Part shown: one piece after another, positions 1-64,000 of the stretch
Position numbering within the stretch: the stretch's first letter is position 1
Layout: each line of letters opens with the position of its first letter
Source of the DNA: Sipunculus nudus
Taxonomy: Eukaryota; Annelida; Sipuncula; Golfingiida; Sipunculidae
DNA length: 64,000 nucleotides
Direction of reading: 5' to 3'
Assembly (NCBI GenBank): GCA_026874595.1
Contig: CM049307.1
Coordinates: 34,884,862 to 34,948,861 of the forward strand
Translations under genes and position numbers: made by a program
Notes under the pieces: model-generated
Told to the model about the DNA's origin: nothing
The model's input: the letters and a program-made list of their open reading frames with translations, nothing else
Databases searched by the model: none

Positions 1-49
1 ACCAAGTCTAATATATGTAAATAATTGTGAGTTAACATTTTTTACTCAC

Positions 50-3000
50 CAGACACAATGGTGTAACCTTTGTCTTGCAGAGCCTTACACATGGCTTTAC
101 AGTTTAAGACAACTTGCTCTTGGTATTTCTTGAAGGCGGGAGACAATGCCTGCTTAAGAGCTACTCCAACACCTAGGCAAAACATCATCATAATAAAACA
201 TTGGCCTCACAAACTCAAAACAGTTAAGTGATGTTAAAATATCCAACATTCACTTCAATCATGGAGTTTTGAAAAAACAGAGATACTGCTTAGCTTTAAA
301 TGACTAGATCTCTGTCAGCTGTAATATAAATATTGACAATATTCATAAAATCAAAGTAAGCTTAAAATTCACACTCTTGACACCAATCAAATACAGGACA
401 TTTCTATAAAATATATTTCAATTTTCCTAAAAAATTTCATTTGTGCTTCAAGTTCAATTAACTGGTAAGACCACCTTTTGGCAGCAGAATTATATTATTA
501 AAGTAAATATCAAACCACAACTTAATATTGAAAATCAATACAACTTAAATATCTGAAATTGAGAAAACCTTTCAAAAATAAAGCTACAGTATTGAGCTAA
601 TAATAGAGCATCACACTGGTGATATAATACTTGTGATTATCTGTATAATTTAATGTGTTAAATGAGATAATCTTCCTAACATATTCTGTGCAAGTGTGAT
701 TACACTCACACTGCTTTCCAGTTTCTCTGTATTGACCTCAATTAAAACAGCCTTATATGTATATCTATGTATATCTCTTCCCAAAGTAATAACTCACCTG
801 CAATGGCATGGTTGTGTGGTCCTCCCTGGAGACCTGGGAAAACTGCTTCATTGATTTTCTTCTCCAAATCGTACATGATGGGGGTGCCATTCTTCGCAAC
901 TTTCCTCACACCTGTAGTCAAGAAGGATATGCACTTAACCCTGTGATTATACAAATGGTATGTTTATGATTCTGGCACACTGCTTTCAGCATGCATAATA
1001 ACTCGAACAAGCAAATCTGTGGAATTAATGTTCCCCGCTTTGGGCTCTTGTTGTCTATCACCATGACATGTGGAGCCATCTGCAGGCGAACTTTATTAAA
1101 AACTAAAACACATTTAGAATTAGGACCAAAATAGGACCAAAATCCACTATGACATGTGGAGACATCTGCAGGCATACATAAAAACTAAAACACACTGAGA
1201 AATTTGACCAAAATTTTAGAATTTTTATTAGAGCTGGAGAGAAATATTTTTCAGACAGACACTCCAAAACCAATCCCAACCAAGGTATGCATGAGAGCAA
1301 TCACTGATCCATATTTGAATGAAATGGATAAAATTTAGGAAAGTTATAGCACAGAAATGAAAAAAACCTGACAGACAGACAGATAGACGGACAGACCGAC
1401 AAACCCAAATCAATCAAAACTCAGCAGAGTGGGGGACAATAAATGAACTAATTTTAAAACTCATCCATCCATGCAACCATGTCAGTCAAAATGAAAACTC
1501 TGACTCAAGTGATCTTTTCTGCATATTCGAACAATTTAGGTCATGATCAACAATAAATGCTGATATAGCTTCTCTTTTTTTAACCTGATCACGGACATAA
1601 GCTTGAGTTTTTCTATTATTGATTGCAAAAATTTACCATGTGATGTGCTATGCAAGGGTGCAGGTACCTTGTTCATAATCTTGCATGGAAGCTCCAGTGT
1701 ATTGACAGCTAATACCCCCTGAGTGACACAGTAATGCTACATAGCAATCAATATATTAATTATGCTTAACACAACCTAAATAACCACCAGAAGGAAATTC
1801 CATCCTACCCCTTTTGTTGCATGAACCTAAAGGTTAAGAGCCTAGATATTTAACAGGCATGAGGAAGACAAGAGAAATTTCCTGAAAATGGATAGGGTCT
1901 GGCTGGTTTCAAATATCATATGTGCAAGAATCAGAGTGAACAAATTTCCTGAAAATTCCTGAATCAGAAATTCCTAAATTCCCTGAAATCTGGAAATTTC
2001 CTGGAATTTCTCATGTCTGTATTTAGGCATAATCTCATACTCTTGCTTTCAACAATACGTAAATTATGACAAATGGGGCCACTCTTGCTTAAGTATGCAC
2101 CCTTGCATAGCACATCATTTAACTGAATAATCACACAAACCTTTCCTGTAGAAGATCATTCCTGATCTGGGTCCCCTCAAGGTCTTGTGTGTCGTAGTGG
2201 TTACTATATCACAATGTTCAAAGGGGCTTGGTACAACGCCAGCTGCCACTAAACCACTGATGTGGGCCATGTCAGCCAGAACGTAGGCATCATTCTCATC
2301 AGCTATCATGCGGAATCTCTTGTAATCCAAGTTCCTTGAGTAGCAACTTACGCCTAAAATACCAAAAAGGACAGTGAACAAATATGTGACAATATGGAAA
2401 ATGCATTTAGTACAAGCACCTTGTATGTGATTAAAAAACAAGGTAATATATTTATGTTCAATAAATAGAAATTATTTTATTAAAAATGCAGATGAGAGGC
2501 TTGAATAAAAGTTGGGAACATGAGTAAAGACGCATAAAAACTTTATTCACTGTTAGCCCAGTGCTATTCACTATTAGTCCAGTTAGTCCAGTGCTTTTCA
2601 CTATTAGACCATTGCTTTTCACTATTAGTCCAATGCTATTTACTATTAAACCAATGCTGTTCACCATTAGTCCAGTGCTTTTCACTATTAGACCAGTGCT
2701 ATTCACTATTAGACCAGTGCTATTCACTATTAGTCCAGTGCTATTCACTATTAGTCCAGTGCTATTCACTATTAGACCAGTGCTATTCACTATTAGACCA
2801 GTGCTACTCACTATTAGACCAGTGCTATTCACTATTAGTCCAGTGCTATTCACTATTAGTCCAGTGCTATTCACTATTAGACCTGTGCTATCATGCTGAC
2901 ATTCTCTCAATTCTTTACCTCTGAAATTACTTTTCTCTGTCATATGAAGGCAAAATAGTAACTACCCCTGATCAAAATCCATTCGACAACAAAACTGATC

Positions 3001-4651
3001 CAAACCATGCCATGCTTTCACTGCAATAGTGATACTTAACACGTAAGTGCTGATGAAAAATTAGAGGACCATTTATTTATTATACCTGCAACAATCATCT
3101 TTGGTTTGAAGAGACGAGCATTTTCAGCGAGCCTGTCATAATCAATGAGTCCAGTTGCTGGATCCAAGCGGTACGGCATGGATTCAAAGAAAACCGACGT
3201 TGCTGAGATCTTCTTGGTAGAGGTCATGAAGCCATGGGACAGATGACCTCCATCTGGAAGGTCAAGGCCCATAATGCGGCCATGAGGTTCAACCACAGCT
3301 GTGTACACAGCGAAGTTAGCAGGAGAGCCAGACAGAGGCTGGACATTTACTCCCCACCGCTCTGGGTCAAGTCCATATACTTCAAGTGCACGCTTCTGGG
3401 TCAACCATTCCATCTTGTCAATGAATTCATTTCCTCCATAGTACCTACAAACCAAGAATCATACAAGAATCAAATTTAATATCAAATTCTAAACTACTCC
3501 TGTCTAAACTAATTCAAATACATAACACTGGCAAGCTCTGAGACTTAATATACTGTGGTTGCCTTTTTGTTCATGAGGGTTTTATTTTTTGCAATATTCA
3601 CGAATGGCATATAATCGCAAATATGAAACCCTCGGGAATAAGCTGCCCTTTTATCGAGGATGAACAAGAGGATATGATGCATCTGCAGATTCTGCACAAA
3701 TAAATGAGTTATTACACCTCTGAAAAAATGGTTTGTAAAGCAACAACTTAATCTGTGGATTGTATCGCAACCTTCTCAATTGTTAAAACATCGATTATGA
3801 GACAGGTTATAATACAATGACTATAATGGTAATGAGCGAGGTATTATTGGATTTATTTTTACCTTATAATAAATGTAAATATTTTTGTACTTCGATCTCA
3901 TAGATTCTGGTGCAATCGCAAAAATGAAACCCTCGCAAAACATTCAAAATAAAGAAATCGCAAAATTTCAGCCTCGCAAATGTGAAGCCAACCACAGTAT
4001 TTATGTTGAAGTTGTTGTGCATTATGGCACTTTCTCATACTGATAACACTTTTTCCAAAATTACGTTAAAGACATTTGAATCATGCTTGACTGATTGCAA
4101 CATAACACTCATCAATCACTCTGTAATAGAAACACTAAGAGCATGTGTCCAAATAAAAAATGCTGTTTCTTACCAGATGCAAATTTGACTTTTTTTTCAA
4201 TTTGGAAATAAACATACTAGTTGTATTTTACTAAGAAAGAAGGATTAGTCATACTTATGAAAGTTATGAAATCAGAATACCTCTACTGACCAGTTTAAAT
4301 TCCTTCTCTTTTCCCTCCTAAACATGTCACTAATACCTTAAAAATTTGACATTGTCCCATTTCCACCTAAAGACTGGACCTGCTCAGCAGATAGATCTAC
4401 ATCTGCACAGCATGAATGGATGGAATACAACCTCACCTCTTCCCTGGCTGTCCCTCAGAATACTTGTTGTTCAGACATGAACCAAGAGCTTCCAGTACTG
4501 CCTTGCTGGCAAAGTTTTCAGACGCGATCAGTTCCAGGCCACGCCTCTGACGGTCCTTCTCCTTCTGAATGATATCCCACATCTCAGGATCATTTATAGA
4601 CATGGGGTCAGTCAGGTCCCAGTGGGCATCGCCGCTCCCATTACACGTCAT
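50..4651 (-). CDS. SHMT: Serine hydroxymethyltransferase (5' part, 5 exons)
   Basis: A PLP enzyme that interconverts serine plus tetrahydrofolate with glycine plus methylene-THF. Coding exons, 5' to 3' on the minus strand, are 4651-4437, 3444-3086, 2353-2141, 911-798 and 172-50. All junctions are GT-AG and the frame holds across every one, giving about 341 residues of a roughly 470-residue family; the C-terminal exons lie left of the window. Family motifs seen: LELIASENF near residue 39, [37 protein letters not shown] with the PLP-contacting Asp219 and His222, [10 protein letters not shown] with Schiff-base Lys248, and [15 protein letters not shown]. No mitochondrial presequence precedes Met1, so this product looks cytosolic. 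An AG acceptor at 4671-4670 suggests an upstream untranslated exon or an alternative first exon that I could not place. Oddity: the usual EGYPG is EGQPG (Gln68). Confidence 0.95.
960..1430. repeat. Degenerate tandem/interspersed repeat in SHMT intron 4
   Basis: Two imperfect copies of an ~87-bp unit, sharing GACATGTGGAG and CATCTGCAGGC, start near 1060 and 1147. A GACAGACAGACAGATAGACG-type tract follows near 1370. The block lies between SHMT exons 3 and 4. Tracts of this kind terminate many molluscan interspersed repeats, but the family is not identified. Confidence 0.5.
2543..2892. repeat. 21-bp minisatellite in SHMT intron 2
   Basis: About 16 imperfect head-to-tail copies of a 21-bp unit (CAGTGCTATTCACTATTAGT plus one base), with one extra 9-bp partial unit near 2582. 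Because 21 is a multiple of three and the unit lacks stops in one frame of each strand, both strands show long open frames. These are repeat artefacts, not genes. The array sits wholly within the intron between exons 3086-3444 and 2141-2353. Confidence 0.9.
3553..3997. mobile_element. MITE with TA target duplication
   Basis: About 445 bp in SHMT intron 1. It is bounded by inverted CTGTGGTTG...CAACCACAG ends with TA directly outside each end (3551-3552 and 3998-3999). Inside, the phrase ATCGCAAA(T/A)ATGAAACCC recurs near each end. No coding capacity. TA flanks fit Tc1/mariner-like non-autonomous elements; the superfamily is inferred. Confidence 0.65.
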
Positions 4652-4669
4652 GCTGGTCTATGATGTTGT

Positions 4670-5955
4670 CTAAAACAATCAATCTCCTTTACAGTTTAAC
4701 TTGTAATTGCAGGGAGCTACTTACTTTAATTTTAACAGTATCTTTCCTTTTTCATAATTTATATTTGAATACTTTTTAATCTTTTTTTTCTCAATTGACC
4801 TCCTTAAATATGCTAAATTTATGCCCCTCACATGTATACATTTCATCTTGTGTGATAAAGCAAAACTATCACAACATTCAGTGTTTTATACTGGGCTTTA
4901 TTCTATGTTCTTACCAAAATACTGTGAACATGCAATGTTGAGAGCCAGAAGAAAAATTTACATGACTGTAGATATTATATCTGAAGCTAGTACACAAGGA
5001 TAATGCATTAAAATTAAACACATAGTTGTACAACCTTACTCAGAACTATACTTTTTCATAACTTTTTATCAGGAAAACATTTTGTTCTTGCAAGATCTGA
5101 GAATTTTAATAAAATGCAGAGTGGCTATACTGCAATGAACATCCTTAAAAAATAATTTTTAATATGGTTAGCACAACCGCAGGATTGGGTCCCACATTCA
5201 CATCAATGATCTCTCAGGTCACGTAGTCAGCTTGTGAATAAGACGTCTTAAAGAGTCTCTCATGAATGTTGCACTTGTGACACGATTATAACCTAATGTT
5301 CTGCAGTCATGGAAGATGAAAAGGTTCATGTGGACATCATTACTACCTGTCCTAATGGTATGAAAGTTGTAAACCGACTGAGTAATGCTTTTTCTAAAAT
5401 GCCTGTTTTGTCCTACATGGCTTGTTGTTGTTTTCCTGTGCACAATCTGGGTTGAAAATGATGAAATAGCCGTTCAAAACAGCAAAGTTTATGGTTAATG
5501 CCAATAATCCTGTCGTACACCTGGTTCTAGTTTCAGCATACAAGTTGCAAAGTCACAGCAAATATGTCAGATACATGGATTTCTAGCAGAGTCAAATAGA
5601 ATACCGTAAGACACCATTGATAGGTATGTTTAATTCACACTACAAGTTGAGAATGATCTTTTAATATTTTTGTCTCCTACATTCACTCAGCAGCAAGACC
5701 ACAGCTGTTTTAGCTCTACATACTTAATTATGCATGGTCTTCATTAAACAGTTCTTTTGAAAGTGGAAAAACTTTGAAAATGAATCGATGGTGTAACATG
5801 TCAGGCTAGATCTACCACAAAGGTTATCCGGTGGCGGTAGGCAGTGTTCTCCTGGGGAGCCAAATGTTATGAGAGGTAATTTTTATCAATAATTTTCCAT
5901 TTATAATAAATAATTATATATAACTTTTATGATAAGTGAAATATTGATTCATGAT
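4670..5955. other. SHMT upstream region, no gene seen
   Basis: Upstream flank of the first SHMT coding exon. I see no open frame with convincing splice sites and no recognisable repeat. It may hold the SHMT promoter or a 5' untranslated exon. Confidence 0.4.
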
Positions 5956-6369
5956 CAGGGGCATCAATAAAGGGGTGGGGGATTATATGTACCCCCCACT
6001 TTTTGGCAAGGGGATGGGGGGGGGGTAATGGTCAATGTATAATCATCCCCCACTATTCAGAGAATATATACATATTGCAAATGAAGTATATTAATAAATA
6101 TAAATTATAGACTTTGGTTCCATTTACGAGTTTACCATGAAATATTATATCCAAAACTGGTTTAGAATGAACTTATAGTTATAATGGAAACATAATACCT
6201 TATTTTCTAAAAACTTAAATATTTTTGTTATATATGTGAAATGTGATAAACTATATATATTCAATATGTGTCATATAGATATATTTATATATATATATAT
6301 ATATATTTATATATGTGTGCGTGTCTCCCTGTCATCCCACCCACCCTGGAAAATAAATTGACGCCACTG
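5956..6369. mobile_element. hAT-like MITE, copy 1 (8-bp TSD)
   Basis: 414 bp flanked by the perfect 8-bp direct repeat TTCATGAT (5948-5955 and 6370-6377). Inverted ends read CAGGGGCATCAAT on the left and CAGTGGCGTCAAT on the right (as reverse complement). The interior holds G tracts near 5975-6030 and an AT microsatellite at about 6280-6310. No coding capacity. Its interior matches, in reverse orientation, the element at 16811-17114. An 8-bp TSD with CAG ends is typical of the hAT superfamily. Confidence 0.8.
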
Positions 6370-7696
6370 TTCATGATTTAATTTTAATTTTAACTTCAAA
6401 CAAAATAAAATCGGTGAATGCAATAAGAAAAACACCAATCTACTAAAGTCTAGCTGTATTATTTATGAGAACTTGCGCCAAATGAAAGGTTTCTTGTTTA
6501 CGTAAATATGCAGTCACTGAGTAGTATATGGTGAATGAACTCAAAGCCGGTGCACGCTGCATATAGTGTCAGTGAGTGACAATACGACACAACACCCGCC
6601 AGAGAAAAGTGAAAAGGTCACTGAAAGTGCACCTGGGAGGCATTTGGGGTACAGTCGCACACATCGACATCCAAAATTTTAGCAACATCTATGACAACGC
6701 TACTAAGGTACCTACCAAAACAACAACAGATCAATGTCACGCTCTCCCTGCTTCTACCACTCTGACAGGTTTCACGCAAGTGAGACCGCACGGAACTCTG
6801 CAGATGGTTTTATCAATGTTCAGGTGCAAGCTGGGATATCCTTTTACTAGACCGATACCTTCCTTCATATTTACATCATTTTGTTCATTCCGATTACCTA
6901 TTGTGAATAGAGATGAGTGACTAAATGTGACGAGAATATTTTATTGCACACATACATGTGATGATTGTTGATAATTTAGAATCGCGTTAGTTTGAGACAA
7001 TTGTTACCTTCTATCGCCATGCTCCAGTCTATACTTATATAAGTAAGAGTGCTGCCATCAAGTGATATTATCTTGTACTAATATTTCCCGCCCGGTGATG
7101 ATCTTTTTGCACTCATCTGTTTCATGAGGGGTGAGATTGTGTCTGTCTGACATATTAGTTAATTAATTCAGAAATTCTGTAAATGGGGGATAGTATTTAA
7201 CTGAACGTTTAAGCCTACACAATTTCAATAATAATAATAATAATAATGATAATAATAATAATGATAGGCCTAATAATAGTAATAATAATAGGCCTAATAA
7301 TAATAGGCCTAATAATAATGATAATAATACTAATAACGCCAAAAATTAATTAAAATGCCTGATATAATAATAATAATAATAAGATGAACACAAGAAAAAA
7401 AGAAGAAAAAGAATGATAAGAGGATGAAGATGGTCCGCGTGAAGAAAAAGCTTGGCCTATATAGGCCCTATAGGGCCTATTTATTATAAACAAAAATAAT
7501 CTTAAATAATTATTCTATTAATTTTGTGCACGATCGATAATTGTCGCTCCATTTTTTTTTTGTTTAACAGACAAAATGCTGACAGCATGTGTGGTGCCGA
7601 TATACAAACACACACACACAATATTTGTAAAATTGCGGATAAAATACACAGAAAAAAACTGAAAGGAGAGATGTATATGGTAGAGGATATATATAC

Positions 7697-7744
<48 letters not shown>

Positions 7745-8600
7745 CTAATGGTTTGCTGCAAAAAACACTTGCTATAGCTAGAGTGCTCGTTCTTTAAATA
7801 AGTTAGCCTAAATATATATTTAAGCCGGTAGGCCTATATAACCTTATATCCTTTCCAGATAAAAAAATAATTGAGTGTAAATGTTTATAGTAAATGCACC
7901 TGCACCCGGATCATGAACAGATCAAATTTAAGGGGTATTTTCCTTATTTGTCTATATCTTACTTTAACCGCTTGGAAGTATTTTTGTTCGTATTGTTAAT
8001 TTCTATGGAAGGGCAAAATCATTATAAATTTAACAAATAGGCATACAGGAACACCAACGTGTTATTTTTCAATATAAAAACAAGAGAATGGCTCATTTTA
8101 AATGCTTTATTTTGGAAACTTCTAAGGTTACAAAAATAGTTGGAACCCTTCATGCTATGAATACATATATGTCCTGTAATTTAACCTAAGATGAATATTA
8201 ATTGGCTACATATACGTGCATGCTGAAACTGAAGTTCTTAATATTCATCCACGTACTCAATGTTTGAAAAATAAAAAATCAACTAATTGTCAGACACACA
8301 TTATATATATTGACACAAATGTATATATGTTAACATCTTTGCAACACTAAACGGATGCATGAAAAGATGTATACTTATATCATTATACAGTATAACATGC
8401 AATTTATAAAATTAAAAAAAAAGTGAATACTATATGCTCTGTGCTTGTTTGCTTCATGTTCGAAACATGGAATGTGTATGTGACAAGGCGATATACAGTT
8501 CTAAAATGATGTGACTGTTGCCCACAGATCAATAACATTGTCAACATATTTTTGTTTGTAGTTTCTGTGTATGCTTATATAAAATATTAAGAAAACAACT
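6370..8600. other. Intergenic region with AAT-type microsatellites
   Basis: Contains an AAT/TAATAATAGGCC-rich tract at about 7225-7380, a pure (ATA)n run at about 7684-7745, and otherwise unstructured AT-rich DNA. A 114-codon plus-strand frame at 6576-6920 has no family resemblance or splice context and is not called. Confidence 0.6.
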
Positions 8601-8765
8601 ATGGCCCATTATGCAAACTTTCTTAATTGTCTTCCATATTATACCTCGAAGTTTTAAAGTTTTAACATGAATATTTGCTTTGTCCATTTATGCAAATATA
8701 CTTAACTGTCTTCTGTATTGCCTTTATATTTTAAATTTGCAACGTTGGTCATGGGGACCACGGTG
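8600..8765. repeat. Imperfect duplication of the receptor gene's 3' end
   Basis: The last codons, stop and flank of the receptor gene (about 8682-8745) are mirrored by a diverged direct copy at about 8606-8665. Both contain ATGCAAA, then CTTAA(C/T)TGTCTTC on the plus strand. The downstream copy has lost the reading frame. Confidence 0.5.
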
Positions 8766-11700
8766 GTCGCTGTACCTCTACGGGAATCATTTTTCTTAGG
8801 CGCGGCGCAGACCACAGCAAAAGTATAAAAATACGGATTTAAGGCCGAATTGACTGGCATTACGAAAGTAACCAACCAGGCAGCAACCTTGCTTGGGACA
8901 GACGCTCCACTCAGCGTGTATGCAAATACGACAAGCACAGGGATCCAAGTTATAAAGTTGGTGATGATTATCAGAAGAAACCTTCGATAAACCTTAAACT
9001 CCTCACGACCTAGTTCACGTCGTGCCTCCAACCGGCTGCGATACAAAAGTATATACACACTAGCATACGCACCTACCATGAACAACAAAACACTCAAATT
9101 GAAAACCATGAATATGCCCAAGGTGTATTCCCACCCGTTTGATTTCCCCCCAGTTACGTCAATCAACAAACAGACCCCTTGTTTTATGTATTGTTCTCCG
9201 AAATAGGGAATGCCAGTCACAGGTAATATGCTTAATAATAGCATAAGGCACCATCCACTAAGAATAAGTGCACGGCAAAGTTTTTTACTGAATCCCTTAA
9301 ACCTGAATGGTCTTAGAACAGACGCCAGTCTTTCTGATGTTATTAATAACAAGACATAAATTGAGCCTTCTCCAGAAAGTGCGGAGAGAACGCCTGCTGT
9401 TTTACACAAGACACTTTGACGCCATTCCTTTTCGTGCAAAACATATATTCCACGGTAGTACAGATCAACAGAGGCAAGAATCAGTAAATAGACGCTCATC
9501 AACAGGTCGAAGATTGCAAGATTGACAACTAAAAAGGAGTGAGTATTGGATCGCATTGTCTTGACTCGCCAAATGATAACCGCAAGGTTTCCCAGCAACC
9601 CCACCAAGCCGATGACCCAGATGGACAATCTGAGCGCCAGATTGCCCATTAGGTCATCACAGGAAGACACTTCGTCTCTTGGCGTGCAAGAAACAGTTTT
9701 ATCTACCAAACAACAAAATTTGAACTCGTCTGAATCAAGTCGCCTCAACTTCAGTCCGCTGAACAAATCTTGATCTGCCTTGGTTATCCTATTTTTTCTC
9801 AAGTCAAGCTGTTGGATTCGAGGGAGATTCGAAAATGCCTTTCCATCTATTTCATCTATTAAGTTATTGTGTAGGTCTAAAGCTTGCAAATAATTTATTC
9901 CCGAGAACTGTTTGCCTTTGAGTTTTGTTATGTTTAAGTTTGACAGATTTAGATATGTTAAGGTACTTAATCCCTTAAAGCAAGAAGGCTGTAACAGCTT
10001 TAGTGGATTACCGGATAAAATTAAATGCTGAAGCCGTGAAAGGCCATCAAATACTCCTGACTTTAAGGAGCCAAGCTTGTTATATGACAGGTCTAGAAGT
10101 ATAAGGTTAGCGAGTTCAGTAAAAATGTTATTTTCTAATAATGTTATGTCATTTTGTTTTAGAACTAATTTTCCGAGGGACTTAACTCCACTGAATGTTA
10201 AAGTGTCTAACTGGATCATGTTTTCGGTAAAAAGTAGAACTCTGAGAGATTTTGCAGACAGGACCTCATCTGGAAGGGTAGTTAAGCCATGACCTTGACA
10301 ATCAATCACACCGGGAGAACACTGGCATTGAGAGGGACAGCTTTGAGTACACCCTGCTTCGTCATCACCTGTCTTCCCACAGTCAACCACACCATCACAT
10401 ACTCTGCTTTTATCTAAGCAGAACGATTCACCTCGGCACCTGAAAAAGCCTCGGCATCGAAGCATGTTGCATCCTACCTCATCCTCTTTACCCGGACAGT
10501 CAATTTTCCCATCACAGACAAATTTAACTGGGACACAATAGGTATCAGGACATTTAAACATATTGGGACAGTCGAAGTTTCCACAGCCTCTCAAATGACC
10601 TCCGTCAGGGCACCATCTATTGTGACCAATAACGTCACGGTCTTTCACGCACGCTTTATCACGAGGAAAACATTTAGTATGATCACTGCGACAACGAGAG
10701 TGGGTAGCTGATAATCCTGGGCACCATGGCAACCGAATAATATCTGAATTACCGTTTTGACTTAGTTTACCACGAAATAAATCCACAAAGCTAACCATTT
10801 CGTCCTCTTGTTCTGGGCCAATGCAGTCAACCTTTGAATCATTAACGTAAGACATAGGTATTTCCGATTCATCTTTGCAGGTGAACCATTTTTCCTTGCC
10901 AGTGAAATTATTACTATTCATTGTATTTAAAGCATAATGTATATGTTTTATTTTATGGAAATGATAACGCTCATGTTGTAAACTTTTGTCTGTGCAGTTG
11001 TGCTCATCTGTATTATCAACGCAGTTCTTGATGCCATCACAATAGTTTACCCACTTTATACACTGACCGTTTGTACATTGGAAGTATGCTTCGTCACATG
11101 TACATGAAGACTCGTCAGTTCCAGTTGGGCAGTCGAAAATCCCATTGCATACATGCGTTTGCCAAATACATGAACCATCATTACATTGAAACTGTCTTTC
11201 ACCGCATCCTATTAGACTGGGATTTACAGGTCTTTCACACAATACATTCGGAACAATATTTGTGACAGAAATATTTCTTAAAATCCATTCGAGCCCACAT
11301 GTGGGATATCGACCATGTCTTGGCACATTCACAAACATCTGGCATTTTGATACCCAAACCCCACCATACATTGGTTCATGATTCCATGCTTGCAGCAGGG
11401 TGGCGATGTGGTCGTCTTGAAAAGGATTGGCAATGTAGCCTTCGTTGTCGCGACATCTCTGTTCCGCTTTGGCGCAAGTAACGTTTTCGTCAATGGCTTG
11501 TCCGTGAAATAAACGGTAGCACCGACCGTTGAACAACGTCCAGTTCAATGGACAGTAATATTTTGACATCGACACGTTCATCCCGATGATTTTTGGATCG
11601 ATCGTTGTAAAATTGTCTTTTTCATCAATAATTCGATCAGTAAGCGACTTTTTTACCGGGAATTTACATATATAAGCTGTTTTAGGACATAATTTCAAGC

Positions 11701-14350
11701 AAGGCACATTGACCCAAGGGGCACCGTTGTTGAACACCGGCTTGGTCAATAGCATAGCGCTACAACGGCGATAAATATCAAAGGCTGGATGTATTCGTGA
11801 CTTATTGAAGCAATCTCCTTCCGTGAGATGGAAGGCATTGCTCATCCACGGGAGGTGCCAGTCCGTTATACTCACAGGAGAGCCATCTATCCACCTCGGG
11901 ACATTCAATATATGGTCACTTCTCATACCAATATATATCATCTGTATTGCCGAAGTCTCAAAGTAATCACTGATGAGCCGATGTATAAAGTCAAGTTCGT
12001 CCACGCTTGTTACAGAGAGAAGATTTCCATTTAGAAAATTCTCGCACTTGTCACGGGCTTGCTTCCATGTAACAACAGAACTAGATGTGTCATGTTTTAC
12101 TGGGCCGTAGCAATATGACTTGTATGCCACATAATTATCAGGACACCCTTCATTCGTTTGATACAAAGATTTAAAAGACTTGACGGATGAATAATAGACC
12201 ACAAGTGGCAATTTTCTAAGTTTAGTGGACAGAAAAATCGATATTCCATGCGTTAAGAATCTCCATTTAGTGGGTAAAGTTCGAACAGTGATATTATACT
12301 TGAACCCTTCTGTCATTATATCATTTGTTGAATTCCATATCTGAACTTTTGACAGCCAAGCTCCCATACAAGCAAAATTATTCTGCGCACATGTTACCGT
12401 AATGCATAACATTGGCGTGTCCGCTGAATTGTAGGGAAAATCAAATTTTAAAGCCTGTATAGACTCTGACAGCCTGGAAATTCCACATGGATGGTTTAAG
12501 TAATCAGAACGGGTGCTGATACAGGTTTTGTCTAGGTTTTCAGTGACTCGTTTCGCCAGAGCGAAAGAATAAAGTGAAGTGCAGTTATTAGTAGATGGAA
12601 TGAGATCCATTGTCAGCATCACACCTCTTAACTTCGCATAACTTATACTTCCGGAATCTGGGCGTATACTCCTTACCCTCTTTCGTATTTCTAAATGTCC
12701 GTTTGTAAAATTAATCGCCTCAATGATACGGGCTCTGATATTTGAACGAATGTCCTGAAACTGAGCACAGCTAATGTGCTTTAGGTCCATGGTCAAACGA
12801 GGACTCCTTGGTATCCGCGGCCCATCCGAGAAGGTTACCCCGAGACAGTCTGTAACGGATAAACGGATAGACATGGTCAGTTCCATATTCTCTGAAGTTT
12901 CCACAGGTTTGTATGAATACATTACCACAGTAAGCTGATTTGAAGATGTCATAAGCACAGTTTTCCTACGGTGATGAAGATGCGTGTTGAAGTTCCAGCA
13001 TAAAAGCCAGTTCCAGAAATAATCCATTGACCCATAAATGTTACTCTTGTTTTGCTTCAATTTTCCATATAGCATGTCCTGGAATGTACCAGGTAAAGCA
13101 GATGAATCTACAGGTCCATCTGCCAAGAAAAACCCCTCATGAGAGCAGCCATAGTGACTTGCTCTCGCGATGTTAAATATTGGCAATGCCCTGATATATT
13201 TCCCACGAGGAGCCACAATTCTGTACACACGATACAGCATATTATAATCCTTAACTTTTGATGAAGTCATTCTGAGAAAGTGCGGTCGCTGGTGCGGCTG
13301 GTCTCTCAGATAAATCCTAGTTGGTTTAATGATTATTGCTTGAAATGAAACATTGAAAGAGATGTCTTTGCAAGCGTCATGTACAGAAAAGGAGAAGATT
13401 AAATTGAACCCTGAAGCTGTGTAAGAACCTCTGGCGTGTGTAGCTGGCGGGTAGCTTTTCACCACCTGGAAATCAGGTGATGGCCCCTCGGTTAAGTTTA
13501 TGTTGTGAGGGTGTTTACAGTCTGATAGAATTTGCCACTGTGTTTTTACCCTTGTCGCATACGAAGTTTTCATGTGCCATTGGTAAGTCTTCAAGGTTCC
13601 AAATATAATCTGCGGATGGTTCCTCGTGAGGTTTAATGTACCCGAATCATTTTCCAGAAAGACAGGCGATGATAAGCGGCGTGGCTGTGTCCGTGCGGAC
13701 AGGCTGTGGTAATCAATATGCAAAACGTTCGCATCTTTACGCCGTACCGTCAGAGAGTATCCGACGTTAAAGGAAATTTGCACTTTATTTGAATGTGATA
13801 AGATAAAATTTTGTTGGTGTTTTCCTGGAAAATCTGCTAAAAGCTGGCGTCTCTGGTGGCCGATGTCTTCAACCACCAGGCGGCGACATAGCATATGGCC
13901 TGGCAGACGAATGATTAGTTGTATGACCTCTTCTTGTCCGACTGAGATATTCCACTGGCAGTTGGAATCCTTGACAAAAGCCTTGATTGTGCCACATGGA
14001 GCTGTGTAATGTCCCAGAGTACCACAGCCTGAATCACTGTGACCTAGTCCACAAATAGGCTTCACAGGAGGGCGGAGGGGTGATCCAACGCCTAGATCGG
14101 CGGTGATGATATAAAAATCAGTGTCTGATAATCTTGTTTCGAACATGATTTTCTGTTGCATTGTAGGATTACGTAACACATCATTTGGCAAATCCTTTAA
14201 ATAAGATTTGCGTACCAAGTAAAAAGTCATGTTTGGATATATATGTTTCGGCATCTGGCATGTACTACCAGTTATTGTTTGACAGTACCTGATGTTAGAC
14301 ACAGCTGTGCACAATAAAAGCAATGATACGTGTCCATAAGTATTAGCCAT
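8702..14350 (-). CDS. GRL101-like mosaic receptor: CUB-like/CTLD/LDLa/LRR/7TM GPCR
   Basis: A single uninterrupted frame of 1,882 codons. I start it at the first true ATG (14350): the frame runs only four codons further upstream, to a TTG, and MANTYGHVSLLLLCTAVS looks like a signal peptide. Domains (residues from that Met): CUB-like region about 95-215; poorly recognised ectodomain to about 730; C-type lectin domains about 736-895 and 933-1038; LDLa modules 1049-1083 and 1085-1119; LDLa-like cysteine-rich stretches to 1260; LDLa modules 1261-1334; LRR N-cap and about seven leucine-rich repeats about 1338-1510; 7TM about 1574-1850. The bundle has GN in TM1, NLAxxD in TM2, an ERL in place of DRY, W in TM4, TWIP in TM6 and NPYFY in TM7. 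The layout extends that of Lymnaea GRL101 and is related to relaxin-type LGRs. Ligand unknown; many N-glycosylation sequons. Expected at the plasma membrane, coupling to G proteins. Confidence 0.93.
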   Translation of the reverse strand: MANTYGHVSLLLLCTAVSNIRYCQTITGSTCQMPKHIYPNMTFYLVRKSYLKDLPNDVLRNPTMQQKIMFETRLSDTDFYIITADLGVGSPLRPPVKPICGLGHSDSGCGTLGHYTAPCGTIKAFVKDSNCQWNISVGQEEVIQLIIRLPGHMLCRRLVVEDIGHQRRQLLADFPGKHQQNFILSHSNKVQISFNVGYSLTVRRKDANVLHIDYHSLSARTQPRRLSSPVFLENDSGTLNLTRNHPQIIFGTLKTYQWHMKTSYATRVKTQWQILSDCKHPHNINLTEGPSPDFQVVKSYPPATHARGSYTASGFNLIFSFSVHDACKDISFNVSFQAIIIKPTRIYLRDQPHQRPHFLRMTSSKVKDYNMLYRVYRIVAPRGKYIRALPIFNIARASHYGCSHEGFFLADGPVDSSALPGTFQDMLYGKLKQNKSNIYGSMDYFWNWLLCWNFNTHLHHRRKTVLMTSSNQLTVVMYSYKPVETSENMELTMSIRLSVTDCLGVTFSDGPRIPRSPRLTMDLKHISCAQFQDIRSNIRARIIEAINFTNGHLEIRKRVRSIRPDSGSISYAKLRGVMLTMDLIPSTNNCTSLYSFALAKRVTENLDKTCISTRSDYLNHPCGISRLSESIQALKFDFPYNSADTPMLCITVTCAQNNFACMGAWLSKVQIWNSTNDIMTEGFKYNITVRTLPTKWRFLTHGISIFLSTKLRKLPLVVYYSSVKSFKSLYQTNEGCPDNYVAYKSYCYGPVKHDTSSSVVTWKQARDKCENFLNGNLLSVTSVDELDFIHRLISDYFETSAIQMIYIGMRSDHILNVPRWIDGSPVSITDWHLPWMSNAFHLTEGDCFNKSRIHPAFDIYRRCSAMLLTKPVFNNGAPWVNVPCLKLCPKTAYICKFPVKKSLTDRIIDEKDNFTTIDPKIIGMNVSMSKYYCPLNWTLFNGRCYRLFHGQAIDENVTCAKAEQRCRDNEGYIANPFQDDHIATLLQAWNHEPMYGGVWVSKCQMFVNVPRHGRYPTCGLEWILRNISVTNIVPNVLCERPVNPSLIGCGERQFQCNDGSCIWQTHVCNGIFDCPTGTDESSCTCDEAYFQCTNGQCIKWVNYCDGIKNCVDNTDEHNCTDKSLQHERYHFHKIKHIHYALNTMNSNNFTGKEKWFTCKDESEIPMSYVNDSKVDCIGPEQEDEMVSFVDLFRGKLSQNGNSDIIRLPWCPGLSATHSRCRSDHTKCFPRDKACVKDRDVIGHNRWCPDGGHLRGCGNFDCPNMFKCPDTYCVPVKFVCDGKIDCPGKEDEVGCNMLRCRGFFRCRGESFCLDKSRVCDGVVDCGKTGDDEAGCTQSCPSQCQCSPGVIDCQGHGLTTLPDEVLSAKSLRVLLFTENMIQLDTLTFSGVKSLGKLVLKQNDITLLENNIFTELANLILLDLSYNKLGSLKSGVFDGLSRLQHLILSGNPLKLLQPSCFKGLSTLTYLNLSNLNITKLKGKQFSGINYLQALDLHNNLIDEIDGKAFSNLPRIQQLDLRKNRITKADQDLFSGLKLRRLDSDEFKFCCLVDKTVSCTPRDEVSSCDDLMGNLALRLSIWVIGLVGLLGNLAVIIWRVKTMRSNTHSFLVVNLAIFDLLMSVYLLILASVDLYYRGIYVLHEKEWRQSVLCKTAGVLSALSGEGSIYVLLLITSERLASVLRPFRFKGFSKKLCRALILSGWCLMLLLSILPVTGIPYFGEQYIKQGVCLLIDVTGGKSNGWEYTLGIFMVFNLSVLLFMVGAYASVYILLYRSRLEARRELGREEFKVYRRFLLIIITNFITWIPVLVVFAYTLSGASVPSKVAAWLVTFVMPVNSALNPYFYTFAVVCAAPKKNDSRRGTATTVVPMTNVANLKYKGNTEDS

Positions 14351-14362
14351 ATTAGTCTTCAA

Positions 14363-16126
14363 TTGTTCTTTAAAGGAAAAATAATCAGTTTACTTTGGAT
14401 ACTCACGTTACTCATCAATGTATGTGCAAATTATCGTCATAAATCAGCAGTTTGTATGTTATATTCCTTGACAATGACAGTTTGAGCAACTTACATGTTA
14501 GACAGGTAGCGCATGCAAGTATTGTTTTGAAACGAAAGTCATGAACAGACTGCAGAGGCAGGTTATGTAAGTCAGTGTATAAACAATATCCCAAGCCTTC
14601 AAGACTCACAGTGGAATAGGTTCTAACTTTGTGGCGTAGACATCATAAATCAGGATATGTCATAAAGTCCATGTAACGTACTCGACTTGCAACATTAGAA
14701 TAATCTACAGTTGTTGGAGCGAGTTTCGTTATAATAAATCCACAAGACACCGTGCACGTGGGCGTACACAATATTGGATGAGTGAAAAGTGTATCCAGTT
14801 AAGTTATTTAAAAGGCAGCAGCATAATAACTGAAGAAACCCACAACTGACAAGAATGAGAAAGTAACCGAGTACGAGGACACACTGAAAACCGATACAGC
14901 ATGGTTTATACGCGGGTAGACTTGTTTTCGAGCTGCAGCCAAACAGATGGCTGTCGACTCGGTTTCACGTTTATCACCTCCAGCCAAAATTACCCCTTCT
15001 ACATGATCTAATTTGGTTGGCTCGCTGTAACAGCTACGTTGGGCCAAAATGAGCCTTTGACTGTACGATCATTGTTTATTAAATCCGCCGCTATGCATAC
15101 CGGTGTCTTTTGTTTTATTTTTTTTTTTGTGGTTCAGTTTGTCATACTCATACCCTTGAGACAGATAAAAACAGATAACTTACAGATTAAAGTCATGTAA
15201 TATAATCGTAACATTATGTCGAGCTATCCGTGAGGTAATAAGTGAGTTATGAATACACAGCTGGGTTTCTTATAATCAACTTAATTGTTTGATGTAATAA
15301 AAAATACCTTCAGATTCCAATTGAATATATCTTAAAATCAGACGTGTTTCGGTGCATGTTTTCTTGCAGTCCCTGTGGTAATTTTTTTCACAAACGATCG
15401 ATGCCTTATCAACATTGAGAAGAAGCAGTTTAACTGTTAAGGTATAATTATAATCTTATTTCACGAATATTTTTAAGACCTCATAACTGCAAGTCCCCAT
15501 AGTCGTCGTATCAGGTGTCATGAGAGAGAAAATATTCTAAGCAAATACATCAGTTTTGCCCATTACTGCTTAAAAACATGAAAAAAAAAGGGTTTCCTCT
15601 GGAATGAATGTTTTATAATTGCTAAACACAGTGATTGAAAATAGGTATGTAAGAAGATATATAATTTTGTCACCTGATAAATTGAATGACCGTGGAGAAT
15701 GATGTTTCGTTCCTCAGTGGATTAGTCTTGTATCACGGTTAATAAAATAAAACAGATGTTTGCAGTCACACAGGAATTACATGAAGCCTCCGCAGACGCC
15801 AGCAATAGAGTAATAATGGTGAATCGGCAATGAGCTAGTGTACGGCCGTGGTAATAAGGTCAAGGTTAAAAAAAATAGGTTCCCATCTGTCACCTATATG
15901 ACTGATATTGGGCTCAAACATAAGTTCTTTTTTCCAAAATCAGCCATTTATTAGATATTGCGCAAGCACGAGCAGGAAGAAGAAAAAACTTTGTGATCGA
16001 GTGCAAAAAAATGTAAAAAAAAGTAAAACAAATTGGCCGACGACGACAATAGATCTAAAAGGTCAAGGCCACTCATATTCTTAAAGTTGTAACCACGAAT
16101 TATTGACGCTTCGTTATTGTACTTAC
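14363..16126. other. Receptor upstream region, no gene seen
   Basis: The 5' flank of the receptor gene, presumably with its promoter and untranslated sequence. A reasonable acceptor (pyrimidine tract then AAAG) lies just upstream of the receptor ATG, near 14375, so a spliced 5' leader is possible. No other coding signal is convincing. Confidence 0.4.
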
Positions 16127-16361
16127 CTCTAGGTTTACGTATATAAGCTTTAAGAGATCCATCAGTTGGTATGATGAAGTAACTGACATTGTTGGAAAGC
16201 AGCATTGATGGGGAGTCAGACTTCGCAAAAAAAATATACAAATGATGGTCTTCTGACCAAGTTAAACCTGTTTCAGATCTAAGGACATGAAAACATGTAC
16301 GGTCATCCATTCCACTGCTCATTATAGATACGCTATATGTAAATTTTTGTGGATTTTTCAT
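16127..16361 (-). CDS. Orphan exon candidate, unknown product
   Basis: An open frame that starts at an ATG (16361) and runs 78 codons into a near-ideal donor, AGAG|GTAAGTAC, at 16127/16126. A TATATAAG box reads on the same strand at about 16428-16418, roughly 60 bp upstream. I recognise no family. The frame ends in phase 1, which would join in frame to the acceptor just upstream of the receptor gene (near 14375). It could therefore be a 5' exon of that gene, although that would bury the receptor's signal peptide. It could equally be an exon of an unseen gene, or chance. Confidence 0.3.
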
Positions 16362-16810
16362 CAAAAATTGACCATTTCACGTGAGAGTATATATATTGTG
16401 CACAAGATACAGCTATATCTTATATATAGGTCTGTGAACATGCAAACCTGGAGGGCAGTCGATCGACTCATGGCGCCATGAAATATCTAAGTGTTTGTGA
16501 GAGTGGAGCAGAACATAAAGCAAATTAATGATGCACGGATGAAACGCCATACAGAGACCATGCAAGGTCAGCGAATGGCCTTGAAATTTCCTATATAACA
16601 TTTGACCCTATAGTGAATAAAAGTTTATAAAAACTCTTATTGTCAATTATGTGTTATAAATTAAAATCAGGTGCGTGTGTTTGTGTGTTTACAAAGTTTC
16701 CGTTTACACGTCTTGTCTGTCTTGAATTAAGGTCCATACAGATAAATCCTGCTAGACTAGTGCCTTTCTATCGGGTTCCAGGCTATAAATCTTGTTCTTA
16801 CAGTTCTTAT

Positions 16811-17114
16811 CAGATGCGTCAATTTATCTTCGAGGTGGAGGGGGTGGGGGGGGGGGGGGGGGGTAGTGACTAGCAGGTTTTAAAAATAAAGTATTATGTT
16901 TTTAGTATATATGTTAATTCTAATCCAGGTTAAGATATATAATATTTCATGGTTAACTCAGAAATGGGACGAAAGTCTATATTTCCAAGTTTTAATATAT
17001 ATCATTTCCAATATATAAATATTATTCTCTGAATATAAGATGTGAATGATTACACCGACCACTCCCCCCCCCCCCCCCCCTTGCACAAATGTGTGTGTAT
17101 AATTGACGTCCTTG
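16811..17114. mobile_element. hAT-like MITE, copy 2 (8-bp TSD, inverted relative to copy 1)
   Basis: 304 bp flanked by the perfect 8-bp repeat GTTCTTAT (16803-16810 and 17115-17122). The ends are CAGATGCGTCAATT and, on the right, the inverse of CAAGGACGTCAATT. A G tract (about 16837-16863) and a C tract (about 17064-17082) bracket the interior. That interior is recognisably the reverse complement of the element at 5956-6369, for example around CATGAAATATTATAT. Confidence 0.8.
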
Positions 17115-17527
17115 GTTCTTATGCAAATTTCAACATTTGCTCTATTTCATATGATGAACCCGTCTTAGCGTTATTTATATTTCTCTCATTGTGCACTGGG
17201 TGTATACATTTATGCGCGTGTAGATGACCTCCTGACTGTGTAAAGGTTACGCGTCATCCTTTGTTCATCTGTCACCCTTAAATATATCAATAATGCGGGT
17301 TAACCGGGCGTGATTGAACCAGCAGGCATATAAACAGTTATATAATACCACCATGGACGCCCACACCTTAAATGTTATACATTTATGTGACCCATAGCTA
17401 CCTTGTCTATATCTTAACTTCGATTTTCATACGTCATGGGTGAGCTCTGATGATACATAGACAATTCTGATTTCTGAAGTACGATTTTTTGTACCATTAA
17501 GATTTTTCGGAGTTCCATCCTACGTGC

Positions 17528-17534
17528 ATATATA

Positions 17535-17617
<83 letters not shown>
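17528..17617. repeat. (TA)n microsatellite
   Basis: About 90 bp of nearly pure TA dinucleotides with one TGTG interruption near 17540. Confidence 0.95.
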
Positions 17618-17620
<3 letters not shown>

Positions 17621-18575
17621 GACAACAGCAAAGTTTAAGCTTGCCATCATCGACTGCGTACTGTGTGTCGCGCATGCACATGTACATTCTGCAAAGCCTA
17701 GGCCCAAACTTAGGCAATTGTAAGTTTATTATTATTTTAAGATTAAGTTTTGCTATATAAGATTTGTATTGGGAGGGGCACACATTTTCTCGCTCTGTTG
17801 ATACGTCTGCCTTTCACATCACTGTGAAGGTGCGCCGCCCCCAATCCTCCAGGTCAGTCGGTACGTCTTACAAAACGCGGGGTCAAAAGTGCAAACTAAA
17901 ATGTATTCAATCTAGTTAGGGCAATGCAATAAAGGGAAATACAAACTTCTCACCGAATCAAACATACAGAGTTAGGGACTTGCCGAATCATATGAATATG
18001 TAGAGCCCCAAATGATCATCTGTGAAGAAACACATAAACCACAGATTTCCTGCATATTATTTACGCGTACTAACGTGGTTTTACTTTTTAATATACAGTA
18101 CGCATGGAAATAAAGAGGCAGTTTCTTCAGAGGAAATGGATGTCTTGGCTTTATGAGACTTATAAAGAGAGCAAGGGCATCCGGTATGCCTGGGTTATCC
18201 CAATTTAGTATATGTTAAGTGGTACAAACATCTTAATGAACAAAATTTCCAACCAGCGGCATGGGCGACGTATTTTATTACTAAGGAGTCGTATTACAAC
18301 TACAAATCAAACTTATTTGGCAGGTCCTTTCTGCACAAAAAAAAAAAAAAATAGGTTTAACTTCTAAGTCTCTGTAGATGCGGACTGTGGGGATGATTGA
18401 ATACTGTAGATCTCCAGTGAAATAAGCTTGATTCAGCTATATTTAATCAAATTCACCCTTAACTGCATGCATTAACGGTATTTTGTAAATGACATTAATG
18501 AACAATAACAGTACGATTCATTGAAAAATTGCGGCGGACGTGTGGAATCTTATGCAAGAAACGTGAGGATAAATA

Positions 18576-18579
<4 letters not shown>

Positions 18580-18640
<61 letters not shown>
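18580..18640. repeat. (TA)n microsatellite
   Basis: About 60 bp of uninterrupted TA dinucleotides. Confidence 0.95.
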
Positions 18641-18643
<3 letters not shown>

Positions 18644-19852
18644 TTTCAAAAGTGCTATACAAGTACGCATAATTTAATTAAAAGATAGCAATTAAAGGGC
18701 CTGTGGTTAAAAATAGACTACAGATCAGCAAAACGGCTCGGGGCATCCATATGCTGTGTGGAGAACCATCGAAACTGTCAGTCATGTGCCAATCTCAGAC
18801 ATATCACGTTCACGTGATGTAATTGACAATACCCTATGTTTAAATGAAAGCACAAGTATCAGGTATCAGGTAAGGGGACAAATACGTACAGCTGAAAAGT
18901 GTGAACATTGCCAAGTTGAATGTTGAATATTTTCAAGAACATTTTCCCCCAGATATTTACACACAGTTCACTATACGAAATTGCATGTCTATTTTATCTA
19001 TTTGCATTCGATCAGATAATACTGCCATCTGGAGATCGTACAATGGACTACATTTAAAACATAAAACAGCTCATCAGACGCTCTAATACCGTGACAGAAA
19101 GGTTAACTGGGCAGCAGGAAGGTGTAGGCTTATTTTAAATCTGATTTCATCAAATTTCTATTCATTTGGGTTATTTTTTTTTTTCATTTTTCAGACTAAT
19201 ATGCATTTAATATTTTTTTGGAAATGTTTCTGAATATAACAATGTGTGCGTGTGATACTTAATTGATCGTCATTCGCAGTACCAAGGAAACTTTGCTTGA
19301 TATTAAATCCCTCTGTATATGATTCAAGTTGACCTCAGTCACATAATATTAATATTTGAAATAGGCCTATGACTATGGAATCAGTTTCCGGAACTTGCAA
19401 GTCAGCTGAATATGCGAAAAATTAGACTGAAGTACAAGATGCTAATGCTTTGATGTCACTACCATAACAATTCAAAATTGACAACTGGGTCATGAAGCTC
19501 AGCTGAATTAATGGCATGACCTGACACCATGCATGGACTAATATCGACTGACATATATATAATAACTGCTGTTGGTGTGGTTTAACAAGGCCTACGGGCC
19601 TAATGCGAACTTATTTCTTGGGTTATAATATACTTGATTATTTGAAAGTATTTAGTTGTCTGTCATATCCACATACAATATGTGACAAGTACAAGTACAA
19701 AGTACAGCTAACCAATTTTTTCTTATAATTTAAAGCTTTCACACCTTCCCTCTCTCTATATATGCCTTGAGCAGATTCACCATATTTATTATATAAACTG
19801 ACCTTTGGCCTGTTGCCAAATCTGAAAAGTTGGCAGTCAGCCAAGCTATTTA

Positions 19853-20583
19853 ACCTGAAATCTAAATGTCTAGTGGAATGATGTAATAGAGGCTGATAAA
19901 CTGGTGCCAGGCTAGATGTAACAGCATCACACAGCTAACATATATGATAAAATGACTCAATTCAATCTCCATAATTCAGCCAAAAATCATTAATGTGGAA
20001 CCATTAAAGACAATTATTATAAGTTTGATTGTGGGTGTATTCTTGTAAAATATTAAATGAATTGGCTTCAGTGGTATCAGTCGAAAAAAATAGTTTTGCA
20101 GGTTTATAACTCATATAGGAAGATACAGCAAACTGGCTAAGTTCAGCTTCCCATAACTCAGCCAAAAAGCACTGAACCAAAACCATTTGATAAAACTTGA
20201 ATTATCAACATCTGAGTAAAATAAATGTGTGAGATATAAGAATTTGGCCAAGTGGTTTTTGAGAAGATCTTTGTAGCCACAGAGCTAAAATGGGCTAATT
20301 TGGTATACGACTAAATTCAGCATGCCACAACTAAGCCAAAAGTAACTAAACAGTGACCTTTTGAACAAACTTCTCAAATCACTACCCTTTTCCCTATAAA
20401 ATCTAAGTAAATGCAGATAGCCAAAAAAAAAAAAAAAAATCTGATAAGAGTTTTTTAGATGACTGACTTTTGCATACGGTTTGGTTATGCTAGCTCCTGC
20501 CCTTTTTGTGATAGTATGGTGTAACATACAGAAGACACACTATCACACGATGCCACACCATCACATAAGCCCACAGGTTCACT
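19853..20583. repeat. Dispersed repeat family A, copy 1
   Basis: Begins AACCTGAAATCTAAATGTC and matches 40868-41997 closely over several hundred bases in the same orientation, including CTCATATAGGAAGATACAGC and the end phrase CATAAGCYCACAGGTTC. Shorter than copy 2, so one copy has a deletion or the other an insertion. No coding capacity; probably a non-autonomous transposon. Confidence 0.7.
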
Positions 20584-21680
20584 AAAAATGGAGAGGTAGG
20601 TGGTGCCACCTGTCTGGTTTACGAGAAAACTCTCCAAGATGGATATACATGCCAAATTGCCAATCTACATATCAAATGACTCTTCTGATATGAGCAGGTG
20701 GCGCCACCTGTCTGGTTTATGAGAAAACTTTCCAAGATAGATGGACATGCCAAATTTCAGTCTAATACCTTGAACCAATCCTGAGATATGAGCAATTTTC
20801 ACAGAAAGCAAACGTACAGATGGACGCCACACAAAAATAATTGCAGATGGCACCAACAGTCTTGAAAATAAGATGGAGTTATCCAAGATCAATGGACTAG
20901 CACAATTTCAGCCAAATCTGTCCATTTGTTTTAACTTATTATGCTCACAGTGCTTTCAATTTGCAATGATGGGGTATTAATCGCCTCAAAAACAAGAAAA
21001 GGACAGAAGGTAGCACAACCTGTTTTCCCCAAAAGTCGAAGCTATCAAAGATCTTTGGTCCATTTTAATTTTTGGACCAATCCATGCATCCCTTATTAAG
21101 ATATTTTATAATTTTGTGTGATTTTTACCCTATATTGCAATATTCATAACAAGGCCACTCTCATTGGAAAGGTCATGACCCTAATTACATATACATCATC
21201 CCATAAACCATGTCTATGTTTATGCATAATATAAAAGAAATCTGTCAATTGATTTTGACTTATTATGCTCAAAGTACTGTCAAGTGGCAATGATGGGGTA
21301 TTAAACTGCACAAAAACAAGAAGAGCATAATAGGTGGTGCCACCAGTTTCCCGTTCATGACATTATCCAAGATCTTTGGTCAACTTGATTCTTGATCAAT
21401 CAATGTAAGATTTCTTGAGATATTTAAGAATTTGCGAGATTTTCCCCCAAAATGTACATATTCAAGGTCAAGGTCACTCTCCTAGTAAAGGTCACGACCC
21501 CATTTTAAACAGTCTTTGTCCTATCACCCATATGCACATGTCCAGTTTGGTAAAGATATGTGAAATATTTTTTGAGTTATCATGTCCAAAAGATATCTCT
21601 GCGGTGGTGCAACCATGCTTTAACTATGGTATCCCAACTTTATCTCGGGATATAATAAAAATAACCCAAGGGAAAAAATA
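20584..21680. repeat. Degenerate internal repeats with GGTGGYGCCACC core
   Basis: Two ~105-bp direct units near 20600 and 20700 carry GGTGGTGCCACC and GGTGGCGCCACC. A ~300-bp unit is duplicated at about 20930 and 21235 (ACTTATTATGCTCA, CAATGATGGGGTATTAA). It belongs to the same loose repeat family as 23338-24513 and 37430-39900. Confidence 0.6.
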
Positions 21681-22502
21681 AATGGGTTCATACTAAAATG
21701 TATGTTCTGCATTCTCTCTGGTATTCTGTTTAACTTTCTGTCTTACACATCATGATATAAAAAGAAGACACATATATGTACATTGATGTTTTACTAATAA
21801 ATTTACATGAGAACACTTATTAGGATGTGTTCTAATGCAACTGCTGTATGAAAATATACAGGAGATGATCATACAGATGCTCAAATGATTTCAATTTGTT
21901 CCTAGGATACCGGTGGAAGGCAAGACTTCTGGTGATAAGAAAACTACCTCACACCTCCCACAACATGCAGTGTGGTTTCGTTCTTGCGTTAAAGTTATGG
22001 TGCCTATTTTCAGCTCCATCAAGACTTCTGAGATCACCATAATAATTTATGAACTAGAGTCAAAACCACACCATAATATTCTGATGACCTTTATGTCCTC
22101 CAAGTGTCTCACTGCATTTCAGCAATCAATTTTTCAGACTGAATTGCAGATGTGTGTAATGTGTATGAATGTTCAGTTCCTTAGTTACTTTAAAGTCATG
22201 GCTCTCTTAGTGGATTACTAAAACCATTTTGACAGCTGATGGAACTAAATTTTAACACAAGGTATCTGGAGAAAGGCATTACATTTTAAATCTCTAATAT
22301 TACTAATAGCTTCATTATAATCACTCTGTCTGACCACACAAAAATCAAGTAAATTTTCTATTAGTCACTGGAAAACCATCTTGGATGTTCATACACACTG
22401 TATATGACAAGACCATGTGTCTGTGGCTCTCCCATGGCGTGACTTTAACATTATCTGCATGGCTGTTTGTAGTGTTCATTGTGCTTTGAAGCTTGGTCTT
22501 CT
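21681..22502. other. MRPL12 downstream flank
   Basis: No open frame with support. The MRPL12 3' untranslated region must lie in the upper part, but I saw no clear AATAAA on the minus strand close to the stop. Confidence 0.4.
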
Positions 22503-25500
22503 TCACTCGATCTCCACTGTACCCCCGGCTGCTTGTAACACTTCTTTTAATTTTTCTGCCTCATCTTTTGGGATGTCTGCTCGGACAACAGCTGGTGCTG
22601 ATTCAACAAATTTCTTGGCCTGTGTAAATAAACAATAAATTTACTTAACATCAAAGTATAGAATTACCGATGAATAACTCTTCTGACTTGTTGCAACTGT
22701 AAATCACTAACAATAGCTGTCCAAGGGACCGCATCACTGACAGTGGAGTAAACAAAGTGTAAATGATCCCATTCTGGATAAGTTAATGCCAAAAAACCTT
22801 AAACTGACCACACCTAAGCTGTTTAATTTAGCATAATCAGATTTTTATCAACTCCTTAATTACAGAGATATTCTATGCATGCAAAGTAATCCTGGTTTTC
22901 ACATTATAATGTGGGCTGGAAAGTGTACAAATGAGGCTCACCTGGACTAGGTTCATGCCTTCTATTTGATTCTTCATTTCTTTAATAAGGGCTACCTTCT
23001 TCTTATCGTCAAACTTGGTAAGCTTGACTGTGTATGACATCTTCTCCTGTTTGGGGGCTGCCTCTTCCTCCTCCTCCTGCACCATTAAAACATCACATAA
23101 TCATGTAAATGATATAAATAATGAATCTATACTCTAAAGATATAAAAATGATATAGGTCATATATCTTCACTTGGTTTATGCTGTCACTTTACAATAAAC
23201 ATATTAGCATTTGAAAAACTTAAAGAGGAAATGGCCTTGCTATTTGATGATTATCAAATACTTATTAATGAATGCAAGACAAATACTACATGTGCACTTT
23301 TATGGACAACATCAAAGATACAGGAACCTCTCATGATAAACTAGAATACGGGTAGTCGACAAGTGACTACGTGTATCTGCCAAAATCAGAGTAGGACGGG
23401 TGAAGTGAAGCATGGATTGAGTGGCAAGGGGAAATAGAGTTACATGTGTTACATATTAGAATGGATCTCTGCCACATAAACATGATTGTAGGTGGCGCCA
23501 CCTGTTATTTGAACGAGAAACTATCCAAGATGTATACACATGCACAATTTCAGGTGGAAAAGTCAAACCACTGCAAAGATATGAGTGATTGTACCCCACA
23601 GCAGACAAACAGATGGATGCTGTGTAAAAATTGCTGCAGGTGGCGCCACCATTTTTGTGTATATTATAAAGCTATCCAAGGGCTACATTTGTGTAATTTT
23701 TTTTCCTGATTGGTCAAACGAGTCCGGAGATATAAGCATTACTGTCTGCAGCGTGAACATGAATGAAGCTGGCGCCACCTGTCATAAAATCAAGAAAGCT
23801 ATCCAGGATGTATACGCATGCCAATTACAGATAATTTGGTAAAACCACTGCAGAGATATGAGTGATTTTAACCCAAGGCAGACAAACAGATGGACACTGT
23901 GCAAAAATGGCTGCAAGTGGCGCCACCATTTTGTGTATGTTACAAAGCTATCCAAGGGCTACATTTGTGTAAATTTTTTTTCCTGATTGGTTGAACGAGT
24001 CCGGAGATATAAGCATGGATGTCTACAGCGTGAACTTGAATGTAGGTGGCGCCACCTGTCATTAAATCAAGAAAGCTATCTAGGATTTATATGCATGCTG
24101 AATTTTAGGTGAATTAGTCAAACCACTGCAGAGATATGAGTGATTTTAACCCAAGGCAGATGAACAGATAGACACTGTGCAAACACGGTTGCAGATGGCG
24201 CCACCTTTTTTGTGTATGTTATAAAGCTATCCAAGGGCTACATTTGTGTAAAAAAAATTTTCTGATCAGTCAAACGGTTCCCGAGATATGTGGGTTTATG
24301 TGTGAAGACACACAAACGGACGCTTGGCAGAGTGGGAAGGTCAGAGGTCAAGGCCACTTGGTTTGGCACCAGTTCACATGTGACCCAATAATTTGTGTAA
24401 GTTTCAGAAAAATCCATCCAGTAGTCTCAGAGAAGTTCTCCGGAAATGAATGTGGTGGCGGCGGACCCCGGTCAAAAACATAGTATCCGCAAAACTTTGT
24501 TTTGGCGGATACAAATATTTGTAAAACTATCTGTATTTCAACTATGTGAAAGTAATATGTGTTTAAAATACCAACTGGGAATATATGAAACCCTGTAAAA
24601 TAAAGAACATGGAAGAAAGTGGAGATAAGTCAGTAGAGCTTAAAAACACTTTTTAAAAAACTTATTTTATATTTGATACTATTGAACAAGCTTCAGGAAT
24701 GTTATCTGCACTCACAGGCACTCGAATCCAGCACTAAAATGGCCTAGAAACCGAAAACACATTAAGTATGGGCGATATACCCATTATAAAAGAACAAGGT
24801 AATGAACTCAACCGCTACGCGGGCAAGACAACTTTTTTTCACAAGGCCGAATTCCGGAGAATTATCCGCTTCACAAGCATGATCGCGCGCCTTTTTGTTG
24901 AAAACATCTTTATTTACAAGATTAAACTTCCAAATATAAAAGTTCCCCACACTAATCGCGAATTCAAGCACGTTTATTTCAGCTGCGAAGCCGTCATTTG
25001 GCATGTATACATTTACTAGTTGCGGAAGTTGACGTCACCCCGGGCTTAATGTATGTTGTGTTTTCGGGTTCTAGGCCATTTTAGTGCTGGAAACGAGTGC
25101 CTGTGTCTGCACTGTTGTCAGGTTTGTCAGGTGTTATATCCCAGAGTGTTCAGTATTTCATATTTTGGTTACCTGCATGCTCATTTTTGACATCAATGCA
25201 AGCCTTTTATTGAATATATATGCATATAATTTTTGTGCAACACTTATGAAGCATGTATCTGTTCCACAAAATTTCTAAATGTATGTGAAGAATTTTTGTG
25301 ATTAAATCTAGACAAGAAAATAAAGAAAGAAGTATAAGAAAATTTAAGTGGCAGCACTGCACTACTAAACACATTGTTGTGTTATCACCATGTATTATAA
25401 CTAATTATAAAGTTTTTTTGACTCCATGAATGACTGACTGAAGTTGATGTAAGCAAGGAAAAACTGCAGGCAGCTGAAAAAAACTCCCAATATGATAAGA

Positions 25501-27901
25501 TCTCTACACAGACTTAGATCAACACATGCTGTATATGTAAATAATCTGACCTTTGCTGCTGGCGCTGCCTGAGCCATAGCACCCATAGCCATCATCGGAG
25601 CATCTTGAATATTCAGTGTTTTCTACAAAAAGATGTGCAATGTACACTTACCAGTAACAACATTACATTATTTCATTGTAATTTTTTAAAATTATAGTCT
25701 CCTATCTCAGTTATAGTTTTAAAAAAATATGGAACTTTATAATTATGTATATTCCATGAAGTTAAATATTAAAAGGAAATAACAGTCAGCATGCAAGTTA
25801 GTTTTAAAACAGTGCACTATATATGGCACTAATATTTATATGCGAGCAAAAGGAGCATTGCTTTTCATTTTTAAAACTACCTGCATGAATTTATATTGAA
25901 TTTATTGGATGGTTTATTGATCAGTGATTATTAATGTGAGAGTAAAGTTAATGTATTGACAGCTCTCTTTAAATTCACTTTACTTTCTCACTGAGACCTG
26001 CAACTTCTACAAGATGATTACTTACTTAAAGAAATTCATTAAGGTCTACAACTTCAACAATTTTTAGATGACCACTTACTTTAAGTAATTCATTGAGGTC
26101 TGCAACTTCTATAAGTGTCAGACGACTAATATCTTCAACAATCTGTCTAATTTTTGGTGGATAATCTTTTTCTGCTGTCTCTGGTTGTGCTGGAGGTATG
26201 ACGCTTGTGGAGCACAGACGTTGATGACAGGCACCTGCACAGCATGCTGGAAGCCTCTGTAGACATTTTCTGTAGAATCATGAATCTTATTTAATACAAT
26301 ATTTTAATAATACCAGTTTAAACTCAACTGGCTGATATGTCTACACTGGACACTAAGTGAGATATATAAATGAACTTTTAAATTTACTGTTTTATCTCCA
26401 CTACTTTTAGAATGAAAAATATGGTTAACATGTGTCAAACTCGGGCTGGGTTAGTATAAGATAGGTTTTCCATGGGCCAAGTTCCCTGGATCAAGGGGGA
26501 AGGTGTGGGGGTTGTAAAATTCCCAGACAACTATTGAAAACATTATGTCTGCAGTTTGCAAAGATAAAATGTATTCATTTCAATTATGCTATAAGATATA
26601 AAGTAAAATTTACAAATGACTTGTGATAAAAGTTATCCTAGACTCTCTCCTTTTTATCCTACAAAAAAGCAGGGTCAAGTCAAGTTGAGAGGATTTCATA
26701 TGAACACAGGCTGTGGAGCTACTCAGTCTCAAGTTTGGAGCCACATATTGCTATTACTGGTATTCATGAGAGTTGATGCTGAAACTATGAAGGTCAACTT
26801 TAGCACTTTGCCTTGCATTGGCTAAAAGTAAAACTAAAGCTATATATATATATTAATATTATTTGTCAAATGCCATGTATTTTTGTTATAAAGGTTAGGT
26901 ATGATTTTACAATAGGTGCAACACCAGTAGGTCTATTAAGATTGAATAGGAATGCCTGGCATCTAAAACTGTTTGTAAATACTATAGGTTCCCTTCTATC
27001 TTATGTGATACATATATTCCTTGTACTTGCCTTATTTTTTCTCAACTTGTCAAGTTGTCTTATTTAGATAATTTATTAAACCATAATGTCACAACTATTG
27101 TAAACTTGCTACTAAGGCTGATTTTTGAAGGGTTAGAAATTTTGGATGGGCAAGAAAATTATGTAAAACTTAGACCTGTACGTTTATAGAATAGGTGCCT
27201 ACTTGGTTTACTCCCAAGATATTGTCAAAAGGTGCATACGACGAAAAATAGCAGGGTTGTTATTTTTCCCGGGAAAAACTAGTTTTTCCCGGACAGTGGG
27301 AAAAACTTGGGATTAATTGGGAATAACTGGGGAAAACTGGTTAGTACCGGGAATAACTGGGGAAAATGTCTGATCAAAATTTTTACCAGCTGGTAAATAC
27401 CGCACTGGAAAAAACTCAACAACCCTGAAAAATAGTGACTTAAGTTAAGGGTTAACATATCACATAATCAATATCAGTTGATGACCACTCGTTTTAATTC
27501 TATTCAGATTCAGTATATCGCCCTCTTTTTAAGTTTTACAGAATGAAAACTATTCTCTTCAATAATAACAATAGGCTTCATACATGTCAATTTTCCGGTT
27601 GGCACCTTTTTATAATCGCTCCAAAGCTCAAATGCACTCGTCCTTGGGAACAGTCTTATTTCGCAAATCAACACGGACAAACGTTATTGTATAACAGTTA
27701 AAACTTGGTTATGACACCACGGCACCGGTTCCCCGCAAATGAACGTGAGAACCGGGCGATAATAGATTAATTGGACATTCTCTTGAAGTTTAAGTATTAA
27801 GAAAACACCAGTTTTCCATGTAATCTCATACTCCACCTGTTTTGACTGTTTACTAATTTTGAAGACTGTCTTAAGACCGCACGTGCCACAGAAGACATCA
27901 T
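22503..27901 (-). CDS. MRPL12: Mitochondrial ribosomal protein L12 (bL12m)
   Basis: Stalk protein of the mitochondrial large ribosomal subunit; recruits translation factors. Exons: 27901-27837, 26254-26080, 25622-25551, 23076-22942 and 22619-22503. All are GT-AG and frames join to a 187-aa protein (human about 198). Residues 1-40 are an Arg/Ser-rich presequence (MMSSVARAVLRQSSK...). Residues 53-84 are the N-terminal dimerisation domain (YPPKIRQIVEDISRLTLIEV, then LNELLKKTLNIQD). Residues 85-117 are an Ala/Pro/Glu-rich hinge. Residues 119-187 are the globular C-terminal domain (YTVKLTKFDDKKKVALIKE, GMNLVQAKKFVES, AAGGTVEIE). Acceptor choice at exon 2 (AGAG|GCTTCC) is fixed by the frame. The intron between exons 4 and 3 carries two mobile elements and intron 1 carries one. 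Exon 2's donor end is tandemly duplicated downstream. Confidence 0.94.
23338..24513. mobile_element. Composite repeat X, copy 1, with GGTGGCGCCACC array
   Basis: Starts AACTAGAATACGGGTAGTC and ends in a stable hairpin at 24483-24512 (arms GTATCCGCAAAAC and GTTTTGGCGGATAC). Six palindromic cores (GGTGGCGCCACC or variants) occur near 23491, 23639, 23769, 23917, 24045 and 24195. Spacing alternates at about 148 and 129 bp, i.e. a ~278-bp dimeric unit. The same start, interior and end recur at 38458-39780. It lies in the MRPL12 intron between exons 4 and 3. No intact coding frame. Confidence 0.75.
24713..25105. mobile_element. hAT-like MITE with ~48-bp TIRs and 8-bp TSD
   Basis: 393 bp flanked by the perfect repeat TCTGCACT (24705-24712 and 25106-25113). 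The inverted ends begin CACAGGCACTCG and match over about 48 bp with three mismatches, including CCAGCACTAAAATGGCCTAG. A perfect CRE-like TGACGTCA lies at 25030-25037. No transposase. An 8-bp TSD suggests hAT, with P or Merlin as alternatives. It lies in the MRPL12 intron between exons 4 and 3. Confidence 0.85.
25979..26115 (-). repeat. Triplicated exon-edge plus splice donor in MRPL12
   Basis: The 3' edge of MRPL12 exon 2 with its donor (26067-26115) is followed, in gene direction, by two decayed copies at about 26013-26060 and 25979-26012. Donor-like GTs are at 26079 (real, AAA|GTAAGT), 26025 (TTTAA|GTAAGT) and 25983 (GAGAAA|GTAAAG). The copies still read as diverged versions of the IEVADLNELLK peptide. 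Confidence 0.75.
27252..27427. mobile_element. hAT-like MITE, 176 bp, 8-bp TSD
   Basis: Flanked by the perfect repeat AAAAATAG (27244-27251 and 27428-27435). Ends CAGGGTTGTT and AACAACCCTG are exact inverted repeats. Inside, a 24-bp perfect palindrome centred on 27280/27281 and several GGGAAAAACTGG-like units form a self-complementary interior. It lies in MRPL12 intron 1. CAGGG ends plus an 8-bp TSD fit hAT. Confidence 0.85.
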
Positions 27902-30900
27902 CTTAGACGACCGAACGTGCTCGTTTTATCCACGCCGCTTCTTTCCCACTCGGTGACCTTGTACAGTGGCACCGTCTGTCGGCTGTTTTTCAAATAAAGA
28001 CGAGACTCGCCAGTAGATGTCACTACTTGCATGTATTCCCTCCACAGACGGGAGATAATGAAAGGAGGGAACTGAACATACCAAATAATTTCTCCATAAT
28101 TTTAGTAAATAAATAAAATGATGTACAGTGATTTAATTGAAGTATTACATAAATACTGATTATGATAACATTAAAAAAGTACTTTGTGTCAAGGATAATC
28201 CAAACTTAAAATGCTATATATTTGTTAGCTGCTGTCTTGACAATTAAGTAGGTATCCTGAGTTCTAGTAAAACAATTCAATTATCAATGACAATTAGTAA
28301 ATCAATCAACATAAATCATTCAAATTGCTTTAAGGACCTTCATGAGGCATTACAGGGAAAATTTGCCCTTAAGTGAGTGAACAGGATGCATTAAAACCAA
28401 ATCGTTTTATATAAGGTAATATTTTTTTAAACGGCAAAAATATATGCTTTACAGATGCTAAATAAAGATGTACATTTGGGGTGCACCACCTAAGAGCCAT
28501 TTTAACAGATTTTATTAAAGCTAAATAATTATTTAGGATAATGAAAAACAGCATAGCTAAAAAGAAGTTACATAAACACTAGGCAAATGAACAAATTCAT
28601 GATATCAGAGACAATACTGAACAGGTGAACATGTTATCATGGCAACAAGTCAAAAGTTAAAGTAAATTGAGTGAACTGACCAAACTGGGGCAGTAATTTC
28701 AGAACTTGAAAATGGTTCTTTCTTATCAACTACTTAAATATACACTAACCATCAGTGGTGTGCCAATTAATTGATTATATCAAAATTGGTCATTTTCTGT
28801 AAAAATTGTTGCATTTTGCATAAACTGATCACAAATGACTATTCATGTATGTACAAAGAAAAGGAGTGTGTTGTAATAAAGTGACTTAAGTCATGTAGAT
28901 GACTCAGACCAAGTGACACCTGTGTGTCACTACAATAACCATTATGATGTCACAAATGTTATAATGGTATTTAGGTCTGGTACTAGGCTTAAGTCCAGTT
29001 TAATGTTATTGCAACAGGACCAATTTGTCTAGACAAATTCTAATCCTGTCAGAGTTATGAGAAAAGATGGGACACAAAATAGGGAACATCATTAAAACTG
29101 AACCTTGTGCAATGTTACGTGTTAGTAACCTGGTCATTACCTAATCTTTCAGTTTACAGTCCAGCCAGTCTGTATTAACTGAGTAAATATTTCAGATTTA
29201 AATCTAAATATGCAGTGTATTTACCGGTAATGGTTATATAGAAGGTACATAAAATTATTAACAATCAATCTTTGGTCTCTTCTCACTTTCAATCATCAAA
29301 CATGATTTTCAAACAAGTTACTACCATGACCAAACATATGTTGAGCTGGATATAAGGCTTAATTAAATATTTACATTTAGTAGAAATGTAAGAGTAACGA
29401 CTCAATAATAGTAATTGTCAGTTTTAACCAGGATTGTACCTTGTACTTCATTTAAAAAATAAATAAATTTCAAAACATATCTAATACAGATACTTTTTCT
29501 CACATTTCTGTATTTTTTTCTTGAATGTCACATGTAGTAAAACAGAAGATCGTAAATGGGTATGTTTATAATATTAATTAGTAGACTGATAAAAGTTTTG
29601 CCGATCTTTATTCATAACAAAATTTAAAAGATGGGGTGTAGAAAAGTTATTGCATTCAAGGGTACTTGTACCCGAGTACATGAGATGGTACAAGGAACAC
29701 TGAAAAAAGGTGACTCGGAGTTCGTACTTCACCTGGACCTGTCCTTTTCCATGGACAAAAAAGAAACAAAGACACAAATATTGTATAGATAGTGTTATGT
29801 TTATTCACTTAGTGGTTACTGTGTGCTACAGTGAATCTGCAGGTAGGTGACATTTACATAACATAAAATCCTTAATGCGTGTTCAGTTACCCTAAATTGG
29901 CCCCATGGACTTAATAAAGGACATGTTCTATGTTCTGAGGCAGGAAATAATTAATGTTGCTTAAACATATCAATGGTATTAAACCAGCATCAACTGTATC
30001 AAACACAACAGGAATATTCACTTGTATTCTGAATGTTTCTTTTAACCCATGTCCACCTGTTTTTAAGAGTTTCCTGTCATTAATTTGACAGATTCTTTAT
30101 ATCCAGCTGCAATGACAAATCACCAGCTGATGGCCATCCTCAAATTAAATTACAACATAAAAATGTGAAACACACCTCCAGTAATTAAGAATTACAATGA
30201 ATATATAAAAAGAGTATTTTATGACCATCCTGGTCAGTTACAATGACCACACTGAGCCAGTGTACAAGACAGGCATGCATGGATTGAATGCTGAATCTGT
30301 GAATACACCAAAAATATCAGTTTTACAACCAGAGGTGTGTGATATTATTGATATATTGGATTTTTACAATATGGTGATTTGCATATTGCATACCTTGATA
30401 TCAAAATAAATAATTTCGATATTTTTCCAACATGAATGAAACTGATCTACTGTTCTATTGTAGTGAAATTAATTCTGTTACAAATATAAACAGCTAAAGA
30501 AGTCAGATTTAGTAAAAGGCTGAAAGTGAAAGCCTCTTATGTGTCTATATAGCTGCTACTCAGGCTGATTACTTTGAAATTTTCAATTAGGCTTGATAGA
30601 CCTTTATATTATATTCAACATGATAATGAATTAATAACAGATTTTATGTTTTATATATACCAGAAAACATACATCTTCCCTGTAAAATAATACAAATAGA
30701 ATAAATGTGATACCTATCACAATTCAGCACCACATTTCACAATATATTGCAATATAAAAATTGTAGGTGATACGCAGACCATGTTTAGATTAGTACATTT
30801 GAGAGCAGATTAACATTCTGTCTGATCATAGCAAGAGTCCATTATAAAATAAATGATGAATTCTGTTATAAAATATTGGTTATACCTCAGGATTAAGGAA

Positions 30901-33900
30901 CAGAGTTTAAGTCAAATATCATAAACACTTGGTAATGTATACTGGATACATAATGAAACTAGTCTACAGGTGATGAAATATATATAGAGAGTACAGAGGA
31001 TATTGCAGCTTACAACAAGCAGAATATTGTGAATCAAATACAAATTGTATCTGATGAAGATGTGCCCGATTCTGTATAGAATAAGTAGTATAAACTATAA
31101 TATATGTATAAAGCTGTGTTAATGTCCTAATGGGTCTGTGGTAAGTAAAATAAAATTAAGCATACAGATTCAAGGAATACCCTGTCTCCATATAACTAGC
31201 AGCTAATACTATATCAGCTTACTTGCAATATGTCATTGCAGAAACTGAGTTCATAAAACTTTCCTGTACCCTTAGTTGTACCCTCTCCTGGATTACACTG
31301 ACCACTACCCATCAACCAATTACAAGCTGACTCTAAGTCAATAAACTAAAAAAATATAATAATATCAGTCAAAATATGAAAAATTTATTTTATAGTACAC
31401 ATATATCATTATAATTAATACTTACTTTGCATCACTATTATAATCAAGATTGACAAGTCTTCATTTTGTCATAGCGGCAGAATATAAACAAAGATTGTCA
31501 GGAAATGGCCTATATTGTTTATATCCTCATACAGTGTTAACACGCATACAAACATAAACACTCAGCAAGTAATTATGATAACTGATGAAACAGAATTTCC
31601 TCTTCATATCACAATAAAAAATATCAAAACTGTTGGCACTGATGGTGAATATCCTTATGTAGCATTAAGATATTCTACGGTATTCTAATTACTACTATTT
31701 CAAAATACTAGAGAACTACTATTCTTCAAATATTCATGTCAACCCTTGCTTTCTTTAAATAAAATATTACCTTAAGAACTGACTGAAGAAGTTTTTCCCA
31801 GGGCTAATAAGAATAAAGACCTCTGAAAACATTTTCTGAAGAACACTTGAATATTCTTATCATGATCTGTACAAACATTTAGCAGCTTTACAGAGGGGAT
31901 ATACAAAGCTTGTATATGATAAACTGAGCTTTGCTTGGAGTATCCATGTAAGTCTCCTGAAAAAGTAATAGGTGATGCTGGTTTTAGTGTTGCTTTGGAT
32001 TTCTTATAAAAAAACATGAGTTTTGCTTCAAGGGTATCCACTCTAAGTCCCTACAATGTTTTACAATTATATTGATTTTTTACACAGACATAAAAAAAAA
32101 CATTTAATGATGGAGAGGAATCATAAAATATTGAAATGAGACAGATTTGAAGAGGAGAAGAAATTATCATGTTTTGGACATCACAATTTTATCTGCATGT
32201 ACAAGTAATTAAGAACATTTCTAAAAAATTTCAAGTCCTCAAGGCCTGACTGTCTCATGGAATGAAGTTTATCACCAACTAAGTGACCATAACTATCAAG
32301 GAATATTGTCAAACAAACACAAACTATTCTGGAAGATTCACAGCTTCTTTATGTTACACATCTGGGAAAGCAATGGATTTACAGAGCTATTCATGTATAC
32401 AACTTGCAAGACTAAACTGTACCAAAACTAACAGTTTTTACACACAGTGGTTCAGGTCACTGGCAACTAAACGCCTCCTAAAATTCATCAACAACCATAT
32501 TCCCTTTAGGTCAAAATGATATGTTTTAAAGTGTTTGACTGGAACCTTTTTCTGGGATAACTTATGGCCACTAACTGAATGGATAAAGCTGAAATTTTTA
32601 CTTCAAGTGCCTATCAAGTTATAACTGAACTATTTTTTTCTATCCAATCACAGAAAAACAAGATGTAAGTACTGGCTATCATATTTTCCTACAGGAAAAT
32701 GACCATCAGTTCATGGCAAAACAATGAATCTGCAACTGCATGGTGTTATTTAGTATCTCAGTCAAATTGAATAATCACCTGAAACCATTTGCTATAATAA
32801 ATTACTTCATTTCCCTCCATCAATCTCTCTTTTTAATCTGGTGATTACTGTTTAGTGTGTTGAATGACCCTTACAGGGACTAGACTACTAGTGTATGCTG
32901 GTTTATTCCTTTACCAAGACACACAAAGCAGATCTCCAGGATATCACCACACAGCACCTGAGCTATGCATATCTCAAATACAACCAAACAGTATATTAAA
33001 GTATATATCAAATGGAGCATCTTATGATGACCTCTTGTTTTTACTTTTGTTTCACCAATTCCGGAAACGGTTCATATTTTTCCACAAGATATTTTGAATT
33101 GGAAATTTCATCAATAAAAGTTAGCTGCATAGGTATAGCAAGGCATGGATCTAATCAACAACTATGAAACATTGTGCCTATATTCCAGTTTAACTTAGCA
33201 TCTCCCTGTATATAAGGGAGGCTTGAAGCGGTTGATGATTTCTATTTCTATATAAATATTTGAGTTAAAACTTGTTGTTGGTCGACTTTCTTAGGTCCCC
33301 CTGAGTGAAAAAACAACTTTTACAACATTCCCCCCTTTTTTTACTTTCTTCTGGATGTAGTTATGCAAGATCTCCAATATGGCTGAGTTTCAAAAGCGGA
33401 CCTTTATGAACAATATTTTTCATACGTCGCAGATTTACAATTGATATTTATTTTTTACCTTGGCCTAATTCCCAAGGTCATACAATCTGTAGCAGATTCT
33501 CCATTATCACCCAGTTAAGGGTGTCAGAGGGAGGATTCCTGTTTTTGCTAAGAAAATGCAAACATATAATTAGGAAAACATACTGATTTAATACCTGACA
33601 AAACAGTATATTTACCACAATGTTCCAGACCAAATGACCATATAATCAAGGCGAATAATCACACAGAAGAACAATTAGATTTTCCTCAAATCTGAAATGC
33701 TATATGGATTGCCACTCCTATATGTGTTAACATTTACACATACAAAAACATATTTTTCAAGATAATGACCACTAGATTAGGTAGACAGGAGTTTGTGACA
33801 CAGGGCACAAGTTTTGCATATTAAGATCCCATTTGCCTAAGATGTAGTTACCCTTGAACTGCTTGTCTAAAGTACCCTAAGTTCATTTCAGATCTGCAAG

Positions 33901-35274
33901 AGGTAACAAAAGCCTGTGTAATCTGATAAACTATAACTGGAAACCCATGTACCATCTCCCTCTATACCAACCTCATACTGAACTAAACTAAAACCAATAC
34001 AGCACCAAATGCAGTTTCTCTCCTGAACAGTTTGGCAACAAATAGGTATGAACATTACTTGAATAATCTTAGCAAGGCTTTAGCATTATTTAACATTCCA
34101 CAAATATACACAATACTGTACTGACATATCTGAGCTTCCTCATACACTGGTCTGAATAATGAAACACTGATTCAAACGTGATAAATACTCAGGTATGTAT
34201 GCATATATAAAGATTAAAGTCAGAACAGCTTGTAACATACTCTTAATCTTATCACTACATTCATCAGCTAAAAATACTACCCTACAATGATAATAACTAA
34301 TTCTAGCAATACATGGTATAATTTACAGGAACATATGATCACAGTGTGTGTTATCAAATATCTGCATACAGGGGCACTGCTACTGGCAACTGAACCCCTC
34401 ACCACACATCTGCTAACAGGAAATATGAACAACCAAAGAGTGTAATATGATATCAAATTACACTCTTTGGAACAACTACCAAACTGGCTGTCAAAAAAGA
34501 GGTCTGCCAGTTATAACATCAGCAGCTCTTAACTTTTGGGTAACAACAGCTCATAAGTGAGGGTTCCCTTAAATTTTTGGATTTCAATTTAAATGTATTT
34601 GCAATTTTTTTTAGGGTCATAAATTAGATTTTCACATTTTTTTTTCACTGCCTCTTTTACTACCCTTTCAGCTGTCTGATCCCCCCCCACATTCTCTGTT
34701 ATATAATCATAATTTTTATATATATCTAGAATATAAAGTTAATGAGATCTTTCTTCATGTGTTAAAGCATACCTTTATCCTCTGAGTCTGCATTAGGATA
34801 AAATCCAAAGTCTTTCCCTAAACATTTTTATATTTAGCTAAACTCATAGACTTTCAAGGCCTTTAAAATACAAATAAAATTTAAAGGATTTTCATTACTT
34901 TGGCATATGGGCCCCCTAGTGGCAATGACAAAACAAATTTTGCAACATTTCACATCACAAGGACTGAGCAATTTACAGGTATTTTATCAGCTGTATGAGT
35001 GAAGATTAGTAGACAAGAAGGCTTTGACACTGTGAAGCCATATATGCACACATATGAAGCCACACATTTCTTAAGGTGACATAAAAAATATTGCTATGGT
35101 TTTAATATTTCTGTAAAAAATTATACACTATGTACATTCCTGATATGATCTCTACAGACAAGTTTACACCTCAGAAGAGTAAACAGACTGCAGTAACTGA
35201 TGCTGCCCCTAACTTTATGTTGTCTGTCTGTGATGGACGCTACACTGGTCATAAAATCTCAAACATCACATTCT
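27902..35274. other. Intergenic region between MRPL12 and CLC-7
   Basis: The left edge (27902-28050) is the MRPL12 promoter side, relatively GC-rich. The right part should contain the CLC-7 3' untranslated region. No open frame here has splice or family support. A 14-bp-arm hairpin lies at 34433-34470. Otherwise I see AT-rich DNA without recognisable structure. Confidence 0.5.
34433..34470. repeat. Perfect 14-bp inverted repeat (hairpin)
   Basis: Arms CCAAAGAGTGTAAT and ATTACACTCTTTGG with a 10-base loop, about 0.8 kb downstream of the CLC-7 stop and possibly inside its 3' untranslated region. Followed by no T tract, so not a bacterial-type terminator; role unknown. Confidence 0.7.
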
Positions 35275-38200
35275 CTAGTCATGATGGGACGTGTACAGTT
35301 CACGGAGCTGCAACTTGCCTCTGTGTCGCATGATTCTGTACCTTGCTAAGTCTTTGCGGGTCACCATGCCAACCACCTAGAATAAATACAATAAGTAATG
35401 TAAACTTTCAATGATTTTGTGATAGAAATGGACAAACAGAGATCAGAAGAAACTACTGAGGTGAAATGAATTTCATAGAAACATATATACCTGTGAATTG
35501 TAAAAATACAGGGAAAAAATGTGTAAAGGCATACATTATTTTGTGCACTGAGCTTCTAAGTACAATGACCACAAATGGCTTTATTTATTTATCCATGAAC
35601 ATTAAACACATTTTATATAATCTGTAATTTCAAACATCTGAGCACTGATTCATTGCTGGACTTGTCTGACAGTTTTTACTTACCTCATTGCTTGCATTGA
35701 TGACCACCAGGTGGCGTAAACCTAATCCTCTGAACAGCTTGAACACTCTTGGCAATGATGTGTTCTGAAGATATCAATGTGTATAAGTCAATGGCAATTT
35801 TTATAATATTATACATAGTGCAGCACATTTAATATAACAGAAAACAAACTCTGCTTGTCTGATGTTCTGTAACATAAAAAATAATATTTTGTAATCATGT
35901 GCCAATATTGTTTAGCAGAAACAATGTAAATTAAGATTGTTTTGTTACTTCATTCAAGGGCCAAAAAGATTTAAGTTGCACATATGCCAAAATCCACCTT
36001 CCTTCTAGCGAGGCTGTCATTGCTATATTTTCAGAGATCCCGCTCTATTGAGCCATTCTGGCATCTTTTTCAAAATCAATGTGTAATATGCTTCCAATCA
36101 GATTTAATTATGTCATCAAATACCATGTGACAAGTCTTATCTTCATCTCATAGGTCATTTATATCATACAAACACAGTATTTAAATCTGCAACTGGGCGG
36201 TTCAGTAATATTTTTGATAACCCTAAAATACAAATATTATCATGTTTTAATTGAATAATCTGTGTTTCTCTGTGCTGACAAGTCAGGTTTGAAAATCTGA
36301 TGTAAGCCAGGCTGTCCAGCACACCCTAATGAAATAGTAGGACAGAAGTAGGATAAGAAATACAGAACAAGAGCATCTCAAAGGTGCATAATATGCCTGT
36401 CTTATGACATGTGACCTCTGACCTCATTACATATGTGTGAATTTTGCCAAGGATTCAAATCAGGTTAGAAAATGTAGATTTTTGGTTAGTCATTATGGCT
36501 TCACCAAATTCTAAGTGACCTCTGACCTCACTAAGTATGAGTGGATTTGGCTATAATCAAACTAAAATGAGATAATCTATTGGTTAATAGTTTTAGGTGA
36601 GTTTTGTGAAAATCTATCAAAGCACCGACAGACAGACAGCTAGATTGATGGACCATAGGTATACAATAATGCACCCCCATATAAAAAAGTAGCACAAAGG
36701 TAGAAAACAGATGGAAAATTAGGACCAAAGAGGACTAAAATGACACATGTAACAACAACAAGTGACCCAGGGGTCATGACGCTCAGCTGACCAGGAAGAC
36801 ATTGACAAAAGTAATTTCTATCATCTGAATGTCAAATTTGAATGAAATACTTTTTCCAAACTTGACCTTTTGTATAAAATCATCCAATATTCATTGGGGT
36901 ACTATGGAGCTCTGTAGCATGAAGGATATGGGTAACAGACACCTATTTTCAAGGTTTACAAGATGACTTTTCAGGGGTCTCCGAGCATGTCAAAAAATAA
37001 AATTCTAGGTCCAGTTATTATGATTTGTGCCCTGTTAACAGATGACCAAATGTTAATTCTGGGGGGTATTTCAAAGCCGCATAGGATGAAGGATATGGGT
37101 AACAGAGATGTAATTTCGGATGCACAAGGAGACTTTTCAGGGGCCTCCCAGCATATCAAGAAAGGAGATTCTAGGTCAAGTCATTATAATTTGTGCTCTG
37201 TTAACAGATGACCAAATCTTTATTCTGGGGAGTACTTCGGAGCCCCAGAGCATGAAGGATATGGGTAACAGAGACCTAATTTCAGGTTTCCAAGATGTTT
37301 CATGGACCTCCCTGCATGTTAAGAAAGAAGATTCTAGGTCAAGTCATTATGATTTGTGGCCTGTTAACAGATGACCAAATGTTTAAAGGTCTCAAAAATC
37401 AAGAAAAAAATTCTTAAAATATCAAAATACAGGTGGCACCACCAGTCTACAGAAACTGATGAAACAAGCCATTATCAATACAAATGTGGACAATCATGGT
37501 AATCAATGCATTAGTTATTGTATCAAATTTTGCATTATTCTGGGAGGAACTTCCGAGCCTCATAGCTGAAAGGATATCAGTAACAGAGACCTTATATCAG
37601 GTTTCCATATAGACTTTTTATGACCGTCCTTGCATGTCATGACAGAAGATTCTAGGTCCAGTTGATATGATTTGTGCCCTGTTAACAGATGACCAAATCT
37701 TAAAAGGTTTCAAAAATAGAGAAAAAAAACTTAAAAAAATCGAAAAAATACATGTGGCGCCACCAGTCTGCAGAAACTGATGAAACATCATGATCAATAT
37801 CCATGCAAAGAATCATGGTGATAAATGCATAAGTTGTGGACAATCATGGTGATCAATGCATTAGTTATTGTATCAAATTTTGCATTATTCTTAGGGTACG
37901 TGGGAGCCCCATAGCTCGAAGAATATAGGTCACAGTGACCTAATTTCAGGTTTACAAGGAGAATTTCCATAGACCTCCCAGGCTGTCAAGTAAGAAGATT
38001 CCAGTTCTAGCGTTTACGATTTGTGCCCTGTTAACGGACAGACGCCCGGACGGCCGGATGGACGACGGACAAAAGGTGATCCCTATAGCTCAGATGACTT
38101 ACAGTCAGCCGAGCTAAAAATCATGCAAAGTTCTTGATAAAAGAATTCAAAATCCAAAATGCAATATCACTGAGAATATATTTTACCATTTTTATGTGGT

Positions 38201-41200
38201 GTCTGTTTGTAAAAGCATTTTAGTGATCACATGGTGTTAAAAATTGCCTCAGTAGATTACTTATAACAAGGCCTACAGGCCTAATGCGAACCTGTGCAAT
38301 GAGATTACACCAGGTATAATGCTTCAATGCTGGACCATTACTTTTCAAGAACATGTGTAACATGTATATGAACAATGCAAGTACTAAACACTTAGAACAA
38401 AAAACAATTAAACAAACATCACTGATGCAATTCTGGCATGGGTGCACACAACACAAAAACTAGAATATGGGTAGTCAACAAGCGACTACATGTATCTGCC
38501 AAAATCAGAGTGGAAAAGGTGAAGTGAGGCATAGATTGAGTGGCAAGGGGAAATAGAGTGAGGTGTGTTGCATAATAGCCTGGATGTCTGCAGCCGAAAT
38601 GTGTATGTAGGTGGCGCCACCTGTCATAAAATCAATAAAGTTGTCAAGGATGTATACACATGCAAAACTTTCAGGTGGATAAGTCCAACCAATGCAGAGA
38701 TATGAGTGTTTTTATCCCAAGGCAGATAAACAGAGGGACGCTGTGCAAAAATGGTGGCAGGTGGCGCCACCAATTTTGTGTATAATTAAAAGATATATGA
38801 GATCTATACACATGCAAAATTTCAGGGGAATAAGTCAAACCAGTCCTGAGATATAAGCCTGAATGTCTGCAGCAAATACATAAATGTAGGTGGCACCACC
38901 TGCCAAAAAATCCAGAAAGCTATCCAAGATGTATAAACATGCAAAATTTCAGGTGGATAAGTCAAACCACTACTCAGATATGAGTGATTTTAGCCCACAG
39001 CAGACAAACAGACGGACGCTGTGCAAAAATGGTGGCAGGTGGCACCACCAATTTTGTGTATGATTAAGAGCTATGTGAAATCTATACAAATGCAAAATTT
39101 GAGGGGGATATGTCAAACCACTGCCGAGATATGAGTGATTTTATCCCAAGGCAGATGAACAGATGGACGCTGTGCAAAAATGGTGGCAGGTGGCACCACC
39201 AGTTTTGCGTATGATAAAGAGCTATGGGAGATCTATACACATGCAAAATTTTGGCCCAACTGGTCAAACGGTTCCTGAGATATGAGCTTGGATGTCTGCA
39301 GCTTAAACATGAATGTAGGTGGCGCCACCTGTCATAAAATCAAGAAAGCTATCCAGAATGTATACAAATGCAAAATTTCAGGTGGATAAGTCAAACCAAT
39401 GTTGAGATATGAGTGTTTTTATCCCAAGGCAGATGAACAGATGGACGCTGTGCAAAAATGGTTGCAGGTGGCGCCACCATTTTAGTGTATGTTATAAAGC
39501 TTTCCAAGGGCTACATTTGTGCAAAATCTTTAGCTGTATCGGTCAAACGGTTCCCGAGATATGTGGGTTTATGTGTGGAAACAGACACACAAATGGACGC
39601 TGGGGAGAGAGGAAAGGTCAGAGGTCAACCAAAAATGAGGGCGCAGCAGTTCACATGTGACTGATCATAATTCCGAATTTTAAAAAATTTTTCCCAGTGG
39701 GTATGGAGTTCTCCGGAACCCTATGCGGCGTCCGACTGAAAACATAGTATTCACAAAACTCTGTTTTGGCGGATACAATGATTGTAGCTGGCACCACCAA
39801 TATGTCAAACAAACCCCTCCTATGAAATAAGGAGGGACATACACTGTGCAAAAATTATTGTAGGTGGCGCCACCAGTTTTGTACACTATAAAGCTACCTG
39901 ATATGTATAAACATGCCCAATTTTAGGCTGATGAATAAAAATCCTCTGTAGAAATAAGCAGGTGCATACACTGCAAAAGTCAATGTAGGTGGCACCACCT
40001 GTCTTGTAAAAGAGAATACCATCAAAGATGCATAGACAGGTCAAAATATCAGTCCAATACAGCAAACTTCCCAGAGTTTGATGCACTGGGCTGACAAGGC
40101 TTAGGTGAGTAAGGCAGTTGCCCCCGAATGACCTATGACAAATTGCTGCCTCAAGCAACTGCACTGAGTGAATCCTTGACCTGCACCTGGCTAGACTAAG
40201 TGAACTTTTGACCTGTACCTAGCTGCACTGAGTGAACTCTTGACCTGTTGCATAATCTGACACAGTTGGCAGTCTGCCAAAGCTATAAATAGATTCAGGC
40301 TGCACTTTGGCGCCAAATATGATGCAGTGAGCATTCTGCTAAAGCTATAAATAGAATGCAGCTACTGCACTGAGTGAACTCTTGACCTATACCTGGCTGC
40401 ACTTCTTCCAATCCTGGCACTGTGCCAAAACTATTTATAGAGCTGACATCATCTTGGCTAATGGCCAACATCAAGGCACTGGCAATCTGCCAATGGTAAA
40501 CCAAGTGCTGCCATCTGTACACAAAAGTGGTCCCTACTTGTAATAACTTTGAAATTTATTTTCCCAATACGAAATGCTTTTCAGCTGATTTTTATAAGAA
40601 AGAAATCAGGAATATATGTAAAATTATTATGGATACATACTGAATGCAAAATTAAAATACAGATATATCTCACTGATGGCAAATTCTTGAATTAAGTTGA
40701 GTAGGGAAACCAATAATGTATAATCCACGTACAGTTGTCTTTATATAGCCACAGAGAGCTGAATATCCATGATTGTAACATTGCCTGGTATGATGAATAA
40801 CTTGAATCATAAATCTAAATTTTTTAAAAGCTTTTAAAAAAACTTTCTTGTCAATATTAACCAAAGATAACCTGAAATCTAAATGTCTAGTGGCATGATG
40901 TAATAGATGCTGATAAACTGGTGCCAGGCTAGATGTAACAGCATCACACAGCTAACATATATGGCAAATTGACTCAATTCAAGCTCCATAATTCAGCCAA
41001 AAATCATTCATGTGGAACCATTAATGACAATTATTATAAGAATAATTGTAGGGATTATTCTTGTAAAATATTTAACAAACTGGCTTCAGTGGCATCAGTC
41101 GAAAAACGTTTTGCAGGTTTATAACTCATATAGGAAGATACAGCAAACTGGCTAAGTTCAGCTCCCCGTAACTCAGCCAAAAAGCACTGAACCAAAACCA

Positions 41201-44200
41201 TTTGAACAAACTTGAGTTGTCAACATCTGAGGATAATTAATGTGTGAGATTTCAGAATTTGGCCCAGCGGTTTTTGAGAAGAAGATCTTTGTAGCCACTG
41301 AGATAAAATGGGCTGTTATGGCATATGACTAAATTCAGCTTCCCATAATTTAGCCAAAAGTCACTGAACTGAGACCATTTGAACAAACTTCAGAAAGCAC
41401 TACCCTAGGATCATTTCTTTGCGATATTAAACATTTTGGCCACATGGTTTCAGAGAAGAAGTTTTTTGTAGGCCTTAGTGTAATACAGGCACTGATGACC
41501 CCGTACAAAAAAGGCCGATGCAGGTGGTGCCACCAATACCTCAATTTCAGATATGACTTATGTGACCAACATTTGCATAAAATTTGGTGATGATAGCTCC
41601 AGCCGTTTCTGAGATTTAAATTTTAATATGCTTTTTTGCACAGGTAACAAAGTTCAACCTCCTGTAACTCGGCCAAAAATCTCCGAACTGGAACCATTCG
41701 AACAAACTTGAGAAAGATTGTTCCAGGGATCATTTCTGTGAAATATTGGACATTTTGGCTGGACAGTTTCGGAGTAGAAGATTTTTAAAGCTTTTTTAGC
41801 TTTTTCCCTATAAAATCTAAGAAAATGCAGTTAGAAAAAAATACACAAAATTTGATATAGTTTTTTGGATGACTGATTATTTGCAAAATATTTGGTGATG
41901 CTAGATCCAGCCATTTTTGAGATAGCTATGGTTAACGTACAGATGACACACGACGGACGCCGCCGCACCATCGCATAAGCTCACAGGTTCGCTAACAACA
42001 AAAGGCCACTTTCACTGCAATTATTAGTATTTTTATACTGCATGTTGCAGAGAAAAACAAAAGAAGGAAAAACTATGTGCTTTATAGAAAAGTAGGATTT
42101 CTGGACAATATTTGACAACTTACATCACACACAGCATATGGTGCTGGGTTCATAAATGGTGACAAGTCTATGGTACATTCTCTTTCATATGGTGACACAT
42201 GGATGTGCTGGAACAAACAGACATTAAAAACAATGAAAATATGTAATAAACGTTACCATATAAATCACAAAAGGTTTGTAACTCTTTCATTAAGAAAGAG
42301 TTGAATATTTACACATTTAAAGTGCTGAAGAGAGAAAAACTTGAGGTGGAATGTAAAAATATCTACAAATGAAACATTGTATTCAGTTTAAATTACAACA
42401 AGGACCTATGGCCATATGGGTCTTGAATATATAATATAAACTGCTTTTTTTCCATATGGGTACCTGTATCTAAGGACAGCTGGTGTAGTATTTACCTGTA
42501 TATCTGGGTATATTGAGTGGTGTTTATCAATATAATTTGGTATCTAATGTGATAATTACCTGTTACTCATTTGGATCTAGTGTAGGACTTACCTGTATTT
42601 CTGGGTATCTTGGGTAGTCATCTCTAAAGTTTCTGAGTCTTAGTCTAGGACACGTTCCCGTCAGATTCAGGGGGTTTGTAAAGGCCTGTCAGAAATGAAT
42701 CATACTTGCAGATTTTGGTAATATGAATATTTTGACACATAATTAAACCTGTGTTAAAAGTTCCTTATTTAGCGGTTAAACTCTGGAGCCAAGCAATAAT
42801 TCCAAGCTTATGTTAGTTGACATAATTAGTAAACCTAATTATGGTTTCCCATAAAGCCAGCCATGTTATTTTAATTTTGATAAAACTGTAGGCTGATAAA
42901 AATCAAACTTACTCATGAATTAGGAACTGATTTCTCTTAAATAAATACAAGACAGAACTGTCTCAAGGGAACATTCTCAATGGTGTATAATCTGTAAAAT
43001 GAAGCTAAGTTAAGAGCAACTTCATTTCAGACTCTAATAGGATAAACACAGTTCTTTCACCAATGAAAACTCAAAGTGAGGTTAAGACTTTTCATACTCT
43101 CTTCAATGAATGTGTACATACTTTATGTTTCAGCAGGACTATTAGTTGTGACCTCAGGATCATCCCCCTCAGGACACCAAAGCTTGTCCTGTCAGGCTGA
43201 AAATAAAGTCCATGGTCACAATAACTAGTGAACCAATTTTTCTTTGATGCAATGAGGTGCTAAAGATGCGATATTAAGAAGAAAATTATAAACATAATAA
43301 AATAGTAATTATGGATTCTTGAATGGCATGTAAAGACACTGTATATCACTTTAAATCTTTAAATGGTAAAATGTTTGCAAATAATAGATTAAGTAAAAAG
43401 AAATGTGTGACTCGAAGGATTAAGCCATTTGACACCATCTACCTCATTATTGGTTTGCTCAACCACAGGAAAGCCATTGTGGTTCTCCTGCCATAAGATA
43501 TCCACGATCTTCCCAACTTTCTCGACCGTCTGCAGTGTGGTCACTGGGTGACTCATCACCTCACTAAAATCAGACAGAGCGTATATTTTATAATATAATG
43601 TACACTGTACATTAAACAACTTATACCCAGGCCTCAGTGGGGGTTACAAGACTCTGATAATAAATAATTTTAGCATGAAAATGACTGTTTATATTCCATA
43701 CCTTTTTAGCATGATTGGTTGGTAAACACAGTATGTAGATAATCCAAAATGCATGATTACCTGTGTTGGAATCAGCAGTGATAAGCACTCTTTACTGATG
43801 GTGAATGCTTGGTAATCAGGAAAATGGTTCAGATTTACATGAACAAGGAAAGTTGATCTGTTGAGCCATAGGAAAGGTTTCACATATCAGTGATAAATTT
43901 GGGAAACACTTCTTAAAAGGACCGATGAGTGTAATATCAGTAACAAACAGTAATGCCTGTGTGACTTTGAAATCTGCAACAAGATTATTCATGTTCAAAT
44001 TTGATCTAGCTCTCCATGTGGTGCAATAATGGTGCAAGTATGGCAACTGTTCTTGTGTTGCAAGCTGATGGGGCATTCAGCCAAGCCAGGGTACTAAACA
44101 TGAAATTCACTGGAAGAATATTTCATAATAAAATACCAGAGACTTAATCCATTAAATGAATTATACCATTTCTGTTTGTGGCTTCTCAGCAATTAGTACA

Positions 44201-47200
44201 TATGCATTTGAAATCCCAGTACATCATCACTCACCTGGCAAATATATTTGAAGACATTGCAGGTGGCTCCCACATTAGAATTGGAACATTCTGTAGGTGA
44301 ATGTGGATATCATACAAACCCTGGAATAAAGAGAATTTTACTCCGTATAATTTGTAGTCTTCTTCTAAACTCCAGTGAATAAAAATGGTTGTAATGGCAA
44401 TATAGGCATAAAATCCTAATTTTGAGAATCTTTATTAGAAATTCATAATGTATAATTTGAAAATTAAAATTCATAAATGATTCTGTTTCTACAATGAAAT
44501 CTTAGAAAAAAAGACCTAAGCCACCCCTATACATGGTTTATACTGTATAGCCTGGTTCTTTTAGCATGAAAATGTTATAACAATGAGTGTTTAATTTCCT
44601 ATTATCATCAATATTGAGACCTCATTTTCTAGGGAAACATATAGACAAAGGTAATTGTCAACTGTATTTACTTAATCATATTGGCACATATGAATTAAAA
44701 CAATAAACTATATAGCTTTTCAAGCCAGCCTTCTAAAAATTTCCACAAAGGAGAACATTTGAGCATGAATCAAAGTTAATTTTGAAAAATAAGTTATTTT
44801 TGTCAGGTTCAAATTTTATTTAATGTATAATATGAAAATTTAATAAAATATGTATCTTACCTCATTGAATATATCACCAACCCATTTTGCTACTGTGAGA
44901 ACAATCATCAGTGGAAGTCCAAAAGTTATGTTTCCTGTAGCTTCTATCATAATCACAGTCAAACTCAAAGTCATGCGAACCACCCCACCTAAAGAAAGCA
45001 ACAACAAATGATATATAAAAACAAGTTCGTGCACAGAATTAAAGAATTAAAGAATTGTTTAGGGAAATAGACTGATTTTATTATAATTGGATTCCTTGAA
45101 TATTCTAAAAAGTAGGTATACTGTCCCCTTTCTGTACATTTGGTCAACATTTAGTGCTCCTTTTTAATTGCAGTTTTATAATTAATTTCTAAGGAGAAAA
45201 CACTCCAAAAAAACATGTAGACAGGGGATGATGAACACAGGGCACTGGTATAGACAATCTGAAATGTACCAGTGTTTTGAAATTTAACTCTTTGTATTAA
45301 TTCATCATACAGGTACACTGGTTATCTTGCTGAAACATACTAGGTATTTGTTTAAATTGCTTTGATGTTTGGACTTAGAATATGCTCGTTTACCTAACTG
45401 TGCAGCAGCTCCTATCAATGCATATTTCTCAGGAGTAATGAGTTTCTGAAATGTACAAGACCTGAAGAATGACACAACAATAACACACACTTTTGCATTC
45501 AGCTGGGTGTCAAAGTATCAACAAGTTTTATAATCTAATGACTATACGGTAGTTATCAATCCAAGAACTCCTGATATTCAATGATCTCAATGATCATGAA
45601 ATGTAGAAATATGTTATATGTAACTTCACTTGTACCTTTTTATTAATTGAGCTTCTCAGAACAAAGTAATTATGAAATTTGACTTCAAATGTTCATCAAC
45701 CTCATATGGCCAACAGTACAGTTATGAGCCACATTATCCAAACTGGTGTTAGACTTTTCAACTTAACAATGAATTATTCCTAGTCCTACAATTAAGAAAC
45801 ATCTTGTTCGATGAAGACTGGCCTTGTTTCTCAATGTACATTATAAATATACAAGCCTGAATTATGTAAACAATTACATTGTCAACCATCTAACATCTGC
45901 AGATAAGTGCCCATATGCTATGCATCTTCTGTGTGAAGTAATATATATACATGGATATTGACTTACAGAGTCTGGGAAAATGGTGACCATCAGTATGCCA
46001 ATAAGTCTTCCCCAGGCAGCTCCAGTCAGTAGTGAGGGGATGAAGAGACCGCTGGGGACACTCAGACCGTATGTCCAGCAGGCCAGGATAAAGTAAAACA
46101 CACTGAACACAGCAACAGTCACCGGACGGAATGATTCTGAAAGAAAATGTAAAACACGCTGGACACAGCAACAGTCACAGAATGGAATAATTCTGAAAGA
46201 AAATATAATACAGACTGAACACAGCAAATGTCACAGGACGGAATGATTCTAAAACAAAACATAAAACCTACTGAAATAACTACTGTCACTGGTTAATAGG
46301 TTGTGAAATAAACTGCTATATTCACTGGACAGAACTATTCTGAGACCTGATAAAAAGTAATAAGATGTAGAACATATAAAGTGTTAATTGTCATGATAAA
46401 TCCTATTTCAGTCCTTTAAATATCTATGCCTTTGAAATTTAACTCACCACAGTTCAAGAAATTGTAAAAGTAAGACATAAAGCATTTTAACCTGTGATAA
46501 CATTAAACAATACCTGGTATCATATTTTACATTTAACCATTTTGTAATGAGACAAAACATCAAATTAAAGAAAAAGCATCCTACCAGGCGGATCATGGAA
46601 GAGACTCTTTACACTGTCTTCTGGAGTCTGCATCCACATTGTTGCCACGGCGTTGTACTCTCCATCATTACAATACACCTGTAAAACAAGTGGTCCTGTC
46701 AAAGTAAGTGGGCCTCTGTTTACCATGTACTGAGGATTCATATTTATTTGTGCATTTGATTATATCAGATTTTTGTTGGTCATAAATTTCCATGACTTTA
46801 AGAATTCAACACACCTGTGTGATAAAATTATATATTTATAGGACGACTGACCTACCTGCACTACAAATTAACAACCCAGCATTATATATGAATTAATTCA
46901 AAATGATTGCACAATAGTCATTCCTTAATCTAAATGATGAGAAAGCAGGTCTTACCTGCTTGTCTGTAGGTATATTACCACCATAAGCCCTAATCTACAT
47001 CTTTTTAACCTTATCACCTTATCTACATATTATAAGCCAAATCATGATTTCTGGTTCTACTTGGCTCACCTGTAGAGGGTTAGAGCTGTTATCTTTGCCC
47101 AATGCCTGACAATCTACGACTAAATATATCATCACAAATGCTACTGCTGTTGTTGTCATGCCAACAATAACAGCCTCAAGGACCTGTTTCCATTTCTGAT

Positions 47201-50200
47201 GGATGTATCTGAAAAAAGACAACATTCATTACTGAAAATGAAGAAGGGACATTGTTTTACCTATGGTTTGTGTGTGTGTGTGTGTGGATGTTAGTGTGTT
47301 CACAAGACATAATTATTACACCTGACAATATATTGTATGCTGAAATTCTGGGAGATAAAATTTTAAAGTGTCCAAGTGTGACTTTTTTCTATGCTTTGGC
47401 ACAATTTGTTTAGAGTTTGGCCACAAGAGGGAAGCATGTGAGTAACATTGTAATTCTAAAAGATGATATTGCTCTCATAATACTTACCATTCTTTAAAGC
47501 ATTCTAAAAACTTCTACTGAAATTAAAATCAACATCAAAATTAAATAAAAAAAGGAAACTTACCTTCTTCTAAATAATGAGAGTTTATAATTGATATGGT
47601 TGAATAATGCACCTGTCAAGCCACCTAGAAAAATAAAATGCTATATTAATTTAATCAGGCATACAAAAAACAACATATTGAAATTAACTTACATAATGAA
47701 TATGTACATACATTACACAATCTCTAATACACCACATATTTTTTAATTAATTTAAAATGAAAAAGTAATGACCAGTCTTCTGCAATGAAGATCTAAAATC
47801 AAGTCACCATAATTCTCTCATTAATTTACTTATTTAAGATCCACTCTTGAAATGCAGTGTTCTCAGTTTAATTTGGTAAATCTTAACTCTTCATTATCCA
47901 CAGTAAAGGCCCACACTGGGGAGAATCAATTTTAACTGATAATTATCTACAGAGAGAGGTTCACTATATGCAATCTCTTACCTATGGCTCCCATAATAAT
48001 ATAGACGGGAAGTTCAGCTCCATTATAATACAGATTCTGCAAAAATATAGCAAAAATGCTAAAAATGTTCATTAACACACTAATATTTGTTTACGTTTTT
48101 GAATAAACAAACCATATATCAATTTTTTATTTATAAAGAAAAGGTAATAGTCATGTTATGGTAACTATCAGTCGTTATTTAAGTTTATTCGAAAGTCCTG
48201 ATAACCTTGGATATTTTCAAAAATATTTAATTTTGATTAAGATAAATCAGAAATATGTGGTTAAAAATCAGCCATTTCATCACGTAGGAAATTCCATGTG
48301 GCATAATCAAACAAAAACAGATCATTCAAAACCATATGTACAATATGCATAGGTTCATCTTGATGTAAACTCAGTACGCACACACACCTGTTTACCCAGC
48401 CACAATATTTCTCAGTAAATTAAAGATACTTGAGCACTTACTTCAAATGTTCCAAAGTTGAAGAGACCACTATAAGACAGATCCCAGGGTTTCTTGTGAG
48501 CGAAGCTGAGGAGCACATTGAGTGTGAATGTGGACACTAATGACGTGAAGAACTGGGAAGATTAAAAAACAGGCAAATCATGATATGAATCTAGACATAT
48601 TTTAGGTCTCATGTGATCACACAATTGGCATTGAAAACAGTTGGAAAACATTTTGCAAACATGTGGTGTTTGAAACGGTTAGAGTCTAGCTGGCACTATT
48701 ACAGTACGTCACAGCAGCTTTTATTAGCTTACTGCCAGTATCTAGAGTATCTAGTTTGTGTTATTTGGTTTGCTGCCAAGACTAGGTTATGTTATGGTAC
48801 ATTGTCAAGACAAGATCTGTTTTTAGAATAGTGAGATTCTGTAGACAGTGACAGGCATACATATTTCTGGTCAGTCATGAAACAAATAAATTCCACAACA
48901 TCAGTTGCATGTTTAATTTTTATGAAGATACACTTGATGAATCCCACTTCTATTGGTAGACAGCTGATCTACAACAAAATCAATGATTAAAGCAGGGTAC
49001 ACAAATAAACCATGCCTTATTAAATAATGCAGTGGTGTACTCAAGATTATAAAGAACAAATATAAAATGTTGCAAGTATGAAAATCATCAGAAAGAATTT
49101 AAACTATAAAACAGGAGCTATGACTGGTGAGGCCTCTCGTTTGTAAATTTTAGTCATTTTGCCACTGATCAATGAGAATACAGCAAAACTTCACTAAACA
49201 AAATGCTTGTCATTTAAGGTACCAGTCTAGAGAGTGATTCCATGCATCTCTCAGCATCACCCAGTCCTAAAAATATGTATGAAGAGTGTAAAATCTCATC
49301 TTGATGATCACTAGTAAGTATTATAGGGCTTCCAATAGGAAGGAAAAATTGGAAATCCAGGATTCTCAGGCAAACATTTTGGATGGTCACATGGGCTTTT
49401 GAGCATCCCAAGGGGAAGTGATCTGTGTCAAATTTTGAAAAATAATGTAAAATTGAATAATTTGTTAAAAGTATTACATGTCATTATCATATAAAGATTG
49501 CTTTGTATAGTGAGTCATCATATTATATACTGATTATATGACATGGCATGTAAGTTATCTTCACAGTGTTTGCAAAACTGACTGGTTTGTATGAGTTAGT
49601 CAGCAATGGTCAGTGACTACTACAAGAGTCAGCTTATATCCTTTAGATTCCAATGTTAAATGCGGAGATGTGGGTACTTACAATCCTCCATGTCAGACCT
49701 TGATTCCAGAAGCTGGCCCCCTCCTCCAGACTGAAAAGAACACCTCCAACAGGAGCACCGAATGCTGCAGAAACACCAGCCGCTGCTCCAGCCGAAACAA
49801 AGTCTCGCTTCTCTGTGTCAGTACGAAAATACTCAAACAGCTGCAAAGACAAGGCATCAGGTTTTAATCTTGACAACCTAGTGCCTGCTTTAACACAAAA
49901 ATACCACCACCTCTTTACCCTGTTCTTCTCTCAATGTTGAAACAAATCTTGCAAGCATGCATTCTAAAGGGAAGATATAAAATTTTAAGTATATTTTGAA
50001 ATGGAAAATTATTGGAACCACAAAAATGCTCCAAAACTTTAGAACAATCTAATTTCAGTTAATTAAAACAAGTCACAACACTGCCCACAATAGTGTCATT
50101 TATTTTCACCCTCTCTCTCTAAGTCTTTTGGTAGAATAAATTAACTAAAAACCAACTCTTACTCAGGTAATCACCTCTCAGAACTGTTGTCATTTACCAT

Positions 50201-53200
50201 AATCTCTTTCAGTGACAGTATTAACATGTAGTAATGAATGTTTCCCTAAAACATGAACCAGTATATCATCAAAAAGAATACACACTATGTACCATACCAA
50301 TGTGAGATACTTAACAGCAGAAGTTATATAAAAATTCAGCCTTGAAAAAGATACTCACCCCACAGTCAGATTTGAGAGTTGTGGACCGGCCTTGAGAGAT
50401 TCCTGCTGCTATTACTGACCCAGCATGTATCATAGGACCTTCCTGTTGTGAATGTCAAACAGCATCATGTTATAACAGTGAAATACCAACCTTTTATACC
50501 TTTGTTCAATAAAAAACTCGAAATATTAACTTGAATAGTATCTTAAAGTAAATGGCTGAATTTTGAATCTACACCGAGGTCTGTTTAACCTTTTTAGTGT
50601 CACAGATGCTCCACACATTTATAAACAACTGTGTAGATACCAGCTTCTTTAATTTGTGTATCAAATTTGAGGAAAAGGTATGATTTGAGTAAAATTATAG
50701 GATTAACAAAATCCAATATTTCCACAGATTTGTACTTGAAGAATAAGGCCAAGTTCAGCAATTTCTGAACTCCTATGAAAACTCAGTTGAAACAATTTCT
50801 GTATCTTAGTTTGAGGGGAAAATTCCAGTAGTGAGTCCTTCAAAAGCTATGGCCTTCACAAAAATCAAATATTTCTGCAGATTTTACTTGAACATTTCCA
50901 GTAAGGTCAAGGTCATCAGTATTTGAACTCCTCTGACAACTTGGTTGAATTAATATCAAATCAAATTTGAGAGAAAAATATAAAGTGCTTCAAAGTTAGG
51001 GTTAAGAATAATCTATTATTTCCATAGATCTGACTGTGAAGATCAAGGTCTAGGTTATTACTTTGTAAACCAACTATTACAACTTTAGAATATTTCAATT
51101 TTATGTACCCTACTAGAGAGTATTTTATATTTTCTTTTCTGTGAAAGATTAAAGAAAAATAAAAAATAATCCTTTGTAACAAAATTTTAAAATATGCTCA
51201 CTCTAAAAGATATGCCTTCTATTATTCTTAAATATTATACTATTTTATAATAATTCTATTATTCATGTATACAAAGAGTCCAATAAAAATCATCTTTATA
51301 TAAGTGTATTACTAAAGAGTGTGCAAAATTTTATTAAGATTTTATGTAAGTATATCTTCTCACCTTTCCTATAGTGAGACCACCTCCAACGGACAGAACA
51401 ACTCCAACAACTTTGCAGAAGAGAGTCTGTATTCTGACAACATAAGGGATCTTTACACCATTCAGAAAACACTTTATCTGTGGGATGCCACTACCAGCTG
51501 CTACAGGCTGAAGGGTATAATAAAATGAGAATGATTAATATTAGAATGGACTAAAACTAAGACCCATATTTCATCTCTCTTAATAATGGTTTACATTTTT
51601 CTTTTATCAATATAAGAATTGGTAGTGTCTGTCCGTATCAGTACTTATACAAAATTATAGAGCATTTCAATGATCATAAATGTCTGGTTACTTAGTTATA
51701 ATTATTTTTTGTTAGCTTTACATATCAACTCTTCATCAGTTTTTTCATTGCATCTTAACATCTAACTACAAGACAGTTACTGATTGACTCAACATGCTTT
51801 GGCGTAGGATTTATCGATTCTTGATCTGCTCAACTGTCTTCTACATACATTTCTGCCAAAAGTGTTTTTTGGTGATCGACACATAACATTGGTTTATTGT
51901 TTATGATAGCCAGACGATCATAATACCAAGATAGTAGTCAAGTCAGAGGATTTATATCATAATCTGTCCCACTGTGAGGTGCCCATTGAAATTTAAGAAT
52001 ATTTTCTTAAATTGACAGATCCGTTCCAAAAAGTAAGATGCAATGGAGGAATGAGGCATAGGTCTAATCAACTTGAATGAAACCAAAACCATACCTTTCA
52101 AAATATTTTAGTACTGGTAATTCATTAAAATCAAAATATGAGAAAACAGCCTATTTTTTTAACGTTGCAATCCACTGATAAAGGTCAAGGTCATTGGTCA
52201 CATGGTCAAACGGCTCCATTTAAAAGCTTCTAATTGGTTGTTCAGAGTCATTAATATTCTTAAACATGTAACTGTCAAACTGAGCCTTCCATTATAGGCA
52301 ACATCTATTTTGGCCACAAGGTTGCAAAATATAAATTATGCTTTCTGGTATGAAGTTTTACATCTCATATTAGGCCTTTGGTCCTTCATCAGTTTTAGTG
52401 TGAAACATTGAGATAATATTGAATTTTAAGAGAATAATCACTAAACTTCAATGGGCACATACTGATGGAAAAGACTATAGACAGATACTGTTTACACATT
52501 TTTCTGAAAAAGGTTAAATGCTGAAACATTTCTTAGATGAGACTGTTCTGAGACAATCCATTGGCTAAAAAAGGTATATTAATGATGTCTCATGTAATAA
52601 CAAGTTAAGCTACTCACAGCGATGAAGGCCACCATTGTCGCTGCCAGTATCACAGCAGCAGCATTCCATCCCACCCAGATGAGAAACGGCCAATGTAAGC
52701 ATCCCTGCTCTATACACTGGTCATACCCTGGGTGTCATGTCAAGGTCATGTTTTACATGTAAAGTATCAAATATATAACGGTCAGTTTTGTACATGCCTA
52801 ACCATGTTACCATGCCGTATATATGTGTCCAAAGGTCTTCAACATGGTATGCAATGTAAAATTCCCTCATGTATGTGGACGTAATGGCTTTGAAAGCTTC
52901 TCTTGTGACAAAGTTTTTGAAACCCATGTAATAAGACCACCTGTAAATTTAAGACCATTTTTGGTCAGTCCTACAGACAAGCTTATTAGAAAGATCAGTC
53001 ATGAAAACTATTTGAATGCTTTCAGTTCACTCAAGGGTGGTCTTAACAGACGTGGTCTTATTAGACAGGTTGTCTTTCAGACAAGTTTCATTGTTAACTC
53101 CCATTTGTGAAAGGAAAGTGACTATTTCAAAGAGCATAGTCTGCATGTCAAGTTAAAACTTTCTAGGTCTCACCATAATGACTAGTTTCAACTAGCTGGA

Positions 53201-53961
53201 TGGAGAGATTACTCACTAAATAATATCCATACCTATAGGTCACATGACTTTCAGTCATATTGGTGCATACTGCATAGATTTTAAGGATACACTTTTTAAG
53301 GAGTGTGAACTTGAATGTTGTTAGTTGTGTGATAGCCAGATCAATCCCACAAGCCACCATTCCTGTTGACATGCCAATGAGGAAGGCTACAAACCATCTG
53401 ACCACTTGTTGCCATAATATCCGCTGAAAAATTACAGTGCAATATAACTTGACATCTACATTCATAGTGTAAAGTCAACATTACTGGTGGAACCATTCAG
53501 ACAATGTTATCCTAATTTATTGTAAAAGAGTTTCAAATGAATGAAACCACACTATTCTCACTTTTTCTTGTGAGTGTGAAACAACAGATCAATTGTTTTT
53601 TTTAACTTGGAAGAAACTAAGAACTCTTCTAGCATATGGAACAATAACTTCTGGAATAGTCTGCGTGTTCACATGTTATCTCTAAATTCAGGATCCACAT
53701 CCTTGATTAAGAATTTTTTTAAAATACAAATCTACATTAAAGGCTGGAAATTTTTTGTTACATGCAATAATATACCTGTTACAGGGTCTGAAGGTAGGGT
53801 ATGGTACAACAAGGTATTACTATACCTTGTACTATACTTTAAACTCCTGTAAAACACAGAAATCAAGTTGATAGAAATTAAACATTATATGGTACCTTGT
53901 AGCTTCGATTCCTCTCTTCTTTTTGATAGAGAATATTCTCACAGCAGTCATAGTCTAAACT
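35275..53961 (-). CDS. CLCN7: Lysosomal 2Cl-/H+ exchanger CLC-7 (21 exons; N-terminus not found)
   Basis: Exchanger of late endosomes/lysosomes; in vertebrates it works with OSTM1. Exons 53961-53896, 53423-53291, 52727-52618, 51507-51364, 50442-50359, 49840-49682, 48552-48442, 48036-47982, 47624-47564, 47208-47070, 46678-46585, 46136-45967, 45445-45394, 44988-44861, 44320-44235, 43563-43443, 43196-43122, 42685-42593, 42207-42124, 35764-35684, 35376-35275 join in frame to 715 residues. Diagnostic: SLDYD start, [22 protein letters not shown] (gating Glu), [12 protein letters not shown] (proton Glu), [28 protein letters not shown], then CBS1 ([10 protein letters not shown]...HNGFPVVE) and CBS2 (LRHLVV...[10 protein letters not shown]). 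The ~100 N-terminal residues of the family, with sorting signals, are missing. I found no exon for them up to 61379. The splice junction at 53291/52727 is the least certain. Three exon edges carry tandem duplications. Confidence 0.95.
36754..38120. repeat. Compound tandem repeat in CLC-7 intron
   Basis: The phrase GAAGGATATGGGTAACAGA recurs near 36921, 37085 and 37251 (166-bp units), then in diverged form near 37566 and 37916. The larger units include a GGTGGCRCCACC-type core. It opens with GTCATGACGCTCAGCTGACC and closes GACTTACAGTCAGCCGAGCT, i.e. weakly inverted GCTCRGCTGAC ends. Probably one non-autonomous element with internal amplification. Confidence 0.65.
38458..39780. mobile_element. 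Composite repeat X, copy 2
   Basis: Same orientation and layout as 23338-24513: start AACTAGAATATGGGTAGTC, palindromic cores near 38610, 38760, 38889, 39038, 39188, 39318 and 39469, and end TGTTTTGGCGGATACAA. Cores are GGTGGCGCCACC or GGTGGCACCACC. It has one more core than copy 1, so the internal unit count varies. It lies in the 6.4-kb CLC-7 intron. Confidence 0.75.
39781..40520. repeat. Degenerate repeats, GCACTGAGTGAACTCTTGACC units
   Basis: Further GGTGGCGCCACC-type cores at about 39861 and 39990 precede several imperfect copies of GCACTGAGTGAACTCTTGAC (about 40160, 40210, 40368) and of AAGCTATAAATAGA. No coding support; repeat filling of the CLC-7 intron. Confidence 0.55.
40868..41997. 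repeat. Dispersed repeat family A, copy 2
   Basis: Same orientation as 19853-20583, with extra internal sequence including a GGTGGTGCCACC core near 41523. Ends CATCGCATAAGCTCACAGG. It closes the repeat block of the CLC-7 intron, about 130 bp before the next exon. Confidence 0.7.
42484..42621 (-). repeat. Duplicated exon-edge plus splice donor in CLC-7
   Basis: The 3' edge of exon 42685-42593 (CCCAGAAATACAG|GTAAGTCC) has a diverged direct copy 97 bp downstream in the intron (CCCAGATATACAG|GTAAATAC, GT at 42495-42494). Reading through the real donor meets a TAA after nine codons, so use of the copy would truncate the protein. Confidence 0.7.
46108..46345 (-). repeat. 56-bp tandem array of exon start plus splice acceptor in CLC-7
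   Basis: The 5' edge of exon 46136-45967 with its acceptor (TTTTCTTTCAG|AATCATTCC) is repeated upstream with a period of exactly 56 bp. Three clear copies have ACAGCA at 46109, 46165 and 46221, and two decayed ones lie near 46277 and 46320. Copies 2 and 3 retain pyrimidine tract plus AG (TTTCTTTCAG|AATTATTCC and TTTTGTTTTAG|AATCATTCC). Confidence 0.8.
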
Positions 53962-54390
53962 CTGAAACAGAACACAAAAAGAATATTCTCACAGCAGTCA
54001 TAGTCTAAACTCTGAAACAGAAAACATAAAGAATATTCTCACAGCAGTCATAGTCTAAACTCTGAAACAGAAAACATAAAGAAAATTCTCAAAGCAGTCA
54101 TAGTCTAAACTCTGAAATAGAAAACATAAAGAATATTCTCAAAGCAGTCATAGTCTTAACTCTGAAACAGAAAACATAGAGAAAATTCTCACAGCAGTCA
54201 TAGTCTAAACTCTGAAACAGAAAACATAAAGAATATTCTCAAAGCTGTCATAGTGTAAACTCTGAAATAGAAAACATAAAGAAATTTTTCACAGCAGTCA
54301 TAGTCTAAACTCTGAAACAGAAAACATAGAGAATATTCTCACAGCAGTCATAGTCTAAACTCTGAAAATGAAAACGTAACAAAAATGAGA
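53941..54390 (-). repeat. 50-bp tandem array (9 copies) of exon start plus splice acceptor in CLC-7
   Basis: Nine copies at exact 50-bp spacing (53941, 53991, 54041, 54091, 54141, 54191, 54241, 54291, 54341). On the minus strand each reads as pyrimidine tract, TTTCAG acceptor, then the start of the exon encoding [11 protein letters not shown]. Only the copy nearest the coding exon continues into [10 protein letters not shown] and the real donor. All nine keep the CAG. Confidence 0.92.
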
Positions 54391-55641
54391 GAATCCTAGC
54401 ACATAAATATATTAAGATAAAGATGTGTAAAATGGCAGTTAAAGTTAAAGGTATCAAATTATTCACACAATAGGCTTTTTTTAAAGTAACTACCAGCATA
54501 CTTAAAACTAAACTTGAAAAGTTTGACTGCCACTTAGTATTTACATATGTTAAGTTAAGAATAACCAATGTAGGAGGGACAAATGTGAGATGTAACAAAC
54601 ATATGATGTACAAATACCACTGTGACATCATCACTAAGAATCATCAATGGATGTAGTTTTAGTCCATCATCTTAGGACATCACATGCTGCAAGACAATAC
54701 ATCTGTTCAGTCATATTTCTTTCTGAATTAATCATATGGAATCCATACACGGGAGAGTATTGTTTTGCTGTTAGATAATTGCCACATTTGTCTGATTTGC
54801 CTTTGGGGTAAATAAAGGTAAGCCTCAATGTATAAACATTATCACAAAAAATCAGTTGGACAGGGGTGGTGGAATGGAGTATAGACAGAGACAAGACTTC
54901 TTATACATTTTACATGAAGCAATATTGATTTGACAGGCATTAAGAACTGCAAAATATAAAATCACGGTTAAATTCCCATCAAAACTGAAGAATGGATTAC
55001 AATTTTACATCTACAATGTCTTGTTGCTTGAGGTTTATGTATTAGAATTTTTTAAAGAAAACAAATGATGTAGAAAAAATTATCTGGTATTACATGATAT
55101 GAATTTGCAAATCATAAAAGGAACAGAGAGCACCATAGCATTGGAAGCTCATGGCAAGTTTTTTTTATAGACACCCTTATCCATAAACACTGAACTGTGT
55201 TTGAGGTTATGTACCTATTTATATTACAGATCTATGACATCCTTGTGACCACTCAGTGGTCAACAACTAGATATCAAACTGACCCCTCCCCACAGATAAC
55301 ATGTGTCAATATTAAGAAATGCTCCATGTGACTGACTGCACTTGCATTAAAAAATTTATTGTACCATGTGAGCAATCATACAGGAATAAATGGGCCATTA
55401 ATCAAGACTTCCCCGCCCCTGCTACTAGTTCTTATTAGAGATTCCAGTGTCACAGGCAAATTTCTAATTGAGCTTGAAACTTTTGTCCTGTGCATAACTC
55501 CTAAAAAACATACAATATTACATAAAATCTGAAATTACCTCCAGGGATTCAACCAACAAATATGTATACGCTTAATGTAAATATAAATGACCAATGAAGC
55601 ACAATGAAGCATTTGATAATTATTCTGGTTGCACTGCTGTA
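54391..55641. other. CLC-7 upstream intron, no exon identified
   Basis: Should be intronic or 5' sequence of CLC-7. A weak candidate donor (CTGGAG|GTAATT at about 55543) lacks a convincing exon in front of it. No other feature recognised. Confidence 0.35.
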
Positions 55642-55909
55642 TATGTCAAGGCCCAGATCGCGATCTGGACGGATCTTTGATCTGTCCGGCCCAAATTGCG
55701 ATCGCAGTTCAGGCCGGCCCATATTGCGATCCATGCTTTTACGATCACAGGAGTGAAACATTGGTTGTTTTACCAACTCATTTGGTATTGCATTGTACCA
55801 TTTTCCTATAATAAATACAATTATAATACAGAAAGGCAATTTTCACTCCTTCATATCACAGGAGTGAAACATGGGATGTTTCACCAACTCATTTAGTATT
55901 GCATGGTTG

Positions 55910-56770
55910 TTGAAAAAAGGTAACAAGGAAACCATGGGTTTTATATGCTCACAAAATATGATTTGAAAGAGGAGGTAGCAAGTGCAGGTTTTTTGTGGTA
56001 ATATAAGCTGCATTATGAGCTGATGGTGTTTAACTCAAGTTATGTAAGATTATGATAATATCCTTCGAGACAGGGAAGAGGATTGATGTCATTTATATTA
56101 TATACAGTTGGAATGGTGTGCTGTTTTCACATAGGTTTTGACTTGGCCATATAACTTTATCTACATTGCAGTAGAATTATTTGAAAAAAAACCTGTCCAT
56201 TATCAGTCATGGTAATTCTGATTTTTACAAATGAGAACTTTTATTTAATAATTTCTGGTTATTCCTACCCAAGAATAAAACTTAAATAATATAACTATTT
56301 ATTATAAATTAATAACAAATATTGTGTCAAATATAATTTAAATTAAAAATAATAACAGCATCATATGAAAAGATCTTTTAATAATATAATTGAAATAAAT
56401 GATTATTAAAATAATATTATAGAATATATTCATGAATACATTCATGATTACATTTTGAAAGTATTTGCATTTGTATTCAAATACTTTCATTTATACCTGT
56501 ATTCCTATTTTTATGCATGAAATTATGGAGTACATATATTCATATTCGCATTCAAATATTTTTGCAAAGTATTCTTATCATGTCTGGTATTTATTCAGTT
56601 TCAGCAAAACAAAGTTCTTGAGAATCCAGAATTTACAAATTTCACAAATTGATCATAAGTATGATCATAATGATCATAAGTACCTGGTTTTATGGCTTTA
56701 ATTTAAACTTAAACATAAAACTATTTTATTCACTTTGGACTACTTTCACAGCAATCTAAGCACTAGACAT
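55910..56770. repeat. Dispersed repeat family B, copy 1
   Basis: Matches 60290-61030 in the same orientation, e.g. GAGACAGGGAAGAGGATTGA, GACTTGGCCATATAACTT, ATATATTCATGAATRCATT and AAGTACCTGGTTTTATGGCT. Lies inside the inverted-repeat element 55642-57473. No coding capacity. Confidence 0.7.
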
Positions 56771-57234
56771 AGCAAAGGTCTTATGACAGTTATCAACATT
56801 ACAGAAATCTTAACAAGAACTTGTCTAAGATCTGATTTTTTATCATATTTAAAAATTTTTATTTAGAAAAATGTAAAAAATTTAAAAGAAATCTCAGCTA
56901 TGAAACCATTTTAAGAATAAAAAATAACTCAAGCATAAGAACACCCTATAAATTGTACAAGGAGAAAACTAGAGATGGGCAAGTTTAATTTTATTAACAT
57001 AAATTGAGGAACCAGCAATACAGATTTTGATTTTTTACATAGTCTTGTGACAGCTGATACAGCCACGAGTCTTAATATTATTAGTGAAACATATTGACAT
57101 ATTTAATCAGTACTTGTCTGAGTAAAATTTTAAAATTTTGACATATTTTACTTTTTTTAATTTTAAAATAACTATAAATTAACAAGCTGAAACACTTGGA
57201 TCACATGGATCGCAATATGGGCTAGTCAAGTTTA

Positions 57235-57289
57235 GGATCGCAATCTTGACTGGACAGATCTTAGATCTGTCCAGTCTAGATTGCGATCC
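57235..57289. repeat. 55-bp near-perfect palindrome
   Basis: Symmetric about 57262: GGATCGCAATC...GACTGGACAGATCT, one central base, then the complement back to GCGATCC, with about one mismatch per arm. Part of the right end of the 1.8-kb element. Confidence 0.8.
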
Positions 57290-57473
57290 TGAAGCAAGAA
57301 AGACAAGATCGCAATCCTGGCCGGACTAAACTGCGATCGCAATATAGGCTGGACAGATCTAAGATCTGGCCAGCCTGGATTGCGATCTCAGTTTGGGCCG
57401 GCCTGAACTGCGATTGCAATTTGGGCTGGACAGATCTAAGATCCGTCCAGATCGCAATCTGGGCCTTGACATA

Positions 57474-60289
57474 TATATGGTTCTAAATATTCCATAATAG
57501 TTGACATGACCGCAGCGGATTTAAAATTAATACTGCTAACAATAAGTGTTTCTGTTGCTAAGGTCACCAATACAACCTGTGCACTTGTGTTTGGTTAAGA
57601 AGGAAATTGATCATTATTAATTACCTACACATATACATTCAACTTTCAGATAACATCATTTACAGGTAAAACTAGTATTCACTATGTGTAAAACTATAAT
57701 CCACAACAACTTCTAAAGGCCTGGACAATGCACTATTTTAATTTTTTTCTTGTTCTTCTGTATCTTTGTACCTGCTAGCCAAAGCACTATCACATTTTTA
57801 TCATCTTTGGTTTTCTGGCTGGTTAGTTATTTGGTATTGTTATCTGTTGGCAACTATACTCAAGTGAAGTAGTCACTCAGTAAAATAATCCGAATAAATT
57901 TTGTGAAGAGTCAGTGTAGCAGCCATCCAAAGAACAATCTGTTTTATTTTGGAGGTAACTTGGATCGTGTAAAAATGTTTGTGTTTAAATTATCCTTTAT
58001 AATTGTAAGTCTGGTTGAATTGTTTATCCTGACCAAGGGCAAAGAGTCTAGTATTAGGGTCTGGCTAGGGTTTCAGCTTTATTGCAATATCATGAAGCAA
58101 CCATAAAGTTGGGTGATATTTGACACACATTACAGTGAGCTTGCATTCATATTAGGAATTCTTCTGTCTTTCAAGATTTTTATAGTATTGGATTAAGGGG
58201 GAAGGGGGGGGATTCAGTGTTGAAGGCGGGATTTCATATATAATAAATAAAACAATTTGAGAAGGGAAGGGACAGAAATAAAGGTTCTAGAAGCCTAAAG
58301 GAATTTGTGCATATATTTGACAAATTTTTGTGGTACATGTACACACAAATGTTAAATGAGGTCCCTGGCTTAGGTATAAATGTTGTTTGTGATTACTTTC
58401 TAATTCATAATGTGGTAAAAGGGCTAGATTTAAACATTACAATAATGAACATTAGTGATCAACCGTAACCTTATCGTGAGCTAATATACCAGTCAAACCT
58501 GGAGTGACATATTTCTGAACTTTATTACATGTTTATGCCTGAATTAAAGTTTGTAGACATCACTGTCTGTTATAACAATGACAGCAGTTGATATTATTAT
58601 CATATCATTTTCTGCTTTACAGATCAATCCAGAACTTGGAATATTATATTTTTTTCAACAAATTCTGCATTTTTTCATAAAAAAGAAACAATAAAGACCT
58701 TTAGAATTTCAGATACATTCAAAGTCCACGCTGGTCACTGGACCAGTGTTGATAAGTGTCAGCAGAAAAAGAAGCCTGCTGAATAGTGTCTGCCCATTTG
58801 TTTCAGTTATAAAATATAACCAAGCTTTTACATCATCAATATTTTGTATATATGTAAATTAATTATCAATACATATTCAGTACATATTCACTTAATCAGT
58901 CAAAACATCAGACAGTAACACAGAGAAGACTACTGTCTGCGCACACTCCCAGTTAAGTTATGGTCCTGATAAAAAGCTTATCTATCAAGATGCTAGTAAA
59001 GTACATAAAACAATGATGTTCTTGACATGAATCAGTTCTTGACTTCAATTGTCACTGGAAGTGGCTTGACCTTTGTTTTAACCTAAGTTACCTAAGTTCT
59101 ATATTACACGTATCAGCAATTATTCACTTCAGGTTTGTCTTAATATAAGTAATTCAATATGTATCACTATAAGCTAAAATAAACATACTAAACATACTTA
59201 AAATTGAAAAAGGGTATACACACTGTTGCTCAGTTCTGACTACCAGGTCAGAGGTCAACTGGCAGGTCAGATAGCTAGGTGACTTTTAATTTCAATGAAA
59301 CTTTTAATTGTTTACCAGAAGTATTCTTATTCATGATTTATAAGTATAATCACATGCTTACTGAACACTTTATAGTATAAGACAGCTTGACTGTAGGCAG
59401 CTCAGTTGAATCACCATTTTTATGTATTTATCTGTGTATGAGAAGATTCAGCTATATTTATAAACCAATGAAAGTTGGCACATGACACTATCTGGTATGC
59501 CCATTATTTTAACAATGTTTGACTGGATGTTAAAATAACAGCATCTACCTGTTGTCACACAGCCAGCATCCCAGCTTAATCAAACAACCCAGGCTCCAGT
59601 CATGTGGCTTTAAGTGGAGGTTCCTGGTCTCTGCCCTAATACACTAGAACTATCAGTGTATAGTGGCTGTAAACTGTACAACTGTCAGCACACACTCAGC
59701 TGATCAGGCCCTGCTCAGCTACACCCAGCATTACACAGCTGCTTCATGTTTTTTTTAATTCTTCCTTGTAAGTTTAATTTAAATACTGGTAAGTTTGTAT
59801 TTATATGGTAATCCGTCTACTTATTCACAAATATGCATCAGTCACATATTAAATATAGTATTATGCATTTTTATTTTTATCAGTGAATATATTATAAGTT
59901 AAAATAGTGTAGGATCATAGTTCTTGTACAAGGGTCACAACAAACAAACAGTCACTGACAATATCATATTAGTGTGACCTCTATGTTAAAAATTAGGTCA
60001 TCATTTATGGTGACTCAAATTTAAATGAAGAAGTCAAATTTATAGAGATGAGCAAATGGTAATGGTGATCTAATTTTGACTGTTAGGCAGATCTGACCCA
60101 CATGATATTCTTGAAACCTGTGCATTAAGTATGCACTGGTAGATTCTTACAGCAGCAACCAGTGTAGTTTTTACAATTGACCCAGTTCTATTGTCTTTAG
60201 CAAAATAATCGACTGATGAATCCAATAACCTCACAAGCCTGATATATGCAACATTACTGACAATCAGATGAGCTGTAAATCATCACTAT
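57474..60289. other. No gene seen; presumed CLC-7 5' region
   Basis: No supported coding exon. Between 59540 and 59760 composition is richer in GC, and a donor-like ACAACAG|GTAGATG on the minus strand (about 59551) could close an untranslated exon. A direct repeat AGGTCA-G-AGGTCA (59245-59257) resembles a DR1 nuclear-receptor element. Confidence 0.35.
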
Positions 60290-61030
60290 AACAACAAGGG
60301 ACCTATGGGTCACAACGCTCAGCTGTTATATATGATAAAAAAATATTATTTAGAAATGAGGCACATGCTGGTTTTGTGTGATAATAAACATAAGCTGTAT
60401 TATGAGTTGTTGTTGTTTAGCTTATGTATGATTTTGATAGTACCTTTGGAGACAGGGAAGAGGATTGATTTCATTTATTTTATAAACAAATGGAGTACTA
60501 TTGTCACAGATTTTGACTTGGCCATATAACTTATAAGCAGAACATATAATATAAGAGTTTAACTATTTATTAAAAAAAATTACAAATATTATCCCAAATA
60601 TAATTTTTATTAAAAATAATAAGAGAATCATATGATTTTTTAAAATGAAATATAACTGATATGATTATTTAAATAATATTAAAGAATATATTCATGAATG
60701 CATTAATGAATACATTTTGAAAGTATTTGCACGAGTATTCATATACTTTCATTTTTACCTGAATACCCATTCTTTATGCAAAAAAATTTTATAATGGAGT
60801 ACATAATCATATTTGTATTTAAATACAATCACAAAGTATTCGCACCATGTCTAGTATTTATTCAGTTTTCACCAAACAATGATGTTGAGAATCCAGAATA
60901 TACAAAATTCACACATTTAAATAATGATCATAAGTACCTGGTTTTATGGCTTTTATTTATATTAAAAAATAACTGTAAAAAATTCATTTTGGACTAATTT
61001 CACATCAATGTACACACTAGACACAGTACG
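60290..61030. repeat. Dispersed repeat family B, copy 2
   Basis: Same orientation as 55910-56770 but without the flanking inverted repeats. Opens with ACCTATGGGTCACAACGCTC, a phrase also recognisable (GTCATGACGCTCAGCTGA) at the start of the repeat at 36754. Confidence 0.7.
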
Positions 61031-61309
61031 AATCTAGATTAATATTATCAACTGCATCTTTGTCTATCATTAATTTCCTTCATATAATCCCTAATGATTA
61101 GTAATGAATAATATGATTTACTTCTTTATTATTAAAATTGAACTGAAAAATGCCATAGGTGACTGCATGGTGTTATTTGGAATATGACATTCTACCCATC
61201 GATACAAGATTCTTATATCATCAGTAACTGCAAGTTAATTTCCTGTTATTATTAACTTACAAATTCCTTTTCTATTTTTCTTTAATTTGTTATTAAACAC
61301 CAATAAAAA

Positions 61310-61330
61310 TTTATTAATTTATTGTTTATT
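61310..61330 (-). terminator. Cluster of three AATAAA polyadenylation signals
   Basis: TTTATT on the plus strand at 61310-61315, 61318-61323 and 61325-61330, downstream of the putative terminal exon 61505-61380. Confidence 0.5.
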
Positions 61331-61379
61331 GTTATGTTGTTGGTTAAAACTACTAGATGAGTTGGGTTGGACACCTGGA

Positions 61380-61505
61380 TCAACTGTGGCTGGCCATAAG
61401 CTGCCTGGATTCTCGCCTCAAGCGTGCATAATTTGATGAAAGGTCAACAAGGTCAACATACAGGTGACTCAAGAGGGGCTGGAGAGAGCCAAAGTCTGAC
61501 AGGAT
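61380..61505 (-). CDS. Probable last coding exon of an unrecognised gene
   Basis: After a T-rich tract and AG acceptor (61507-61506) the frame runs 41 codons (ILSDFGSLQPLLSHLYVDLV..., ending RQLMASHS) to a TGA at 61382-61380. Three AATAAA signals follow on the same strand at 61330-61310, about 50-70 bp past the stop, as expected of a terminal exon. The other two frames close early. I cannot name the protein; the earlier exons lie beyond 64000. If correct, it bounds the CLC-7 transcription unit on its 5' side. Confidence 0.5.
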   Translation of the reverse strand: MLSDFGSLQPLLSHLYVDLVDLSSNYARLRRESRQLMASHS

Positions 61506-61518
61506 CTAAAAAAAAAAA

Positions 61519-62345
61519 CATTAATAAAAGCTACAATTTTTGGCCAATTTCTTTCAGCTTTCTAAACTAAAAAGCTGAAATCCTTATGTGTGCATGTTAT
61601 GAAAATTATATTAACAGTGCTCACGGGAAACAAACGTGCCATGGTCACAGTTGGGCAAAATTTAAGGTACTTATTTTATATTTATACTAATAACTTATAA
61701 AATTTGAAAAATTCAGAACTAATTTTGGGTATTCAATTGAATCTTGATTAAATAATGTTACATCCCTGACAAAAAAATCTCTAGCTTCAGCAATGCCCTT
61801 GTTAAGGGAGTAAATATATTTCTTGATTTTTTACAAAGTGCATTATGTTTGGGCCCATAACTTAAAACAATTACCCAATACTGACATCATTCTGGCATGT
61901 GCATAGAGAATGAAAAATATGTATATTATTTATGATTAGAGTCAGATCAGTGGTTTTGATATTAGGCAATCTTGAAGTGTAACAATGGGTTTTTAATGGA
62001 AAAATGAAGTTTTTCATTAATATCTCGAAGGTATAAAGTCCTAGTGACCAAATTCTTGGCATGGTAGGGGATTTTGGAGACATCTAACTGTATGCCGAAT
62101 TTAAGGAACTTAGAGCTGAAGCTGGGGAGCTGAGCTCTTGCAAACTGCATAACACTAGCTTGATGTAAACAATATGTTACATGGTGCTTAAAACTTGAAT
62201 AAAATCTACAGTTTTTGATCAACTGGTTTCAAATTTTTTGTAGTTAATAGTTGAAATGCTAACAAAAACATGCTGTGAAAAATAAATCCACAGGAAAAAA
62301 ACGTGCCATGGTCAAAGTTGGGCAAAATTTAAGATACCAATTTTT
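61519..62345. repeat. ~670-bp repeat unit array, left pair
   Basis: The motif ACGTGCCATGGTCA...GTTGGGCAAAATTTAAG appears near 61634 and 62301. Units start AACTTGAATAAAATCTAC or similar and share GACATCATTCTGG and TTCATTAATATCTCGAAGG with the right pair. Non-coding. Confidence 0.7.
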
Positions 62346-63141
62346 TATTTTTATTAATATTTTAAAACATTTTAAAAGATTTTACAAGTTTTATAAATTT
62401 GTATTAAAAAAACACTGAAAATATAAGTTAAAATATTAGAATTCTTAGTTGCAATCATTATACATCCAGAGTGTAGCTCATATAGGGTCATATTATGCAT
62501 ACACATATAATTTTATTATTTTTAAATCACAAATTTTTAAACTGAATTTAAAAGAAAATAATGCCACAACATGGCATCTACAAGATTATTCCTTGAATCA
62601 CTATTAAAAAGTTTTGCACATTGGAGTTTTCAGTACATGCTTAATCTTATTCACCAAAATAAAATAAGATTCTGTAAATTTGGTAAAATAAAAACATCTT
62701 TTCAAATAAAGTATACACACTGATTGTTGAATGAGGGACAAACAATATCATTATGCTAATTATAATCTAAGCTTTAATTTATTCCTGGAATTAATAGTCA
62801 ATTTCACACCTGGTGAAGTTTTTACTCTTTTCAAGGAAGGAATTACTTGTCTGATGAACATCCACACTTTCATAGCAATACACCACTTTGTGGACACAAT
62901 TAAATGTGCACTTTAATCATTGTAACCCTGGTGGTAAATACAAATCTAAAATGTAGCATAGCCAAGAATAAAATGAAATACAGAAAATTATAACATTCAT
63001 CTAGTTTATGCACCATCTGGGGGGGGGGGGGGGGGAGTGCAGGGCAGAGAAGCCTGCTAGTAGTGGCCAAGCTGACCCAAGGCAAGCTGCCTGGGGTGGG
63101 TTACATAATGCAAGTGAAGGCTTTACTACTAGGTGGGCTAG
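62346..63141. other. No gene seen
   Basis: AT-rich DNA with a pure G run at about 63019-63036. Separates the two repeat pairs; no supported open frame. Confidence 0.5.
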
Positions 63142-64000
63142 ATGTAAACAACACTTGACATGGTGTAAGAAAACTTGAATAAAAGCTACTCTTTTCAATC
63201 AATTCCTTTGAAATTTCAGATTTTAAAAGATTAAATCCTTATGTATATATGCTGTTAAAATTAAATCAACAGTGCTTACAGAAAAAAACATGCCATTGCC
63301 AAAGTTGGACAAAATTTAGGGTACTGATTTTTTATTAAAGCTAATAACTTGAAAAATTTGCAAAATTCAGATCTAATTTTGGGTAAACAATCAATCGAAT
63401 CTTGATTAAATAAAGTTATATTCCTGACAAAAAGTCTCCAGCTTCAGCAATTCTCATCTTAGGTGAGTAAATATATTTCTTGATTTTTAAAAAAGTGCAT
63501 TATGTTTTGGCCCATAACTTTAAAAAAATACACAATACTGACATCATTTCTGGGATGTGCATAGCGAATGTATAGAAAAATATGTATATTATATATGATC
63601 AAAGTCAGATCAGTGGTTTTGATATTAGGCAGTCTTAAAGTGTAACAATGGGTTTTTTATGGAAAAATGAAGTTTTTCATTAATATCTCGAAGGAATTAA
63701 GTCCTAGTGACCAAATTCTTGGCATGGTAGGGGATTTTGGAGAAATCTAACTGTATGCCAAATTAAAGGAACTTAGAGCTGAAGCTCGGGAGCTAAGCTC
63801 TAGCAAACTGCATAACACTAGCAATATGTGACATGGTGCTTGAAAACTTGAATAAAATCTACAGTTTTTGATCAACTGGTTTCAAATTTTTGGTGTTAAC
63901 AGTTGAAATGCTAACAAAAACATGCTTTGAAAATTAAATCCACAGCAGTTACAGGAAAAAAACGTGCCATGGTCAAAGTTGGGCAAAATTTAAGGTACCA
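63142..64000. repeat. ~670-bp repeat unit array, right pair
   Basis: Direct copy of 61519-62345. The GTGCCATGGTCA-type motif occurs near 63287 (diverged) and 63962, spacing 675 bp; the array runs off the window. Confidence 0.7.

Follow-up and report, generated by a model that had tools for sequence, protein, structure and literature searches.

The ClC-7 gene of the sipunculan worm Sipunculus nudus carries a splice acceptor, together with the start of the exon that follows it, in nine tandem copies. We read this array as a minisatellite of the kind called a mirage, and we think it likely that the gene tolerates it because splicing uses the acceptor nearest the donor, under exon definition, with leaked products being removed.

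A nine-copy array across a ClC-7 splice acceptor

The window, that is, the whole 64-kb stretch of DNA that was analysed, at 34884862-34948861 of its contig, holds the following features at the array, whose copies are numbered from k=0 (3'-most) to k=8 (5'-most).

53926..54379, minus strand: array 1, read here as a mirage minisatellite; the unit is about 15 nt of intron 3' end plus about 35 nt of exon start
54327..54379, minus strand: copy k=8, the 5'-most; its intron side (TTACGTTTTCATTTTCAG) has diverged
53896..53961, minus strand: predicted real exon, 66 nt, phase 0-0, 22 aa; starts in k=0; donor AAG|GTACCA
53896..53926, minus strand: non-duplicated part of the exon, 77% purine

Using Tandem Repeats Finder (TRF), array 1 was resolved into 9.1 copies with a period of 50, 91% matches and 0% indels. 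The exon part of the nine copies begins at 53961+50k (k=0..8, minus strand), and each copy consists of a pyrimidine tract, TTTCAG (intact in 9/9) and then AGTTTAGACTATGAC or a close variant. This agrees with the initial annotation, which had described a nine-copy 50-bp array of just these elements; its bounds of 53941-54390, however, were off by 11-15 bases. Searching the window with TTTCAGAGTTTAGACTATGAC and allowing up to three mismatches gave nine matches, all within array 1 (versus 0.01 expected from 100 shuffles, in which the largest count was 1). When a 511-base query containing the array was compared with the 1.43-Gb genome, in a search skipping very common words, it matched itself only.

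The copies are near-identical but not identical: pairwise identity ranges from 43 to 49 of 50 positions (mean 45.9), and 13 of the 50 columns are variable. Copies k=2 and k=1 are nearest the consensus. The outermost copy, k=8, deviates on its intron side and is probably the one nearest the pre-duplication intron end; the inner copies k=7 and k=6 deviate about equally. By eye, the intron parts of copies 7-6-5 repeat the three-unit pattern of copies 4-3-2, as expected from an exchange of several units at once. A perfect 12-nt palindrome, GAGAATATTCTC, is found at 53929-53940 and 54329-54340; of the nine copies, just the first and the last have it intact. We also considered that misassembly might have expanded a shorter array, since one amphioxus globin mirage looked aberrant, seemingly misassembled, in a draft genome (PMC3087553). 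Here this is highly improbable, because the copies carry distinct substitutions and the array spans 454 bp, a small fraction of the HiFi read N50 (14,008 bp, at 72.63x coverage) reported for the assembly (PMC10212961).

The exons identify the gene as a ClC-7, the best PDB matches being 7jm6, 7cq5 and 7bxu (E ~1e-141 to 1e-142). Twenty-one exons were placed with a human sequence as query, and several of their ends are approximate. The residues SLDYD..EN.L...EER of the 66-nt exon align with ClC-7 (7jm6). As the initial annotation had claimed, only the 3'-most copy enters the real exon: k=0 alone reads on into it, and it joins exon b in frame across a downstream intron of 472 nt. A crude search of the 9.6 kb upstream of array 1 and of a further 10 kb did not find the preceding ClC-7 exon, so the starting frame was taken from homology.

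Use of any one of the eight upstream acceptors would lead to a premature stop, always ahead of exon b. Such stops are expected since the unit is not a multiple of three. The annotation had predicted a GTT-TAG stop about 18 codons in for every upstream copy. This holds for five of the eight (k=8, 6, 3, 2 and 1, after 18 codons), while in k=7 and k=5 the frame stays open for 37 codons and in k=4 for just one; the broader claim that upstream use would be unproductive stands for all eight. At the level of sequence, all eight thus share with NMD-coupled poison splicing an alternative site that leads to a premature stop.

In anatomy, array 1 fits the description of an amphioxus mirage. Its unit lies across an intron/exon boundary and, judged from sequence and frame, a single copy (k=0) falls within the regular exon, the rest being intronic. 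NAGNAG-type tandem acceptors are defined by acceptor AGs only a few bases apart; with a spacing of 50 nt, array 1 is not of that type.

Two outcomes affecting the protein itself were weighed. Competing acceptors might hinder inclusion of the 66-nt exon and cause its frequent loss, which would remove 22 residues in frame (phase 0-0). The exon length of 66 and its frame with exon b would permit this, but the exon start is recognisably conserved with vertebrate ClC-7, and we regard frequent skipping as very unlikely. Alternatively, a copy could be recruited as a small exon, the repeats after it becoming an intron, a model that has been proposed for globin mirages of amphioxus (PMC3087553). A candidate donor, GCT|GTGA, indeed lies 19 nt past the acceptor in 6/9 copies (k=8, 7, 5, 2, 1 and 0). 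However, the real exon contains this motif as well, an intron from one copy to the next would measure ~31 nt, and extra residues are not called for by ClC-7 homology, which makes this origin of a new intron hardly credible here.

Choice among nine near-equal acceptors

Acceptor strength was scored with a model built from 85 acceptors of the S. nudus genome. Thirteen of these were hand-called (13/18 hand-written ClC-7 motifs were matched), and the model trained on them called the other 72 automatically, so that all percentiles are approximate. The nine array 1 acceptors score 9.0-12.4, between the 46th and the 85th percentile (n=85), and are thus ordinary for the genome; the upstream copies are the credible acceptors they had been taken for. 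The k=0 acceptor scores 9.4 (52nd percentile), and k=6 and k=3 are stronger (both 85th). In a second array in the same gene (array 2, see below), the real site scores 7.9 and is likewise weaker than one decoy at 11.0. Strength was therefore rejected as the selector of k=0, and since the real acceptor is not the strongest of the nine, it leaves the choice unexplained.

What sets k=0 apart is position: it is the copy nearest the exon's only donor, and it alone is followed by the unduplicated purine-rich part of the exon. Purine-rich exon stretches can act as splicing enhancers. Among 11 enhancer-type purine hexamers tried, nine are present in 53896..53926 and none (0/11) in the array 1 copies.

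A rule based on position is available for such a situation. According to Carranza et al. 2022 (PMC9225289), exon definition takes over once introns reach 200-250 nt, the sites closest across the exon are preferred under exon definition, and the boundary for separate recognition of two acceptors lies at 12-20 nt. With a downstream intron of 472 nt and an apparently long upstream intron, this exon-side proximity rule predicts the use of k=0. But the same study also holds counter-evidence: the upstream 3' site was preferred overall when the two sites were at least 20 nt apart, a preference that was reduced, not cleanly reversed, for sites of equal strength in long/long introns, and Reed and Maniatis are described there as having found the upstream 3' site chosen.

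We propose the following course of events. A 50-bp tandem duplication across the intron/exon junction of ClC-7 would have given rise to the array, which would have grown to nine copies partly via exchange of several units at once. Acceptors 50 nt apart would be recognised separately in the first step. The 66-nt exon would then be recognised by exon definition, the only downstream 5' splice site pairing across the exon with the 3' splice site closest to it; the paired acceptor would be the one adjoining the purine-rich, undivided exon part. Most of the time the eight upstream copies would remain intronic, and leaks would be eliminated as premature-stop mRNA. The reading frame points to k=0 as the copy that would be used, only this copy being open into the conserved protein; exon definition and the purine-rich stretch may guide its choice, and leaked mRNA with premature stops presumably decays. 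On this proposal, ClC-7 would survive with the array since splicing would go to the donor-proximal acceptor, much as it does in the human CBS 844ins68 allele. The statement of the initial annotation that the spliceosome must choose among nine near-identical sites is thereby supported in form.

Further arrays and their frequency at acceptors

ClC-7 contains a second acceptor array and a duplicated donor:

46094..46275, minus strand: array 2, 56 bp x 3.2, with three clean copies; exon starts at 46136, 46192 and 46248
46263..46315, minus strand: decayed fourth copy of array 2, acceptor AG lost
45967..46136, minus strand: predicted real exon of array 2; starts in the last copy
42577..42618, minus strand: exon end and donor, the original of a duplication, AAATACAG|GTAAGT
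42480..42521, minus strand: decayed duplicate of this exon end and donor, ATATACAG|GTAAAT, 97 nt downstream of the original

The upstream copies of array 2 are identical to its last copy at 49/56 and 47/56 positions. The decayed copy reaches an alignment score of 38 (versus a maximum of 30 in 1000 shuffles), and other windows score at most 28 against it, with 7 array-overlapping windows set aside. No further case emerged among the remaining 19 ClC-7 acceptors, with scores of at most 22, or among 20 donors, with at most 25, by comparison with null windows that reached 30 and were drawn for acceptors only. Two other repeats in the window are of the dispersed kind. A 166-bp unit at 36915-37383 has a consensus resembling an array beside a myosin exon (L044:2510-3149) and represents a dispersed family of repeats that also forms a tandem array of its own, and 28-bp units at 57356-57426 resemble units in L039:788-931, another dispersed repeat.

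Outside ClC-7, the following arrays lie at exons of other loci:

L041:1762-2274: myosin exon; acceptor and exon-start array of six copies of ~82 bp, the farthest partial
L119:512-738: USP exon; acceptor and exon-start array in which three 56-bp copies are clean and a further upstream one is diverged
L058:523-1522: myosin P-loop exon; adjoining 36-bp array of 27.8 copies with donor-like CAG|GTCAGT in the units
L018:1942-3174: CLC-family exon and donor, inside a 117-bp array of 10.6 copies (96% matches) that runs to the locus end
L025:287-917: array with three copies of a 208-bp unit (98% matches); by eye, it contains a reverse-strand CLC exon

To place these in context, TRF repeats make up 13.24% of the S. 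nudus assembly (PMC10212961). Arrays with a period of at least 20 cover 6.23% of the 120,000 bases flanking exons at 40 loci (of 49; overlapping loci were left out). Acceptors outside ClC-7 were sampled blindly (n=134), 104 of them (125 minus 21) from one set and 30 (20 + 10) from SNF2 loci. Four loci inside the window gene, locus L117 (too short) and the bacterial loci L004-L013 were dropped before counting, and the TRF run excluded the ten shortest SNF2 loci. L004-L013 are ten loci, on nine of the contigs C61-C90, with intronless, bacterial-looking CLC frames of 724 aa; they are ~95-99.6% identical to L004 at the DNA level and probably represent a bacterial associate assembled as several strains. 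A retrocopy origin of these intronless frames was rejected, given their bacterial look and their identity to human ClC-7 of 24-30%, measured over the two better pieces.

A score-based scan flagged 9/125 acceptors: ClC-7 a and l, L026, L119, L058, L068, L070, L109 and L111. Five of these were rejected as acceptor arrays. The L058 exon is, by eye, coded on the minus strand of the locus, which puts the array, whose unit of 36 is a multiple of three, at its donor. In L068 and L109 the array adjoins the acceptor, L070 is an AT-rich two-copy intron duplicate without an acceptor, and the L111 stretch, as judged from the scan coordinates, stops 39 nt before the match. L026 is a marginal case, with the TRF array reaching to 1501 and the real AG following at 1510; a local alignment extends one base beyond the AG. 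A separate TRF test flagged 7/126 (ClC-7 a and l, L026, L058, L068, L119 and the second exon of L041); L041 was excluded from the 134 since it had been added because of its array. Control windows in the loci passed the same score in 43/540 cases, some of them inside exon arrays. An automatic scan for donor arrays yielded 0/45 but is unreliable, because it missed the donor array that L058 shows by eye.

Without L041, the automatic calls outside ClC-7 thus place 4/134 acceptors in arrays (P 0.07 versus the 6.23% cover), and inspection leaves one clean case, L119 (P 0.002), or two with L026 (P 0.009); the criteria differ between the counts and the sample is small. An enrichment of arrays at acceptors was therefore rejected, and a depletion is possible. 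Against a high background of tandem duplication, the acceptor arrays give the impression of sporadic survivors. For ClC-7 itself, 2/21 acceptors in arrays compares with 2/134 elsewhere at P 0.04 and with the cover at P 0.38; one more array among its other 20 acceptors at a rate of 2/134 has a P of 0.26.

These counts bear on the idea that the eight upstream acceptors are regulatory decoys, diverting splicing into premature-stop mRNA so that copy number sets ClC-7 output. All eight do lead to premature stops, and two of them reach the 85th percentile of strength; the stops, however, would be expected from any unit length not divisible by three. The 1-2 of 134 acceptors in arrays could mean that upstream copies are costly, but before inspection the 4/134 were not clearly below the cover. 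A further hint is that, across four arrays, the last six intron bases of the decoys vary less than the rest (2/24 columns variable versus 6.45 expected, P ~0.02, range 0.016-0.023 in column-based tests). Their AG columns show 0/8 variable versus 2.16 expected (P 0.06), and a cell-based test gives P 0.007. All these tests are post hoc, count related copies and leave out the decayed array 2 copy whose AG is gone, and variability is inflated by the forced unit ends of L041; in array 1 alone, the invariance of TTTCAG is unremarkable (P 0.15). Moreover, amphioxus mirages are described as free of aberrant mRNA: Adh3 data and globin RT-PCR suggest that regular splicing is undisturbed by them (PMC3087553), and for the Adh and TnC mirages aberrant mRNAs are stated not to be generated (PMC3902484). 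On balance, we consider regulatory decoys unlikely. Slightly better-kept decoy acceptors nevertheless count against a tolerated array resolved by exon definition, as plain neutrality does not predict them.

Length variation of array 1 between individuals, which the initial annotation had invoked, is plausible by analogy with mirages, which are length-unstable, even somatically. A wider idea, namely that mirages recur in S. nudus as in amphioxus and that intact decoys serve as length-variable splicing rheostats, of which ClC-7 would have two, strikes us as quite unlikely.

Comparison with known mirages and duplicated junctions

Two-site constructs are the usual tool for asking how the spliceosome decides among equal acceptors, and whether distance over the intron or over the exon is what counts. 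S. nudus offers a natural test set with nine near-equal sites at one ClC-7 exon, three at another and further arrays in other genes. Each array has one productive answer, and ordinary RNA-seq of a single worm would show the rule as well as the copy used. Even short of any regulation, these arrays are natural experiments in which splicing would time and again settle on the last acceptor in a row of as many as nine near-identical ones, or occasionally make a new exon of a copy.

In amphioxus, from which this kind of repeat was first reported, mirages are tandem repeats of intron/exon boundaries, as found in Adh3 and globin genes (PMC3087553), with further examples in PGBD5 and troponin C (PMC3902484). 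The BflGb6 mirage is of the acceptor type, with 6 and 3 units on two haplotypes, and BflGb9 carries one of the exon-end type (PMC3087553). For the Adh3 mirages, units of 10-72 bp and somatic length instability are reported (Canestro et al. 2002, via PMC3087553). Both genomes show minisatellite-like duplication of an intron 3' end with an exon start (as in BflGb6) or of an exon end (as in BflGb9), with several units, many copies carrying splice signals, and both kinds within one genome. The S. nudus case differs in lineage (Sipuncula), in gene (ClC-7), in its nine 50-bp copies and in the second array within the same gene. Among the literature matches listed, the term mirage in the splice-site sense was applied to amphioxus only, so within the literature searched the sipunculan mirage may be a new case. 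If mirages, which have been proposed as a source of new introns, occur outside cephalochordates too, this would suggest that they appear in any genome with frequent tandem duplication.

The exon-centric proximity rule (Carranza et al. 2022, PMC9225289) predicts the acceptor nearest across the exon if introns are long; its basis is mostly human site pairs, and it is weaker at 3' than at 5' sites. Among human alleles, CBS c.844_845ins68 resembles array 1 in being a tandem-duplicated intron/exon junction. Of its two copies, the more distal one, which adjoins the remainder of the exon, is reported to be strongly preferred in splicing (PMC2630376, where the wording is 'donor' although the title of the cited Romano 2002 speaks of the 3' splice site). 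Exon-proximal use is thus reported for CBS, whereas in ClC-7 it is predicted from the frame. The CBS insertion also differs in being one 68-bp duplication with two sites and a human polymorphism. A second CBS allele, the 31-bp VNTR c.1444_1467+7(16_21), is by its coordinates likewise a minisatellite over an exon/intron boundary, with variable copy number; unlike array 1, it lies at a donor and comprises 16-21 copies of 31 bp.
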